Made by a program: the position numbers and the translations under genes. From NCBI RefSeq assembly GCF_013307245.1, contig NZ_CP028941.1, positions 496,001 to 560,000 of the forward strand: DNA of 64,000 nt, given 5' to 3'. This DNA is from Polynucleobacter antarcticus (GTDB taxonomy: Bacteria; Pseudomonadota; Gammaproteobacteria; Burkholderiales; Burkholderiaceae). Each line of letters starts with the position of its first letter. Position 1 is the first letter of the stretch. Positions 1 to 64,000 of this stretch are shown in pieces. Below the pieces are notes generated by a model. The model ran no database searches and was not told where the DNA came from. It saw only the letters and a program-made list of their open reading frames with translations.

Positions 1-2
1 AT

Positions 3-194
3 GGTGAGGTATTAAAACTGTTGCAAGAAGGTTTGGTTGGCACGACCAAAGCTAAGCGTGTAAAAGAAATTACTGGTGAATTCTTGGCTATTGATACGGC
101 TTTGGATGATCTATCTCCAGGTGATATCTGTTTGATCTTGATTGACCAGGTTGAAGAGTCTCTTGCCTATCTCAAAGAAAAAGTACAGCCCTAA
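3..194 (+). CDS. cphA: Probable cyanophycin synthetase, C-terminal end (partial)
   Basis: This is the last 63 codons of a gene that begins before the window. The open frame starts at base 3 and stops with TAA at 192-194. The end of the protein reads GEVLKLLQEGLVG, then a stretch with LDDLSPGDICLILIDQVEES, which resembles the C-terminal tail of betaproteobacterial cyanophycin synthetase (Mur-ligase half). That enzyme polymerises Asp and Arg into a storage polymer. Only the tail is visible, so the ATP-grasp and Mur-ligase motifs cannot be checked. It converges with fbp, 16 bp away. Confidence 0.62.
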   Translation, partial: GEVLKLLQEGLVGTTKAKRVKEITGEFLAIDTALDDLSPGDICLILIDQVEESLAYLKEKVQP

Positions 195-210
195 GTACGA
201 CCCCAAGTCC

Positions 211-1236
211 TTAAACTTGTGCATGGTAGTGCTGTAAACGCTCAATCTCTTCTTTAGAACCCAACATGACGGATACGCGCTCATGTAAGTCTGTAGGAAT
301 TAAATCCATAATGAGTTGATCGCCGTTGGTGGAGGCGCCGCCCGCCTGCTCTACCAAAAAGCTCATAGGATTAGCCTCATACATTAAGCGCAACTTGCCT
401 GGCTTGTGGGGCTCACGTTGATCCCATGGGTACATAAATATTCCGCCGCGGGAGAGTACACGATGTACATCTGCCACCATAGAAGCAATCCAGCGCATAT
501 TAAAATCTTTGTCACGCTCGCCACTGACTCCAGCCAAACACTCCTCGACGTAACGACGAACAGGTTGTGCCCAATGTCGCATATTTGACATATTGATGGA
601 GAATTCTTTCGTTGAATGGGCAATCTCTACCGCATGCTTAATGAGTACAAACTCACCAGTAGTCTTATTCAAGGTAAACATCACCACGCCATCACCTAGT
701 GTCAAGGCCATCGTAGTCTGAGGTCCATAGACGACATAACCAGCAGCCACTTGATGACGCCCGGATAATAAAAAGTCTGCTGTTTGTAAGGGTGCCGTTG
801 GATCTTGTTTCTTCAACACAGAAAAAATAGTGCCGATCGATACGTTCACATCAATATTAGATGAGCCATCAAGCGGATCAAATAAGAGCAAATAGTCGCC
901 AGTACCTTGAACGGGTAATGGCAATTCCATCTCTTCAGAGGCTAAGCCAGCAAGGGATTGACAGCCTTGCACCCCCTCAATTAATAAATCGTTCGCAATT
1001 ACATCTAGCTTTTGCTGAACCTCGCCCTGCACATTGCCAGTCCCTGCTGAGCCCAATAAGCCAATCAAAGCACCTTGCGCTACTTCATGACTCAGAGTCG
1101 TACACGTATCAGCAACCGCAATCAATAGTTCTTGTAGGCCCACAGGAATAGCGACGCCCTTGACCTTGGTGGACTCTAGGTACTGCTGAAATGGGGTATT
1201 GAAGTTGGCTGGGGCGGTCAAATGGGTTTTCTCCAA
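211..1236 (-). CDS. fbp: Fructose-1,6-bisphosphatase class I
   Basis: The gene encodes a 341-residue cytoplasmic enzyme that removes the 1-phosphate of fructose-1,6-bisphosphate in gluconeogenesis. The metal and substrate motif [12 protein letters not shown] lies at about residues 120-131. The segment with [22 protein letters not shown] and GGIFMYPWD is the usual sugar-phosphate binding half of class I enzymes. The length is normal for the family. It is transcribed alone and converges with the probable cyanophycin synthetase. Upstream lies the toxin-antitoxin promoter region, in the opposite direction. Confidence 0.96.
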
Positions 1237-1310
1237 AAATCTAATGAAGCAGGATATGAATGGGGTCTATTTTGCCTTGATATATTTAAAACCTCTGGCT
1301 CTATGCCTAT

Positions 1311-1354
1311 TGATGCTGAATTTGATGTTAATATACATCATTATTGATGATGTA
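1311..1354 (+). promoter_or_regulatory. Candidate VapBC autoregulatory operator array
   Basis: Four TGATG-type half-sites occur at steps of 12-13 bp upstream of the antitoxin gene: TGATGC 1311-1316, TGATGT 1323-1328, its complement ACATCA 1335-1340, and TGATGT 1348-1353. The last three make two overlapping palindromes, TGATGT-N6-ACATCA (1323-1340) and TACATCA-N7-TGATGTA (1334-1354). Toxin-antitoxin operons are normally repressed by the antitoxin or the complex binding such repeats. The assignment is inferred from position and symmetry. No convincing -35/-10 pair was fixed. Confidence 0.5.
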
Positions 1355-1396
1355 ATCACAATAGTATCGTAAAGACAAAACCAGAAGGGTAGTCCT

Positions 1397-1603
1397 ATGA
1401 GAACGACTGTAACGATAGATGACGATCTTTACCAAAGAGGCTTAGAGCTTGCAGAGCCGGGGATGGATAAATCCGAGCTGTTTCGGGAGGCAATGACTGT
1501 TTTTGTCAGAGTGCAGATCGCAAAACGCTTAGCAGCTCTGGGTGGTGCAGCCCCTAATATGAAAAGCATCCCTCGCCGTAGATCTAAGCATGAGGGGCTT
1601 TAA
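1397..1603 (+). CDS. VapB-type antitoxin (ribbon-helix-helix)
   Basis: This is a 68-residue protein starting MRTTVTIDDDLYQRGLELA, a typical N-terminal beta strand plus helix of a ribbon-helix-helix DNA-binding antitoxin (VapB / DUF2191 type). The basic tail (PRRRSKHEGL) probably wraps the toxin. Its stop codon shares one base with the start of the toxin gene (TAATG at 1601-1605), so the two are translationally coupled. An array of palindromic half-sites sits just upstream, consistent with autorepression. The start is the only good one and follows an AGAAGGGTAG ribosome-binding region. Confidence 0.82.
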   Translation: MRTTVTIDDDLYQRGLELAEPGMDKSELFREAMTVFVRVQIAKRLAALGGAAPNMKSIPRRRSKHEGL

Positions 1604-1986
1604 TGACGATGGTGTTAGCCGATACCTCGGTATGGATTGCTCATTTCAGAAAAGCCAATCCATCACTGCAATCCCTCTTAATTAATGATCAAATTCTCTG
1701 CCATCCACTGGTCTTGGTAGAGCTCTCTTGTGGATCCCCGCCCTCCCCCAGAGTCAAAACTTTAGATCAGCTGAAATGCTTACGTCAGGCAACAGTAGCG
1801 ACTCCAGATGAAGTAATGGCATTTGTAGAAAAGCATCAGTTTTATGAATCAGGTTGTGGAGCCATAGATGTCTCTTTGCTCGCCTCAACGCTGCTATCAA
1901 AACATGCCCTCATTTGGACTTTTGATAAAAAGCTAGAGGCACTCGCTAGGCAACTGGATATTGCTTATGAAGAGAGCATTCACTAA
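1603..1986 (+). CDS. VapC-type PIN-domain toxin ribonuclease
   Basis: The gene encodes a 127-residue PIN-domain protein. The four acidic residues expected to hold Mg2+ are visible: D7 in LADTSVW, E40 in VELSCG, D89 in IDVSLLAS and D108 in TFDKKL. VapC toxins cleave RNA, often initiator tRNA or rRNA, and are neutralised by the cognate VapB. The target here cannot be told from sequence. It overlaps the antitoxin by one base and converges with pepN, whose stop is about 10 bp away. An AATAGC-TTGT-GCTATT hairpin (1985-2000) spans the junction. Confidence 0.85.
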   Translation: MTMVLADTSVWIAHFRKANPSLQSLLINDQILCHPLVLVELSCGSPPSPRVKTLDQLKCLRQATVATPDEVMAFVEKHQFYESGCGAIDVSLLASTLLSKHALIWTFDKKLEALARQLDIAYEESIH

Positions 1987-1995
1987 TAGCTTGTG

Positions 1996-4626
1996 CTATT
2001 GCTCAATATTTCCCAAAGCCTTAGACACCACCTCTTTCACATCTGGAGAGAGTGTTTCGCAATCACTTACCAGCTTGAGGGCTGCCTGCATTTGAGTGCG
2101 ATAAGGTTCGGAAAACTGCTTCCAGCGATCTAAGCCTCTTGCTAGGCGTGCTGCTATCTGAGTGCTATCTGAGGGTCTAATGGCATCTAAGGCGAGCACT
2201 GATTCTGCCCAAAAAGCATAGCCACTACCATCTGGCTGATGAAAGCTGGCAGGGTTATTTAAGCAAAAAGCATGAATCACGCTACGCACACGATTGGGGT
2301 TATTCATTTTAAAAGCGGCATGATCGCGTAAGCGTTTCACCTCACTTAAGGTGGAGTCTGCGTTAGCAACGGGCGGTCTACTTGACTGCAAGCCAAACCA
2401 CTTATCAATGACCAAGGGATCGTCTGCAAAGCGAGTGTAGAAATCTTCTAGGCACGCTGCGGCAGATTTCGAGCCATGGACAACCAACCCGGCTAAGGCC
2501 GCATATCGATCTGTCATATTGTCGGCTTGCTGATATTGACTAACAGCCATAGTTGCCCAGATCAAAGGATCAGCCTCAAGCAACATACCTAATGCGAAGT
2601 TCTTTAAAGCCCTTTTACCAGCGCTGCTTGCATCTGGATTGAATGGTCCAGGAATTTGCATTTGCTGATAGAGCGCGGCCCACTCTATTCGGAGCTCAGT
2701 AGCTATAGCATGGCGGAAAGCACGACGTGCTGCATAGATTTTTTGAGGATCTATACTCGCACACTGCTCATATAGATAAGTCTCCGCTGGCAAGGTCAGT
2801 GCAAGCTCTTTAAAAGCCGGGTCTAAATCTACATCCGTCAAGAGTTGGCGATAGGCATCAATCAATGGAGCATCAGGTAAACGATTTTGCAAAATCATCT
2901 GCATCGCTAACTTTTGACCAGCTTCCCAGCGATTAAACGCATCATCATCCCCAGAAAACATCGCTAACAAATCTGACTCACTTTGATCAAAATCTAAATT
3001 GATCGGAGCAGAGAAATTACGATTAATAGACAGTACTGGGCGGCTTGCTAAATGATCAAAGGTCCAGGTTTGACTCTCTTGAGTCAACTCAAGCAATACC
3101 TCTTCCTGCTCGTCTGCTTCAGTCAGTAGGCGCATCTTTAGGGGAATATGAAATGGCTTATATTCTTTATTAGAAATATGCTCTGATGGACTTTGTGTCA
3201 AAGTAATTTGATACTCTTGTTTCGCAGCATCATAAGACTCTTTGACGATGACTTTTGGTGTTCCCGCTTGACTGTACCAATTTCTGAACTGGGTTAAATC
3301 GCGCCCATTTGCATCGGCCATCGCTGCTAAGAAATCATCACACGTAACGGCTTGGCCATCATGGCGCTTGAAATACAAATCCATTCCCTTACGAAAGCCA
3401 TCGACCCCCAGCAAGGTTTGATACATGCGTACCACCTCAGCGCCCTTTTCATAGACGGTGACGGTATAGAAGTTATTAATCTCTTGATAGGCATCAGGAC
3501 GAATAGGATGGGCCATCGGACCAGCATCTTCAGGAAACTGGAGTTGACGTAAGAGGCGCACATCTTCAATACGCTTCACTGCCCTGCCAGACTCACTGCC
3601 CATTTGGTCTGCTGAAAACTCTTGATCACGGAAAACGGTTAAGCCCTCTTTGAGTGAGAGCTGAAACCAGTCACGGCATGTCACTCGATTGCCGGTCCAA
3701 TTATGAAAATACTCATGCGCTACGACGCTTTCGATATTAGAAAAATCAGCATCGGTTGCCGTCCCAGGCTGCGCTAAAACAAATTTTGTATTAAAAATAT
3801 TGAGGCCCTTATTTTCCATAGCCCCCATATTAAAATCACCCACTGCCACAATCATGAAACGTTCAAGATCTAATTCAAGGCCATAACGCTTTTCATCCCA
3901 ATGGATGGATGCAATTAAAGAATTCATGGCATGACGGGTCTTTTTTAAATCATGTGGTTCAACCCAAATTTGTAATAACTTTTTTGCCCCACTACTAGTG
4001 GTGATTGTCTCTTCGATACATTCCAACTTACCAGCTACCAGCGCAAATAAATAGGAGGGCTTTGGAAACGGGTCTTCCCATACTGCGCAATGCCAGCCAT
4101 TAGGAAGCTTTTCAGAACTAAGTAAATTTCCATTCGATAACAAGACGGGATACTCAGCCTCACGGGCACGCAGTGTCACCCGATAGCGCGCCATGACATC
4201 AGGCCTATCAAGAAAATAAGTAATTTTTCTAAATCCCTCAGCTTCACACTGGGTAAAGAAATTGCCATTAGAAACATACAAACCCATCAGGGAAGTATTT
4301 TTCTCGGGCACACAAACACAAATAATTTCAACAACAAAGGGTTTGCCACCTTCATGAGGTAAAGCATGAATAGTTAATGCTTCTGGATTTAATTCAAATT
4401 GGCGATGTGCTTCACCATTAACTCGCAAACTCACAAACTCCAGATCATGGCCTTGAAGTACCAAAGATGCTCCCGCCTCATGACCTGGCCCAGGTAGCAC
4501 CTCTAATCGGCTTTTCACAATGGTCCGAGCTGGGTCTAAGGCGATATCGAGCTCAACCTGACTAAAGGTGTAATTCGGGGCTTGGTATTCGAGCCTTTGG
4601 AAGCTTTGTGGCAGATCAGTTTTCAT
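1996..4626 (-). CDS. pepN: Aminopeptidase N (M1 family)
   Basis: This is an 876-residue zinc aminopeptidase that trims N-terminal residues from peptides in the cytoplasm. GAMEN, the exopeptidase motif, is at residues 268-272. The zinc site HEYFH is at 304-308, with the third ligand E327 in LKEGLT. The beta-rich N-terminal domain and the alpha-helical C-terminal half match the E. coli PepN type in order and length. It precedes no obvious operon partner. The GDT1-type exporter gene lies 32 bp upstream on the same strand and may be cotranscribed. Confidence 0.96.
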   Translation of the reverse strand: MKTDLPQSFQRLEYQAPNYTFSQVELDIALDPARTIVKSRLEVLPGPGHEAGASLVLQGHDLEFVSLRVNGEAHRQFELNPEALTIHALPHEGGKPFVVEIICVCVPEKNTSLMGLYVSNGNFFTQCEAEGFRKITYFLDRPDVMARYRVTLRAREAEYPVLLSNGNLLSSEKLPNGWHCAVWEDPFPKPSYLFALVAGKLECIEETITTSSGAKKLLQIWVEPHDLKKTRHAMNSLIASIHWDEKRYGLELDLERFMIVAVGDFNMGAMENKGLNIFNTKFVLAQPGTATDADFSNIESVVAHEYFHNWTGNRVTCRDWFQLSLKEGLTVFRDQEFSADQMGSESGRAVKRIEDVRLLRQLQFPEDAGPMAHPIRPDAYQEINNFYTVTVYEKGAEVVRMYQTLLGVDGFRKGMDLYFKRHDGQAVTCDDFLAAMADANGRDLTQFRNWYSQAGTPKVIVKESYDAAKQEYQITLTQSPSEHISNKEYKPFHIPLKMRLLTEADEQEEVLLELTQESQTWTFDHLASRPVLSINRNFSAPINLDFDQSESDLLAMFSGDDDAFNRWEAGQKLAMQMILQNRLPDAPLIDAYRQLLTDVDLDPAFKELALTLPAETYLYEQCASIDPQKIYAARRAFRHAIATELRIEWAALYQQMQIPGPFNPDASSAGKRALKNFALGMLLEADPLIWATMAVSQYQQADNMTDRYAALAGLVVHGSKSAAACLEDFYTRFADDPLVIDKWFGLQSSRPPVANADSTLSEVKRLRDHAAFKMNNPNRVRSVIHAFCLNNPASFHQPDGSGYAFWAESVLALDAIRPSDSTQIAARLARGLDRWKQFSEPYRTQMQAALKLVSDCETLSPDVKEVVSKALGNIEQ

Positions 4627-4658
4627 GGAGTAATTTTAAGCCTTCAACAACTACTTTG

Positions 4659-5237
4659 CTAACCCCAAATGAGCGTTGCTACACCAATAGCAATAAAGGT
4701 AATAGCGGCAACGGCATGTATCCATCGGATAGGCATACGCTTAGTAAATTTCTGCCCAACCCAAACTGCTGGAGCATTCGCTAGCATCATGCCTAAAGTA
4801 GTGCCTATCGTCACCGCAATCACATCAGGATATTTCGCCCCCAGGGCAATGGTTGCAATCTGCGTTTTATCACCCATCTCCGCCAAGAAGAAGAGTCCAA
4901 CAGTGAGTATAAATACCTGAAGGGCCCGATCAGCTACTTTAGAGCCTGCTGCATCATCAATATGGTCAGGGACCAATAGCCATAGTCCGATGCCCAAAAA
5001 GCTCAAGCCCAAGATCCACTTGAGTAAGTCTGGGCTCATGAAGGTAGTTAACCAGTGGCCTAAAAACGCAGCGCAAGCATGGTTTGCAATTGTCGCAATA
5101 AATATGCCGCCAATAATCGCTAAGGCTTGCTTAGGGTAACGGGCAGCTAACATTAAGGAAAGTAGCTGGGTTTTATCACCCATCTCTGCCAGGGCTACAA
5201 CACCAGTAGAAAGTGCTAATGCAGAATAATCGAGCAA
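4659..5237 (-). CDS. GDT1/UPF0016 family cation (Mn2+/Ca2+) exporter
   Basis: This is a 192-residue membrane protein with two inverted homologous halves. Each half carries the family signature EMGDKTQ, at residues 18-24 and 120-126. Proteins of this family (yeast Gdt1, human TMEM165, bacterial MneA) move Mn2+ or Ca2+ out of the cytoplasm in exchange for H+. The bacterial members are mainly linked to manganese export. About six membrane segments are visible. I looked for a yybP-ykoY manganese riboswitch in the 120 bp upstream and did not recognise one. Confidence 0.86.
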   Translation of the reverse strand: MLDYSALALSTGVVALAEMGDKTQLLSLMLAARYPKQALAIIGGIFIATIANHACAAFLGHWLTTFMSPDLLKWILGLSFLGIGLWLLVPDHIDDAAGSKVADRALQVFILTVGLFFLAEMGDKTQIATIALGAKYPDVIAVTIGTTLGMMLANAPAVWVGQKFTKRMPIRWIHAVAAITFIAIGVATLIWG

Positions 5238-5320
5238 TTTAATCTACAAGGAGTGTGTTATTCATCTGATGATAATAAATGAACTCTGCAAATAGAGCCT
5301 CAATAAAGACTTAGGAAGAT

Positions 5321-5352
5321 GGTGGCGTACATTAATAGTGAGTTACGCCACC
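5321..5352 (-). terminator. Hairpin downstream of ald
   Basis: A 9-bp perfect stem (GGTGGCGTA at 5321-5329 with TACGCCACC at 5344-5352) lies 7 bp past the stop codon of the alanine dehydrogenase gene. In the direction of transcription it is not followed by a run of T, so it may be a weak terminator or only an mRNA 3'-end stabiliser. Confidence 0.5.
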
Positions 5353-5358
5353 AAACTC

Positions 5359-6477
5359 TTACACCGTGAGCAATTCTTCGGCAGAGGTATAGGCCTGCTT
5401 TTGAGCTTTGGCTACAGGCTCTGAAGTGAGGACACCTTTATGAACACTTAAGCCGTTTCTCAAATGACGATCCTGCGTTAAAGCCATCATGCCCCCTCGA
5501 TTTGCTAAAGCCTCGACATAAGGATAAGTTGCATTTGTCAAAGCAAAAGTTGAAGTGCGTGCTACAGCTCCCGGCATATTGGCTACGCAATAGTGCAGTA
5601 CACCATCTACGATAAAAGTAGGATCGGTATGCGTAGTTGGCATCGAAGTTTCAAAACAACCGCCTTGATCAATGGCCACATCGACTACTACTGCTCCTGC
5701 CTTCATTTTACGAACCATCTCTCTGCTGACTAACTTCGGTGCAGCAGCGCCGGGTAATAGCACAGCGCCAATCACCACATCTGCCTCACATACTTCGAGC
5801 TCTACTAACAGCGGATCTGCATAAAAGGTGCGTACGCGATTTCCGTAAAGCATGTCAATCTGCCTTAAGCGATCAATATCCCGATCAAAAATACATACTT
5901 CTGCACCCATGCCAACCGCCATTTGCAGAGCATTGCGCCCCACTACGCCAGCGCCGAGGATGACTACTTTTGCAGGCATCACTCCAGGCACACCCGCCAT
6001 CAATATGCCTGAACCGCCATGCGTCTTTTCAAGATGGATAGCAGCAGCCTGTATGGACATCCTGCCAGCCACTTCACTCATAGGCGCTAAGAGTGGCAAT
6101 CCACCACTCCCTGAGGTGACGGTTTCATAAGCAATACAGGTCGCCCCTGATGCCAATAGCGCTTTTGTCTGTAATGGGTCTGGCGCCAGATGTAAGTAGG
6201 TAAAGAGCATTTGGTCTTCGCGCAACATAGCGCACTCCTGAGCTTGAGGTTCCTTGACCTTCACGATCATCTCAGCTTTAGCAAAAACCTCCGCAGCACT
6301 ATTAATTAAAGTAGCGCCTGCTAAGCGATAAGACTCATCTGTTAAACCAATTTGCTCACCGGCACCACGCTGAATTAATACTGAGTGGCCATGTTTACAT
6401 AAACCCCGCACATTTCCTGGGGTTAAGCCAACACGAAATTCATTATTTTTTACTTCTTGAGGTACGCCAATAATCAT
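5359..6477 (-). CDS. ald: Alanine dehydrogenase
   Basis: The 372-residue NAD-dependent enzyme converts L-alanine to pyruvate and ammonia, reversibly. Its start MIIGVPQEVKNNEFRVGLTP and the NAD-binding GAGVVGRNALQMAVGMGAE are characteristic. K75 and H96-type catalytic residues fall in the VKVKEPQ and FTYLHLAPD segments. The gene sits 10 bp downstream of an amino-acid permease gene on the same strand, so the pair probably imports and deaminates alanine for carbon and nitrogen. A hairpin follows the stop codon. Confidence 0.95.
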   Translation of the reverse strand: MIIGVPQEVKNNEFRVGLTPGNVRGLCKHGHSVLIQRGAGEQIGLTDESYRLAGATLINSAAEVFAKAEMIVKVKEPQAQECAMLREDQMLFTYLHLAPDPLQTKALLASGATCIAYETVTSGSGGLPLLAPMSEVAGRMSIQAAAIHLEKTHGGSGILMAGVPGVMPAKVVILGAGVVGRNALQMAVGMGAEVCIFDRDIDRLRQIDMLYGNRVRTFYADPLLVELEVCEADVVIGAVLLPGAAAPKLVSREMVRKMKAGAVVVDVAIDQGGCFETSMPTTHTDPTFIVDGVLHYCVANMPGAVARTSTFALTNATYPYVEALANRGGMMALTQDRHLRNGLSVHKGVLTSEPVAKAQKQAYTSAEELLTV

Positions 6478-6487
6478 TTAAGTCTCC

Positions 6488-7870
6488 TTATTGAAATTTA
6501 CGATTCAGTTTTGTTTTGTGATGCAAGCCAGCGAGATAAAACATGATGAGATACAGACCTAACAAACAGGGGCCTAATACCAAGGCAATTCGCGCATCTT
6601 CATGAAAGCCCATCATCACTACTACTAAGCCAATAAAGGCCAATGCAAACCAAGAGGAATATGGCCACCATGGAGCGCGGTAACCCAATTGCTCAACCTG
6701 ATCTTTTGTCAGAGAACGACGGAATTGAATTTGAGTAACAAGAATGGCAATCCACACCATCAGGCCAATAAAAGTCACTGCTGCCATGACGTACTGAAAT
6801 GCCTTATCTGGAACAAAGTAGTTCAATACCACTCCCGACATGCATACCGCAACGGTTGCTATCACGGCACGATGAGGAACACCATACTTAGATAGTTTGG
6901 CAAAGGGGGATGGGGCATAGCCATTTGTTGAGAGTGCATACAACAATCGACCACCACTAAAGATGCCGGCATTACAAGATGACAGCGCTGCTGTAATGAC
7001 CACAAAGTTAATAATTCCAGCCGCTTCACGCAAGCCAATACGCTCGAACATCACTACAAATGGACTGCCTTGCTGACCTACCTCATTCCAAGGAAAGATC
7101 GCTAAGATCACTAAGATGGCGCCCATATAAAAAATCAAAATGCGCCAAGCTAATGAATCAATTGCCATCGGAATAGTTTTGCGTGGGTTCTCTGCTTCAC
7201 CAGCAGATAAGCCAATCATCTCTATACCAACATAAGCAAACAAGACCATTTGTAAGGAAAGTAGCATCCCTGAAATACCATTCGGGAAGAAGCCGCCATG
7301 TTTCCATAAATTACTAAGGCCAATCGGAGTCCAGTCATTGGTAAATCCAAATAGAATCACTGCAGCACCTAATGCAATCATGGCCACAATCGCAACGACT
7401 TTGATTAAGGCAAACCAGAATTCAAATTCACCAAACACCTTGACAGCGATGAGATTAATTAAGCCCATCATTAAGATCGAGGAAAGCGCCCAAATCCATT
7501 GTGGAGTTTCAGGGAACCAGATGCCCATGTAGATACCAACGGCAGTCACTTCAGCAATACCCACCACAATCCAATAGGTCCAATAACCCCAACCCACCAT
7601 ATAGCCAGCCAATGGTCCGACATAGGTATTGGCATACGCTGCAAATGACCCCGCTACAGGCTCATGTACGGCCATTTCTCCTAAGGTTCGTAGAACAATG
7701 AAAGCAACAATGCCTGCCAATAAATATCCCAAGAGGATGGAGGGGCCGGCAATTTTGATGGCACTTGCTGAGCCAAGAAATAGTCCGACACCAATTGTTG
7801 ACCCTAAAGCCATCAGACGAATATGCCGTACTTTGAGATGACGCTTTAAACCAGTGTGTTCAGTCTGCAA
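6488..7870 (-). CDS. Amino acid permease, APC superfamily (probably alanine/neutral amino acids)
   Basis: This is a 460-residue protein with about 12 membrane segments, of the AroP/CycA/ProY type. The first helix has GSTIGVGLFLGSA, the substrate-binding unwound motif of the family. Linkage to ald suggests alanine (or D-alanine/glycine) as the substrate, which is an inference. The start is a TTG at 7868-7870. It is supported by an AAGGAGG ribosome-binding site 6 nt upstream (complement of 7877-7883), while no in-frame ATG lies nearby. Confidence 0.88.
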   Translation of the reverse strand: MQTEHTGLKRHLKVRHIRLMALGSTIGVGLFLGSASAIKIAGPSILLGYLLAGIVAFIVLRTLGEMAVHEPVAGSFAAYANTYVGPLAGYMVGWGYWTYWIVVGIAEVTAVGIYMGIWFPETPQWIWALSSILMMGLINLIAVKVFGEFEFWFALIKVVAIVAMIALGAAVILFGFTNDWTPIGLSNLWKHGGFFPNGISGMLLSLQMVLFAYVGIEMIGLSAGEAENPRKTIPMAIDSLAWRILIFYMGAILVILAIFPWNEVGQQGSPFVVMFERIGLREAAGIINFVVITAALSSCNAGIFSGGRLLYALSTNGYAPSPFAKLSKYGVPHRAVIATVAVCMSGVVLNYFVPDKAFQYVMAAVTFIGLMVWIAILVTQIQFRRSLTKDQVEQLGYRAPWWPYSSWFALAFIGLVVVMMGFHEDARIALVLGPCLLGLYLIMFYLAGLHHKTKLNRKFQ

Positions 7871-8121
7871 AAGAGACCTCCTTTCGATTTGTCATTGGCA
7901 ACTCACCAATGGAGCAAAGTCTAGGGAGGAGTTCTCATTAGTACTAGGGGACCAAAATACCCAAATTAACCAAATGAACAAATACGATACGAGGAAAAAA
8001 GATCCAGCCCTATGAATAGAGGCTGAGAGAGAAATGCTTCATTGAGGGATGACAGCAGAATACGTACTTTCCTACAGGGATTGCCCTTAAGGGTTTAGCA
8101 ATACTTTTTGAAAATGACTAC
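7871..8121 (-). promoter_or_regulatory. Leader of the permease-ald operon with tandem nonamers and a small hairpin
   Basis: This 251-bp stretch between tcdA and the permease holds no convincing gene. It has three or four imperfect direct repeats of 9 bp on the plus strand, ACCAAAATA, CCCAAATTA, ACCAAATGA and ACAAATACG (7951-7986). Nearer the gene is a CATTGG-N7-CCAATG hairpin (7893-7911) and then the strong ribosome-binding site. Regularly spaced A/T-rich repeats are what Lrp/AsnC-type regulators often bind, and such regulators commonly control ald. The assignment is an inference. I saw no glycine or other riboswitch consensus. Confidence 0.4.
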
Positions 8122-8886
8122 TTACTCTGAGGTAATAGCTTGAGCAGCAATGAGATTTAATATCTCAGCCGCAGCAGCTAAGCCACAGGCTGCGGTCACC
8201 ATCACCGTAGAGCCATAACCAGAACATGCTAAGCCACCACTCGCTGCGCCAGCCCGCGGCTCATGGGAATAGATAGCGCGAATACCGATCTTCCTCTTAA
8301 GATTTCTGGAGAAGCCGTGATCTTGTCTCAGCCCTTGGCGTACCTTTGCTAGCAATGCATCTTGCTCAGTACGCGAGAGATCATCACAACGTACCGAGGT
8401 GGGATCTGACTTGCCACCAGCTGCGCCACACATCACTAAAGCACGTTGATGCTGCACGGCCCAGACTGCGAGGGCAATTTTTGTTTGTACTGAGTCGGTA
8501 GCATCTAAGACCAAAGCATTATCTGGAATCAATTGATCAAGATTTGTGGGCTCTAAAAATGCATCGTGTGTAGTCAGAATGATTTCAGGGTTGATCTGTC
8601 TAATGCGATCCGTCATGGCCTCTACTTTTGCTTTGCCATACTGCCCCTCAAGGGCATGCAATTGACGATTGGTATTACTTTCTGCTATGTGATCAAAGTC
8701 CACTAGAACCAAATGACCAATCGCAGTCCGCGCTAGAGCTTCAGCCGCCCAAGATCCCACGCCCCCCAAACCAGCCACTACCACGGTGGCATGACGAAAG
8801 TGTTCACGCAGCTCAGGGCCATATAGACGTGCTACACCCCCGAAGCGACGATCATCTGCGCTGTCTTCTAACTTGTCTTCTGCCAT
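8122..8886 (-). CDS. tcdA: tRNA threonylcarbamoyladenosine dehydratase (TcdA/CsdL)
   Basis: The 254-residue protein is of the ThiF/MoeB/E1-like fold. The ATP-binding loop GLGGVGSW is at about residues 39-46. The following DFDHIAESNTNRQ is typical of TcdA, which uses ATP to cyclise t6A37 in tRNA to ct6A. Catalytic-type Cys residues occur at CGAAGG and in the C-terminal CSGYGS segment. It is divergent from pdxH with only 22 bp between the two reading frames, so the promoters must overlap. Confidence 0.88.
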   Translation of the reverse strand: MAEDKLEDSADDRRFGGVARLYGPELREHFRHATVVVAGLGGVGSWAAEALARTAIGHLVLVDFDHIAESNTNRQLHALEGQYGKAKVEAMTDRIRQINPEIILTTHDAFLEPTNLDQLIPDNALVLDATDSVQTKIALAVWAVQHQRALVMCGAAGGKSDPTSVRCDDLSRTEQDALLAKVRQGLRQDHGFSRNLKRKIGIRAIYSHEPRAGAASGGLACSGYGSTVMVTAACGLAAAAEILNLIAAQAITSE

Positions 8887-8908
8887 AGCTTCTCTTTATA
8901 CTGAATAA

Positions 8909-9544
8909 ATGGATCCTATTGCTCAACTGCGTAAAAACTATACCTTTGGTGAACTTTCAGAAACCGAAGTACCAGTCAATCCCATGACGCTGTTTCAGGT
9001 CTGGTTTGATCAGGCTGTCAAAGCCCAATGCCCCGAGCCAAACTCCATGACCTTAGCGACTGCGGATCAAGCAGGCAACCCATCAGCCCGTATTGTCTTA
9101 CTAAAAGGCGCTGACCAGGATAGCTTTAGCTTCTTCACTAATTATGATAGCCAAAAAGGGAAAGAATTAGCAATACGCCCTCAGGCAGCATTACTCTTTC
9201 ACTGGCATGAACTTGAGCGTCAAGTGCGTATTAAAGGGCTAGTTGAGCGTATTCCTGCAAGCGAAAGCGATGCGTACTTTCATTCTCGTCCTGCTGCCTC
9301 CAGAATCGGAGCCTGGGCATCCCCACAAAGTACCGAGATTCCAAATCGCCAGTTTCTTGAAGAGGCTGAAAAACGCTTTGCTGCGCAATTTGGTGACCAG
9401 CCACCGCGCCCCGAGCATTGGGGGGGATACAGCTTACAGCCAACAGAGATCGAGTTTTGGCAAGGCAGACCTTCTCGCTTGCATGACCGCATTCACTATC
9501 AATTCACCGGCTCTGGCTGGGATATCCGCCGCCTTGCGCCCTAG
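8909..9544 (+). CDS. pdxH: Pyridoxamine 5'-phosphate oxidase
   Basis: The 211-residue FMN enzyme makes pyridoxal 5'-phosphate from pyridoxine or pyridoxamine 5'-phosphate. Family motifs are seen: SARIVLLKG near residue 60, FTNYDSQKG, and the C-terminal [13 protein letters not shown] with the PLP-binding arginine and histidine. Length and start ([15 protein letters not shown]) are normal. Its last bases overlap the convergent msrA gene by 4 bp. Confidence 0.95.
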
Positions 9545-10113
9545 CGAAACGCTGGGGCAATACGAGACTGAAACTTTGTCCTGAATTTTGCTAATTTAGG
9601 GGCCACTACGGCCATGCAATAACCCTGCCCGGGATGCTGACGGTAATAATTTTGGTGGTAGTCCTCAGCAGGGTAAATGACGGGTGCGACATCAATTTGA
9701 GTCACGATAGGGTTGGAATAGATCTTTGCATCCTGTAATTCTTGAACGACCTCATATGCGATGTTACTTTGCACATCGTTGTGAGTAAAAATCACCGATC
9801 GATACTGCGTACCATGATCATTACCCTGATAGTTCAACGTTGTAGGGTCATGAATCACAAATAAGATCTCTAATAAATCCCGATAAGTAATAAGAGTAGG
9901 ATCAAAGTAGATGTCTACAATTTCTGCATGCCCTGTTGTACCAGTGCAAATAGATTCATAGTCTGGATTAGGCAAAGCCCCGCCTGCATAGCCCGACACC
10001 ACAGCGCTTACTCCCGTAATTTGCTGATAAACCGCTTCGAGGCACCAAAAGCAGCCACCCCCTAAAGTCGCACGCTCCAAGGTTGGTAGATTTTTCTCAA
10101 TGATTTCGTTCAT
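9541..10113 (-). CDS. msrA: Peptide methionine-S-sulfoxide reductase
   Basis: The 190-residue protein has the MsrA active site [12 protein letters not shown] (catalytic Cys at 21, second Cys at 24). It also has [18 protein letters not shown] and the C-terminal [17 protein letters not shown] with a resolving-type Cys. It repairs methionine S-sulfoxide in proteins, using thioredoxin. It overlaps the 3' end of pdxH on the other strand and is divergent from the aldehyde dehydrogenase gene with very little space. Confidence 0.95.
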
Positions 10114-10164
10114 GGCCTTATGCTAATGCCTTATTCAATCATTTGCTTGCCATTCGTAGACCCC

Positions 10165-11562
10165 ATGTCAATAAACCGCTTCACCCTTCAATTAGATGAA
10201 ATCAGAGCAGCTTATGCTGCAGAACCCAATCCAAGCCTTGAGGTTCGACTAGAACGCATTGGGCGTATTGAGAAAATGGTACGCGCTAATGAAGAAAAGA
10301 TCTGCAAAGTGCTCGAAGCAGATTTTGGTATTCGTCACCCTATTGAAACAAAGCTTGCTGAATTTCAAATGGTTTATCAGGCATGCAAACATGTGCATCA
10401 ACATCTCAAAACCTGGATGAAGCCCCTTCTAGTTGACACCCCTGGATTCCTAGGCTCTTCTAATGCTTGGACTCAAAGCCAATCGATGGGTGTAGTTGGC
10501 ATCATGAGTCCTTGGAACTATCCAGTTCAGCTGGCACTGGTTCCAGTGATCTCTGCCTTAGCAGCGGGCAATCGAGTTTGGCTTAAACCTTCTGAGAGAA
10601 GTTCGCGCACCTCAGGATTCTTGGCCCTATTGATTGAGGAATATTTCCACCCGAGTGAATTTTGTGTGACCACTGGCGGGATCGATGTAGCCGAATCGTT
10701 TGCGGCACTACCTTTTGATCATCTATTTTTTACTGGCTCAGAAGAAACTGGCAAAAAAGTGATGCGTGCTGCCGCTGACCACCTCACTCCTATCACTCTC
10801 GAGCTGGGTGGTAAATCACCGGCCATAGTCGACTTCTCAGCCCAACTTCCTGAAGCTGCTGCCAGCATCATTTACGGCAAGCTGATCAATAGCGGTCAAA
10901 CTTGTATCGCACCAGACTACGTACTGATCAGTCCTAATCAATACGATGCTTTTGTACAAGCATTGCAAAGTGCAGCTCAGAAGCAATTTTCTAATCCAGC
11001 TGAGTGCACAGGCCCAATCGATAAAGCCCAATTAGAGCGCTGGCAATACTTGGTGCAGGATGCAGTGGATAGAGGTGCTACTGCTATTCCTTTAATTACC
11101 TCCATATTTTCCAATTCATTTACTCCTGTTGTGCTCGTAAATGTTTCTACTGATTCCTTGGTGATGCAAGAAGAGGTCTTTGGACCCATCCTGCCGATCA
11201 TCACCATCAGCGATATCTCAGCAGCGATCAGCTTCATTAATAACAAACCTAAGCCTCTGGCCTTGTACTGGTTTGGCAAAGACAAGCAGTCGATGCAACG
11301 TGTTCTCAATGAAACCCGCTCAGGTGGCGTAACGATCAACGACACCCTATTGCATGTGGCAGTGGAAGACCTTCCTTTTGGTGGCATCGGTGCAAGTGGC
11401 ATGGGCGCATATCACGGTAAAGCAGGGTTCGATACCTTTAGTCATTGCAAATCGATTCTTCAGGTACGCGGTCTCTTAGGATTAAATATCTTACGTGGCA
11501 CCGCGCTTGCACGACCACCCTACGGAAAAGGCGTAGAGCGTTTACTGCGCTGGCTAAAGTAA
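10165..11562 (+). CDS. Aldehyde dehydrogenase (coniferyl-aldehyde dehydrogenase-like)
   Basis: The protein is an NAD(P)-dependent aldehyde dehydrogenase of about 465 residues. Motifs are SPWNYPVQL (cofactor binding), ELGGKSPAIV (general base Glu) and NSGQTCIAPDY (catalytic Cys). The 'CIAPDY' form and a hydrophobic C-terminus (ILRGTALARPPYGK) are typical of class 3-like and coniferyl-aldehyde dehydrogenases, some of which are membrane-associated. An in-frame ATG at 10120 exists, but the product then carries an odd 15-residue extension, so the start at 10165 (MSINRFTLQLDEIR) is preferred. The substrate is unknown. Confidence 0.87.
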   Translation: MSINRFTLQLDEIRAAYAAEPNPSLEVRLERIGRIEKMVRANEEKICKVLEADFGIRHPIETKLAEFQMVYQACKHVHQHLKTWMKPLLVDTPGFLGSSNAWTQSQSMGVVGIMSPWNYPVQLALVPVISALAAGNRVWLKPSERSSRTSGFLALLIEEYFHPSEFCVTTGGIDVAESFAALPFDHLFFTGSEETGKKVMRAAADHLTPITLELGGKSPAIVDFSAQLPEAAASIIYGKLINSGQTCIAPDYVLISPNQYDAFVQALQSAAQKQFSNPAECTGPIDKAQLERWQYLVQDAVDRGATAIPLITSIFSNSFTPVVLVNVSTDSLVMQEEVFGPILPIITISDISAAISFINNKPKPLALYWFGKDKQSMQRVLNETRSGGVTINDTLLHVAVEDLPFGGIGASGMGAYHGKAGFDTFSHCKSILQVRGLLGLNILRGTALARPPYGKGVERLLRWLK

Positions 11563-12219
11563 CAAGTTCACTGCAAAGCCCAGAAGCAATAAACCTACAA
11601 ATCCCCAAAGCAAGGCTGCATGATCAGGATGCCTCTTAAAGTATCCTAAGAAAAAATATCCTGCAAATATAAGGCTGGCTAAGTAGCTCATGCTCACTAT
11701 TTGCAGCACAACTGCTAAGTAGAGAAATGCATGTAGGGGTTGTGTATATTGCGGATCAATAAATTGCGTAAAGAATGAGACAAAGAAAAAGATGGCCTTA
11801 GGATTTGTTAAGGACAGCGCTAAGGCAGCAAGCGTGGGATGTAGATTATCGAAGTAACGCACACTATGCATCGTCTCTTTTGCATTCTCGGGGCTACGCC
11901 ATCTCTCGATTCCGGTCCGCAAAAAACTTATGCCCATCCACCCTAAATAGGCTGCGCCCAGTAAGCGCAGAACATTAAAAATGACTGGTGATGAATTCAG
12001 TAACGTGGCGGCACCTAAAATAACGCCTAAGATCAAAATAGCATCGCCAATAAAAATACCTAAGGCTGCCCCAGCGCCAGCACGCCATCCTTTTTGCGAT
12101 GTGATCGCTAATACATAAAGAGAGTTTGGACCCGGGAATAAAATCGTGAGTATCGTTCCCAGCAAATAGGTTGCGAAGTGAACGATGCCAATATTCGAAG
12201 GGTTTGTGAGCCAATCCAT
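11554..12219 (-). CDS. LysE/RhtB family amino acid exporter (LeuE-like)
   Basis: The 221-residue inner-membrane protein has about six helices. The N-terminal segment with FPGPNSLYVLAITSQKGW and the long hydrophobic GAALGIFIGDAILIL are characteristic of the RhtB/LeuE branch, which exports amino acids such as leucine or homoserine. Substrate cannot be assigned from sequence. Its 3' end overlaps the aldehyde dehydrogenase gene by 9 bp, convergently. Confidence 0.85.
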   Translation of the reverse strand: MDWLTNPSNIGIVHFATYLLGTILTILFPGPNSLYVLAITSQKGWRAGAGAALGIFIGDAILILGVILGAATLLNSSPVIFNVLRLLGAAYLGWMGISFLRTGIERWRSPENAKETMHSVRYFDNLHPTLAALALSLTNPKAIFFFVSFFTQFIDPQYTQPLHAFLYLAVVLQIVSMSYLASLIFAGYFFLGYFKRHPDHAALLWGFVGLLLLGFAVNLLL

Positions 12220-12372
12220 GACAACATCATAATTAAATTCGGGAAAACCCTTGTAATCGGACTACGACACTGTCATAATAAGAGGCTTTTTTAAGCAATT
12301 TGATTCATCGCCCCCCAGCTATATTTCAGCGATTCGTTTAGAAGTTATAAACACACAACGCTGCCGCCTGCC

Positions 12373-12397
12373 TGATGGTCGATGCCTTTGACCATCA
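12373..12397 (+). promoter_or_regulatory. Hairpin in the rhlE leader
   Basis: A perfect 8-bp stem, TGATGGTC (12373-12380) with GACCATCA (12390-12397), closes a 9-nt loop about 60 nt before the rhlE start. No T run follows, so it is not a terminator. Downstream a 13-codon ATG-started reading frame (12413-12454) ends just before the rhlE start. A TCCC/GGGA pairing could mask the AAGGGG ribosome-binding site. Leaders of cold-shock helicases are often structured, and that role here is inferred. Confidence 0.4.
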
Positions 12398-12458
12398 CAC
12401 TCGATAAAAACAATGAGTGTCCATACGGAACCGTCCCTTCAAGGGGATGTGTAATAGC

Positions 12459-14072
12459 ATGACTTTTTCTAAAGAAACGAATCACGAGCCTAAAAACTCA
12501 CAGCCGGCCGGAAATGAATTCCAGTCCTTTGCCCTCTCGGCATCACTCCTTAAAAACGTTGCTGAACTTGGATACACCCAAGCCACTGAAGTGCAAGCTC
12601 AGGTTATTCCTGCAGCACTTGCTGGCGGAGATCTATTAGTTAGCAGCCAAACCGGTAGCGGCAAAACCGCCGCCTTTTTATTGCCTTTGATTAATCAATT
12701 GATTGAAGACAACCCAAATAACTCTCCTGTGCCAGGTCGCGCCCAACCTAAGGTATTGGTACTTTGCCCTACTCGCGAACTAGCCCAACAGGTCGCTGCT
12801 GATGCAGTAAACTTAGTACGTGGTCTCAAAGGGATTCGTATTGCTACTGTAATGGGCGGCATGCCATACGGTAAACAAATTCAAGCCCTGAAAGGTGCCT
12901 TACTCGTAGTTGCCACCCCAGGTCGCTTGCTGGACTTGACCGACAGCAAAGCCATTCGTTTGGATGATGTGAAGCAACTCGTAATCGATGAAGCAGATCG
13001 CATGCTCGATATGGGATTTGCTGATGACCTCGAAGCTATTGATAAGCGCTGCTCTGGTCGCAATCAGACCTTAATGTTCTCTGCTACTTTTGCACCAAAG
13101 ATTATGTCTTTAGCAAATGAGTTAACTACCAATGCCATGCGCATTGAGCTTGCTCATGCTGGTGAGAAGCATGCCAATATCGAGCAAAAGTTACATTGGG
13201 CCGATAGCATGTCACACAAGCATAAATTGCTTGAGCATATTTTGGCTGATGCCACCTTAGATCAAGCAGTGGTATTTGCAAGTACACAAATTGAAAGTGA
13301 AAAAATCGCTGACACCTTACGTGCAAACGGTTATGAAGCCAGTGCCCTGCACGGTGCAATGCCACAAGCGGTTCGCATGCGTCGTCTCGAGTCTTTACGT
13401 AAAGGTCACACTAAAATTTTAGTGGCGACGGATGTGGCGGCACGCGGTATTGATGTGCCCCGCATTAGTCACGTGATTAACTTTGGCTTACCCATGAAGC
13501 CTGAAGACTATACGCATCGCATTGGTAGAACCGGGCGTGCTGGTCGTAATGGGGTAGCAATTACTTTAGTAGAGCATCGTGATCGTGCAAAGATTCGCAA
13601 CATCGAACGCTTTACACAGCAAGACATCGTTGCATCTGTGATTGCCGGCTTAGAGCCACAAGCCAAGCCTAGCTTTGGTGGTGGAGGTGGTGGTCGTCCT
13701 GGTGGCGGTCGCTCCGGTGGCGGTAATCGCTCTGGCGGCGGTGGTGGTAGCGGCGGTGGCCGTTATGGATCTGGTGCACGTTCAGAATCACGCTTTGGTG
13801 GCGGTGGTTCAGGTGGCGGAGCTGGCGGTGGAAACCGCTCTGGTAATCATTACGAATCTCGCTCTGGCGACTCACGTCCTTCAGGCGATTCCCGTCCAAC
13901 TGGTGATTCACGGCCAGCTGGCGGTAATCGTTTTGCGGATTCACGCCCTGCACGCTCTGGTGATTCACGTCCAACGGGTGGCAGTCGCTCTGGTGACTCG
14001 CGTCCTTCAGCAGGCCCCCGCTTTGCCAAACCCAAAGTAGCTGGTCAACGTAGAAGTTTTAGCGGCAGCTAA
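12459..14072 (+). CDS. rhlE: DEAD-box RNA helicase, RhlE type, with Gly-rich/GDSRP tail
   Basis: An ATP-dependent RNA helicase acting in ribosome assembly and RNA decay. Motifs appear in order: SQTGSGKT (Walker A), PTRELAQQ (Ia), DEADRMLDMGF (II), SAT (III), VATDVAARGIDVP and HRIGRTGRAGR (VI). From about residue 405 the protein becomes low-complexity: Gly/Ser/Arg-rich, then six DSRP units. A GTG at 12417 would give 551 residues. The ATG at 12459 (MTFSKETNHEPK) is preferred as it starts the normal N-terminus, but its ribosome-binding site is weak. ubiC follows after 2 bp. Confidence 0.92.
   Translation: MTFSKETNHEPKNSQPAGNEFQSFALSASLLKNVAELGYTQATEVQAQVIPAALAGGDLLVSSQTGSGKTAAFLLPLINQLIEDNPNNSPVPGRAQPKVLVLCPTRELAQQVAADAVNLVRGLKGIRIATVMGGMPYGKQIQALKGALLVVATPGRLLDLTDSKAIRLDDVKQLVIDEADRMLDMGFADDLEAIDKRCSGRNQTLMFSATFAPKIMSLANELTTNAMRIELAHAGEKHANIEQKLHWADSMSHKHKLLEHILADATLDQAVVFASTQIESEKIADTLRANGYEASALHGAMPQAVRMRRLESLRKGHTKILVATDVAARGIDVPRISHVINFGLPMKPEDYTHRIGRTGRAGRNGVAITLVEHRDRAKIRNIERFTQQDIVASVIAGLEPQAKPSFGGGGGGRPGGGRSGGGNRSGGGGGSGGGRYGSGARSESRFGGGGSGGGAGGGNRSGNHYESRSGDSRPSGDSRPTGDSRPAGGNRFADSRPARSGDSRPTGGSRSGDSRPSAGPRFAKPKVAGQRRSFSGS
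13864..14010 (+). repeat. Coding repeats (GDSRP units) in the rhlE tail
   Basis: Repeated 15-18-bp units of the form (GC)GA(C/T)TC(A/C)CG(T/G)CC(T/A) encode GDSRP(S/T/A), six times in about 50 residues. They follow a Gly-rich stretch at 13674-13845. The repeat is in-frame and protein-coding, not a CRISPR or mobile element. Its length is likely to vary among strains by slippage. Confidence 0.8.
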
Positions 14073-14074
14073 AT

Positions 14075-14638
14075 ATGATTCACCGTCGTCGCCTCCGTTC
14101 TGCATGGGATCGAGTCGATTCTGGTGAATTACATCGCGCGCCACGCAAGTGGCAGCCTTGGCTCAGTGATACGGGCTCTCTGACGCAAAAAATTGAACTC
14201 GCCATTGGCCAAAAGCTAGAAGTCATTGTTTTGCGAGATTGCCGGCAAAATCTGAATAGCGACGAGAGTCGCTATTTTCATTTCAAGATTAAACGTTGCC
14301 GAGTTCGAGAAGTCCTTCTCTGCGTCAACAATATTCCACTCGTCATGGCGCATAGCATCATTCCTAGTGCTAGCTCTAGCGGCAGCAACCATGCAGTACT
14401 ACGTTTAGGGAAAAAACCGCTTGGTGCCGTATTATTTTCAAAAAAGCGAATGCACTCTTCAGCTCGACCACTTCGAGAAATCGCTCGCCTTGATCGACAC
14501 AGTGCGTTGTGGCAGAAGTGTTTCAAACAATATTCAGCATTACCCAAAACTGTCTGGGGAAGACGTACTTTATATTCTCTTAAGGGGCATCCGCTCTTGG
14601 TGAGTGAAATTCTATTGCCAGCTCTACAGCACTATTGA
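14075..14638 (+). CDS. ubiC: Chorismate pyruvate-lyase
   Basis: The 187-residue protein matches UbiC, which converts chorismate to 4-hydroxybenzoate, the first step of ubiquinone synthesis. Characteristic features are WLSDTGSLTQKI near residue 30, the REVLLCVNNIPLVMAHSIIP block (active-site arginine region) and the C-terminal WGRRTLYSLKGHPLLVSEILLP. It follows rhlE by 2 bp, suggesting cotranscription, and its end overlaps convergent hemD by 7 bp. Confidence 0.85.
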   Translation: MIHRRRLRSAWDRVDSGELHRAPRKWQPWLSDTGSLTQKIELAIGQKLEVIVLRDCRQNLNSDESRYFHFKIKRCRVREVLLCVNNIPLVMAHSIIPSASSSGSNHAVLRLGKKPLGAVLFSKKRMHSSARPLREIARLDRHSALWQKCFKQYSALPKTVWGRRTLYSLKGHPLLVSEILLPALQHY

Positions 14639-15444
14639 GTAAGTAACCAGGTGTGAGTTGCACGCATTAATGCGTCATCACCTGCTTCACAAGTCAGCAC
14701 TTCCCCAAAGCCAATCTGCCGAGCAGCATCAGCAATATTGCGATGTGAACACAGAGCGCTAGCGCTTGCTATCGGCAACTTCACTTGCCCTAAGTGACGA
14801 ACTGCTTCAGATGAAGTTAATAACCAAAGAGATTGTGCATAGTCAATCTCACGAATGTCATGCCAAATAGGGCTTTCAAGGTCTAGAGGTATACGTGTGT
14901 AAACAGAAATTGCCTCAAGCTGTGCACCTGCACCGATGAGGGTATCGGCCAACCACTCACGGCCCCCTTCTCCTTTAAAAATCACTACTTTTTTATCGGC
15001 CCAGTTCCACTGCAATTTTTGCAACTCATGCCATAAGCCTTCTGAATCCCAGTGCGCAGTATCTGAAGGGACAATGATCTTGCTTGGGGCGTCCGCCATA
15101 GTCATGCCATGATTTTTTAAAGCATGCAGACTGCTACCCCCCATCACACCAATTAAAATTGGCTTATCGGATAGCACTTGCCAAGACTTCTCAAGCAAAC
15201 GCATCGTGCACTCAATCGCATTGGGGCTCACAAAAATTGCTAGGTCGGCAGTGTGTAATGATGTCGCTATTTGATTGGCTAAAGCATGATCACTCTTAGG
15301 GACAATGGTCAGCAAGGGCAATGAAATCATATGGGGCAAAGCTACTTTAGCAATTCCGCTAGTACGCAAATTTGCCTGCAACATTTCTGACAATTGCTGG
15401 GCTTGCCCACTAGGGCGAGTAATAATAATCGTCTTATTACTCAT
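14632..15444 (-). CDS. hemD: Uroporphyrinogen-III synthase
   Basis: The 270-residue protein closes hydroxymethylbilane to uroporphyrinogen III in tetrapyrrole synthesis. The family is poorly conserved. The start MSNKTIIITRPSGQAQQLSE, the AIFVSPNAIECTM segment and the later WLLTSSEAV block fit HemD. Position directly downstream of hemC (15 bp gap, same strand) supports it. No fused HemX domain is present, unlike some betaproteobacterial HemD proteins. Confidence 0.88.
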   Translation of the reverse strand: MSNKTIIITRPSGQAQQLSEMLQANLRTSGIAKVALPHMISLPLLTIVPKSDHALANQIATSLHTADLAIFVSPNAIECTMRLLEKSWQVLSDKPILIGVMGGSSLHALKNHGMTMADAPSKIIVPSDTAHWDSEGLWHELQKLQWNWADKKVVIFKGEGGREWLADTLIGAGAQLEAISVYTRIPLDLESPIWHDIREIDYAQSLWLLTSSEAVRHLGQVKLPIASASALCSHRNIADAARQIGFGEVLTCEAGDDALMRATHTWLLTQ

Positions 15445-15459
15445 GATGGCTAAGCTGAA

Positions 15460-16434
15460 TTACTTTGGCAAACCATTTGGCAGCAAGCTCGCTGCACCCT
15501 GAGCAATGAGGTCTTGGGCTACTGCGAAGCCGAGGGCTTCAGCCTCCTCCATATTCTTTACGGGTCCTTTACTACTCGCTAAGCAGCTTGCTTGTCCATC
15601 CACACTGGCTACAAAAGAACGAATGTGCAGATGATCTTGATCCCAAGTAGCATGGGCGGCCAATGGCACTTCGCAAGAGCCGCCTAACTGGCGCGAGACC
15701 ATGCGCTCAGCTGAGACCGCAAGCAACGTAGGTAGATCATTTAAAGGGGCAAGCCATTCTTTAATATGGGGGTTTGAAGATAGCGTTTCGATTCCCAAAG
15801 CACCTTGACCGGCCGCAGGGGTATAGGGGTCATATGGCAACAAAGCCTTAATACGACTGCCAAGGCCCAAACGCTTTAATCCAGCAGCAGCCAAAATGAT
15901 TGCTTGGTATTGCCCACCATCTAATTTACCCATGCGGGTATCTAAGTTTCCGCGCAGAGGCTCGATGACTAAATGAGGAAAGCGGGCTCTCAAAACGGAT
16001 TCACGGCGCAGGCTTGAAGTCCCCACCACTGCTCCCTGAGGGAGGTCTTCCAGACTGGCATAGTCATTCGAGACAAAGGCATCACGGGCATCTTCACGCT
16101 CCATAACGCAAGTGAGGTCAAAGCCAGCGGGCATATCCATCGGCATATCCTTTAAGGAATGCACTGCCAAATCGGCTCGGCCGTCTTCTAGAGCGGTTTC
16201 CAGCTCTTTCACAAAAAGGCCCTTACCGCCCACTTTAGAGAGGGCTCTATCAAGGATTTGATCCCCTCGGGTGGTCATACCCAAAATCTGCACATCGCAG
16301 CCTGGGTAACACTGTTTAAGGCAATCTCGGACATACTCAGCCTGCCACATTGCTAGGCGGCTCTCTCGAGAGGCAATCACGAGGCGTACAGGGGGATTAG
16401 GGTGCTGGGACGGGGAGAAAGAAGTTTGTGACAT
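15460..16434 (-). CDS. hemC: Porphobilinogen deaminase (hydroxymethylbilane synthase)
   Basis: The enzyme joins four porphobilinogens into hydroxymethylbilane. Motifs include [16 protein letters not shown] at the N-terminus, [25 protein letters not shown] and the dipyrromethane-cofactor loop LGGSCEVP with its cysteine. The reading frame extends to 16509 but would then overlap argH. The ATG at 16432-16434 ([10 protein letters not shown]) gives the normal 324-residue length and leaves 43 bp between hemC and the divergent argH, so that start is chosen. Confidence 0.95.
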
Positions 16435-16477
16435 AACATTTAAAATAATTAAAGACTGACACCAATATACTGCGTTT

Positions 16478-17896
16478 ATGAGCTCATCGAAAAATTCCCT
16501 TGCCAACAAAGCCCAAGCTTGGTCGGCCCGCTTTAACGAACCCGTTGACGAACTTGTGCAGCGCTATACAGCCTCAATTGGCTTTGACCAGCGTTTTGCC
16601 TTAGTCGACATTGCCGGTTCTTTAGCCCATGCCGAAATGCTGGCAACCCAAAAAATCATTAGCGCCCAGGATTTGACGGATATTCAGATGGGGATGGCGC
16701 AAATTAAGGGTGAAATTGAAGCCGGTGAGTTTCGTTGGCAATTGGCTCTTGAGGACGTTCATCTCAATATTGAGGCGCGCCTTACTCAATTAGTGGGAGA
16801 TGCGGGCAAACGCTTGCACACAGGCCGCTCACGCAATGATCAAGTGGCGACTGATTTACGTCTCTGGTTGCGTGGCAGCGTAGATGAAATCGCTGGCACT
16901 CTGAAGTCACTGCGTTCTGCCCTATTAGATCTTGCAGAAAAGCATGCTGCTACCATCATGCCCGGTCACACCCATTTGCAAGTGGCGCAGCCGATTACCT
17001 TTGGTCATCATCTGATGGCCTACTATGAAATGTTTAGTCGCGATGCGGATCGTCTAGTAGATTTGCGCGCCCGTTTTAATCGCCTCCCATTAGGTGCTGC
17101 AGCCTTAGCTGGTACTACCTACCCGATCGATCGTGAGCAAGTAGTCCGTACTTTAGGCTTTGACGGTATTTGCAATAACTCTTTAGATGCTGTCTCGGAT
17201 CGGGATTTCGCGATTGAGTTCTGTGCCTTTGCCGCTATTTTGATGATGCATATCTCACGCTTGTCTGAGGAATTAGTGTTGTGGTTGAGCCCCCGCTTTG
17301 GGTTCATTGACTTGCCAGACCGTTTTTGCACTGGCAGCTCAATCATGCCGCAGAAAAAAAATCCCGATGTCCCAGAATTAGCACGTGGCAAAACCGGTCG
17401 GGTATATGGGGATTTAATTTCTTTATTAACTTTGATGAAGAGCCAACCTTTGGCCTATAACAAAGATAATCAAGAAGACAAAGAACCTTTGTTTGATGCG
17501 GTGGATACGGTCCAAGATACCTTGCGTATTTTTGCAGATATGGTGCCCCATATTGAAGTCAAGGCGGATGTGATGAAGGCTGCAGCAGAAGAAGGTTTTG
17601 CTACCGCTACCGACTTAGCCGATTATTTGGTTAAAAAAGGGTTGGCGTTCCGAGATGCTCATGAGGCAGTGGCTCATGCTGTAAAAGCCTGCGTTGGTCG
17701 CAATTGCATGCTCACAGATCTCAGCCTGTCGGAATTGCGCTTTGCCTGTGGTCTAGATGATCGCCCCGAACTCATGAGTGACGATGTATTTGCCCTTCTG
17801 ACTGTAGATGGATCTGTGAACTCACGCCAACATGCGGGTGGCACTGCTCCCGCACAAGTACTCGCCGCAATAAAACGGGGTCGCGCAGATCTCTAG
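16478..17896 (+). CDS. argH: Argininosuccinate lyase
   Basis: The 472-residue enzyme splits argininosuccinate into arginine and fumarate, the last step of arginine synthesis. The superfamily signature [12 protein letters not shown] is clear, as are [13 protein letters not shown] (substrate site) and AGTTYPIDR. Length and domain order are those of the homotetrameric ArgH. It is divergent from hemC over a 43-bp gap and is followed after 5 bp by TRAP transporter genes, an unusual partner. Confidence 0.97.
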
Positions 17897-17901
17897 ATCC
17901 A

Positions 17902-18453
17902 ATGGCTTTCTGGGGAACACTCTGCACAGGAATTGATCGCTTAAATCAGCTACTGGGCAAGGCAGCAAGCATCATGATTTTGCTATCCTGCATCGTATCG
18001 GCTACCAATGCTTTACTTCGCTATGGTTTAGATATCAGCAATAACTGGCCTCTTGAGTTGCAGTGGTATCTTTTTGGGGCTGCAGTCATGTTGGCTGCCT
18101 CTTATACGCTCAAGCGTAATGAGCATGTTCGCGTGGATTTGATCTATTCGCAACTATCGAATCGTGGACGTCTTTATATTGATCTTTTTGGCTTGATATG
18201 TTTTCTCATGCCTGCCTGCCTGCTCTTTACTTGGCTCTCTTGGACCAGTTTGTTTTATCCCTCTTGGTTGGTGCTTGAGCACTCTCCTAATGCAGGAGGG
18301 TTAGCACGCTATCCCATTAAATTCATTGTCCCGTTTGGATTTTTTATGCTTAGCCTACAAGGGCTTTCTGAAATCATTAAACGTATCGGCATGCTCAAAG
18401 GAAATATTCCTTTAGAAGCTGTAGATGTCAGTTATGAAAAGCCGATGCAATGA
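17902..18453 (+). CDS. dctQ: TRAP transporter small permease (DctQ-like)
   Basis: A 183-residue membrane protein with about four helices. The WPLELQWYLFGAAVMLAASY and KRNEHVRVDLIY segments are typical of the DctQ subunit of Na+-dependent TRAP (tripartite ATP-independent periplasmic) transporters. It overlaps the DctM gene by 4 bp (ATGA). A periplasmic DctP subunit, required to define substrate, is not encoded in this window. Ligand is unknown; mannitol/chloroaromatic and 2-oxoacid subfamilies are possible. Confidence 0.88.
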   Translation: MAFWGTLCTGIDRLNQLLGKAASIMILLSCIVSATNALLRYGLDISNNWPLELQWYLFGAAVMLAASYTLKRNEHVRVDLIYSQLSNRGRLYIDLFGLICFLMPACLLFTWLSWTSLFYPSWLVLEHSPNAGGLARYPIKFIVPFGFFMLSLQGLSEIIKRIGMLKGNIPLEAVDVSYEKPMQ

Positions 18454-19985
18454 TCCCACTTGAATGGATGCCGCCGCTGATGTTTGGCGGACTCATTGTG
18501 TTTATGTTGATAGGCTTTCCGGTGGCTTTTTCTTTAATGGCCGCAGGACTCTTCTTCGCTGGTATCGCAATCAGTGAAAACTTTTTTGGATTCTCATTTT
18601 TGCAGGCAATTCCGCAACGAATTTTTGGCGGGGTTCTCGCCAATGACCTACTCTTAGCCATTCCCTTCTTCACCTTTATGGGCGCCATCTTGGAGCGTTG
18701 TGGTCTAGCAGAAGAAATGCTGGACTCGATGGGTCAACTATTTGGACGCATTCGGGGTGGGTTGGGTTACTCCGTCATTATTGTGGGCTTCATCCTTGGC
18801 GCCATTACCGGCACAGTAGCCGCCCAAGTGATCGCTATGACTATGATTTCCCTACCAGTAATGATGCGTTATGGTTACAACATGCGCTACGCTACGGGCG
18901 TTTTAGCGGCTTCCGGGACCATTACTCAGCTCGTCCCTCCGTCCTTAGTTCTGATTGTGTTGGCGGACCAACTCAAGACCCAAAGTGGTAGCGCAGATGT
19001 AGGCAGTATGTATCTGGGTGCTTGGGGGCCATCACTACTTCAAATTGGTCTGTTTGCGCTCTATACCTTTTTCTTATCCCGCTTTCGGCCAAGCTACTTA
19101 CCTGCCGCACCTGAAAATGAACTCACACTCCAGGGTTGGGCACTTCTAAAAAAATGCCTGCTAGGGATCATTCCTTCGGCGGTATTAATTTTCTTAGTAC
19201 TTGGGACCATCATGACTGGTATCGCCACCCCAACAGAATCTGGAGCGATGGGGGCGATGGGGGCACTGCTCTTAGCCTGGCTCCGTCGTGCTCAGATTCC
19301 GAATCTTAAGGGCCTGGTCAAGGAGGCCTATCAAAACACCACACGCATTACGGCCATGGTGGTATTTATTTTGATTGGCTCCACTTGCTTCTCAGTCGTT
19401 TTTCAAGGGGTAGATGGCGGGAACTGGGTTGAAGAACTATTTGCCCAGCTACCCGGAGGTTGGGTTGGTTTTTTAATTGTTGTCAATCTCTTGGTATTTT
19501 TCTTATCTTTTTTCTTAGACTTTTTTGAAATCGCATTCATTATCGTGCCCCTATTGGCACCGATTGCTGTCAAATTGCTTTCACCCATACTCTTAGATTC
19601 TATGAATGGCAATCCACAAGCAGCTGCAAGTGCTGCACTGGTCTGGTTTGGTGTCATGCTGTGCGTAAACATGCAAACCTCTTTTATGCATCCTCCTTTT
19701 GGATTTGCCCTCTTTTATCTGCGCAGCGTCGCACCCAAATCAGTTAAGAGTAGTGATATCTACTGGGGTGCCTTACCTTGGGTAGTATTGCAACTCATCA
19801 TGGTAGGAGTAGTGATTGCTTTTCCAGCGCTCGTGACTACGCTCTTGGATAAACCCGAAGCAATTGTGCAAAGTCAGGAATACAACTTTCTGAGCGACGA
19901 AGAATCCAAAACAGATAAGCCAGCGGGTAAGATCGATGAAGATGCGCCGGTGATCTTTCAGCTGGATAAGCCAGTAGCGAAATAG
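18450..19985 (+). CDS. dctM: TRAP transporter large permease (DctM-like)
   Basis: The 511-residue protein has about 12 membrane segments. ATGTVAAQVIAMTMISLP, AASGTITQLVPPSLVL and ATPTESGAMGAMGALLLAW are family motifs of the DctM subunit that carries the substrate with Na+. The C-terminal ~45 residues are an added hydrophilic tail ending in FQLDKPVAK. It is longer than a typical 430-residue DctM, as in the larger subfamily. It is coupled to dctQ by overlap. No DctP gene is adjacent. Confidence 0.9.
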   Translation: MIPLEWMPPLMFGGLIVFMLIGFPVAFSLMAAGLFFAGIAISENFFGFSFLQAIPQRIFGGVLANDLLLAIPFFTFMGAILERCGLAEEMLDSMGQLFGRIRGGLGYSVIIVGFILGAITGTVAAQVIAMTMISLPVMMRYGYNMRYATGVLAASGTITQLVPPSLVLIVLADQLKTQSGSADVGSMYLGAWGPSLLQIGLFALYTFFLSRFRPSYLPAAPENELTLQGWALLKKCLLGIIPSAVLIFLVLGTIMTGIATPTESGAMGAMGALLLAWLRRAQIPNLKGLVKEAYQNTTRITAMVVFILIGSTCFSVVFQGVDGGNWVEELFAQLPGGWVGFLIVVNLLVFFLSFFLDFFEIAFIIVPLLAPIAVKLLSPILLDSMNGNPQAAASAALVWFGVMLCVNMQTSFMHPPFGFALFYLRSVAPKSVKSSDIYWGALPWVVLQLIMVGVVIAFPALVTTLLDKPEAIVQSQEYNFLSDEESKTDKPAGKIDEDAPVIFQLDKPVAK

Positions 19986-20011
19986 TCTAATTGCACTAAT
20001 AAGAAGTAAAA

Positions 20012-20036
20012 AAATACCCCGCTAAGCGAGGTATTT
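20012..20036 (-). terminator. Rho-independent terminator of the decarboxylase gene (bidirectional)
   Basis: AAATACC (20012-20018) pairs with GGTATTT (20030-20036), and an inner CGC/GCG stem closes a TAA loop. On the minus strand a run of seven T follows. It therefore best ends the arginine decarboxylase transcript arriving from the right, and may also stop dctM transcription. Confidence 0.8.
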
Positions 20037-20057
20037 ATGAGTAAGTTCTGTGTTTGG

Positions 20058-22328
20058 TTACTTTAAATTGCTGTCACACTCTTGTCTGACGCAATCAACG
20101 TAATACTGGCTACGGCCATCAATATCGGCTTTTACCAACCCATGGATATCAGTTTCAAATCCCGGGAATTGCTCATTGAAGTCACGAGCAAAGTACAAGT
20201 AATCGATGATGCGTTTATTAAACCGCTCTCCCGGAATGAGTAATGGAATGCCTGGGGGATATGGGGTGACCAACATCGCTGTGATGCGATCTTGCAATTG
20301 ATCCAACGGTACACGATCTACCTTTTTATGAGCCATCTCAGCCCAAGCTTCTGAAGGCATCATTGCTGGCACCATATCTGAGGTGTACATCTCGGTAGTC
20401 ATACGCGCAACATCACGGCCCTTATAAAATTCATGAATTTGCTGACAAATATCTTTAAGGCCAACACGCTCATAGCGGGGATGCTTCGCAACAAACTCAG
20501 GCAAAACTTTCCATAGAGGGGCGTTTTTATCAAAGTGATCTTTAAATTGTTGTAGCTCAGTTACCAAGGTATTCCACCGGCCCTTAGTAATACCAATCGT
20601 AAACATAATGAAGAAGGAGTACAGACCGCACTTCTCCACAATCACACCATGCTCCGCTAAATATTTAGTCACAATGCTGGCAGGAATACCCATGGAACCA
20701 AAGTTACCTTCAACATCCAAACCAGGCGTCACAATGGTGGCCTTAATGGGGTCCAGCATGTTGAAATCTTTTGCTACGTTGCCAAAGTCATGCCAATTAG
20801 CATTGGGCTCCAAAATCCAATCAGAGCGTTCACCAATGCCTTCTTCGGCCAGATGGTCTGGGCCCCATACCTTAAACCACCAATCAGCTCCAAATTTTTC
20901 ATCTACCTCACGCATGGCACGACGAAAATCCATCGCTTCTGCAATTGACTCTTCCACTAGCGTCGTTCCGCCTGGAGACTCCATCATCGCCGCAGACACA
21001 TCACACGAGGCGATGATGGCATATTGCGGACTAGTAGAGGTATGCATCAAGTAGGCTTCGTTAAAGCAATCCCGATCGAGCTTGGTATCTTCAGCATCCT
21101 GCACCAATACTTGCGATGCCTGAGAGAGACCAGCCAACAACTTATGGGTTGATTGGGTCGCGAACATCAAACTCTTTTTAGTGCGTTGTCGATCTGCACC
21201 AATGGCATGCATGTCCTTATAAAAAGGATGGAACGCAGCGTGCGGTAACCAAGCCTCATCAAAATGCAAGGAATCGACTTTGCCATCGAGTAGCTCTTTA
21301 ATCATTTCAACGTTGTAGATGATTCCGTCGTAGGTACTTTGGGTCAGGGTCATGACACGCGGCACAACATTTTTATCCTTGATGAAGGGATTAGCATCAA
21401 TTTTCTTCTGGATATTTTTCCATTCGAATTCTTCTTTTGGAATTGGACCAATAATGCCAAAGTGGTTCCGGGTTGGCATGAGAAAAATCGGTATCGCGCC
21501 CATCATCGTGATCGAGTGAATCACAGACTTATGGCAATTACGGTCTACTACTACTACGTCACCAGGGGCAACTGTCGAGTGCCAAACAATCTTGTTCGAG
21601 GTTGAGGTGCCGTTCGTCACAAAAAATAAATGGTCGGCGTTAAAGATGCGAGCAGCATTACGTTCGCTCTGCAATACCGGACCCGTGTGATCTAAGAGCT
21701 GGCCTAATTCTTCTACGGCATTGCAGACGTCGGCGCGTAACATGTTCTCACCGAAAAATTGATGGAACATTCGCCCTACTGGGCTCTTCAAGAATGCAAC
21801 GCCACCGGAATGACCAGGACAGTGCCACGAATAGGAGCCTTCAGAGGCGTAATTCGTTAAAGCACGGAAAAACGGAGGTGCCAGTGAATCAAGATACACC
21901 TTCGCTTCGCGAATAATATGGCGTGCAACGAATTCTGGGGTGTCTTCATTCATGTGAATAAAGCCATGCAACTCACGCAAAATATCATTGGGCATATGGC
22001 GTGAAGTACGAGTCTCACCATACAAAAAGATAGGGATATCTTCATTACGTTTACGCACTTCAGTAATAAAAGCACGGAGGTTATTTAATGCCGGTAAATC
22101 ATGGTCTTCCGAATCAGAAATAAATTCCTCATCATCGATCGAGACAATAAAGGAAGATGCTCTTGAGGCTTGCTGAGCAAACGAAGTTAAGTCGCCGTAA
22201 CTCGTTAGGCCAATGACTTCCATGCCCTCGGTCTCAATTGCTTCCGCTAAGTCACGAATACCCGAGCCTGAAATGTTCTCAGAGCGAAAGTCCTCATCAA
22301 TAATGATGATTGGGAAGCGAAATTTCAT
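20058..22328 (-). CDS. Arginine/lysine/ornithine decarboxylase, AdiA-like
   Basis: A 756-residue fold-type I PLP enzyme with the same length as E. coli AdiA. The order is an N-terminal wing (response-regulator-like, ~1-140), the PLP core with HCPGHSGGVAFL and the PLP lysine K396 in ATQSTHKLLAGLSQ, and a C-terminal domain (PYPPGIPLL). E. coli members decarboxylate arginine, lysine or ornithine to resist acid or make polyamines. Sequence blocks such as VVVDRNCHKS and LDPIKATIVTPG favour the arginine branch. No cognate antiporter gene lies beside it. A terminator follows it. Confidence 0.88.
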   Translation of the reverse strand: MKFRFPIIIIDEDFRSENISGSGIRDLAEAIETEGMEVIGLTSYGDLTSFAQQASRASSFIVSIDDEEFISDSEDHDLPALNNLRAFITEVRKRNEDIPIFLYGETRTSRHMPNDILRELHGFIHMNEDTPEFVARHIIREAKVYLDSLAPPFFRALTNYASEGSYSWHCPGHSGGVAFLKSPVGRMFHQFFGENMLRADVCNAVEELGQLLDHTGPVLQSERNAARIFNADHLFFVTNGTSTSNKIVWHSTVAPGDVVVVDRNCHKSVIHSITMMGAIPIFLMPTRNHFGIIGPIPKEEFEWKNIQKKIDANPFIKDKNVVPRVMTLTQSTYDGIIYNVEMIKELLDGKVDSLHFDEAWLPHAAFHPFYKDMHAIGADRQRTKKSLMFATQSTHKLLAGLSQASQVLVQDAEDTKLDRDCFNEAYLMHTSTSPQYAIIASCDVSAAMMESPGGTTLVEESIAEAMDFRRAMREVDEKFGADWWFKVWGPDHLAEEGIGERSDWILEPNANWHDFGNVAKDFNMLDPIKATIVTPGLDVEGNFGSMGIPASIVTKYLAEHGVIVEKCGLYSFFIMFTIGITKGRWNTLVTELQQFKDHFDKNAPLWKVLPEFVAKHPRYERVGLKDICQQIHEFYKGRDVARMTTEMYTSDMVPAMMPSEAWAEMAHKKVDRVPLDQLQDRITAMLVTPYPPGIPLLIPGERFNKRIIDYLYFARDFNEQFPGFETDIHGLVKADIDGRSQYYVDCVRQECDSNLK

Positions 22329-22368
22329 GATTACCCTTTACGGTTGCCAGTAAGGCAATTAAATAGAT

Positions 22369-22935
22369 TTAAGTCTTTGGCAGAGTGACGCCAACTTGAC
22401 CTTGATACTTGCCACCGCGATCTTTGTATGATGTACCGCAGACTTCATCACTTTCAAAGAACAGTACTTGTGCACATCCCTCATTCGCATAAATCTTGGC
22501 AGGCAATGGTGTGGTATTGGAAAACTCTAGAGTGACATAACCCTCCCACTCAGGCTCGAATGGGGTCACGTTCACGATGATGCCGCAACGCGCATACGTA
22601 CTCTTACCAACGCAAACTGTGAGTACGGTACGAGGGATCTTAAAATACTCGACGGTTCTCGCCAAAGCAAAAGAATTAGGAGGAATGATGCAGACTGGGC
22701 CTTTGAAATCAACGAAAGACTGCTCATCGAAATTCTTCGGATCCACAATGGTGCTGTTGATGTTGGTAAAAATCTTAAACTCATCGGCACAACGTATGTC
22801 ATAGCCATAGCTCGAGGTGCCATAGCTCACAATTTTTTGCCCAGCGGCATCTTGGCGAATCTGCCCAGGCTCAAATGGGCTGATCATGCCTTGTGCGCCC
22901 ATACGGCGGATCCAGTGGTCTGATTTAATAGTCAT
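22369..22935 (-). CDS. dcd: dCTP deaminase
   Basis: The 188-residue protein of the dUTPase fold deaminates dCTP to dUTP for thymidylate synthesis. [25 protein letters not shown] contains the active-site Ser/Arg pair and catalytic Glu; [13 protein letters not shown] is another family block. Length fits the trimeric enterobacterial type. It lies 40 bp upstream of the decarboxylase gene on the same strand, probably cotranscribed. Confidence 0.96.
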
Positions 22936-22976
22936 GGCGGAATTGTAAAACCATCGCAGGGCCTACGCCCATGAAT

Positions 22977-23825
22977 TTACTGAGGGGCAGCTGCTGGGGT
23001 AAAAATGACCCTCTCTGGGGCATTAAAAATCTCAAAATGCTTACCTGAGCATCGCGATAGCAAGGTGAGATTGGTTTTACGAGCCAACTCTAGGCCCATC
23101 AATGTCATACCCGAGCGGGTCAAGAGAAAAGGAATGCCCATCTGAGCCCCTTTGATCACCATCTCTGAAGTCAAGCGCCCCGTGGTAAAAAAGATCAGAT
23201 CTTTGCCGGGCTTATCAGCCAGCCACATCAGACCAGATATAGAGTCAACCGCGTTATGACGCCCGACATCCTCAATAAAATGCAATAGGCTGACTTTGTC
23301 ATTGCCATCCCGCTCAAACACCGCACAAGCATGCACTGAGCCCGATTTTTTATAAATGGTGTCATGACTGCGAATACTGTCTATCAGGCTGACTATGGCC
23401 TCTTGGGTTAACTGTGGCCCCTCTGGCAAACGAATCTGGTCCATCTCCTCAATTAAGCCCCCAAACATCGTGCCTTGACCACATCCTGTTGTCACCACGC
23501 GCTTGCTCGTCAAGGCATCGATATCTACCGTATTACGATGGGTCTTCACTGCGGCGGAGTCCGTCTCCCAGTCCACCTGAATACTGGCAATATCGTCTGG
23601 CGACTCTACGAGGCGCTGATTGCGCAAATAACCTAGTACCAGAGCCTCAGGGGCGCTTCCTAGCGTCATCAGCGTGACCACCTCACGCTTATTTAAATAG
23701 ATTGTTAAAGGTCGTTCACCGGGGATGAAGGTAGTTTTTAGGCGTCCCGCTTCGTCCAATACCTCCACCTCGTGCACTAGGGGCACGGATGCATGAGACA
23801 TTTGAATACTGTGTGACAAGGCCAT
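22977..23825 (-). CDS. fdhD: Formate dehydrogenase accessory sulfurtransferase FdhD
   Basis: The 282-residue protein has the FdhD signature VGRHNAVDSISG and FFTTGRLTSEMVIKGAQ. FdhD passes sulfur from IscS to the molybdenum cofactor of formate dehydrogenase. In E. coli the mobile loop has a CxxC pair. Here it reads TTGCGQGTMFGG, so only one cysteine is present in the loop. No formate dehydrogenase gene is in the window. It is divergent from metG over 125 bp. Confidence 0.9.
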   Translation of the reverse strand: MALSHSIQMSHASVPLVHEVEVLDEAGRLKTTFIPGERPLTIYLNKREVVTLMTLGSAPEALVLGYLRNQRLVESPDDIASIQVDWETDSAAVKTHRNTVDIDALTSKRVVTTGCGQGTMFGGLIEEMDQIRLPEGPQLTQEAIVSLIDSIRSHDTIYKKSGSVHACAVFERDGNDKVSLLHFIEDVGRHNAVDSISGLMWLADKPGKDLIFFTTGRLTSEMVIKGAQMGIPFLLTRSGMTLMGLELARKTNLTLLSRCSGKHFEIFNAPERVIFTPAAAPQ

Positions 23826-23950
23826 GAAGCATCTCTTTAATTTGGTTCAAATCGATGTTTACTTTAACCGCAGACTAAAATTGGTGCTCAAATAAAATCC
23901 AAGCCCCATAATTCAGCATTCCCATTTATTTTGATTAAAGCCCGCTTTTC

Positions 23951-25627
23951 ATGAGTAGCCCCAAACGCCGCCTCCTAGTAACCTCCGCCTTGCCTTATGC
24001 CAATGGCCAGATTCATATTGGTCATCTCGTGGAATATGTCCAGACCGATATTTGGGTACGCTTCCAAAGAATGCGGGGGCATGAAGTGCATTACATGGGT
24101 GCTGACGATACGCACGGTACCCCCATCATGCTCCGCGCTGAAAAAGAAGGTATCACCCCTAAAGAATTAATCGCTAATGTTTGGAAAGAGCATAAGCGTG
24201 ACTTTGATGATTTCTTAATTTCTTTTGATCACTACTACACCACCGATAGCCCAGAGAATGAAACGCTTTCGCAAAGCATTTACCTCAAGTTGCGGGATGC
24301 AGGTCTAATTGAAAAGCGTGCTATTGAGCAAGCCTACGATCCCATTAAAGAAATGTTTTTACCAGATCGCTTTATTAAAGGTGAGTGCCCGAAGTGTGGC
24401 GCTAAGGATCAGTACGGCGACTCCTGTGAAAAGTGTGGTGCAACCTATTCATCTACTGATCTGAAAAATCCGTTCTCAGTAGTGAGTGGTGCAACTCCGA
24501 TTAAAAAAGTCTCTGACCATTATTTTTTCAAATTGTCTGATCCTCGTTGTGAAACCTTCTTACGCGATTGGACTCAGGTCAGCACTCCGCTTCAAGCAGA
24601 GGCTCGCAATAAAATGAAAGAATGGGTTGGTCAGCCAGGAGATAGCAAGCTAGGTGACTGGGACATCTCACGTGATGCCCCCTACTTTGGCTTTGAGATC
24701 CCGGATGCGCCGGGCAAGTACTTCTATGTCTGGCTCGATGCCCCGATTGGTTATTACGCTAGCTTTCTGAACTATTGCCAGAGTAAAGGCCTGAACTTTG
24801 AGGAATGGGTTAGGCCAGATACGACTACTGAGCAGTATCACTTTATTGGTAAAGACATTTTGTATTTTCATACGCTTTTTTGGCCAGCCACTTTGCACTT
24901 TGCTGGCTATCGCACCCCTACGAATGTATTTGCCCATGGTTTCTTGACGGTCGATGGTGAGAAGATGAGTAAATCGCGAGGCACTCTCATTTCTGCGCAT
25001 AGTGTCATCCAGTCTGGATTCAACCCCGAGTGGTTCCGCTATTACTTCGCTACCAAATTAAATGCCAGTATGGAAGATTTAGATCTCAATCTGCATGATT
25101 TTGTAGCGAGAGTAAATAGTGATCTTCTGGGGAAGTACATCAACATTGCCAGTCGTAGCGCTGGATTTTTAGTAAAACGTTTTGGTGGCGTGGTGTCTGA
25201 TACAGCCATGAACCATTCACTATTGGCAGAAATTACCGCTGCAAGCGACCCTATTGCCGAACTGTATGAAGCACGTGAATACGCTAAAGCCTTACGTACC
25301 GTGATGGAGCTGGCTGATAAGGTCAATGCCTTTGTAGATGAAAACAAGCCTTGGGAAATTGCCAAGGATCCGACCCGTGAAGATCAACTCCAAAACGTTT
25401 GTAGCGTGACCTTGGAAGCATTTCGCCTACTGAGCCTCTATCTCAAACCTGTCTTGCCTCAAGTTGCTGCTGGAGTAGAGGACTTTCTCTCACTATCGCC
25501 AATGGCTTGGAATGACGTTAAAACGCCTCTTTCTAGCCAAACCCCAATCAAGGCATACAAGCACCTCATGACTCGAGTAGAAGCCCCTCAAATCGATGCT
25601 TTATTGGCGGCTAACCTCTCAGGATGA
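23951..25627 (+). CDS. metG: Methionyl-tRNA synthetase lacking the C-terminal tRNA-binding domain
   Basis: The class I synthetase charges tRNA-Met. It has HIGH ([11 protein letters not shown]), KMSKS ([10 protein letters not shown]) and a zinc-binding knuckle with four cysteines ([18 protein letters not shown]). The protein is 558 residues and ends soon after the anticodon-binding helical domain. E. coli and many relatives have about 680 residues with a C-terminal Trbp111-like dimerisation domain, which is absent. A strong terminator with a UUCG loop stands 74 bp past the stop, so the short form is not a frameshift near the end, as far as can be seen. Confidence 0.95.
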
Positions 25628-25700
25628 GCTCCGCTGAGGCTGATTTCTAGGAATAAGCCAAAAAGTTGATAGGTCTGTAGGAAAAATCGTTAATAATGAT

Positions 25701-25735
25701 GGGCTAGACACTTCGGTGCTAGCCCTTTATTTTTG
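25701..25735 (+). terminator. Rho-independent terminator of metG
   Basis: GGGCTAG (25701-25707) and CTAGCCC (25719-25725) enclose a CAC/GTG stem with a TTCG tetraloop and a single bulged A. A T-rich run, TTTATTTTTG, follows directly. All elements of an intrinsic terminator for the plus strand are present. Confidence 0.9.
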
Positions 25736-25772
25736 CAAGCTATTGAATTAATTCAGTATTTTAGGAAACATC

Positions 25773-25953
25773 ATGGCAAGGTATCAGTCCGAATTTACCC
25801 AGTTCTTAAATGAGCTGAAAACCGAGCAGCCCGATCTGGAGGCTGGTCAACAAGCAGGACGTGCACTCCTCTGGGATAAGCAGCCCTTAAGCGTTGAAGA
25901 TCAGCGCCGTGCAAAAGAGGCGAGGTTAAAACAACGTCCTTACGTCTATTCAA

Positions 25954-25961
<8 letters not shown>
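25773..25961 (+). CDS. DUF3460 family small protein
   Basis: A 62-residue protein of unknown role, typical of Burkholderiales and found beside scpA/panC. It begins MARYQSEFTQFLNELK and is highly charged, rich in Gln, Glu, Lys and Arg, probably all-helical, with no signal or membrane segment. Its last 8 bp overlap scpA, so the genes are coupled. The gene lies just past the metG terminator and is the first gene of its own operon (DUF3460-scpA-panC). Confidence 0.8.
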
Positions 25962-27689
<1,728 letters not shown>

Positions 27690-27716
27690 AAACGTGAATG
27701 TGACGTTACAGTGGAT

Positions 27717-28649
27717 TTATAGCGTCAGAAATTGACCTACTTGTAAGTTCAACTCTTTAGCCAATTGGGCACCACTGACTTTTCCGTTAGCGCCCTTTGC
27801 CTTCAAGACTTCTATCTGCCCACCATGGCAGGCAACAAACACTGAATCTAGAGTAATTTGGGTGATTTCACCTGGCTTACCTTTGACGGATCCGAAGGTA
27901 GCAGCAATATGCTTATGAGCATCATAAATCTGCACCTTTTGTTCGCCACACATAGTCCATGCACCAGGTGCAGGATTGCAAGCGCGAATGAGGTTGTAGA
28001 TTTGATTAATGTGACTTGACCAATGAATGCGCGCAGCATTCGCATCAAACCAACCTTCGTAATTTGCTTGTGACTCGTCCTGAACAATCTCTTGATGTTG
28101 ATTGGCTACCACTAAATCTGCCGCTTCCAACAGAGCTTTTACACCGAGGGGAAATAAAGCATCAAAGTAGACTGTACCTAAGGTATCGTCCGGCCCAATC
28201 GGCACTTCTTTTTGCAAAATAATTTCGCCTTCATCCAAACCATCTGAGGGTCGGAAGATCGTCAAGCCGGTCTTTTCTTCACCTAGAGCAATCGCCCAAT
28301 TAATAGCGCTGGGGCCTCGGTACTTAGGGAGCAAAGAAGGATGGTATTGAATAGTGCCATGCTGCGGTAGCTTAGCTAACTCTTGCGGAACAAACTGTAG
28401 GACATAAGCCATCACACATATATCCGCTTTACTCTCGATCATCGCCTGTGCTGCTTCAGGACTCTTTAAAGAGGCGAACTGCAAAGGAGTTAAGCCTCTA
28501 GCCATCGCCGCCTCTTTCAGGGCTTCAGGTTTAGTTGACTTTGGATTATCTGGTGGACAAAACACGGCAACCACCTCATCACCACGATCTAAAAAAGCAT
28601 CTAATGCCGCTTTACCAAAATCCGCACTCCCAATCAAGGCGATTCGCAT
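27717..28649 (-). CDS. Formyltransferase-fold protein resembling the 10-formyl-THF dehydrogenase hydrolase domain
   Basis: This 310-residue protein has the formyltransferase N-domain and an FMT C-terminal-like domain. It would be auto-annotated as methionyl-tRNA formyltransferase (Fmt). However, the catalytic region reads IQYHPSLLPKYRGPSAINWA, with GLDEGEI later. The His (103) and Asp (139) are 36 residues apart, as in ALDH1L1-type hydrolase domains, and the catalytic Asn of Fmt is replaced by Gln. YEGWFDANAARIHW and NPAPGAWT also resemble that domain. It follows frc by 1 bp, so a role in formyl-group handling during oxalate catabolism is inferred. Confidence 0.75.
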   Translation of the reverse strand: MRIALIGSADFGKAALDAFLDRGDEVVAVFCPPDNPKSTKPEALKEAAMARGLTPLQFASLKSPEAAQAMIESKADICVMAYVLQFVPQELAKLPQHGTIQYHPSLLPKYRGPSAINWAIALGEEKTGLTIFRPSDGLDEGEIILQKEVPIGPDDTLGTVYFDALFPLGVKALLEAADLVVANQHQEIVQDESQANYEGWFDANAARIHWSSHINQIYNLIRACNPAPGAWTMCGEQKVQIYDAHKHIAATFGSVKGKPGEITQITLDSVFVACHGGQIEVLKAKGANGKVSGAQLAKELNLQVGQFLTL

Positions 28650-28650
28650 C

Positions 28651-29898
28651 TTAGATCACCTTATCGTGGCGTAAGGAAATAAGTTCATCAGTCGTAAAAC
28701 CAAGCTCACTGAGAATTTCATCGGTATGCTCACCTAGAAGGGGTGAACGCTCTACATCCGTAGGGCTATCAGATAGTTTGATAGGATTTCCGACAGTGAG
28801 ATATTTTCCACGAATAGGATGGTCTACTTCCACTACAGTACCTGTTGCACGCAATGAGGGCTCTTCAGCAATTTCCTTCATCGACAGAATGGGTCCACAA
28901 GGAATGTCGTATTTATTTAAGGTGTCCATGACCTCAAACTTCGATAAGGTCGAAGTCCATTTCTCAATCTCTGCAAAGATTTCCATGAGACGCGGTAAGC
29001 GAGCCATAGCGGAGGCATAATCCGGATCCGTGATCCAATCTTCACGACCAATTACTTTACAGATCGCCTCCCATACGGGAGCTTGAACAACCACATAAAT
29101 ATAGGAATTTGGGTCTGTTTCCCAGCCCTTACACTTTAAAATCCAACCTGGCTGACCGCCACCAGAAGCATTACCAGCGCGGGGCACTGAGTCGCCAAAG
29201 GTGCCATTGGGATATTGTGGGTACTCTTGCATCGTGCCATTACGCTCTAAACGCTGTTGATCACGCAACTTCACGCGACACAAGTTGAGTACCGCATCCT
29301 GCATAGCGGCCAATACTTTTTGACCACGACCAGAGTGAGTGCGTTGATACAAAGCAGTCACAATTCCTAAAGCTAAATGCAAACCGGTACCACTGTCGCC
29401 AATTTGGGCGCCCGTCACCATAGGAGGGCCATCATCAAAACCTGTTGTGGAGGCAGAGCCACCAGCACACTGCGCAACGTTCTCATAGACCTTACAGTCT
29501 TCGTATGGACCAGGACCAAAGCCTTTAACAGAAGCCATGATCATCATGGGATTGAGCTCCTGAATACGCTCCCAAGTAAAACCCATGCGATCTAATGCGC
29601 CGGGAGCAAAGTTCTCTACCAATACATCGCACTCTTTAATTAGGCGCTCTAAAATTTCTTTACCGCGAGGCGTTTTGGTATTCACAGTAATTGAACGTTT
29701 GTTATGGTTCAACATCGTGAAATACAAACTATCGGCATCAGGTATATCTCTCAATTGACCCCGTGTTGCATCCCCCTCACCTGATTTCTCAACCTTGATG
29801 ACATCAGCACCAAACCAAGCAAGTAATTGAGTACATGTTGGGCCGGATTGAACATGCGTAAAGTCGAGAATTTTTACACCGTCTAATGCTTTTGCCAT
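28651..29898 (-). CDS. frc: Formyl-CoA:oxalate CoA-transferase (copy 1)
   Basis: The 415-residue class III (CaiB/BaiF) CoA-transferase moves CoA from formyl-CoA to oxalate, giving oxalyl-CoA. The family start [16 protein letters not shown] and the [14 protein letters not shown] segment are present, with [10 protein letters not shown] typical of Frc. It is about two-thirds identical by eye to the second copy at 30.5-31.8 kb. It is cotranscribed with the formyltransferase-like gene and separated from the oxc-frc2 unit by a terminator and a PAS gene. Confidence 0.88.
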
Positions 29899-30026
29899 GA
29901 TGAAAGTCCTGATAGAAATGAAATTTTAAGTAGTAAAGATTCTACCAGCGAGAAATAAGGGCGCAAGAGAGCATGCCTATTTTTTGGGCATATCTGCCTC
30001 TACTGACTCAAATTTGCTATTTCAAT

Positions 30027-30455
30027 TTAGGATTTGGGATTTTCATAATCTGCCAAGCGCTTCTTTAAAGCCTTCTCCAGCGCAAAACGCTCCGTTTCAT
30101 CCCGAATGATAGCTGCTACTCCGCAAGCCTGATGTTGATCATCAAATAGCATTCCGACTGTAAAAGCAATCGATAGCGTATGGCCATCTTTATGCTTTGC
30201 AGGCACTTTCAATACGGAACTGCCATAACGCGTAGTTCCTGTTTCCATGGACTTGCTAAAACCGTGTTGATGGGCTTTCAGTTGCCGCTCAGGAGTAATT
30301 AAGGCCAAAGTCTGTCCAAGCGCCTCTTCTTCTGAGTACCCAAAAATCCGCGTGGCTGCAGTATTCCAAAGAACAATTTTTTCATGCGCGTCGGCAACAA
30401 TCATGGCATCACCAACACAATCAAGTAATTTAAATAAATCTATATTTGTTTTCAT
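30027..30455 (-). CDS. Single-domain PAS sensor protein
   Basis: This is essentially one PAS/PAC domain of about 142 residues: LLDCVGDAMIVADAHEKIV, then WNTAATRIFGYSEEEALGQ and a PAC end with GVAAIIRDETERFALEKALKKR. No output domain (kinase, cyclase or HTH) is present. A longer frame (start TTG at 30530) would begin in the terminator hairpin of frc copy 2, so the ATG at 30453-30455 (MKTNIDLFKL) is chosen. It lies between the two halves of the oxalate locus. The ligand and partner are unknown. Confidence 0.75.
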   Translation of the reverse strand: MKTNIDLFKLLDCVGDAMIVADAHEKIVLWNTAATRIFGYSEEEALGQTLALITPERQLKAHQHGFSKSMETGTTRYGSSVLKVPAKHKDGHTLSIAFTVGMLFDDQHQACGVAAIIRDETERFALEKALKKRLADYENPKS

Positions 30456-30492
30456 GTGGGGTGTCTCAAGACTTTTACTAATTACTGGGGAT

Positions 30493-30518
30493 AAAAAAAC
30501 GCTCACAAGGAGCGCTTT
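30493..30518 (-). terminator. Rho-independent terminator after frc copy 2
   Basis: The stem CGCTC (30500-30504) with GAGCG (30510-30514) has a 5-nt loop and is flanked by A/T pairing. On the minus strand it is followed by TTTTTTT (30493-30499). It lies 22 bp past the frc copy 2 stop codon and so ends the oxc-frc2 transcript before the PAS gene. Confidence 0.85.
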
Positions 30519-30539
30519 TAAAAACTGCAATGTAACCCA

Positions 30540-31790
30540 TTACACCGCTTTTGCAGCGTGCAGCTTAGTAATGTCATCTGCACTATAGCCAAGATCGGCC
30601 AACACTTCATCAGTGTGCTCACCGAGTACAGGTGATGGCTTTACTTCGATCTCTAGGTCAGAGAACTTAATAGGACTGCCGATTGTCAAATACTTACCAC
30701 GTACTTTGTGGTCAACTTCAACAATAGAGCCGCTCTTACGCAGATCAGGTGATTCAGCTAGCTCTTTCATGGAGAGCACTGGGGCACAAGGAATATCAAA
30801 CTTGCGGAGAATATCCACAGCTTCATACTTAGTCTTGTCCTTCAACCACTCTTCAATAGTTGCGAAGATATCAAAAATCTTATCTTGACGCGCTTCCGCT
30901 GTCATATACGCTGGATCTGTTGCCCACTCTGGACGACCCAAAGCCTCAGTAATAGGCTTCCAAGCATGGCCTTGAATAGTGAAGTAGATATAGGCATTTG
31001 GATCCGTTTCCCAGCCCTTACACTTTAATACCCAGCCTGGCTGACCGCCACCGCCTGCGTTACCGCCGCGTGGAACAACGTCAGAGAATGTACCGTGTGG
31101 GTACTGTGGGTACTCTTCAAGGTAACCAATTTTGTCTAAGCGCTGTTGATCACGCAACTTCACACGGCACAGGTTCAATACGGCATCTTGCATAGAGCAA
31201 GATACTTTTTGACCCTTGCCAGTTTTTTGACGCTGCATCAATGCAGTCAAAATACCAATCGCCAAGTGCATACCCGTATTACTATCTCCCAGTGCAGCAG
31301 CAGAAACAGTAGGAGGACCATCCCAGAAACCAGTAGTAGAAGCAGCGCCGCCAGCACACTGCGCAACGTTCTCATACACTTTTAAGTCTTCATATGAGTG
31401 GCCATCGCTAAAGCCTTTTACGGAAGCCATAATCATTTTTGGATTCAATTCTTGAATGCGTGCCCAGCTAAAACCCATACGGTCTAAGGCACCAGGGCCA
31501 AAGTTCTCAACCATCACATCAGAAGTCTTAATCATCTTCTCTAATACTTCTTTACCTTCAGCAGTCTTCGTATCTAAAGTCAAAGAACGCTTGTTACCGT
31601 TGAGCATTGTGAAATACAAAGCATCAACATCTGGGATGTCGCGTAACTGGCTACGGGTGACGTCACCAGAACCTGGACGCTCTACTTTAATCACATCAGC
31701 GCCATACCAAGCTAATAACTGAGTACATGCAGGACCTGCTTGTACGTGTGTGAAATCGATGATGCGAATACCGTCTAATGGTTTAGTCAT
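30540..31790 (-). CDS. frc: Formyl-CoA:oxalate CoA-transferase (copy 2)
   Basis: The 416-residue protein is a paralogue of the frc at 28.7-29.9 kb: [34 protein letters not shown] and [10 protein letters not shown]. It follows oxc by 53 bp on the same strand and is closed by a terminator. This arrangement (oxc-frc) is the standard oxalate module. Which copy is the true formyl-CoA transferase, and whether the other uses another acid, cannot be read from sequence. Confidence 0.9.
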
Positions 31791-31843
31791 GTTTGATTCT
31801 CCTTAAAGTATTACTTGTGTATTTATTGTGAGTTAACTGTGAG

Positions 31844-33547
31844 TTATTTATTAGCAGTCGATGGGTTTAAGTTAGTTAAACGGCCACTTTCTGTACCAGC
31901 TGTTTCATCAATTACTGCATTAATCAGAGCTGGCTTGCCTTCAGCAAGAGCCTTGGTGAGTGCCGCTTCCAATTCTGCTGGCGTAGTGACGTAATAACCA
32001 ACACCACCAAATGCTTCAATCATCTTGTCGTAACGCGCGTTCTTCACAAACACTGTTGGCGCAACATCAGCTCCGCCTGTTGGATTGACATCAGTACCCC
32101 GATACACGCCATTATTGTTAAATACCACAGTGGTGATCGGCAAGTTGTAACGGCAGATCGTCTCTAATTCCATACCGCTAAAACCAAATGCACTGTCGCC
32201 CTCAACTGCAATGGTTGGCAAACCACTCGTCACTGAAGCACCAATCGCATAGCCCATACCAATACCCATAATGCCCCATGTTCCAGAGTCAAAACGTTTA
32301 CGTGGTTTGTACATATTTACGATAGCGCGGCAATAATCGAGCGTATTCGCTCCTTCGTTCACCAAGTTCACATCTGGGTTGAGCCTAATCACCTCACGAA
32401 TGACGCGCAAAGCGCCATGGAAGTTCATGGGTGACGCTTCTTTGGCAAGCGTTTCTGCCATTTTCGCTATGTTCTTGACCTTTTTGTCGTCAATCGCTTT
32501 GATCCACTCGGCACTTGGCTTAGGAACTGCTGCGATACCCTTCAAGAGCTCACCAACACAAGAACCAATATCGCCGATTAAAGGCGCATCAATTTGCACG
32601 TTGCTATCGACTTCGTTTGCCTGAATATCAATCTGAATAAATTTCTTCGGATCTTTGCCCCAGGTCTTACCTTTACCATGGGCTAGCAACCAGTTCAAAC
32701 GCGCACCGATCAACATTACCGCATCCGCCTCAGCCAACACAAATGCACGTGCTGCAGAAGCAGATTGTGGGTGGATATCTGGCAACAGGCCTTTAGCCAT
32801 CGACATCGGCAAATAAGGGATGCCAGATTTTTCAATCAACGCACGTATATCTTCATCTGCTTGGGCATACGCAGCGCCCTTACCCAACAAGATCAATGGG
32901 CGCTTAGCACCTTTCAATACATTGAGGGCACGCTCAACCGCATCTGCTGCGGGGATTTGACGGGGTACTGGATCAATGACTTTAAAGATCGATTTTTTAG
33001 CCTCTTCAACTGGCATGGTCTGACTCAACAGCTGAGCAGGTAAATCTAAATACACACCACCTGGACGACCGGAGACTGCTGCACGAATAGCGCGCGCAAA
33101 ACCAATGCCGATATCTTCAATATGGTTAATACGATAGGCAGCTTTACAGTAAGGCTTGGCAGCATTGAGCTGATCCATTTCCTCATAGTCGCCCTGCTGT
33201 AAGTCAACGATTTCACGCTCACTCGAACCGCTAATTAGAATCATCGGGAAACAGTTCACAGTTGCATTAGCAAGCGCTGTCAGGCCATTCAAGAAACCTG
33301 GTGCTGAAACTGTCATACAAATGCCTGGCTTTTGGGTCATAAAGCCCGCAATGGCTGCTGCATTACCTGCATGTTGCTCATGTCGGAATCCAATAAAACG
33401 AATTCCTTCAGCTTGGGCCAAACGACATAAGTCGGTAATAGGAATACCAACAAGACCAAAGATAGTGTCTAAATCATTTGCTTTTAAAGCATCAATGACG
33501 AGATGGAAGCCATCAGTTACTTGGGTATTTTGATTATCTGTTGTCAT
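31844..33547 (-). CDS. oxc: Oxalyl-CoA decarboxylase
   Basis: A 567-residue thiamine-diphosphate enzyme that decarboxylates oxalyl-CoA to formyl-CoA. The cofactor-activating Glu is E57 ([13 protein letters not shown]), and the ThDP/Mg motif is [13 protein letters not shown] with the following NNNGVYRG. The AINW-like [11 protein letters not shown] and [16 protein letters not shown] segments fit Oxc rather than acetolactate synthase. It is the first gene of oxc-frc. An Fnr-type palindrome lies about 167 bp upstream. Confidence 0.94.
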
Positions 33548-33678
33548 AGAATATTGAGTTAATTACGCCACCGAACAAACGGCATTTACGCTGTAATGTA
33601 GCTTTCGCTCACTGTCTCCAATTAAAGTTATTAGTAGTGCCACGGGTATCGCTCGGGGCCCTCGTTGAGGCTGTTTAA

Positions 33679-33720
33679 ATCTTAGGCTCAGGAGCCCATA
33701 TCATCATTGACTTTGGTCAA
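33679..33720 (-). promoter_or_regulatory. Candidate class II Crp/Fnr-type promoter of oxc
   Basis: TTGAC-N4-GTCAA, an Fnr-like palindrome, is at 33707-33720. On the minus strand TAAGAT (33684 to 33679) is a -10-like box whose centre is 32 bp from the palindrome centre. With a start near 33672, the site would be centred at -41.5, the class II activator position. The leader would be about 125 nt. The adjacent Crp/Fnr gene is the likely regulator. This is an inference from spacing. Confidence 0.6.
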
Positions 33721-33756
33721 TTTCCCCCTGAAAACTATCAAAAACAGGGTTTCTAT

Positions 33757-34374
33757 CTAAATAAATAGGTCTTTATGCTTGGTTTTCAGACGACTCAAAG
33801 TCTCTGGGGATAGATTGAGATAGGCGGCCAGCTCTTTCTTAGGCAAAAGCTCGAATAAATCTTGATATTTGCGCATAAAACGCTCTACTCGACCTGGGGC
33901 ATCGAGCATATGAAGGGTAATGGTGTGGGCCATGATTTCACTCATCAAGCGCATCACCTCGTATTCAAAACTCTCTTTTAGAGGCTGATGGGCGTCCAAA
34001 AATTCGGCCCATTGCTTTAAGGGCATTCTGGCGACGCGGGCTTTAGTCACCGAGGCAATACTGTAGGGCGCAGCTTTTTTAAGGCGCCAAGCAGCATAGC
34101 TTGTCTCAATATCTTTCTCGATAGCAAAGCGCAAAATCATCTCTTTTGCATCTGCGCTGGAGACAATGCGCTTTAAAATTCCATCCAGCACAAAATACTG
34201 CTCCATCTGATGATCACCCTGATGAAGCAAAATTTCTGACTTTTTGAGATCTGAAATCTCCAGGTGGCGCTCTAAATCGAGCATAGCCGCCGAACTCAAG
34301 CTTTTCAGCACTGAGTTTTGACTGAGCTGTAAACGAATCAGGTTCTTTTCAGGGTGTTTATCTAATACGGTCAT
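33757..34374 (-). CDS. Crp/Fnr family regulator without cysteines
   Basis: The 205-residue protein has a cyclic-nucleotide-binding-like beta domain (ILLHQGDHQMEQYFVLDGIL), a long dimerisation helix and a C-terminal HTH. The recognition helix reads SPETLSRLK, close to Fnr ETISRL, where E/S/R read TTGA half-sites. There are no cysteines at all, so it cannot hold an oxygen-sensing Fe-S cluster. Clear cAMP-binding residues are also absent. It is transcribed toward oxc and separated from it by 209 bp containing an Fnr-type box. The effector is unknown. Confidence 0.85.
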   Translation of the reverse strand: MTVLDKHPEKNLIRLQLSQNSVLKSLSSAAMLDLERHLEISDLKKSEILLHQGDHQMEQYFVLDGILKRIVSSADAKEMILRFAIEKDIETSYAAWRLKKAAPYSIASVTKARVARMPLKQWAEFLDAHQPLKESFEYEVMRLMSEIMAHTITLHMLDAPGRVERFMRKYQDLFELLPKKELAAYLNLSPETLSRLKTKHKDLFI

Positions 34375-34458
34375 GAATCCTTCATCCTAGACCCATTATT
34401 GTAGGCTTCTTTGTTTTTTATTCGAATAGAAACTGCACTGTGTGATAGAGTCCACTAG

Positions 34459-34645
34459 TCGTGGTGCTTTATTGCAATGCAATAAAGTTAAACGGGAAAC
34501 ACTAAACGTGTGCTGCCCCCGCAACGGTAAGTAAATACATCCTTACTTTTTAGGATGTCAGGAATCTGATTCAGCCACTGTGCGCGTCAATTGCATGGGA
34601 AGGCCAGCTTCTGAGATTTACTAGCCCGGATACCGGCCAAGACAG
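34459..34645 (+). ncRNA. Cobalamin riboswitch
   Basis: A classic B12 aptamer: a GGTGC start, AACGGGAAACACT, then GTGCTGCCCCCGCAACGGTAA, followed by AGCCACTGTGCG and the B12 box ATGGGAAGGC. The end is GATACCGGCCAAGACAG. Possible expression-platform stems follow, AGACGC (34684-34689) with GCGTCT (34711-34716), and AGCTTAC with GTGAGCT nearer the ribosome-binding site at 34794-34799. It controls btuB and the downstream transport genes. Confidence 0.96.
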
Positions 34646-34805
34646 GTGGAATTTTGCGGACGGGGATCCTTCGCGCGCCAGTAAGACGCTTTTTTGTCGA
34701 CAAGGCAGGGGCGTCTAATTGACGTTCGAACTCTCAAAAGTGAAATTCTGTTCGACCCAGCTTACGGGGAAGTGAGCTAGGTGACTCGAAGGCAGAAGGT
34801 TCATC
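34646..34805 (+). promoter_or_regulatory. Expression platform between riboswitch and btuB
   Basis: This 160-bp stretch holds no gene. It contains an AGACGC/GCGTCT stem with a T-rich loop (34684-34716), a GTTCGAAC palindrome (34724-34731), and an AGCTTAC-GGGGAA-GTGAGCT hairpin (about 34759-34778) before the AGAAGG ribosome-binding site and the ATG of btuB. Presumably these switch between translation-permitting and blocked forms when cobalamin binds. Folding was judged only by eye. Confidence 0.5.
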
Positions 34806-36926
34806 ATGAAACAGCAGTTCAGTAGTAAAACTATCGCCGCATTCTTTTGCGGTGCAGCCATCACATTTAATTCAACAGCAGCATTTGCCCAAAGCAATCA
34901 ATCGACTGTCATTGTTACCGGCTCACGCTTTGAAGAAAACTTAAATCAGGTTCCAGCCAACGTCAAAGTCATCACGCGTGATGAAATAGATAATTCTAGT
35001 TCGAACACTATTCCACAAATACTGTCTCAAATTGGTGGGCTTCTGGTGAGGGGCTTAAATTCAAGCTCATTAAATTTAGATGCCTCCCTTGATATGGGGG
35101 GATTTGGTCCATCAGGCAACAGCACAACCGTGGTGCTGGTAGATGGAATACGGGTCAATCCAATTGACTCAGGGAGTGTTGACTGGCAATCGATTCCGAT
35201 CGATTCCATCGAACGCATAGAAATCCTTCAAGGTGGTGCCAGCGTTCAGTACGGCAATGGTGCAGTTGGTGGTGTTGTCAACATCATCACCAACGGTAGC
35301 AAGAAAAATATTAATCAAGCCTCCTCTACCTATGGAACGTGGGGAACATTAATTAATAATGCCATTTTTAAAAATACAATTGAAAAAACCACCTATCAAC
35401 TTACTGCAAATACCTCCAACACAAATGGCTGGAGGCCGAATACTGCAGCGAATACTTACTCAGTAGATGCAAAAATATTGCAAGATCTCGGTGGAAATGA
35501 TCGCATCTTTATTGATGGGTATTATGGTTATACAAATTCACAGATAGCCAGTCCAGTAGTTGGCTTAGTCGGATCTGGAAACCCTTTATCAGTGAGGCCA
35601 CAAAATGCAGGCAATAATTACACGGTCAATAATTCTGGATTTCGCCAAGGGCTCACAAAAACTCTAAGTGAAGCTTATGTAGTGGAGCTTGATACTTCAT
35701 ACAACAATAAGACTGCTTTCTTTTATACACCCCAAGCGGACTATTTCACATCCTTAGATCCAAATAACCAAAACTATGGTTACGCCGGAAGCGCAATGAA
35801 CAATAAATTGCAAGGCTGGCAATTGGCTGTGTCTCCTCGAATGAAGGCAAATTTCGCTGGAATAGGCACCACGATCATTGGATATGACTTCTCCAAAGCA
35901 AATCAAGCAGGAAGCAATAGCTATAGTTCCCTCTCGCAAGGAATTATTAATGCCAACGCATATGGTCAGTACTACAACAACCTGACTAGCGATTCTCAGA
36001 GTGCTACGCAAATTAATAATTCTGTATATGTAATGCAACGGGTGCCACTTGGGACTATTGTTGAGGCAAGTGGAGGTTTTCGCCGTCAAGTTCAGCAAGC
36101 CTCCACTAGTAACACCTCAATCAGCGCAGCTAATGGCACAGTGAACAATACGCAACAATTTGCGGCAAATGCAGTAGACCTTGCTTTAAATCTCAATTAC
36201 CTGCCCGGCCAGCGAATATACGCAAAATGGAATCAGTCCTTTAGATTTCCAAATATCGATGAATACTGGGGATTTGCATACGATACAAATTTCGTAGGTA
36301 GAACTGTATTTAATGGAATTTTGCAACCTCAAACCACTCAAACCTATGAGATGGGGGGAAATTGGACGATCTCGAATTTAAGACTTACCTCTTCCATTTT
36401 TAAATCGACAACTCAAAATGAGATTAGCTATAACCCAACAACGGGGTATAACTACAACTCCATTTACCAGACAAACAGAGGTGGCATTTTGTTTGATGTG
36501 AGCTCTAACATCTCATCCTCTCTCAATATTGGGGCTGGAGGAAAATACCAAAAGTCCTACTATGCAAATGGACCTTACGCTGGAAACTCTATTCCAATAG
36601 TCCCAGACACCACACTCAATGCTAGAGCTAACTACCTCATTTCAAGTAAATGGGCTGTAGGTGGTGTGGTTAATTACGTAAGCAACCAGTATTACGATGC
36701 CGGACCCAATAGTTACAGTGCAGCTCCCGTCATGCCCTCATACGTTATAGGGGATGTGTTTACCTCTTATAAATTCCAGGCAATCGAAACTCGATTAACG
36801 GTAAAAAATATTGGCAATGCACAATACTCAAGCTATGGAGGGGTTAGCGCATTTAGCGGGACTAACTTTTATTATCCGAGCGAACCCAGATCGGTTTACC
36901 TAACCCTGAAATACAACCTTAATTAA
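34806..36926 (+). CDS. btuB: TonB-dependent cobalamin outer-membrane receptor
   Basis: The 706-residue protein has a signal peptide ending in AFAQS (~29), a TonB box-like region (STVIVTGSRFEE) and a plug domain (NQVPANVKVITRDEI to VNIITNGS), then a beta barrel of repeated Asn/Ser/Tyr-rich strands ending in the terminal YLTLKYNLN. Cobalamin uptake is inferred from the riboswitch before it and from btuF-btuC-btuD after it. Its stop shares a base with btuF (TAATG). The Asn/Thr-rich barrel composition is unlike the neighbours, as is usual for such receptors. Confidence 0.93.
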   Translation: MKQQFSSKTIAAFFCGAAITFNSTAAFAQSNQSTVIVTGSRFEENLNQVPANVKVITRDEIDNSSSNTIPQILSQIGGLLVRGLNSSSLNLDASLDMGGFGPSGNSTTVVLVDGIRVNPIDSGSVDWQSIPIDSIERIEILQGGASVQYGNGAVGGVVNIITNGSKKNINQASSTYGTWGTLINNAIFKNTIEKTTYQLTANTSNTNGWRPNTAANTYSVDAKILQDLGGNDRIFIDGYYGYTNSQIASPVVGLVGSGNPLSVRPQNAGNNYTVNNSGFRQGLTKTLSEAYVVELDTSYNNKTAFFYTPQADYFTSLDPNNQNYGYAGSAMNNKLQGWQLAVSPRMKANFAGIGTTIIGYDFSKANQAGSNSYSSLSQGIINANAYGQYYNNLTSDSQSATQINNSVYVMQRVPLGTIVEASGGFRRQVQQASTSNTSISAANGTVNNTQQFAANAVDLALNLNYLPGQRIYAKWNQSFRFPNIDEYWGFAYDTNFVGRTVFNGILQPQTTQTYEMGGNWTISNLRLTSSIFKSTTQNEISYNPTTGYNYNSIYQTNRGGILFDVSSNISSSLNIGAGGKYQKSYYANGPYAGNSIPIVPDTTLNARANYLISSKWAVGGVVNYVSNQYYDAGPNSYSAAPVMPSYVIGDVFTSYKFQAIETRLTVKNIGNAQYSSYGGVSAFSGTNFYYPSEPRSVYLTLKYNLN

Positions 36927-37834
36927 TGCTTAGAAATTTCGGAAAATCATCAACCTGCTCACGCTATTTGGCGGTTGGCTCCCTTTTATTCATACTAGGA
37001 TCTTCCTTAGCTGTTTTTGCTGTGCCAGCTTCAGTGACTGATGACCGAGGAGTTGTGGTGGTTTTTAATCAGCCACCGCAACGCATTGTGAGCCTCCTGC
37101 CCTCTCTCACTGAGTCTGTTTGTGCTTTGGGTAAATGCAGCGCATTGGTTGGAGTAGATCGATTCTCTAATTGGCCAAACTCGATTCAAGATTTACCTAG
37201 GCTTGGCGGAATGGGTGATATCAATATCGAGCGTATCGTTCAACTAAAGCCGGATGTCGTTTTACTCGAGAAAGCCTCTCCTGTGATCAAGCGTTTAAAT
37301 GGTTTGGGTGTGAAAACTTTTGCTCTTGATATTAAATCTATGAGTGATGAGCATCGCGCTCTTGAGAAGCTAGATGCCGTAATGGGAACTAGCGAAAGTG
37401 CGCGCGTATGGAATCAAATTCAAAAAGAAATAATGCGCGCTAATAAGCAGTTATCAGAAAATCATAAAAATATTCGCGTGTACTTTGAAGTCAATCCAGC
37501 TCCCTTTGCAGCCGGAAATCTATCTTTTATTGGAGAAATCCTGACTCAATTGAGCTTAATCAATATCATCCCGAAATCGCTTGGACCATTTCCTAAAATT
37601 AACCCTGAGTTTATCGTTCAAACCAAACCCGATATGATTCTCCTTGCCGAATCGACGCTATCTGATATTCAAAAGCGCCCGGGATGGGATTCAATTCCTG
37701 CTGTTGCTAAAAATCGAATTTGTGTATTTACTGGAAATCAACATGATGTCTTGGTGCGCCCTGGCCCGAGGATGGGAGAGGCAGCGCTCATTATTTCTCA
37801 ATGCATACAAGACAAGATGTCATCATCTCGGTAA
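36926..37834 (+). CDS. btuF: Cobalamin periplasmic binding protein
   Basis: The 302-residue protein has an N-terminal signal (RYLAVGSLLFILGSSLAVFAVPA) followed by a class III periplasmic-binding-protein fold: PPQRIVSLLPSLTESVCALG, a GVDRFSNWP segment and two lobes linked by a long helix. Position after btuB and before btuC makes B12 the likely ligand. It overlaps btuB by one base and btuC by one base (TAATG both times). Confidence 0.9.
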   Translation: MLRNFGKSSTCSRYLAVGSLLFILGSSLAVFAVPASVTDDRGVVVVFNQPPQRIVSLLPSLTESVCALGKCSALVGVDRFSNWPNSIQDLPRLGGMGDINIERIVQLKPDVVLLEKASPVIKRLNGLGVKTFALDIKSMSDEHRALEKLDAVMGTSESARVWNQIQKEIMRANKQLSENHKNIRVYFEVNPAPFAAGNLSFIGEILTQLSLINIIPKSLGPFPKINPEFIVQTKPDMILLAESTLSDIQKRPGWDSIPAVAKNRICVFTGNQHDVLVRPGPRMGEAALIISQCIQDKMSSSR

Positions 37835-38811
37835 TGCAAAAAAATCACTTTCTTGGCAAGTTATCAGGCCTTCTCATTTTGAGTGCAGTCTTGGTACTAC
37901 TTGGGACTCTACTCGGAAGTATGGGTACCAGCTGGAATATATCGGGACCTGATGAAACCGTTTTATTTGAAATTCGACTTCCGCGATCATTGGGTGCCTA
38001 TCTTGCTGGTGCTTTATTGGGGCTTGCTGGCGGTATCGCACAAAGCCTATTTCGCAATCCATTAGCAGACCCTTACTTATTAGGAAGTGCATCAGGTGCA
38101 TTGCTTGGTGTAGGCAGCATTCTCTGCTTTACTTACCTTGGCAACTCTTGGTTAGAGCTAATTGGGCTTAATGGCGGAGCTTTTCTTGGGGCGTTGATCG
38201 GCGTACTAGCCTCGCTTCTATTAGCCGGGGGTTACCGCAGCTCCTTGCGCCTCTTGTTATCTGGAGTAGTGATCAGCGTGATCTTGGGGGCAGCTAATTC
38301 TTTATTTACATATATACGCCCTGATCTATTTCAAAGTATTCAGTCTTTCATGCTTGGCAATACAACCCTTCTGAACTGGTCTGGGGTAGGCATCATGGCT
38401 ATTGCTCTAACGCTTTGCCTTCTCATCACCCTCATCATGAGCCCCGTACTAGACGCTCTATCTCTTGGTGAAAATACTGCTCGTACCCTAGGGTTGCCAC
38501 TTGATCAACTTCGTCTGGTCTTGATTGGTACTCTAGCACTTGCAACGGGTTTTGCGGTTGCACAAACAGGCCTAGTGGCTTTTGTCGGTCTAGCTGCTCC
38601 ACACCTAGTTAGAAAGTTTTCTGGTGGGCGACAACGAGCCCAGCTCTTATTCTCATGCCTAGGCGGCGGAATTTTATTGCTCTGCTCGGACCTGATAGCG
38701 CGCACCCTCTTTGCGCCGACCGAAATTCCCGTTGGTATTGTGACGGCCGTCTTAGGTGGCCTATATTTATTACTACTTCTTAGGCGTACTCCTTTTGGAG
38801 CTCATTCATGA
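37834..38811 (+). CDS. btuC: Cobalamin ABC transporter permease
   Basis: A FecCD-family permease with about 10 membrane helices. Blocks RLPRSLGAYLAGALLGLAGG, QSLFRNPLADPYLLGSASGA and GLAAPHLVR are characteristic; the last is the coupling helix to BtuD. A longer frame from 37801 (MHTRQDVIIS) overlaps btuF by 34 bp. The ATG at 37834, coupled to the btuF stop, gives 325 residues and is preferred. Confidence 0.92.
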   Translation: MQKNHFLGKLSGLLILSAVLVLLGTLLGSMGTSWNISGPDETVLFEIRLPRSLGAYLAGALLGLAGGIAQSLFRNPLADPYLLGSASGALLGVGSILCFTYLGNSWLELIGLNGGAFLGALIGVLASLLLAGGYRSSLRLLLSGVVISVILGAANSLFTYIRPDLFQSIQSFMLGNTTLLNWSGVGIMAIALTLCLLITLIMSPVLDALSLGENTARTLGLPLDQLRLVLIGTLALATGFAVAQTGLVAFVGLAAPHLVRKFSGGRQRAQLLFSCLGGGILLLCSDLIARTLFAPTEIPVGIVTAVLGGLYLLLLLRRTPFGAHS

Positions 38812-39569
38812 AAACCCGCCAGCTCACAGTATTTAGAGGGCCCTGTGCCATTCTCTCGGACTTAAATTTAGACATCCCACATGGCAAATGGACCAGCATT
38901 ATTGGCCCCAACGGTGCAGGAAAATCATCTCTTTTACAAGCAATGGCTGGCTTATTAAAGTGGGATGGGTTCATCACGATCAATGAACTTCATGTGTCTT
39001 CCTTTGCCCGCAAAGATCTAGCAAAAAAAATAGCTTGGCTTGACCAAGGATCCGCCTCGGCAGACGAGCTTGGCGACTCCCTGAGTGCATATGACACCGT
39101 CATGTTGGGGCGCCTCCCTCACCAAGGATGGCTGCATCTTCCCTCCGAAGTCGATCACATATCAGTCAAAAAAGCCTTGCAACAGGCTGATGCCTGGCAT
39201 TTACGCCATCGCCCATTGCAGCAACTATCTGGGGGCGAGCGCCAGCGAGTGCTATTAGCCCGCCTTTTCACTGTGGAGTCTGACATTCTCTTAATGGATG
39301 AACCACTGGCCTATTTAGATCCACCTCATCAGGCTGATTTTTTACAATGGCAAGGTAACTTACTTTCTCAAGGCAAGACTTTGGTAACTGTTTTGCATGA
39401 AATTCATTTAGCCTTAAGGGCAGATCACCTCATCATGCTTGATAAGGGCAAGCTGCATTTTCAGGGGTCTAGCCAAGATCCCAAAACCCATCAAGCTCTG
39501 ATAGCCCTATTTAATGGCCGGATTCGCCTAGAAAAGCTCGGGGATGACTGGGTAGCCTTACCTCATTGA
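38808..39569 (+). CDS. btuD: Cobalamin ABC transporter ATPase
   Basis: The 253-residue ATPase carries Walker A GPNGAGKS at 33-40, signature LSGGERQR and Walker B ILLMDEPLAYLD. It overlaps btuC by 4 bp (ATGA). It powers B12 transfer across the inner membrane together with BtuC and BtuF. It is the last gene of the riboswitch-controlled operon. Confidence 0.92.
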   Translation: MKTRQLTVFRGPCAILSDLNLDIPHGKWTSIIGPNGAGKSSLLQAMAGLLKWDGFITINELHVSSFARKDLAKKIAWLDQGSASADELGDSLSAYDTVMLGRLPHQGWLHLPSEVDHISVKKALQQADAWHLRHRPLQQLSGGERQRVLLARLFTVESDILLMDEPLAYLDPPHQADFLQWQGNLLSQGKTLVTVLHEIHLALRADHLIMLDKGKLHFQGSSQDPKTHQALIALFNGRIRLEKLGDDWVALPH

Positions 39570-39620
39570 GCCCAATATCAGGAGTTTCACAAAGCATTTT
39601 GCTGAGGCTACAATGCCTAT

Positions 39621-39905
39621 ATGAACGAGCACTACCCCAACACTACTGTTGATTCTGATCAAGCCGATACGATTGCCTTGTCCATTCAGAGACTTGCTGA
39701 AAAAATTCAGCAAATTACAGAAGCCGTCAAAACATTGAATCAAGAGCGGTTGGCACAAGAAACTAAAATTGAGGATGCTCAGAAACGCATTCAGCATATA
39801 TTGAGTCGTTTGCCAGAGCAAAGTGATGGCCGTCAAATGAATTTACTCGGTGAGCCTGTCACACCAACAAACCCAGAGGATGACAATGAGCCAACAACGC
39901 ATTGA
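39621..39905 (+). CDS. Small coiled-coil protein before zapA (ZapB/TIGR02449-like)
   Basis: A 94-residue protein with a long helix (about residues 20-60, IQRLAEKIQQITEAVKTLNQ) of heptad character, followed by a flexible acidic tail (NPEDDNEPTTH). Such small coiled-coil proteins are often encoded just before zapA in proteobacteria and may act in division. It overlaps zapA by 20 bp. Identification is by context and composition only. Confidence 0.7.
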   Translation: MNEHYPNTTVDSDQADTIALSIQRLAEKIQQITEAVKTLNQERLAQETKIEDAQKRIQHILSRLPEQSDGRQMNLLGEPVTPTNPEDDNEPTTH

Positions 39906-40248
39906 AGTAACTCTCGCTGGGCAAAAAATTACTTTAACTACGAGTACAGAGCATGAGCCTCTGCTGCGTGCCGCCTGCACACTCGTAGACGAACAAATTC
40001 AGTTGGCAATTAATGGTGGCAACCGTAGTATTGAGCGTGCCAGCATGATGGCTGCTCTTAAAATTGCTGGTGATCTGATTGCTTTACAAACAAGTCATCA
40101 AGCGCCTACCGCACAAAGTACTGCGCTCAACAGTAGTCCAGAAGAAATCACTCAACTTCAAAATGAGATTCGTGCATTAGAAGATCAAGTAGATACTCTG
40201 ATGCAAACTCTTTCCCTGCCTGGTTCGCCAAGGCCAATAGTTCCTTGA
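39886..40248 (+). CDS. zapA: Cell division protein ZapA
   Basis: The protein stabilises the FtsZ ring. It starts MSQQRIEVTLAGQKITL and has the tetramerisation helix (IQLAINGGNRSIERASMMAALKIAG split by the usual motifs) and a C-terminal coiled coil (EITQLQNEIRALEDQVDTLM). The ATG at 39886 (120 residues) is preferred over the upstream frame start at 39850 since it carries a GAGGA ribosome-binding site and the family N-terminus. The last 37 bp overlap the 6S RNA gene. Confidence 0.9.
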   Translation: MSQQRIEVTLAGQKITLTTSTEHEPLLRAACTLVDEQIQLAINGGNRSIERASMMAALKIAGDLIALQTSHQAPTAQSTALNSSPEEITQLQNEIRALEDQVDTLMQTLSLPGSPRPIVP

Positions 40249-40424
40249 ACCGATGCGCAAGCATCAGGAACGATCTTTACTTTGTGGGCGTGAGCGTTTC
40301 GATTCTTCACAGTGGCAGCTCGAGCTGTTTACTCCCTGAGTATCTTAATGCACCCAAAACAAGGTAGCCGTTCCACCTTGAACCTTAGGGTTCAGGATGA
40401 CGGCCTAGCGGCTAAGGCGGGGAA
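40212..40424 (+). ncRNA. ssrS: 6S RNA
   Basis: The arms TTCCCTGCCT (40212-40221) and AGGCGGGGAA (40415-40424) pair over 10 bp. The 5' part GGTTCGCCAAGGCC, then CCTTGAACCGAT, and the 3' part CCACCTTGAACC-TTA-GGGTTCA with ACGGCCTAGCGGC match the order of E. coli 6S RNA (TGTTCGC, CCTGAGCCGAT, CACCTTGAACC, GGGTTCA, GCGGC). The position after zapA is the conserved one. 6S RNA binds sigma70 RNA polymerase through its central bubble in stationary phase. The ends are estimated from pairing and may be off by a few bases. Confidence 0.92.
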
Positions 40425-40427
40425 TTC

Positions 40428-41246
40428 ATGTCACTAATTGATATTGCGATGCTGATGCTGTGCGGCAGCATATCTGGATTCTTAGCTGGCTTACTTGGCA
40501 TCGGCGGCGGCATGATTCTTGTGCCATTTATGATCTTGGTATTTAATAACTTGGATTTTAGTCAAAATATTATTGTGCATATGGCGATTGCTACTGGAAT
40601 GGCAACCATCTTATTTACAACCACCTCTGCTATTTGGGCGCATCACAAACATCATTCCATCGACTGGAAATTAGTCGCTGCATTGAGTCCGGGCTTAGTA
40701 GTAGGTAGCTTAGTTGGCGGTAGCGAAATCTTTGAAGCCATTAATACCTCTTGGCTCTCCTTATTCTTTGCCATATTTATTGTCTACACCTCGATCCAAA
40801 TGATCATTAATAAAAAACCCACTGCTGGCCGTGAACTGCCTGGCAAAGTAGGTTTATTCTCTTTTGGGGCATTTGCGGGTGTCATCTCTAGTCTCATTGG
40901 CGCTGGTGGGGCATTTATTACGGTGCCGTTTATGCTTTGGTGCAATGTAAAACCCCACACTGCGATGGCAAGCTCTTCAGGTCTAGGCTTTCCGATTGCT
41001 GCTGCAGCTACGATTGGCTATATGTATGGCAGCTGGGGTAATCCTAACCTTCCTGCCGGATCTCTTGGTTTTGTCTACGTGCCAGCAGTACTCTGTATTG
41101 TGGTCATCAGCATCTTCACGGCTCCTTTAGGAGCAAAGATGGCCAGGAAACTGGATGTGGCTCAGCTAAAGCGGATTTTTGGCGTCATGCTGTTTTTACT
41201 TGCGGCTTTCATGTTTAATGAAAGTCGCAAAGCATTTGGTTATTAA
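40428..41246 (+). CDS. TSUP (TauE/SafE) family permease
   Basis: A 272-residue membrane protein with about 8 helices in two homologous halves, each with a glycine-rich motif: GLLGIGGGMILVPFM in the first and SLIGAGGAFITVPFM in the second. TSUP proteins export sulfite, sulfoacetate or other small anions, and the substrate here is unknown. The ATG at 40428 is only a few bases past the 6S RNA. Its GGCGGGG ribosome-binding region is part of the 6S closing stem. Alternative starts are the ATGs at 40449 and 40455. Confidence 0.85.
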   Translation: MSLIDIAMLMLCGSISGFLAGLLGIGGGMILVPFMILVFNNLDFSQNIIVHMAIATGMATILFTTTSAIWAHHKHHSIDWKLVAALSPGLVVGSLVGGSEIFEAINTSWLSLFFAIFIVYTSIQMIINKKPTAGRELPGKVGLFSFGAFAGVISSLIGAGGAFITVPFMLWCNVKPHTAMASSSGLGFPIAAAATIGYMYGSWGNPNLPAGSLGFVYVPAVLCIVVISIFTAPLGAKMARKLDVAQLKRIFGVMLFLLAAFMFNESRKAFGY

Positions 41247-41267
41247 TCCAACGCCTAGGTTAGCTTT

Positions 41268-42791
41268 TTAAGCTGTATATTGTTGACGCAGAATGTTCTT
41301 CTGCACCTTACCCATTGCATTACGAGGTAAGTCCGAAACAATCTCTAGGCGCTTCGGAATTTTAAAGTTAGCAATCTGCGTTTTAAGCGTTGCGATCATA
41401 GCCTGCGGATCTAATGTCACTCCTGCTTTTGGAACGACTACTGCCATCACTGCCTCACCAAAGTCTGGATGCGGAATACCAATCACAGCGCTCTCATCTA
41501 CGCCATCCATGTCATCAATAAAGCTTTCGATTTCTTTTGGATACACGTTATAGCCGCCAGAGATAATTAAATCCTTGCTACGGCCAACGATACATAGGTA
41601 ATCATCAGGCGCATTGCCGCCATTAGCAGCACCGCCCCAACGACCAACATCCCCTGTTTTAAACCAACCATCTGCAGTAAATTCTTCAGCAGTCTTCTCG
41701 GGCATACGCCAGTAGCCCTTGAAGATATTGGGGCCCTTCACCTGAATGCTACCGATTGCATTCACGGTGCAAGGCTTATTATTTTCATTGACAACGCGTA
41801 CCTTAACGCTTGGCAAAGGCAACCCGACAGATCCCCCTACGCGACTACCTTTATAGGGATTGGAAACCAACATCACGGTCTCACTCATGCCGTAACGTTC
41901 CAAGATAGGCTGCCCAATCACCTCTTTGAAACTATTAAATGTTTCTGTGAGGAGTGGCGCAGAACCAGATACAAACAGGCGCATATTGCGTGCTACTGTT
42001 TTATTAAATTGCTTATCAGCTAAAAGACGGACATAAAAAGTAGGTACACCCATCATCACTGTCGAATGAGGCATGTGATGAATCAATTGCGCAGTATCTA
42101 AACGTGGCAACCAAATCATTTTGCTGCCGTTGATTAAAGCGCCATGAGCAGCGACAAACAAACCGTGCACATGAAAAATGGGGAGTGCATGTAATAGAAC
42201 ATCATTCTTTTGCCAACCCCAAAACTGTTGCAATACCTGCGCATTGCTGCCTAAGTTTTTATGGGTCAACATAGCCCCTTTACTACGGCCAGTCGTACCA
42301 GAGGTATACAAAATCGCTGCTAAATCATCTTCTTTAACAGCGACCGTTTTAAATTGGTCACTCTGACTTCCTGCACGATCTAGCAAGGTACCCTTGCGAT
42401 CCTCATCTAGAGTGAAAACATGTTTAGTGCCAGCCTTAAAAGCGACCTTGGAAACCCAAGAAAAATTCTTGCTACTGCAAGCCACGACTGCTGGTTCAGC
42501 ATTTTCCAGAAAGTACTGAATTTCTGCAGCTTGATAGGCGGTATTTAGTGGCAAATAAACATAGCCTGCTTTGATGGTGGCTAAATACAGAAAAAGTGCT
42601 TCGGGTGACTTCTCAACCTGGACTGCAATGCGAGAACCCGCTGGCAGTTTGAGGCTCTTCAGAAAATTCGCTATCTTGGAAGTCGCACGTTCTAGATCAC
42701 TCCACGAGTAATACAGTCCATCATGTGTTTCTAGTGCGCACGCTTGTTTGTCTTTTGGAAAACCTTTTTCCAAGAGCGAATATAAATTCAT
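41268..42791 (-). CDS. matB: Malonyl-CoA synthetase (acyl-CoA synthetase, MatB-like)
   Basis: An AMP-forming acyl-CoA ligase of about 507 residues, with YTSGTTGRSKGA (P-loop), YGMSETVM, and the C-terminal NVYPKEIESF and GKVQKNILRQ with the catalytic lysine. Malonate is inferred from the nearby malonyl-CoA decarboxylase and from the family MNLYSLLEKGFP start. A frame start further upstream at 42872 would overlap the Bug gene; the ATG at 42789-42791 is preferred. Confidence 0.85.
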   Translation of the reverse strand: MNLYSLLEKGFPKDKQACALETHDGLYYSWSDLERATSKIANFLKSLKLPAGSRIAVQVEKSPEALFLYLATIKAGYVYLPLNTAYQAAEIQYFLENAEPAVVACSSKNFSWVSKVAFKAGTKHVFTLDEDRKGTLLDRAGSQSDQFKTVAVKEDDLAAILYTSGTTGRSKGAMLTHKNLGSNAQVLQQFWGWQKNDVLLHALPIFHVHGLFVAAHGALINGSKMIWLPRLDTAQLIHHMPHSTVMMGVPTFYVRLLADKQFNKTVARNMRLFVSGSAPLLTETFNSFKEVIGQPILERYGMSETVMLVSNPYKGSRVGGSVGLPLPSVKVRVVNENNKPCTVNAIGSIQVKGPNIFKGYWRMPEKTAEEFTADGWFKTGDVGRWGGAANGGNAPDDYLCIVGRSKDLIISGGYNVYPKEIESFIDDMDGVDESAVIGIPHPDFGEAVMAVVVPKAGVTLDPQAMIATLKTQIANFKIPKRLEIVSDLPRNAMGKVQKNILRQQYTA

Positions 42792-42829
42792 TAGAGCCTC
42801 AAAACCAATCAAATAAATACTATTACAAA

Positions 42830-43828
42830 TTAATCTAACTGAGCGCCAGACTTCTTCACTACGCCAGCCCAACGCGCAACGTCAGCCTGCACTTGCTTAC
42901 CAAAGGCTTCGCCATAGAGGTTCGGTGTGTCAGAGCCATTCTTTTCCCAAATTGCTTTCAGCTTAGGCGTATTTAAAGCCTTCTGTACTTCAGCGATCAT
43001 TTTATCTACGATAGGCTTTGGAGTTCCTATAGGCGCATGCATTGAGTACCAAGTAGATACGACATAGTCAGGTAAGCCTGCTTCAGCAAATGTTGGCACA
43101 TTAGGAATAGCAGTGGAGCGCTTATTTGCTGCTAAAGCGATCGCTACTAGTTTGCCAGCATTAATTTGCGGGGCTGAAGTTGCAAGGCCATCAAACTCTA
43201 AGTCTACTTGACCAGCCAAAAGATCTGTCATTGCTGGTCCAGCACCACGATAGGGGATGTGAGTAATAAAAGTGCCTGTTTGAAGCTTAAATAATTCGCC
43301 AGCCAAGTGATGCACTGTACCGCTACCTGCACTCGCGAAATTATATTTGCCTGGATTTTTCTTCATCAATGCAATGAAGTCCTTGGCATTACGCGCGCTC
43401 ACCCGATTTGGGTTAACCACGAGAACCTGAGGAACGTTCGCGATCATAGCAACAGGAATAAAACTTTTCTCAATATCGTAATCAAGATTTTTGTACATCG
43501 AAGGCGCAATAGTATGGTGGGAAGCACCAATAAACCAGGTATAGCCATCAGGCGCTGCTTTGGCAGCAACCGAAGCACCCACAGTTCCGCCAGCACCGCC
43601 GCGGTTATCGATGATGAATTGCTTACCTAATTGCTCGGTGAGTTGAGCAGCTAAGGGTCTAGCAAAAGCATCTGTTCCACCGCCAGCTGGAAATGGATTT
43701 AAAAATGTGACCGTTTTGTTAGGCCATTCTTGAGCTACCACTGCAAGAGGTGCAGCGCAGGCTAAAAATACAGCTTTCTTTAATGTGCTCACCGAAAATA
43801 TTGATGATTTATTCTTACGACTAAACAT
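42830..43828 (-). CDS. Bug/TctC tripartite tricarboxylate-type solute receptor
   Basis: A 332-residue periplasmic protein with a signal peptide (AVFLACAAPLAVVAQ), then WPNKTVTFLNPFPAGGGTDAFARPLA, the Bug-family ligand loop, and DNRGGAGGTVGASVAA. Placement between matB and the malonyl-CoA decarboxylase gene suggests malonate or a related dicarboxylate as ligand. The TctA/TctB membrane partners are not nearby, as is common for Bug receptors. An AAGGAGA ribosome-binding site precedes the ATG. Confidence 0.87.
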   Translation of the reverse strand: MFSRKNKSSIFSVSTLKKAVFLACAAPLAVVAQEWPNKTVTFLNPFPAGGGTDAFARPLAAQLTEQLGKQFIIDNRGGAGGTVGASVAAKAAPDGYTWFIGASHHTIAPSMYKNLDYDIEKSFIPVAMIANVPQVLVVNPNRVSARNAKDFIALMKKNPGKYNFASAGSGTVHHLAGELFKLQTGTFITHIPYRGAGPAMTDLLAGQVDLEFDGLATSAPQINAGKLVAIALAANKRSTAIPNVPTFAEAGLPDYVVSTWYSMHAPIGTPKPIVDKMIAEVQKALNTPKLKAIWEKNGSDTPNLYGEAFGKQVQADVARWAGVVKKSGAQLD

Positions 43829-43940
43829 CTTTGTCTCCTTTTTATATATTTAAAAGTTCGTTACTTCTTTTTGCAAATCTCGCTACATTTTAAGGGTACT
43901 TATGCAGTAATGTATGCGACAAACCGAGGGAAAACACTAA

Positions 43941-45245
43941 CTAAGGCGTCATCAAGCGGCCGACTGCCCTTGAGAACACGATTTCGCCATTAGCAAAGCG
44001 CTCATGATTGTCTTCGACGCTTCCAAGGTCATACAGGTAGTTCACCATAAGACCGGCAGATTGGCGCAGGCCCTTACGTGACAAATCGCCCGCCCAGTTA
44101 ATCAAATGCAACTTAGCGCCATTACCCATATGGAACCTAGCTACAGGGTTCGCGCTACGTCCAGTCGAAGCAAGGCCTAAATAAATACTCGCTAAGGACA
44201 ATAGTGCTGCTTTTTCTTGTTCGGAAACCAGATCGGGGTGCCAGCCAGCTGCCAAGCGCTCGCTCCAAGATTGGCCCTTTAGATTCAACAAGGTCAAAGC
44301 GGCATCTCTTGCTGCTTTCAGGTTCGGTTTCAGGCGTTCTACAGGGACACCGGCACCTAATTCGCCGCCAGCAGTAACCCAATCCATAAAACCAGGAATA
44401 GGCGACAAGGTAACAAAGGTTTTGATCCCGGGGAACTCAGCATGTAATTGCTCTGCCACCCGCTTAATTAAAAAGTTACCCATCGATACACCGCGAAGAC
44501 CAGGCTCACAATTACTAATGGAATAAAAAACAGCCACCTTATATTGAGATACTTGCTCTACTGTCTCCGCTCTTTTGTCCACTAAAGGTGCGATAACTGT
44601 GGCAATTTCAGGCAGTAGTGCGACCTCCACAAAAATTAAAGGCTCGCTCGGCAATTGGGGATGGAAAAAAGCGAAGCAACGACGATCAGGCTGAAGGCGA
44701 CGACGTAAATCATCCCAACCATCAATCGCGTGTACAGCCTCATGCTGAATCAGCTTCTCTAACACTTCAGCCGGGGATTTCCAATCTACCCGATGCATTT
44801 TTAAAAAGCCAGGATTAAACCAGGAAGAGAGTAAGTGGCGCAGATCAAAATCAACCGCAGCGAGTTCTGGTTTTTTATCCAGTAACTCCAATAAATCGCG
44901 ACGCATTTCTACTACTGCGGCAGTGCCTTGGCTAGCACGGTTTAAGCGTCGAAAAAATTCCTGACGAGGAGATTCGGCAACCTTTTGCAGTTGAATGTAA
45001 TTACGCGCACTGGCATCAGCAACAAAATTTTGTGCCGCCTTTAAAACATCGTTTGCCTGTGGGTTGAGCTTCTCAAATAGAAAGGTGAAAAAAGCAACAT
45101 GCTGGTCCTTGGCCAACTTACGATAGTGATTCACTACATCGTCTGCCATGCTCAATCCGTTGGACTCACCCCGCTCCGATATTAAGCGCTTGGCTGCATT
45201 GTGGGCCTTAGATAAATTTCTGGCTTTGGTGAGCTTTTCCAGCAT
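43941..45245 (-). CDS. Malonyl-CoA decarboxylase
   Basis: The 434-residue protein matches the MCD family, which releases CO2 from malonyl-CoA to give acetyl-CoA. An N-terminal helical domain is followed by the GNAT-like catalytic domain with HPQLPSEPLIFVEVALLP, VFYSISNCEPGLRGVSMGNFLIKRV (in pieces) and LSPIPGF; the Ser/His pair lies in this region. It begins the malonate set (MCD, Bug, matB on the same strand). Its promoter is in the 125 bp before it. Confidence 0.9.
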   Translation of the reverse strand: MLEKLTKARNLSKAHNAAKRLISERGESNGLSMADDVVNHYRKLAKDQHVAFFTFLFEKLNPQANDVLKAAQNFVADASARNYIQLQKVAESPRQEFFRRLNRASQGTAAVVEMRRDLLELLDKKPELAAVDFDLRHLLSSWFNPGFLKMHRVDWKSPAEVLEKLIQHEAVHAIDGWDDLRRRLQPDRRCFAFFHPQLPSEPLIFVEVALLPEIATVIAPLVDKRAETVEQVSQYKVAVFYSISNCEPGLRGVSMGNFLIKRVAEQLHAEFPGIKTFVTLSPIPGFMDWVTAGGELGAGVPVERLKPNLKAARDAALTLLNLKGQSWSERLAAGWHPDLVSEQEKAALLSLASIYLGLASTGRSANPVARFHMGNGAKLHLINWAGDLSRKGLRQSAGLMVNYLYDLGSVEDNHERFANGEIVFSRAVGRLMTP

Positions 45246-45370
45246 GAATGACTTTCGAAAGAAGGGAAACTAGTGAGAAATGGGGGGAATCTACGGAATT
45301 AGGGTCATTACAAGATCAAGTTGAGCTAATTTAGAAGAATTAACTACAAAAGACCTAAAAAAATGACTTT

Positions 45371-46171
45371 TTAACTACTGATAACTACCTTTTTCGTATT
45401 TACTCTCACTATAAGGTAAATTCCAAAAATGATCATTGGGATGGATAGCCACTGACCCATAGAAAGCCCTAGTCCCAGTAGGCCTAAAAACGCATCAGGT
45501 TCACGGGCGAACTCAGCCAAGAAACGGCAAATGCCATAGCCCAGTAAAAATAGACCTGAAACTTGACCCACTCGACGTGATTTACCGGAGTACAACCAAA
45601 GCAACACCCCTAAGCAAAGTCCTTCACCAAAGAACTGATAGAGCTGGGAGGGATGCCGTGGAATGGCATCCACCATCGGAAAAATCATGGCCCACGGTAA
45701 ATCAGTAGGCCTTCCCCAAAGTTCGCCATTGATAAAGTTACCTAAGCGCCCAAATGCTAAGCCAAACGGTACGAGCGGTGCCACCAAATCACTTACAACA
45801 AAAAATGACACCTTACGGCGTTGAGCGAACCAAAGCAATGCAAGTAGAACGCCCAAAAGCCCCCCATGAAAAGACATGCCGCCTTCCCATATTTTGAGAA
45901 TACTGAGTGGGTTTGCAAGGTAATAGCCGGGCATATAAAACAAGGTGTAGCCTAAGCGGCCACCCAGCACTACCCCCAAGACTCCTGCAAATAAGAGATC
46001 TTCTAGATCTTTGTAGGTCCAACCCAAAGCTTGGTATTGAGAACCACGAATACGTAGTCGTCCCAATAATAAAAATTGAGCAAAGGCCATGAGATACATC
46101 AAGCCATACCAATGGATCGCAAAAGAGCCTATGCGCAGTACTGCAGGATCAAACTCAGGATGGATCAACAT
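45371..46171 (-). CDS. lgt: Prolipoprotein diacylglyceryl transferase
   Basis: The 266-residue inner-membrane enzyme attaches diacylglycerol to the lipobox cysteine of prolipoproteins. It has the signature [16 protein letters not shown], the HWYGLMYL start segment and seven membrane helices. Length is normal. holC lies 14 bp upstream on the same strand. Confidence 0.96.
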
Positions 46172-46185
46172 AAAAAGAAGGTGTG

Positions 46186-46653
46186 TTACTGCGTTTTAGA
46201 TTGATCAAAATTGTGTAGTTCATGGCCCAAGTCGCGATAAGCTTTATAGCGCTCGCGACCTGCTAAGCGCTCTGCCTCGTTTACAGTGACTACTTCCACA
46301 ATTCGAGGAAAGCGAGCTGCCAACGCAGGTACATCTTGCGGCATCCGCATCCCCAGATGAATCATGACATCAGCATGAGGAAGAGTGGCCAAAGAGGGCG
46401 AATAAAAGTCTTCGGTTAATACGATGGGTGTTTCAGCTGCGGCTTCATCATCAATAAAACAATGCGGTAAAAAATCCAGCGCGCTGAATGTCCATAACAA
46501 GGCATCTAACTTTTGCAGATCCACTTGCTCACCGACCATCACAATATTGCGCACCGGTTGGCCAGCAGCAGTGGCACTCCAAATCTTACGGGTGAGCCGG
46601 CAAGCGTATTCGAGCTTATCGTGGACATTGCTGTGAAAATCAATCCGCGCCAT
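46186..46653 (-). CDS. holC: DNA polymerase III subunit chi
   Basis: A 155-residue HolC protein that links the clamp loader to SSB. The start [23 protein letters not shown] and the [17 protein letters not shown] block are typical. It is squeezed between pepA (3 bp upstream) and lgt, the usual pepA-holC arrangement. Confidence 0.88.
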
Positions 46654-46656
46654 GAA

Positions 46657-48258
46657 TTACTTTTGTTCGAGTAAGTAATTTACCAATAGCGGTACTGGGC
46701 GACCCGTAGAACCTTTTGCAGCCCCGCTCTTCCAAGCAGTGCCTGCAATATCTAAATGCGCCCACTTATATTTTTCAGTAAAGCGCGACAAAAAGCATGC
46801 AGCAGTCACACTTCCTGCAGGGCGGCCACCTATATTGGCTACGTCTGCAAAATTTGACTTGAGTTGCTCATGATAGGCGGCATCCAAAGGAAGTCGCCAA
46901 ACGGTATCAAGAGAGGCATGACCCGCTTTAGTCAGAGCATTGATTAAATTCTCGTCATCAGAAAATACCCCACTATGTACATGCCCCAGAGCAATAATGC
47001 ACGCACCCGTCAAGGTAGCCACATCAATCACTGCCTTCGGCTTGAAACGCTCAACATAGGTTAAGGCATCGCACAAAATGAGACGGCCTTCTGCATCAGT
47101 ATTGAGAATCTCTATAGTTTGACCAGACATACTTTTGACAATATCGCCTGGGCGAGCTGCACGACCCGAAGGCATATTTTCACAAGTAGGGATCACAGCA
47201 ATGACATTCTTTTTTAACTTCATCAAAGCCGTTGCGTACATGGTGCCGATAACAGACGCAGCGCCACACATGTCATACTTCATCTCATCCATTGCCTCGC
47301 CTGGCTTTAAGGAGATGCCGCCTGTATCGAAGGTGATGCCTTTACCAACTAGTACGATAGGCGCTTCTCCCGCCTTGCCACCTTGATGCCGCATCACAAT
47401 AAATTGAGGAGGCGTTTCTGAACCCTGAGCTACCGCTAAAAAAGAACCCATGCCCAAAGCTTCTATCTGCTTACGGCCCAGTACTTCCACTTTTAAATCT
47501 GTTTTTTTGCTCAAGCCCTGTGCTGCTTTACCCAAATAGGTCGGCGTGCAAATATTTGGCGGTAAATTACCCAAATCTTTAGCGAAATGCATTCCCTCTA
47601 CCATCGCAGCACCTTCAGCAACTGCCGCCTTGAGCTCCTTAGCACAGGCATCATTGCCAGCAAAGATCAGCTGATTAAAAACATCTGCCTTGTCTTTCGC
47701 TTTAAATTTCATTGCGGGTTGGCGCACTCCAAAACGATAGGCTTGGTCACCCGCATATTGAATAGTCAAACGTACTTCTTCTGCAATCCAATCAGCACGA
47801 TGACCTAGCGCAAAACTAGGAATAAACCAGAGCGCATTTTGAATAGACCCACCAGTCAGTTGCTTTAAGGCTGCACGCGCAATTTTTGAATAGGCCGTCA
47901 AGCTACGGGCGCTGGCGGTAGAGATATCGCCCAAAGACACCAACAATATCCGTTTGCTCTTAACCCCAGCTGCAGCCCAAGACTTTTCAGCACGCAATAA
48001 ACAAACCGATGCCGCTTGTGCATCTAGATCCCCAAGAAGATTTGCATGACTGACTGCGCCACCCAGTAATCGATCTAATTCGATCAAAAGGCCAGATTTT
48101 GCTTTGCCAGCTCCTAAAGCATCGAAATCCGCTTTGGAGTAGGCCAAAATTAAACAATCTGAGCCCTGGGAGAGCATCGTCACCAAGCTTGATTTCAGTT
48201 GCTTAGGGTTATTAGTGTCTGCTTGGGCGAAAATCTTACTGGTAAATTGAATAGTCAT
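46657..48258 (-). CDS. pepA: Leucyl aminopeptidase (cytosol aminopeptidase)
   Basis: The 533-residue M17 enzyme has the metal-ligand motif NTDAEGRL and VGKGITFDTGGISLKPG, with KYDMCGAASV. It forms hexamers with two metals and removes N-terminal residues; in E. coli the same protein also binds DNA. It is divergent from lptF. A GTTCAC-N7-GTGAAC palindrome lies between the two genes. Confidence 0.95.
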   Translation of the reverse strand: MTIQFTSKIFAQADTNNPKQLKSSLVTMLSQGSDCLILAYSKADFDALGAGKAKSGLLIELDRLLGGAVSHANLLGDLDAQAASVCLLRAEKSWAAAGVKSKRILLVSLGDISTASARSLTAYSKIARAALKQLTGGSIQNALWFIPSFALGHRADWIAEEVRLTIQYAGDQAYRFGVRQPAMKFKAKDKADVFNQLIFAGNDACAKELKAAVAEGAAMVEGMHFAKDLGNLPPNICTPTYLGKAAQGLSKKTDLKVEVLGRKQIEALGMGSFLAVAQGSETPPQFIVMRHQGGKAGEAPIVLVGKGITFDTGGISLKPGEAMDEMKYDMCGAASVIGTMYATALMKLKKNVIAVIPTCENMPSGRAARPGDIVKSMSGQTIEILNTDAEGRLILCDALTYVERFKPKAVIDVATLTGACIIALGHVHSGVFSDDENLINALTKAGHASLDTVWRLPLDAAYHEQLKSNFADVANIGGRPAGSVTAACFLSRFTEKYKWAHLDIAGTAWKSGAAKGSTGRPVPLLVNYLLEQK

Positions 48259-48330
48259 GATCTCTTGCGGTATTTTTAAGTCAATTCAAAGGGAAAAATA
48301 GGTATTTATCCATTATCCTCCGACATGAAG

Positions 48331-48349
48331 GTTCACATCTTGAGTGAAC
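48331..48349. promoter_or_regulatory. Palindrome in the pepA-lptF divergent region
   Basis: GTTCAC (48331-48336) and GTGAAC (48344-48349) are separated by 7 bp, about 30 bp before lptF. A second, longer-range inverted repeat, ATAGGTATT (48298-48306) with AATACCTAT (48367-48375), encloses it. They could be operator or structural elements. No regulator is identified. Confidence 0.3.
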
Positions 48350-48377
48350 TAATATAAGCCAAACCGAATACCTATCC

Positions 48378-49493
48378 ATGATTTTCAAGCAAGCCCTTCG
48401 CCGCGAGCTCAGTTTTACAACTGGCGGGGTATTTTTGGTCTTAGTCACGATCATGATTACCACCCTCGTGATCCGCATTCTGGGATTTGCTGCTAACGGG
48501 GCTGTCAATCCAGAAGATGCATTGGTATTGATCGCCTTAGCTACCCTAGGTTATATGGGAGTCCTATTAACTGTCTCCCTATTTGTATCCATCCTGATTG
48601 TGCTGGTACGCTGGTACAAGGATTCTGAAATGATCGTGTGGTTTGCGAGCGGGCTTAGTATTGCCAGCTTGATTCGCCCCATCCTGTATTTTGCGACCCC
48701 CCTCATTGTCATCATTGCTTTATTGGCTTTATTCGTATGGCCATGGGCTAATCGAGAATCCACCCTTATCAGCCAACGGTTTCAGCAACGTAGTGACGTT
48801 TCGATGGTAGCAGCGGGTCAATTTAAAGAGGCTGCCAAAGCTGAGCGCGTCTTCTTCATTGAAGAGCTGGATATTGACAAAGGTGAGGTCAAAAATATCT
48901 TTGCCGCAGAAACTAAAAATGGTCGGCTCAGTGTTGCAGTAGCGTCCACTGGATTCATAAAAAACGAAGCAGGCGGTGAAAAAACAATTGTGCTCAACAA
49001 TGGCCGTCGATACGAGGGGCTTCCAAGCCAAGCTGATTTTCGTATTTTAGAATTTGATGAGTATCAGACCAAGATACAAAGAAAGACGATCTTAGATCCG
49101 GTACCGCGTGATCGTGAGAAATCTGTATTTGAGCTGATTAATGACACTAATCCAGGGTCGCAAAATGCTAACCGTGGAGAGCTACTCTGGCGTATTGGTC
49201 TACCTTTCATGGCCTTGGGGCTGGTGCTCATTGCTATTCCTCTAGCCTATGTCAATCCAAGGCTTGGTAACTACACTGCTATGTTCTATGCAGTACTCAT
49301 TTATCTCATTTACAGTAACTTACTCAATCTTACGCAAAATTTTGTTGCTCAAGGCAAGGTTGATGTCTTCATGGGAGCTTGGCCCATACATACAATTGCG
49401 TTTTTCATTGCTCTTGTGTTGATTCGTAACCGTATCAATCCATCACTAAAGTGGTGGCGCCGTCAACTTCCCGCCTTCCTCTCAAGTAAATGA
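48378..49493 (+). CDS. lptF: LPS export permease LptF
   Basis: The 371-residue inner-membrane protein of the LptB2FG exporter has an N-terminal helix set (IFKQALRRELSFTTGGVF), a periplasmic beta-jellyroll (~130-265) and C-terminal helices. It moves LPS out of the inner membrane toward LptC. lptG follows with a 4-bp overlap. The gene pair is divergent from pepA, as in most proteobacteria. Confidence 0.94.
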   Translation: MIFKQALRRELSFTTGGVFLVLVTIMITTLVIRILGFAANGAVNPEDALVLIALATLGYMGVLLTVSLFVSILIVLVRWYKDSEMIVWFASGLSIASLIRPILYFATPLIVIIALLALFVWPWANRESTLISQRFQQRSDVSMVAAGQFKEAAKAERVFFIEELDIDKGEVKNIFAAETKNGRLSVAVASTGFIKNEAGGEKTIVLNNGRRYEGLPSQADFRILEFDEYQTKIQRKTILDPVPRDREKSVFELINDTNPGSQNANRGELLWRIGLPFMALGLVLIAIPLAYVNPRLGNYTAMFYAVLIYLIYSNLLNLTQNFVAQGKVDVFMGAWPIHTIAFFIALVLIRNRINPSLKWWRRQLPAFLSSK

Positions 49494-50644
49494 AATTCTT
49501 TTTTCCTTTTATTTATGAGCGCTATTTAGCCAAGCAAATCTATGCTGCCTTTGGTTTCATTTTGTTTGCATTGGTAGCACTATTTTTATTTTTCGATACG
49601 CTTAGTGAGCTTGGATCCGTTAAGGGTCAATACACTCTGCCTCTAGCATTTCTTCATGTCTTGCTAAAGGCGCCTAGTCGGATTTCGGAGATTATTCCGA
49701 TTGCTGGATTAATTGGCAGTATTTATGTTTTTGCGATGTTAGCGAGTCAATCAGAATTTACTATTTTAAGAATTGCGGGGCTAGACATCCGGAGAGCCTT
49801 GACAACCTTAGCAAAAATTTCCTTACCCCTGATTGTCCTCACTCTCATCATGAGTGAATGGTTAGGGCCCTATACAGAAAGCCTGTCTGAAAAAATTCGC
49901 ATGAAGGCATTAGGCTCATCATTTAGCTCTCAATTTAAAACAGGTATATGGGTCAAAGATCGATTACGCGATGAAGATGGTAGTGGCCCCATTCGACCTG
50001 GAGTGCGCTATGTCAACGTTGGCAAAATTGAGCAGGATAATGAAATCAAAAGTATTCGGATGTATGAGTTTGATGATGCCTATCGGCTGCTCTCTATTCG
50101 CAGCGCTGTATCGGGGCGATTTGATCGCAGCGGCACCTGGATTTTGGATGAGGTGACAGAAACACGCTTTAAAGAAACAAAACAATCCGATCCACTCAAT
50201 CCCGTGTATTCAGCAAACACCTTGCAATATCCAAGCATCAGCCTTAACTCCGAAGTGACGCCACAGATTTTAGGCGTCCTCTTAGTAAGCCCTGAAAAGA
50301 TGTCAATCTTTAGTTTGGGTCGTTTTATCACTCATCTTCAAGGCAACAAACAAGATACTCAAAGGCACTCCATCGCCTTTTGGAAGAAAGTCATTTACCC
50401 CTTCACTATTTTTGTGATGCTCACCTTAGCCCTTCCCTTTGCTTATCTAAAAGTGCGGGCAGGCAGCGTTGGCATCAAAGTTTTTGGCGGAATTATGCTA
50501 GGTATGAGCTTTCAGCTCTTCAATTCGCTTTTCTCAAATGTAGGATTGCTAGGTTCATGGCCTACCTTACTAACAGCCCTGATTCCGCCAATGACTTACT
50601 TTATCTTGGCTATTGTTGGACTGCGCTGGGTATCTAAAGCTTAA
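49490..50644 (+). CDS. lptG: LPS export permease LptG
   Basis: The 384-residue partner of LptF has the same layout: N-terminal helices (FPFIYERYLAKQIYAAFGF), a central periplasmic domain and C-terminal helices. The YERYLAKQI start and AFPFAYLKVRAGS-like LPFAYLKVRAGSVG segment are family features. It overlaps lptF by 4 bp, giving coupled translation. Confidence 0.94.
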   Translation: MKFFFPFIYERYLAKQIYAAFGFILFALVALFLFFDTLSELGSVKGQYTLPLAFLHVLLKAPSRISEIIPIAGLIGSIYVFAMLASQSEFTILRIAGLDIRRALTTLAKISLPLIVLTLIMSEWLGPYTESLSEKIRMKALGSSFSSQFKTGIWVKDRLRDEDGSGPIRPGVRYVNVGKIEQDNEIKSIRMYEFDDAYRLLSIRSAVSGRFDRSGTWILDEVTETRFKETKQSDPLNPVYSANTLQYPSISLNSEVTPQILGVLLVSPEKMSIFSLGRFITHLQGNKQDTQRHSIAFWKKVIYPFTIFVMLTLALPFAYLKVRAGSVGIKVFGGIMLGMSFQLFNSLFSNVGLLGSWPTLLTALIPPMTYFILAIVGLRWVSKA

Positions 50645-50673
50645 TACCAAAAAATCATATAAAATTTTATTTA

Positions 50674-50691
50674 TATATCTTTAGCGATATA
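50674..50691 (+). promoter_or_regulatory. Inverted repeat before the CysB-like gene
   Basis: TATATC-TTTAGC-GATATA lies 15 bp before the start of the LysR-type gene in an A/T-rich promoter region. A LysR regulator might bind it to control its own gene. The A/T composition makes a chance palindrome possible. Confidence 0.3.
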
Positions 50692-50706
50692 AAGAATGGA
50701 ATGTAT

Positions 50707-51648
50707 ATGAACTTGCATCAATTTCGGTTTGTCCGTGAAGCAGTCAGACAGAACTTTAATCTGACAAGCGCTGCTAAAGCCCTTTTTACCTCTCAGCCCG
50801 GAGTTTCAAAAGCCATTATTGAGCTTGAAGATGAGCTGGGGGTAGAGATCTTTCGTCGTCATGGAAAGCGCATCCGCTCTCTGACCGAGCCTGGTAAACG
50901 CATTCTTGCATCAATTGAGCGTATTTTGGATGAAGTAGAAACCCTGCGGCGCGTGGGCAAAGATTTTGCTAATCAAGATCAAGGTAATTTTGTGATTGCT
51001 ACCACCCATACACAAGCGCGATATGCGCTCCCAAAAGTCCTTACAGAATTTACCAAACGTTTTCCTAAAGTACGCGTGAGTATTCAGCAAGGAAACCCAG
51101 GCCAAATCGCTGAGCTCCTCATTCATGATCGTGCAGACATTGCGATTGCGACTGAGGGAATTGCCAATACCCCTGGTGTCTTAGCTCTACCTGGCTATCA
51201 ATGGCAGCACGTAGTGATGATTCCACTGAGTCATCCCCTACTTAATCAAGCGGCTATTTCGCTTGAAGAACTCGCCAAATACCCGCTGATCACTTATGAC
51301 AAGGCCTTCGCTGGTCGTAGCAAAATTGATGCTGCTTTTGCACAGCGCAACTTAAGCCCAGATATTATTTTGGAAGCCATTGATGCCGATGTCATTAAAA
51401 CCTATGTAGAAACCGGTATGGGTGTTGGAATTGTGGCCGGCTTAGCTTATGACGCCGACAGGGATCGTAATTTGCGCGTGATTCCAGTGGGGCACCTATT
51501 TGGTAACAATGTGACACACCTAGGCGTAAAACAAGGTGCTTATTTACGTTCTTTTGTTTACACCTTTATTGAACTGTTCTCACCTACGCTGACTAAGAAA
51601 ATTGTCGAACAAGCCATGAGTAACAACTCTGATACTTACGAAATTTAA
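50707..51648 (+). CDS. cysB: CysB-like LysR-family transcriptional regulator
   Basis: An HTH at residues ~18-40 (LTSAAKALFTSQPGVSKAI) plus a long linker helix and a C-terminal sensor domain (NFVIATTHTQARYALP, IATEGIANTPGVLALP). The overall form MNLHQFRFVREAVRQNFNLT is that of CysB, which activates sulfate assimilation on binding N-acetylserine. The frame also begins at 50701; ATG 50707 matches the family. No cys genes are adjacent, so the symbol rests on sequence likeness. Confidence 0.85.
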   Translation: MNLHQFRFVREAVRQNFNLTSAAKALFTSQPGVSKAIIELEDELGVEIFRRHGKRIRSLTEPGKRILASIERILDEVETLRRVGKDFANQDQGNFVIATTHTQARYALPKVLTEFTKRFPKVRVSIQQGNPGQIAELLIHDRADIAIATEGIANTPGVLALPGYQWQHVVMIPLSHPLLNQAAISLEELAKYPLITYDKAFAGRSKIDAAFAQRNLSPDIILEAIDADVIKTYVETGMGVGIVAGLAYDADRDRNLRVIPVGHLFGNNVTHLGVKQGAYLRSFVYTFIELFSPTLTKKIVEQAMSNNSDTYEI

Positions 51649-51657
51649 CCCATCATC

Positions 51658-51981
51658 TCAAGAGCTAATTTTCAAGAGTACGACGCCCAAGAGAATGCAA
51701 GCAATTCCGAGCCATCTCAGCGGAATATTCGGATCACCGAATATGAGAACCCCGATCACAAAAGTGCCGACAGCACCGATGGATGTCCAGATAGCATAGG
51801 CTGTACCAATCGGAATTTCTTTTAGTGAGTACCAAAGTAAGAACCCACTCAAGCTCATACTGAGTACAGCGATCACAATTCCAGTGAATTTCAGATTGGG
51901 AAGATCGGCTATTTTCAAGCCAACGGCCCAGCCCATCTCACACAGGCCAGCTAGAAAAAGAGAAATCCAATAAATACTCAA
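51658..51981 (-). CDS. SMR-family exporter (SugE/Gdx-like)
   Basis: A 107-residue, four-helix small multidrug resistance protein. IYWISLFLAGLCEMGWAVGLK carries the essential Glu of helix 1, and IPIGTAYAIWTSIGAVGT resembles SugE/Gdx guanidinium exporters (the GTAYAVWTGIGAVG motif). The frame begins with a TTG at 52008, but the TTG at 51979-51981 gives the family length and follows GGGCGGGG. A guanidine riboswitch was not seen upstream. Confidence 0.85.
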   Translation of the reverse strand: MSIYWISLFLAGLCEMGWAVGLKIADLPNLKFTGIVIAVLSMSLSGFLLWYSLKEIPIGTAYAIWTSIGAVGTFVIGVLIFGDPNIPLRWLGIACILLGVVLLKISS

Positions 51982-52084
51982 CTCACCCCGCCCAATTAAA
52001 GAAAACAATAAAAAGAGTGTAGCCGTCCACAGAAATACTAGGCAACGGTATTGAAGGCTAAGAGATAATTAACTATAGGGAAGA

Positions 52085-52169
52085 TGGTGCCCCGGGGCGG
52101 ACTTGAACCGCCACGCCTTGCGGCACCGGATTTTGAGTCCGGCACGTCTACCAATTCCATCACCGGGGC
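52085..52169 (-). tRNA. tRNA-Leu(CAA), copy 1
   Basis: On the minus strand the 85-nt sequence starts GCCCCGGTGATGGAATTGG, folds with a 7-bp acceptor stem (GCCCCGG/CCGGGGC), anticodon loop CTCAAAA (anticodon CAA, reads UUG), a long variable arm and encoded CCA. It is identical to copy 2 at 56328-56412. Upstream of copy 1 the homology to copy 2 ends after about 30 nt, at a purD fragment, so part of its native promoter may be lost. Confidence 0.95.
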
Positions 52170-52181
52170 AGGTGTTTGCAG
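52085..52181. repeat. Left 97-bp direct repeat (tRNA-Leu copy plus 12 bp upstream)
   Basis: This segment is identical to 56328-56424 over 97 bp. The similarity continues imperfectly for about 19 more bases (ending in ATTGAAGC in both). The repeats bracket the 4.1-kb island. Confidence 0.95.
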
Positions 52182-52202
52182 TGGAGAAATGAATTGAAGC
52201 TT

Positions 52203-52268
52203 ATCGTGCTAGTGGACGGTAAGCATGTTTTAGCCTTAGCGACCAGCCAAGATCACAAACGCCTACTT
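52203..52268 (+). pseudogene. Fragment of a divergent purD (22 codons)
   Basis: Read from 52203 the codons give I V L V D G K H V L A L A T S Q D H K R L L, matching residues of the intact purD encoded at 57922-57987 in 21 of 22 positions. At the DNA level only 46 of 66 bases agree, because 19 of 22 codons differ and almost always in the third base. The matching sequence starts and stops abruptly. GAAGC just upstream (52196-52200) is shared by the tRNA flank and by purD, suggesting a join at short homology. Confidence 0.85.
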
Positions 52269-52361
52269 ATAAAATCTAAGTCACTGAGCAAGCAGACTAG
52301 TTTGTGCTAATCTTTGCTAAGTTAGTTTATGTACTTTTTTCAACAAACAATTGAGTTTTTT

Positions 52362-53339
52362 ATGAAAAATTATCTGATATCAATATTAAAAAAATGTGCA
52401 GTTCTTCTGATGTTGGCCAGCTCAGGCTTTGGCTTTGCACAGACCGCTTACCCAAATAAGCCTATTAAGCTTGTTGTACCATTTCCACCAGGCGGACTAA
52501 TTGATAACGTTGCCCGCCTCATTACCCCCGCACTTTCTACCGATCTTGGGCAAGCTATTGTTGTAGAAAACAAACCCGGAGCAGGAGGTAATCTGGGCGC
52601 CGCTGAGGTTGCAAAAGCAAATCCAGACGGATATACACTTCTAATGGCCTCTCCACCACTTTCAATCAGTCCTGCAATTTACAAGACTCTTCCTTACAGT
52701 CCCAGCAGCATTGAGCCAATTGCTATTTTTGGACAGCTACCCAATGTACTTTTAGTTAACCCTGACTCCGGGATTAATTCAGTAGCCGAGCTAGTAAAGC
52801 GTGCAAAAGAGTCCCCGGGTAAGATGAACTATGGCTCCAATGGGAACGGCACCTCACTCAACTTGAGCGCCGAGATGCTAAAAAGTCAGGCCGAAATCTA
52901 TGTAGTTCATATTCCCTATAGAGGCTCATCCCTAGCAAACGTAGCACTAGTATCTAAAGATATCGACTTTATGTTTGATAATCTCCCGCCAGCGCTTGGC
53001 TTAATTAAGAGTGGGAAATTGAAGGCACTTGCTGTGACTAGCACTACTAGAAATCCTGCGCTCCCCCAAGTTCCAACAATGCAGGAAGCAGGCTTTCCTA
53101 ACTTTCAGGTGTCAGCCTACTTTGGAATTGCTGCACCCAAAGGCTTGCCGCCAGACATTGCTATGAAATTACAAAATAGTATTCAAAAGACCGTATCTCA
53201 AAAGAACGTGGCTGAGTCACTCTCCAGGCTTGGGGCTACAGTAGATTTTATGAATGCAAGCAAGTCGGCTGAATTTATTAAGGCCGATGCACTAAGGTGG
53301 AAAAAGGTGGTTGATTACGCCAAAATTGAACTAGATTAA
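52362..53339 (+). CDS. Bug/TctC solute receptor of the island
   Basis: A periplasmic receptor of about 325 residues with a signal peptide (LISILKKCAVLLMLASSGFGFAQ in pieces) and the Bug motifs YPNKPIKLVVPFPPGGLIDN and ENKPGAGGNLGAAEVA. The ATG at 52362 (MKNYLISILKK) is preferred over the frame start at 52329 since it starts a proper signal peptide. Given the neighbouring otnC-otnK-ltnD, it may bind a four-carbon sugar acid. The gene is convergent with them. Confidence 0.85.
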   Translation: MKNYLISILKKCAVLLMLASSGFGFAQTAYPNKPIKLVVPFPPGGLIDNVARLITPALSTDLGQAIVVENKPGAGGNLGAAEVAKANPDGYTLLMASPPLSISPAIYKTLPYSPSSIEPIAIFGQLPNVLLVNPDSGINSVAELVKRAKESPGKMNYGSNGNGTSLNLSAEMLKSQAEIYVVHIPYRGSSLANVALVSKDIDFMFDNLPPALGLIKSGKLKALAVTSTTRNPALPQVPTMQEAGFPNFQVSAYFGIAAPKGLPPDIAMKLQNSIQKTVSQKNVAESLSRLGATVDFMNASKSAEFIKADALRWKKVVDYAKIELD

Positions 53340-53358
53340 TTTAATCAACATTCAGCAA

Positions 53359-54054
53359 TTACCAGCGGACTGCAAATGCAGTCCGTAATTCATTTAACTG
53401 AACATCGGTGAGAGGCTTTATCGGGGCATTTTTGAGATAAAAAATTTTTGCTGTTTCTTCCAACTCTTCCAAAGTAGCCATTGCTGAGCTAGGTGAATTA
53501 TTCCATGCATATGGCCCTAAGCGTGACAGCATACAAGCACGCAGAGGCGTTCCAGCCACCCCATACATCTCAATTGCCCTCTCTATGAATTCAATCGTTT
53601 TTACAGAACCAGGACTAGCGTAAGGAATAGTAGGTACATGTCCTACCTTCATTACAAAATATGGTGTGATTGCGGGCAATAGCTCGGGAAAAATCTCATC
53701 TCTTTTTGCATCATTGGGCTCCAGCGTCAAAGTGACACAGTGCGAACTATGCGTATGAATAATGCAAGATGTATCTGGATCAAATTGGCTTGCTTTGCTG
53801 TAAATGGCAGCATGCAAAGCCATTGTCTTGCTGGCCTTGTCACCGCTGAGCTGCCGCCCATGAATATCAATCTTAGCCAATCGATCGGGGTCAAGGAATC
53901 CCAGGCAGGCATCTGTGGGAGTAATTAAAAAACCATCCTTAATACGAACGCTAATATTACCTGCAGTTGCATGAACGTAGGAGCGATCAAACAAACTTTT
54001 TCCAACCCTACAAATCTCTTCTCTTGCTAATTGCTCAATCATCATTCTTCTCAC
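53359..54054 (-). CDS. otnC: Class II aldolase-family 3-oxo-tetronate 4-phosphate decarboxylase (OtnC-like)
   Basis: A 231-residue class II aldolase/adducin-domain protein. GNISVRIKDGFLITPTD and the zinc-site HTHSSHCVTLT are the family motifs, with further His ligands lower down. In known clusters OtnC converts 3-oxo-tetronate 4-phosphate to DHAP and CO2. The frame starts with GTG (54052-54054), overlapping the otnK stop as GTGA; ATGs at 54045 and 54042 also fit (MIEQLAREEICRVG is nearer the usual start). Confidence 0.8.
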   Translation of the reverse strand: MRRMMIEQLAREEICRVGKSLFDRSYVHATAGNISVRIKDGFLITPTDACLGFLDPDRLAKIDIHGRQLSGDKASKTMALHAAIYSKASQFDPDTSCIIHTHSSHCVTLTLEPNDAKRDEIFPELLPAITPYFVMKVGHVPTIPYASPGSVKTIEFIERAIEMYGVAGTPLRACMLSRLGPYAWNNSPSSAMATLEELEETAKIFYLKNAPIKPLTDVQLNELRTAFAVRW

Positions 54055-55313
54055 AGTTTTGAGAAAGCATTTGTGAAAAAATCAGGCGCTCCAAAATTTC
54101 CAGACTTTAAAGCAAGATGTAGAGGCCTACCCTGAACCAAAGCGTAACACCAGGGTACACCTGGGTCAATTTGCTGACCGATCTGCATTTGATCGATACC
54201 CAAAGCCTTCACACATGCGCCAGAAGTTTCTCCGCCAGCAACCAATAGCTGACCAACTCCAAGGGTAATGAGACCTTTGGCGACTAATCCTAAAAGGTTT
54301 TCTATAGCGCTACCAGCAGCCTGAACTCCAAGCTGTGATTGCACTTCCTTAACTTGCTCAGGACTTGCTGATGAGTAAACCAAAACGGGGCCAAGCAAGA
54401 GTTGGGGTTTTGCCCACATCAAGATCTCTTCCAGTAATTGCTCTTCAGATTCCTCACTTAATTCAAGTGGATTCACAACATATGCTGCACCACCCAAACT
54501 TTTAAAGCTTTCAACCTGGAGATTGGTGGCCTGAGAACAACTACCCGAGACAATTGCTTGAAATCCCTTAGCGGGCGGAAGTTTGCTGGATGCCGGATGC
54601 GGATGCAAACCAAAGTTAGCAGGAAGTCCAATTGCAATGCCAGAGCCCCCAGTAATCAAAGGGTGGTCTTTTAATGCGGGTGCAATCCGATACAAGTCAT
54701 CATTAGTTACAGCATCAACAATCGCAATTTTGATGTTGGATGCTTTTAAGTGGGCAATCTTAGAAGAGATTGCATCGGTACCAGCAAGAATGTCTTGATA
54801 CTCAATTAATCCTACATGATGTTGACATTGAACCTGCATAACCCTAACTAAATTGGCATCAGTCATCGGAGTTAAGGGGTGGTCACGCATCCCAGATTCA
54901 CTTAACAGCTGATCACCAACAAATAAATAACCTTTATATACACACCGCCCATTATCTGGAAAGGCTGGAGTCGCAATAGTAAAGTCTACCCCCAAGGCTG
55001 CCATCAGCGCCTCCGTTACAGGACCAATATTTCCTCTAGGGGTGCTGTCAAATGTAGAACAGTACTTAAAGAAGATCTGCTGTGCTCCTTGATCAAGAAG
55101 GTACTCCAACGCTTCCAATGACTGAGCTACTGCATCCTCAGGTTCAAGGTTTCTGGACTTGAGCGCTACCACTACTGCATCTAACTCGGTATTAAAGGGG
55201 TGTTGCGGAATACCTATTGTTTGAGCAACGCGCATTCCATTGCGAACCAGGTTATTCGCCAGATCGGTGGCGCCTGTAAAGTCATCCGCAATGCAACCCA
55301 AAAGAATACTCAC
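54051..55313 (-). CDS. otnK: Four-carbon acid sugar kinase (OtnK-like, DUF1537)
   Basis: A 420-residue kinase with the N-terminal ADDFTGATDLANNLVRNGM (residues 9-27) and the C-terminal ATP-site part LLVAGGETSGACVKALG. OtnK phosphorylates 3-oxo-tetronate at C4. It overlaps ltnD and otnC by 4 bp each, so the three genes form one coupled unit. Confidence 0.85.
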   Translation of the reverse strand: MSILLGCIADDFTGATDLANNLVRNGMRVAQTIGIPQHPFNTELDAVVVALKSRNLEPEDAVAQSLEALEYLLDQGAQQIFFKYCSTFDSTPRGNIGPVTEALMAALGVDFTIATPAFPDNGRCVYKGYLFVGDQLLSESGMRDHPLTPMTDANLVRVMQVQCQHHVGLIEYQDILAGTDAISSKIAHLKASNIKIAIVDAVTNDDLYRIAPALKDHPLITGGSGIAIGLPANFGLHPHPASSKLPPAKGFQAIVSGSCSQATNLQVESFKSLGGAAYVVNPLELSEESEEQLLEEILMWAKPQLLLGPVLVYSSASPEQVKEVQSQLGVQAAGSAIENLLGLVAKGLITLGVGQLLVAGGETSGACVKALGIDQMQIGQQIDPGVPWCYALVQGRPLHLALKSGNFGAPDFFTNAFSKL

Positions 55314-56209
55314 TTTGCAGCTTTCGGCAATTCGATACCCGGGAAAATTTTAATTACAGCGCTGTCGTCTTCCTTGGCAAAACCAGCGGTAGATGCTTGC
55401 ATAAACATTTGATGCGCAGTAGATGAAAGAGGCAACGGGAATTTACTTGCACGAGCCATATCTAGAACTATCCCCAAGTCCTTAACGAATATGTCTACTG
55501 CTGATAAAGGCTCGTAATTAGCGGCAAGTACATGTGCCATTCGGTTCTCAAACATCCAACTATTACCGGCACTATGGGTAATGACCTCGTAAAGCGCGCT
55601 TGCATCCACACCCTCCCTCAAACCAAGCGCCATTGCTTCCGCAGCAGCTGCAATGTGGACTCCAGCAAGAAGCTGATTAATGACCTTGACCTTGCTACCG
55701 ATGCCCGCCTTATCACCCAAACGATAAACAGTGCCTGATATCGAATCCAGAATGGGATTAACCCGCTCATATGCAGCAGCACAAGCCGAAGTCATCATTG
55801 TCATCTCACCAGAGGCGGCTTTAGCTGCTCCGCCAGATATAGGAGCGTCTACATAAAGAATATCTTTTTCAGCGAGGCGGGACTCAAATTCAATCGAAAT
55901 ATTGGGGTCAACGGTAGAGCACATCACGAAAACACTTTGAGGCTTTAGCGAATCTATCAAGCCAGGACTGGTTGGAGAACCAAACAATACCTCTTCGGTC
56001 TGAGCAGCATTCACAACGACTGAGATAACTACATCACAGATTGAACCAAGCTCTCTTATAGATTCACAGGCCGTACCACCAGCTACACAAAACTGACGAG
56101 CATGCTCCAAACGCACATCAAATACGTATAGATCAAAACCTGCCCTTCGGAGGGATGCAGCCATCCCGGAACCCATTGCACCTAGGCCAATTAATCCTAC
56201 TTTTTTCAT
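55310..56209 (-). CDS. ltnD: 3-hydroxyisobutyrate-dehydrogenase-family oxidoreductase (LtnD-like)
   Basis: The 299-residue protein has the NAD-binding GLGAMGSGM at 8-16, the substrate motif DAPISGGAAKAASGEMT and a conserved lysine in GSKVKVINQLLAGVH. In clusters with otnK and otnC it is typically L-threonate (or D-erythronate) 2-dehydrogenase. It is the first gene of the three, overlapping otnK by 4 bp. The isomerase OtnI expected in such a pathway is not present in this cluster. Confidence 0.8.
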   Translation of the reverse strand: MKKVGLIGLGAMGSGMAASLRRAGFDLYVFDVRLEHARQFCVAGGTACESIRELGSICDVVISVVVNAAQTEEVLFGSPTSPGLIDSLKPQSVFVMCSTVDPNISIEFESRLAEKDILYVDAPISGGAAKAASGEMTMMTSACAAAYERVNPILDSISGTVYRLGDKAGIGSKVKVINQLLAGVHIAAAAEAMALGLREGVDASALYEVITHSAGNSWMFENRMAHVLAANYEPLSAVDIFVKDLGIVLDMARASKFPLPLSSTAHQMFMQASTAGFAKEDDSAVIKIFPGIELPKAAK

Positions 56210-56246
56210 TATTTGATCTCGTTTGGTTTACTTTTTGTGCTTGCTA

Positions 56247-56282
56247 ACAGCTTTTAATGGCAACAATCATAGCAAAAGCTGT
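56247..56282 (-). promoter_or_regulatory. Inverted repeat upstream of ltnD
   Basis: ACAGCTTTT (56247-56255) and AAAAGCTGT (56274-56282) form a 9-bp perfect inverted repeat with an 18-nt spacer, about 40-70 bp before the ltnD start. No regulator gene lies within the island, so any factor binding it would be encoded elsewhere. It could also act as a terminator-like structure for the tRNA transcript. Confidence 0.4.
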
Positions 56283-56327
56283 CGAAGCACCCAGTTGGTA
56301 AATGCTTGCAAATAGTATGAAGGGGGG

Positions 56328-56412
56328 TGGTGCCCCGGGGCGGACTTGAACCGCCACGCCTTGCGGCACCGGATTTTGAGTCCGGCACGTCTACCAATTC
56401 CATCACCGGGGC
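56328..56412 (-). tRNA. tRNA-Leu(CAA), copy 2
   Basis: Identical to copy 1 (85 nt with CCA, anticodon CAA, acceptor stem GCCCCGG/CCGGGGC, long variable arm). It lies at the right end of the island next to yebC, the likely original place. Its upstream sequence reads through to the yebC promoter region. Confidence 0.95.
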
Positions 56413-56424
56413 AGGTGTTTGCAG
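56328..56424. repeat. Right 97-bp direct repeat
   Basis: Exact copy of 52085-52181, covering tRNA-Leu copy 2 and 12 bp upstream of it. No integrase gene or target-site motif was found in the segment between the two repeats. Confidence 0.95.
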
Positions 56425-56553
56425 AGGAAAAACTGCATTGAAGCAAACTTCGAAGTCAGAGTGTAACAAAAAAGTGTGGTGAAGGCCGTTATTGAACAGA
56501 GAAGCCCTTAAAATGTGGACTTCAAGCCAAATTATTCAAAAGGACTTACCCGT

Positions 56554-57273
56554 ATGGCCGGCCATTCGAAATGGGCCAATATTCAACACCGCAAAGGACG
56601 TCAAGACGAAAAGCGCGGAAAGATTTGGACCAAACTCATTAAAGAAATCACTGTTGCCGCCAAATTAGGCGGCGGAGATATTGCCACCAATCCCCGTTTG
56701 CGTCTCGCGATTGATAAGGCTAAAGATTCAAATATGCCGAACGATAACGTTCAGCGGGCAATTCAACGAGGTACTGGTTCGCTTGAGGGTGTCAATTACG
56801 AAGAAATTCGCTACGAGGGTTACGGCATGAACGGGGCAGCAATTATTGTTGACTGCTTAACTGACAACCGCACTCGCACTGTTGCAGAGGTGCGTCATGC
56901 CTTTGCCAAAAATGGTGGCAATATGGGTGCTGAAGGTTCTGTGGCGTTTATGTTTAAACATTGCGGTCAAATGTTATTTGCGCCAGGCACCAATGAAGAC
57001 CAACTCATGGAACTAGCCTTAGATGCTGGTGCAGAAGATGTCATCACCCATGAGGATGGCTCGATTGAGGTGTTAACTCCGGTACCTGATTTTTCTAAGA
57101 TACAAGATGCCTTGAGCAAGGCAGACTTAAAGGCTGAGCTTGCTACCGTTACTATGCGCCCAGAAAATGAAACTGCCCTTGAAGGTGATCATGCTGAAAA
57201 CATGCAAAAATTGTTAGATGCGCTTGAAAACTTAGATGATGTACAAGAAGTATTTACTAATGCTGCACTATAA
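56554..57273 (+). CDS. yebC: YebC/PmpR-family protein
   Basis: A protein of 239 residues starting [23 protein letters not shown], the unmistakable YebC start. YebC-type proteins act as transcriptional regulators and have recently been linked to ribosome function at proline stretches. The in-frame GTG at 56515 would add 13 residues, but the ATG at 56554 fits the family. purD follows 51 bp later. Confidence 0.95.
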
Positions 57274-57324
57274 GTACGCATTGACTTCATTTACTAAATT
57301 TCCTTCACCTTTTAATAGCCCTAC

Positions 57325-58602
57325 ATGAAAATTCTTTTAATTGGATCTGGCGGACGTGAGCATGCTCTCGCATGGAAACTAGCGCAATCCCCCGATGTAC
57401 AAACCGTATTTGTAGCACCAGGCAATGGTGGCACTGCTACAGCTAAGCAAACAACGGCCAACATTCAAAATCTTCCCATCTCCGATCTTCAAGAGCTTGC
57501 GGACTTTGCGAAGCGCGAAAAGATTCACCTGACGGTTGTGGGGCCCGAAGCCCCACTCGCTGCGGGCATTGTGGATGTTTTTCGTATAAATGGCTTGCGT
57601 ATTTTTGGGCCTACTCAGCTAGCCGCCCAATTAGAGTCTTCAAAAGATTTCTCTAAGGCGTTTATGAAACGTCATGGCATCCCAACGGCAGATTATCAAA
57701 CCTTCTCTAGTGCCTTAGAAGCACATGCCTATATCGATGCTCAAGGTGCCCCTATTGTGATTAAAGCCGATGGCTTGGCCGCTGGGAAAGGGGTAGTCGT
57801 CGCTATGGATCTACATGAAGCGCATGCGGCAGTAGACATGATGCTGGCAGACAATAAATTTGGTAATGCTGGCGCACGGGTCGTTATCGAAGAATTTATT
57901 ATTGGCGAAGAAGCCAGTTTTATTGTTTTAGTAGATGGCAAAAATGTATTGGCTTTAGCTACTAGCCAAGACCATAAGCGTTTATTAGATGCCGACCAAG
58001 GGCCCAATACGGGTGGTATGGGCGCTTATTCTCCAGCGCCAGTTGTTACTCCAGAAATTCATGCGCGGGCATTACGCGAAGTGATCATGCCCACTGTCAA
58101 AGGTATGGCGGCAGATGGTATTCCCTACACTGGTTTCTTATATGCCGGCTTAATGATCGCACCAGATGGAAACATCAAGACATTGGAGTTTAATTGCCGC
58201 ATGGGTGATCCAGAAACCCAGCCAATTATGGCGCGCCTGCGTAGTGATCTTGTGAACGCTCTCGATCATGCAGTGGATGGCAAGCTTGATGAAGTGGAGT
58301 TAGATTGGGACCGTCGCACTGCCTTAGGCGTAGTGCTAGCAGCCCATCTGTATCCAGATAGCCCTCGCAGTGGCGATGTCATTACTGGTATTCCGGCAGA
58401 CACAGATAATCAACTCACGTTTCATGCTGGGACCATATTCAAGGATGGTCAGCTGCTCACCTCAGGTGGTCGAGTCCTCTGTGTTGTTGGACTATCTGAT
58501 ACTGTTCGCGGCGCACAACAAAAAGCCTACGAGGCTATTTCTCAGATTCAATTTGATGGCATGCAGTATCGCCAGGATATTGGCTATCGCGCTCTGAAAT
58601 AA
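57325..58602 (+). CDS. purD: Phosphoribosylamine-glycine ligase
   Basis: The 425-residue ATP-grasp enzyme joins 5-phosphoribosylamine and glycine in purine synthesis. MKILLIGSGGREHALAWKLA and the GLAAGKGVVVA P-loop are clear; TLEFNCRMGDPETQ gives metal ligands. A 22-codon divergent piece of this gene's homologue lies at 52203-52268. Gene order yebC-purD-hemF-nadD is continuous and same-strand. Confidence 0.96.
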   Translation: MKILLIGSGGREHALAWKLAQSPDVQTVFVAPGNGGTATAKQTTANIQNLPISDLQELADFAKREKIHLTVVGPEAPLAAGIVDVFRINGLRIFGPTQLAAQLESSKDFSKAFMKRHGIPTADYQTFSSALEAHAYIDAQGAPIVIKADGLAAGKGVVVAMDLHEAHAAVDMMLADNKFGNAGARVVIEEFIIGEEASFIVLVDGKNVLALATSQDHKRLLDADQGPNTGGMGAYSPAPVVTPEIHARALREVIMPTVKGMAADGIPYTGFLYAGLMIAPDGNIKTLEFNCRMGDPETQPIMARLRSDLVNALDHAVDGKLDEVELDWDRRTALGVVLAAHLYPDSPRSGDVITGIPADTDNQLTFHAGTIFKDGQLLTSGGRVLCVVGLSDTVRGAQQKAYEAISQIQFDGMQYRQDIGYRALK

Positions 58603-58638
58603 TTAATATAAACATCTCACACTTAAAGGTCGCCATCC

Positions 58639-59592
58639 TTGTCATCCCCTCAATCTAACGAATCTACCCAGCACACGCACATTGATATTGCTGCTCTCAA
58701 GACCTATTTTTTAGGCTTGCAAGATCGGATTACGACTGCAATGAGTGCCATAGATGGCAAAACATTTTCTGTGGATGCCTGGGACAAGCCTGAGGATAGC
58801 AAGCTGAAGGGTTATGGCCGTACCTGCACTCTTGATCAGGGCAATATTTTAGAGAAGGGGGGCGTAGGCTTCTCTCACGTCCGTGGCGATCAAATGCCAC
58901 CCTCCGCCTCACACCATCGCCCCGAACTTGCCGGACGCAGTTTTGAAGCGATGGGGGTTTCCTTAGTATTTCATCCTCACAATCCTAAAGTACCCACAAC
59001 TCATATGAATGTGCGCTGTTTTATTGCACAAGCCCCAGATAAAGATCCCGTCTGGTGGTTTGGTGGCGGCTTTGATCTCACCCCTTACTATGGTGTCGAT
59101 GAGGATTGCAGGCATTTTCATCAAAGCGCGAAGGATGCTCTAGATCCCTTTGGTACAGAGCTCTATCCGCGCTTTAAAAAATGGTGTGATGAATATTTTT
59201 ATTTAAAACACCGTGACGAACCTCGTGGCATTGGCGGTGTTTTCTTTGATGACTTTAATAGCCTAGGCTTTGAACAAAGCTTTGCGATGACACGTGCTGT
59301 AGGTGATGCCTTTATCAAGGCTTATATACCGATTGTGGAGCGTCGCCACCAAGATAGCTTTACACCTGAAGAAAAAGCATTTCAGGAATATCGTCGCGGT
59401 CGCTATGTTGAATACAATTTGCTATTTGATCGTGGCACTATCTTTGGTTTGCATTCAGGTGGTCGCACTGAATCCATTCTCATGTCAATGCCGCCGGTAG
59501 TGCAGTGGTGGTACAACTGGCAACCCAAGCCAGGTACGCCTGAAGCGAAGTTGTATGACTACTACCTCAAGCCACGAGACTGGTTAGTCTAA
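58639..59592 (+). CDS. hemF: Oxygen-dependent coproporphyrinogen III oxidase
   Basis: The 317-residue enzyme turns coproporphyrinogen III to protoporphyrinogen IX with O2. [25 protein letters not shown] and [15 protein letters not shown] are family motifs. The start is a TTG at 58639-58641 ([10 protein letters not shown]), because no ATG exists before the domain; an AAAGG ribosome-binding site precedes it. nadD starts directly after its stop codon. Confidence 0.94.
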
Positions 59593-60306
59593 ATGGCTGT
59601 TCAAGCTCAAAACGCATCACAAAAAATCGGTATTCTTGGTGGCACCTTTGATCCACCACATTTAGGGCATATCAAGCTTGCTACGCATTTTTCAAAATTA
59701 CTGCATCTCGATCAATTACTACTCATACCCAGTGGTGAGCCCTGGCAAAAAGGGGTGGATATTACTCCGGCAAATATACGTCTTCAACTCACCCAAGCTG
59801 CAGGGCTAGATTTAGCGCAGGCCTTTATTCATTCAAAGATAAATACCGCTATTACGGTTGATCGAATAGAAATAGAACGTTCTGGTCCGAGCTATGCCAT
59901 TGATACTGCCAAAGCACTTAGAGCGCATTGGGGGATGGATGCAAGCTTAATATGGCTTATGGGGGCCGACGCCTTCAATCAGCTTCCCACCTGGAACTCC
60001 TGGAAGCACTTACTCAATTACGTCAATTTGGCTGTAGCCAGCAGGCCAAATCATCCGATGGGCACGGAGATTCAACCTGAATTGACTGAATTTCTCAATC
60101 AACATCTATGTATCGACCCAGAGACCCTTGAAAATAGCCGATTTGGCCGCATTTACATAGATGACAGTCTTGCAGTCGACCTATCATCCACCCATCTGCG
60201 AAATCAACTCAACCGTGCTGATCGGAGTCTCATCACACCTGAACATATTCCCGCTCGTACTTTAGAGCGTATTACAACACTAGGCTTATACAAACAATCG
60301 AGCTAA
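59593..60306 (+). CDS. nadD: Nicotinate-nucleotide adenylyltransferase
   Basis: A 237-residue NAD synthesis enzyme; GGTFDPPHLGHIKLA is the HxGH nucleotidyltransferase motif and DLSSTHLR the second site (ISSTxIR type). Its ATG directly follows the hemF stop. It leads into rsfS and rlmH, the usual nadD-rsfS-rlmH cluster. Confidence 0.92.
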   Translation: MAVQAQNASQKIGILGGTFDPPHLGHIKLATHFSKLLHLDQLLLIPSGEPWQKGVDITPANIRLQLTQAAGLDLAQAFIHSKINTAITVDRIEIERSGPSYAIDTAKALRAHWGMDASLIWLMGADAFNQLPTWNSWKHLLNYVNLAVASRPNHPMGTEIQPELTEFLNQHLCIDPETLENSRFGRIYIDDSLAVDLSSTHLRNQLNRADRSLITPEHIPARTLERITTLGLYKQSS

Positions 60307-60363
60307 GATCACCCTAACATCAGATATCTTAGAAAACATTAAAGAATAAATATTAAAGAAAAT

Positions 60364-60756
60364 ATGGACTTAACAAAATTACAACGGGTCGTCATTGACG
60401 CACTAGAAGACGTAAAAGCACAAGATATTCGTGTATATGACACTACGAAACTGACTGATTTATTTGATCGCGTCATCATTGCCACAGGCTCAAGCAATCG
60501 GCAAACGCGCTCATTGGCCATGTCTGTTAAAGAAGAGGTCAATGCCAAAGGTGGTGAAGTTATCTCCGTTGAAGGCCTCGAGACCGGTGAATGGGTATTG
60601 GTAGATTGTGGCGATATCGTGGTACATATTTTGCAACCGGCATTACGCGCCTACTATCAGCTAGAAGGTATGTGGGGCGCAAAACCTGTACGCGTGAAAT
60701 TGGCGGCGGATAAAGGTCTTGTCAAAGCTAGTGAGTCTGAGGACGACGAAGCGTAG
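60364..60756 (+). CDS. rsfS: Ribosomal silencing factor RsfS
   Basis: A 130-residue protein that binds uL14 and blocks joining of the ribosomal subunits under starvation. FDRVIIATGSSNRQTRSLA and EGLETGEWVLVDCGDIVVHI are typical. rlmH starts 10 bp later. Confidence 0.94.
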   Translation: MDLTKLQRVVIDALEDVKAQDIRVYDTTKLTDLFDRVIIATGSSNRQTRSLAMSVKEEVNAKGGEVISVEGLETGEWVLVDCGDIVVHILQPALRAYYQLEGMWGAKPVRVKLAADKGLVKASESEDDEA

Positions 60757-60766
60757 TCACTAAAAA

Positions 60767-61210
60767 ATGCGTTTAACCATCGTTTCAGTTGGCCACAAAA
60801 TGCCAGACTGGGTTGCTACTGCTACTCAGGACTATGTAAAACGCATGCCAGCTGATTGCAGTATTGATATAAAAGAGATTAAGCCCGATCTCACTCCGGC
60901 TAAGGAAGCTACCAAAATAGCGGCTGCGATTCCAAAGGGTTCACGGGTCATTGCACTTGACGAACGTGGCAAAGATCAAAGCACCCAAAATCTTGCAACT
61001 CAACTAGCAAGCTGGCGCCAGGAGGGCTTTGACATCACCTTTTTGATTGGTGGCGCCGATGGATTAGATGCCAGCTTGAAAGATAATGCGCACGCTATGT
61101 GGCGCCTATCGAGCTTAACGCTACCGCATGCCATGGCAAGAGTCTTATTGGTAGAGCAACTCTACCGTGCATGGACTATTCTGCAAGGCCATCCATATCA
61201 TCGCGAGTAA
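60767..61210 (+). CDS. rlmH: 23S rRNA pseudouridine-1915 N3-methyltransferase
   Basis: The 147-residue SPOUT-family protein has IGGADGLD (SAM knot) and the C-terminal LLVEQLYRAWTILQGHPYHRE, with MRLTIVSVGHKMPDWV at the start. It methylates position 1915 in helix 69. maf begins 10 bp after its stop. Confidence 0.95.
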   Translation: MRLTIVSVGHKMPDWVATATQDYVKRMPADCSIDIKEIKPDLTPAKEATKIAAAIPKGSRVIALDERGKDQSTQNLATQLASWRQEGFDITFLIGGADGLDASLKDNAHAMWRLSSLTLPHAMARVLLVEQLYRAWTILQGHPYHRE

Positions 61211-61220
61211 GTCCGTTTTT

Positions 61221-61853
61221 ATGTTCAGCTATGTTTATCTTGCATCACAAAGCCCAAGACGCCAAGAGCTACTTAAGCAAATAGGGGTTCGCTTTGAAAT
61301 GCTGACGGCACAAGCAGGTGAAGATACCGAAAGCATTGAAATCCCCCTCTTCCACGAAAAGGCACGTGACTATGTTGAGCGTGTAGTGCTTGCCAAAAGT
61401 GCTGTGGCATTGGAACGCTGGCATCAGAGTGATAAACCATGGGCGCCAATTTTATGTGCCGATACGACAGTCAGCTTGCCTGGTAGCCCAGATGGAGAAA
61501 TCCTTGGTAAACCAAGCGATGCACAAGATGCAGCACGTATCTTAAGTATGTTGAGCGATAAGACACATGAAGTGCTTACCGCGGTTGCATTGACAATAGA
61601 CCCTGATAGCCAGCCACTATATCTAGTGCAGGTATCTGAAGTGCAATTTGCCCGCCTATCCAAAGAGCACATTCAGGCCTATATCGCTAGTGGCGAACCT
61701 TTTGGAAAGGCTGGTGCCTATGGAATTCAGGGGCTTGGAGGTGCTTTTATTCCCTCAATCAAAGGTAGCTATAGCGGTATTATGGGACTACCGCTCTTTG
61801 AAGTTCAGCAATTGTTAGATTTTGCCAAAGTCACTAAAGCCACTCGCATATGA
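61221..61853 (+). CDS. Maf-family nucleotide pyrophosphatase
   Basis: A protein of about 210 residues with SQSPRRQELLKQIGV, CADTTVSLPG and GKPSDAQDAARIL, all Maf motifs. Maf hydrolyses non-canonical or excess dTTP/UTP-type nucleotides. A longer frame from 61167 overlaps rlmH; the ATG at 61221 (MFSYVYLASQ) is preferred. It overlaps rng by 4 bp (ATGA). Confidence 0.92.
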   Translation: MFSYVYLASQSPRRQELLKQIGVRFEMLTAQAGEDTESIEIPLFHEKARDYVERVVLAKSAVALERWHQSDKPWAPILCADTTVSLPGSPDGEILGKPSDAQDAARILSMLSDKTHEVLTAVALTIDPDSQPLYLVQVSEVQFARLSKEHIQAYIASGEPFGKAGAYGIQGLGGAFIPSIKGSYSGIMGLPLFEVQQLLDFAKVTKATRI

Positions 61854-63313
61854 ATGAAGAAATTCTCATTAACATTACCCCCCAAGAAACCCGGGTAGCG
61901 CTCATTCAACATGGTGCGGTTCAAGAGCTGCAGATTGAGCGCACTCGCCAACGTGGCATTGTGGGCAATATCTATTTAGCAAAAGTAGCCCGGGTACTAC
62001 CGGGTATGCAATCTGCTTTTATTGAAATTGGTCTGGAGCGTACTGCTTTTATGCATGTAGCTGACATGGCACAGAACAATCCACAAGCCCAAATAGAAAA
62101 GTTGCTCTTTGAGGGGCAGAATGTATTAGTACAAGTCCTCAAAGATCCATTGGGTACCAAAGGTGCCCGCCTCACTACGCAACTAAGTATTGCTGGGCGT
62201 AATTTAGTCTATTTGCCACCAGCAGGCTCTGACCCCGCCTCTGAAAAATATATTGGCGTATCCCAAAGAATTGACCAGCCAGAAGAGCGAGAAGCTATCA
62301 AAGCGCGACTTGCAGGACTCATGCCTACAGATGAACAAGGTGGAATTATTGTGCGCACGAGCGCTCAAGATGCCAGTGATACCGAGTTAAAGCATGATTT
62401 GCACTACCTACGCACTACTTGGGAGAAGATTCGGGAGGCAGTCAATCACAGTGCTGCTCCAAGCTTGTTGTATCAAGACCTCAGCCTAGCTGAGCGAGTA
62501 CTGCGCGACGTTGCCAGCGAAACCACAAGCCAAATTCGAGTGGATTCTGCCGAAAACTTTGAAAAGCTCAAAGGATTTGCTGCTTTGTATATGCCCAATC
62601 TTTTAAACAAACTGACATTGCATCGTGGTGAGCGTGCCCTATTTGATTTATTTGATGTGGATACTGAAATTAATAAAGCACTTGGGAGAAGAGTGGATCT
62701 CAAATCCGGTGGCTACCTCATGATTGATCAAACTGAGTCAATGACGACCATCGATGTCAATACTGGCAGCTATGTTGGCGCCCGAAATTTAGATGACACC
62801 GTTTATAAAACGAATTTAGAGGCTGCCCACGCGCTGGCACGTCAATTGCGTTTACGTAATTTAGGTGGAATCATCATTATTGACTTCATTGATATGATTG
62901 GAAAAGATCATCAAGAGTTTGTATTGAACGAGTTGAATCGGAATTTAGAGCGTGATCATGCCCGCACCTCAGTCAGTGGATTTTCATCTTTAGGATTAGT
63001 CGAGATGACGCGTAAGCGCACACGAGAGTCACTTGCCCATATCACCTGTGAGCCCTGTGCTACCTGCCAAGGCAAAGGTGAGATTAAAACGCCACAAACC
63101 ATTTGCTATGAAATCCTTCGCGAAATTGTGCGGGAACATCGCCAATTTAATCCACGAGAATTTAGAATTGTGGCCGCACCAGATGTGATTGATCTCTTTT
63201 TAGAGGAAGAGAATCAATTCTTGGCTCAGCTTGGTGACTTTATTAACAAGCCCATTAAGCTCCAAGCAGAGGGTAGCTTCCGCCAAGAGCAATACGATAT
63301 TGTTTTAAGCTAA
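61850..63313 (+). CDS. rng: Ribonuclease G
   Basis: The 487-residue endoribonuclease (RNase E/G family) matures 5' ends of 16S rRNA. It has MNEEILINITPQETRVALI, an S1 domain (GNIYLAKVARVLPGMQSAFIEIG) and catalytic Asp sites MTTIDVNTG and IIIDFIDM. The zinc-link motif CEPCATCQGKG is present near the C-terminus. Short length without the RNase E scaffold supports RNase G. Confidence 0.94.
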   Translation: MNEEILINITPQETRVALIQHGAVQELQIERTRQRGIVGNIYLAKVARVLPGMQSAFIEIGLERTAFMHVADMAQNNPQAQIEKLLFEGQNVLVQVLKDPLGTKGARLTTQLSIAGRNLVYLPPAGSDPASEKYIGVSQRIDQPEEREAIKARLAGLMPTDEQGGIIVRTSAQDASDTELKHDLHYLRTTWEKIREAVNHSAAPSLLYQDLSLAERVLRDVASETTSQIRVDSAENFEKLKGFAALYMPNLLNKLTLHRGERALFDLFDVDTEINKALGRRVDLKSGGYLMIDQTESMTTIDVNTGSYVGARNLDDTVYKTNLEAAHALARQLRLRNLGGIIIIDFIDMIGKDHQEFVLNELNRNLERDHARTSVSGFSSLGLVEMTRKRTRESLAHITCEPCATCQGKGEIKTPQTICYEILREIVREHRQFNPREFRIVAAPDVIDLFLEEENQFLAQLGDFINKPIKLQAEGSFRQEQYDIVLS

Positions 63314-63332
63314 TTACTAATAGGAGGCATTT

Positions 63333-64000
63333 TTGAATATTCTATTAACAGGTGGAATGGGTTATATAGGTAGTCATACGGCTACATTGCTCGCAACTGC
63401 TGGTCATCAGGTTCATATTTACGATAATCTTTGCAATAGTAATATCGAGACTCTAGCTCGAATTAAAAAAATCACATCTAAAGATATAGCTTTCACTCAT
63501 GCAGATATTCGTGACACTAAAAAGCTGACTCAAGTATTGCAAGATGAAAATATTGATGCAGTGATTCATTTAGCGGGATTGAAGGCTGTTGGTGAGTCAT
63601 CTAAAAATCCCATTGATTACTACGCCAATAATGTACAAGGTAGTATTAGTCTAATTCAGGCAATGCAAGCTTCCAATATCAAAACCTTGGTCTTCAGTAG
63701 CAGCGCAACTGTCTATGGCGACCCCGTATATCTTCCTTACGATGAAGATCACCCTACTTCTCCCACCAATCCCTACGGTCAGAATAAACTGCATATAGAA
63801 GAAATGCTTCAAGATTTAGCTGTAAGCGATGCTGCCTGGAAGATTGCCTGCCTCAGATACTTTAATCCTGTCGGCGCTCATGAATCTGGCCTGATTGGAG
63901 AGGATCCTAATGGTATTCCTAACAATTTAATGCCCGTGATTGGCCAAGTAGTTACTGGAAAATTGTCATCTTTAAATATTTTTGGTGATGACTATGACAC
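63333..64000 (+). CDS. galE: UDP-glucose 4-epimerase (partial)
   Basis: The first 222 codons of a short-chain dehydrogenase-family epimerase that interconverts UDP-glucose and UDP-galactose. GGMGYIGSHTA is the NAD loop, SSSATVYG is the catalytic Ser/Thr region and YGQNK is the YxxxK pair. The start is TTG at 63333-63335, placed after TAGGAGG (63321-63327), a strong ribosome-binding site. The gene runs off the window. It is separated from rng by 19 bp and may be cotranscribed. Confidence 0.9.
   Translation, partial: MNILLTGGMGYIGSHTATLLATAGHQVHIYDNLCNSNIETLARIKKITSKDIAFTHADIRDTKKLTQVLQDENIDAVIHLAGLKAVGESSKNPIDYYANNVQGSISLIQAMQASNIKTLVFSSSATVYGDPVYLPYDEDHPTSPTNPYGQNKLHIEEMLQDLAVSDAAWKIACLRYFNPVGAHESGLIGEDPNGIPNNLMPVIGQVVTGKLSSLNIFGDDYD

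Follow-up and report, generated by a model that had tools for sequence, protein, structure and literature searches.

Introduction

Homology-facilitated illegitimate recombination has been proposed to account for the stacked T6SS orphan-immunity genes of Vibrio cholerae (PMC5361080; PMC3240628). In Streptococcus pneumoniae, merodiploids arise by transformation: one study describes a 107.4-kb duplication of the cell's own chromosome that involved repeats left as IS861 remnants (PMC3784515). Flexible genomic islands of aquatic bacteria, of the replacement and additive types (PMC10872708), and the islands of Polynucleobacter (PMC5644125) carry cargo between core genes beside a tRNA and are exchanged across species. 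The Polynucleobacter study also reports that mutS and mutL are missing from 20 PnecC genomes and that recombination hotspots lie at island flanks (PMC5644125).

We analysed a locus of Polynucleobacter antarcticus that can be set beside each of these. It lies in a stretch of 64,000 nucleotides (assembly GCF_013307245.1, contig NZ_CP028941.1, positions 496,001 to 560,000 of the forward strand), which we call the window and to whose first letter all positions below refer. Among described processes, homology-facilitated illegitimate recombination comes nearest. Like the V. cholerae arrays (PMC5361080; PMC3240628), the locus has a low-homology join and gene remnants, and it would have one conserved anchor and old cargo beside new. 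Unlike in those arrays, its anchor is a tRNA gene, its parts agree with one crossover by a segment whose ends had been joined, and its remnant derives from a core housekeeping gene of the donor. With the S. pneumoniae merodiploids it shares the outcome that repeat-bearing donor DNA yields a duplication between repeat copies; it differs from them in that a single tRNA gene serves as the repeat and the inserted DNA is foreign (PMC3784515). The cargo position and cross-species exchange of flexible islands recur here too, whereas this genome differs in that the junctions of one addition can still be read (PMC10872708; PMC5644125). A literature search for a single-crossover, tRNA-anchored case found nothing close among the papers listed, which is not proof of absence.

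Results

The purD stub comes from another Polynucleobacter

The plus strand at 52203-52268 translates to IVLVDGKHVLALATSQDHKRLL, and its counterpart in the intact PurD (57922-57987) reads IVLVDGKNVLALATSQDHKRLL; the sole residue change is H in the stub for N in the intact protein. With 21 of 22 residues shared, 46 of 66 DNA bases are identical and 19 of 22 codons are unlike, 18 of them silently and one (H/N) not. Translation and alignment thus confirm a claim made by a sequence-only reading of the window, that of a 22-codon purD stub with just these residue and codon counts. The resemblance is not chance, since the match reaches 1.3e-9 by tblastx inside the window and, against G171, 5.3e-22 by blastn in a search of 186 Polynucleobacter genomes. 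By these matches and the purD tree, the stub would represent donor codons 200-221; the earlier codons and yebC are absent. The intact purD (57325..58602, plus strand; TIGR00877 560.2 bits) and yebC (56515..57273, plus strand; identified by Pfam) are, by the trees, the recipient copies.

For comparison, we took the loci of 100 relatives, designated by G numbers, from 179 other genomes with a purD match, by score and contig size. Among the purD genes of these relatives, the best scores to the stub were 60/66 (G171), 59/66 (G085 and G082) and 58/66 (G044), and the mean over the 100 other purD genes of the genus was 52/66. The genome's own purD scored 46/66; only G132 scored as low, and none of the 101 scored lower. 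The foreign reading could have failed here, had the local purD been the best match; because that gene ties for the lowest score, the reading survived.

Placement on the purD tree gave a similar picture. The stub was best placed beside G171; placement beside G082/G085 was 2.0 log units lower (AU p 0.35) and beside G044 4.2 lower (AU p 0.10). Placement beside the genome's own purD was 12.0 log units lower and was rejected (AU p=0.005), which bears out the earlier proposal of a foreign purD allele as opposed to a local duplication. Positions beside G099 and G006, the two relatives with the nearest islands by identity, were disfavoured (AU 0.004 and 0.027). A first run covered all 199 branches but had too few replicates to make its AU values reliable; it left 77 placements unrejected. 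Given that and the 66 bp of the stub, the donor is not assignable to one species.

The stub differs from the purD genes of G171, G082 and G085 at 6-7 codons each, every difference being silent, and it shows no non-silent difference from the six other purD genes compared. This suggests that the donor purD remained functional while most of its differences accumulated. Among 80 named loci, the best stub match was 83% over 71 bp, versus 92% for G171, and named loci outside the genus matched worse than Polynucleobacter species; the window's PurD is itself 89-91% identical to the best eight named records, all from Polynucleobacter. The stub is therefore foreign, but from within Polynucleobacter. An origin in a different lineage had been claimed: the foreignness stands, while the distance does not, as the best matches belong to the same genus and point to a sister clade. 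G171, the best match, has other cargo at this site and lacks the tetronate island described below.

The neighbouring tetronate island is foreign

Positions 52329-56209 hold a four-gene L-threonate/tetronate catabolism island. It comprises tctC (52329..53339, plus strand; PF03401), for a tripartite tricarboxylate transporter binding protein; a class II aldolase gene (53359..54054, minus strand; PF00596), probably for 3-oxo-tetronate 4-phosphate decarboxylase, with an NF043034 score of 203.7 bits that is below the cut-off of 250; the 3-oxo-tetronate kinase gene (54051..55313, minus strand; NF043035 597.4 bits, over the cut-off of 350); and the L-threonate dehydrogenase gene (55310..56209, minus strand; NF043037 447 bits, over the cut-off of 350). 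Neither TctA nor TctB accompanies TctC among the neighbouring ORFs listed.

On the island tree this genome falls inside {G006, G099, G044, G085, G082} with support of 100/99, and forcing the island outside the eight-genome clade was 37 log units worse and was rejected (AU p=2e-5). Trees of the flanking genes place the genome outside those eight, both for yebC-purD-hemF (99/99) and for lptFG-lysR (96/100). Because the island nests within the clade while its flanks lie outside, we conclude that the island is foreign; its source is the clade that holds three of the stub's four best matches (G085, G082 and G044).

Third-position identities to the eight island-bearing relatives were 0.57-0.65 for the island, 0.44-0.48 for lptFG and 0.51-0.54 for yebC-purD-hemF. 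The excess of island over lptFG identity averaged 0.144 over these eight pairs versus 0.031 (s.d. 0.047) over 28 other pairs, a set that excludes pairs with G114. That ninth relative gave 0.43 for lptFG, 0.49 for yebC-purD-hemF and 0.40 for the island. The hibd-tRNA spacer, which reaches the right-hand tRNA, is 0.74-0.80 identical to the eight.

The lysR-tRNA interval is a recurrent cargo site

Both lysR and the tRNA could be placed in 98 loci, this genome included. The interval between lysR and tRNA-Leu(CAA) carries cargo in 31 of them, as 0.4-10 kb of extra DNA, and 67 are without; it is a recurrent cargo site in Polynucleobacter. The count derives from 33 gaps of more than 150 bp, from which G031 and G035 were dropped because their gaps hold only the rest of lysR in another frame. 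Different cargo lies between conserved flanks, as in a replacement flexible genomic island. On the lptFG tree, cargo state changes at least 26 times for 29 bearers among 96 genomes, and the tetronate island changes state 8 times for 10 bearers among 96, both counts being made without a shuffled control.

The same island occurs in ten relatives (G099, G006, G044, G085, G082, G172, G079, G016, G114 and G153), in the order lysR-tctC-aldolase-kinase-dehydrogenase-tRNA-yebC-purD, with one tRNA-Leu and with neither smr nor the stub. In this genome an extra block, consisting of smr, tRNA-Leu, its flank and the stub, sits between lysR and tctC. The other 32 gaps of more than 150 bp contained no purD or yebC pieces.

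The gaps of G035, G031 and G033 hold further lysR pieces, which were considered as scars and set aside as the remainder of lysR in another frame; the gene is split over two frames in all three, which may be real or a sequencing error. The gap of G153 has a weak lysR-like match of 56 bp (E 5e-4). By eye, the cargo in the 608-bp gap of G038 (L279) and G039 (L264) might be a small toxin-antitoxin pair.

The two tRNA-Leu genes are identical and their flanks differ

The left tRNA-Leu(CAA) (52085..52169, minus strand; ARAGORN and Rfam), an extra copy, is identical to the right one (56328..56412, minus strand; ARAGORN and flank comparison), and the match is 113/117 once flank is counted. Among 101 loci, a second tRNA-Leu was found here only. 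The gene is letter-identical in 34 of 100 relatives, and so near-invariant a tRNA is a ready anchor for recombination.

The left flank (52170..52203; CAGTGG ... GAAGCTTA) is unlike the right one (56413..56514; CAGAGG ... GAAGCAAAC). In the flanks of 100 relatives, CAGTGG occurs in 91 and GAAGCTTA in 20, and the left flank here has three private changes. CAGAGG occurs in six: G125, G008, G152, G077 and two sister-clade genomes, G079 and G083. This site is therefore not a clean recipient marker. From these comparisons, the left flank would be the donor's and the right flank the recipient's.

A short homology, GAAGC, had been proposed at the join of the stub with the tRNA flank. That proposal falls: 52196-52200 is tRNA flank and not purD, since the left flank ends in GAAGCTTA, as do those of the 20 relatives just mentioned. 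The left joint of the stub more likely lies at 52201-52203 (TTA), where the flank's GAAGCTTA would overlap with purD AGCTT(T/C)ATCG; the overlap is TTA or AGCTT(T/C)A, and TTA could derive from purD.

Second tRNA matches in G163 and G167 were examined as possible duplications and rejected, each being two contigs that overlap by 149 bp, which we read as an assembly fork. The contigs of both genomes break at the tRNA with this exact overlap, and the 149 bp are the same in both; they appear to be a stretch identical across species at an exchange point.

A second lysR tail follows the stub

The left border of the cargo site is lysR (50701..51648, plus strand; Pfam LysR, NCBIfam subfamily NF009327), a CysB-family regulator gene that is probably the recipient's own. 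Its third-position identity to nine island-bearing relatives is 0.43-0.52, similar to that of lptFG. Mosaicism of lysR was considered and set aside: in 150-bp windows, identity peaked at 0.86 in scattered genomes, and none stood out as sister-clade DNA.

Compared with the lysR ends of relatives, the 15 bp at 52265..52279 (plus strand), ACTTATAAAATCTAA, look like the last bases of a second lysR; the lysR end of G006 is ACTTACGAAATCTAA, and the intact lysR here ends in ACTTACGAAATTTAA (51634-51648). The lysR-tctC spacer comes next (52280..52328), in the same position as in island-bearing relatives. Because ACTTATAAAATCTAA and this spacer stand directly 3' of the stub, we take the stub to be joined to the second lysR's tail through ACTT (52265-52268). 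The purD/lysR joint shares only these few bases, ACTT or ACT according to what the donor's final codon was. Tail and spacer together show identities of 0.64-0.73 with the ten relatives that bear the island, and blastn gives a match to G006 at 3e-4. The tail itself matches G006 and G044 at 13/15 (the ten relatives span 11-13/15) versus 12/15 for the genome's own lysR; hence it is not assignable to donor or recipient.

A search for lysR-tail repeats in the gaps found none above shuffled controls, at low power, because this genome's own tail scored 12, below the shuffle maximum of 15. The idea that the lysR 3' end is a site-specific target was dropped on the same low-power test, no gap holding the tail above shuffles.

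Between lysR and the left tRNA lies smr (51658..52008, minus strand; PF00893), for a small multidrug resistance/SugE-like transporter that reaches the curated cut-off of none of the 20 NCBIfam models listed. By tblastn (E 1e-8), smr was found at this site in none of 97 other loci. No DNA match in the genus exceeds 78% identity, and those in G128, G127, G001 and G004 lie hundreds of kb from purD; the best protein relatives outside its own cluster are 75-78% identical. Because of its position, smr would be the recipient's own, cargo that it held before the event.

A single crossover in tRNA-Leu may explain the arrangement

The order of the parts, with a foreign stub and a foreign island in one interval, is what any account must explain. 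We put a probability of roughly one half (0.52) on the reading that the island arrived through one crossover in tRNA-Leu and that the stub is what remains of the far end of the same donor DNA. The donor would have been an unsampled, island-bearing Polynucleobacter of the sister clade. Its segment, about 5.7 kb as measured on G082, would have run from the lysR tail through the island, tRNA-Leu and yebC into purD as far as codon 221, with its ends already joined, purD ...ACTT to lysR ACTTA..., either because it was circular or because it spanned a tandem-duplication junction. The recipient, with the order lysR - smr - tRNA-Leu - yebC - purD, would have taken this DNA up by natural transformation, and one homologous crossover inside tRNA-Leu would have inserted it. 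The product would be lysR - smr - tRNA - [donor flank - yebC - purD' - lysR tail - island] - tRNA - yebC - purD, from which a later short-overlap deletion would have removed the redundant yebC together with codons 1-199 of purD', leaving 22 codons. If the sequence is the donor's up to 56327 and the recipient's from 56425, the exchange would fall within a 97-bp stretch (56328-56424), the tRNA gene plus 12 bp, with the two tRNA copies as the two halves of the crossover interval.

When the locus is read as a ring, the parts presumed to be the donor's form one unbroken series: flank - (yebC - purD 5', lost) - purD codons 200-221 - lysR tail - spacer - island - tRNA. Those presumed to be the recipient's are unbroken too, as lysR - smr - tRNA - flank - yebC - purD. 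Both orders are as expected from one tRNA crossover with an end-joined donor. We infer from this fit that stub and island came in one event, that smr is the recipient's and which party owned each tRNA flank and the lysR tail. Less weight falls on this reading because CAGTGG occurs genus-wide and the tail is nearly as close to the genome's own lysR, and the reading needs a second event, the deletion. The earlier suggestion that a second tRNA-yebC-purD block had collapsed remains the best account of the stub; the block and the island probably belong together, as stub, lysR tail, spacer and island can be read in sequence as a single donor piece.

Other routes to the same arrangement

Perhaps smr, and not the island, was the newcomer? 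In this unlikely but still serious alternative, the recipient already held the island, and a lysR'-smr-tRNA'-(yebC')-purD' piece from a sister-clade species entered by homology-facilitated illegitimate recombination, its left end recombining at or before lysR and its right end joining illegitimately at the 3' end of the recipient's lysR. The same part order would follow, the right join shares the short ACTT, the lysR tail could be either party's (13/15 vs 12/15), and the stub's best match, G171, is without the island. The process has also been proposed to add cargo while old cargo is kept (PMC5361080). However, the 150-bp windows gave no sister-clade stretch or breakpoint in lysR, and the foreign island would need a separate event. 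The alternative keeps its standing because the arguments from flank and tail turn on few bases.

A patch of two pieces is quite improbable. The island would have come by a crossover in the right tRNA, its left end being joined to the recipient flank by a 66-bp filler from the donor's purD. Filler sequences at illegitimate joins are known, and the small size of the stub would be explained without a later deletion. On this account the left flank ought to be recipient sequence, but at CAGTGG/CAGAGG and elsewhere it departs from the right one, albeit by few bases.

We give very little credence to an old local duplication of tRNA-yebC-purD that decayed to a stub, which would match the order and orientation of the intact block but not the rejected sister placement, the tie of the own purD for least similar of 101 or the lack of any non-silent difference from six other purD genes. 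Equally hard to credit is an integrase-driven island at a tRNA attachment site, suggested by the two flanking tRNA-Leu copies. No integrase is encoded among the ORFs of at least 80 aa from lysR to yebC, which are smr and the island's four genes; the island sits at this place in ten relatives with one tRNA and no attachment-site repeat at both ends; and the repeat here is the whole tRNA and not a short core.

Mismatch repair, competence and the reach of the crossover reading

MutS and MutL were not found in this genome, in a search in which controls matched 11/14 (MutS) and 14/14 (MutL). Across the genus, 186 genomes yielded mutS in 27, some of the others being incomplete, and it was found in 0 of the 100 relatives surveyed. 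This agrees with the lack of mutS and mutL in 20 PnecC genomes and with the recombination hotspots at their island flanks (PMC5644125). ComEC and DprA were found above cut-offs. Together with the missing mismatch-repair proteins they count for the crossover reading, but ComEC and DprA are weak evidence of competence because both families also match controls such as E. coli.

When islands are exchanged, the incoming molecule mostly goes without trace. If the single tRNA-Leu crossover took place, both donor ends, purD' and the lysR tail, survive side by side, and the donor clade, the limits of the segment and the gene of the crossover can therefore be read from one genome. The tRNA would then have been duplicated around an island without an integrase, and it could pass for an attachment-site repeat. 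The event is known as a single case; the scar is ordinary in kind, and its legibility is what is unusual. We think it doubtful that integrase-free, single-crossover capture of end-joined segments at a tRNA, helped by the loss of MutS/MutL, is a regular route of cargo stacking in Polynucleobacter, with duplicated tRNAs and core-gene stubs as its fingerprints.

Elsewhere in the window, a cobalamin riboswitch and a 6S RNA lie at 34445-34655 and 40210-40427, respectively.
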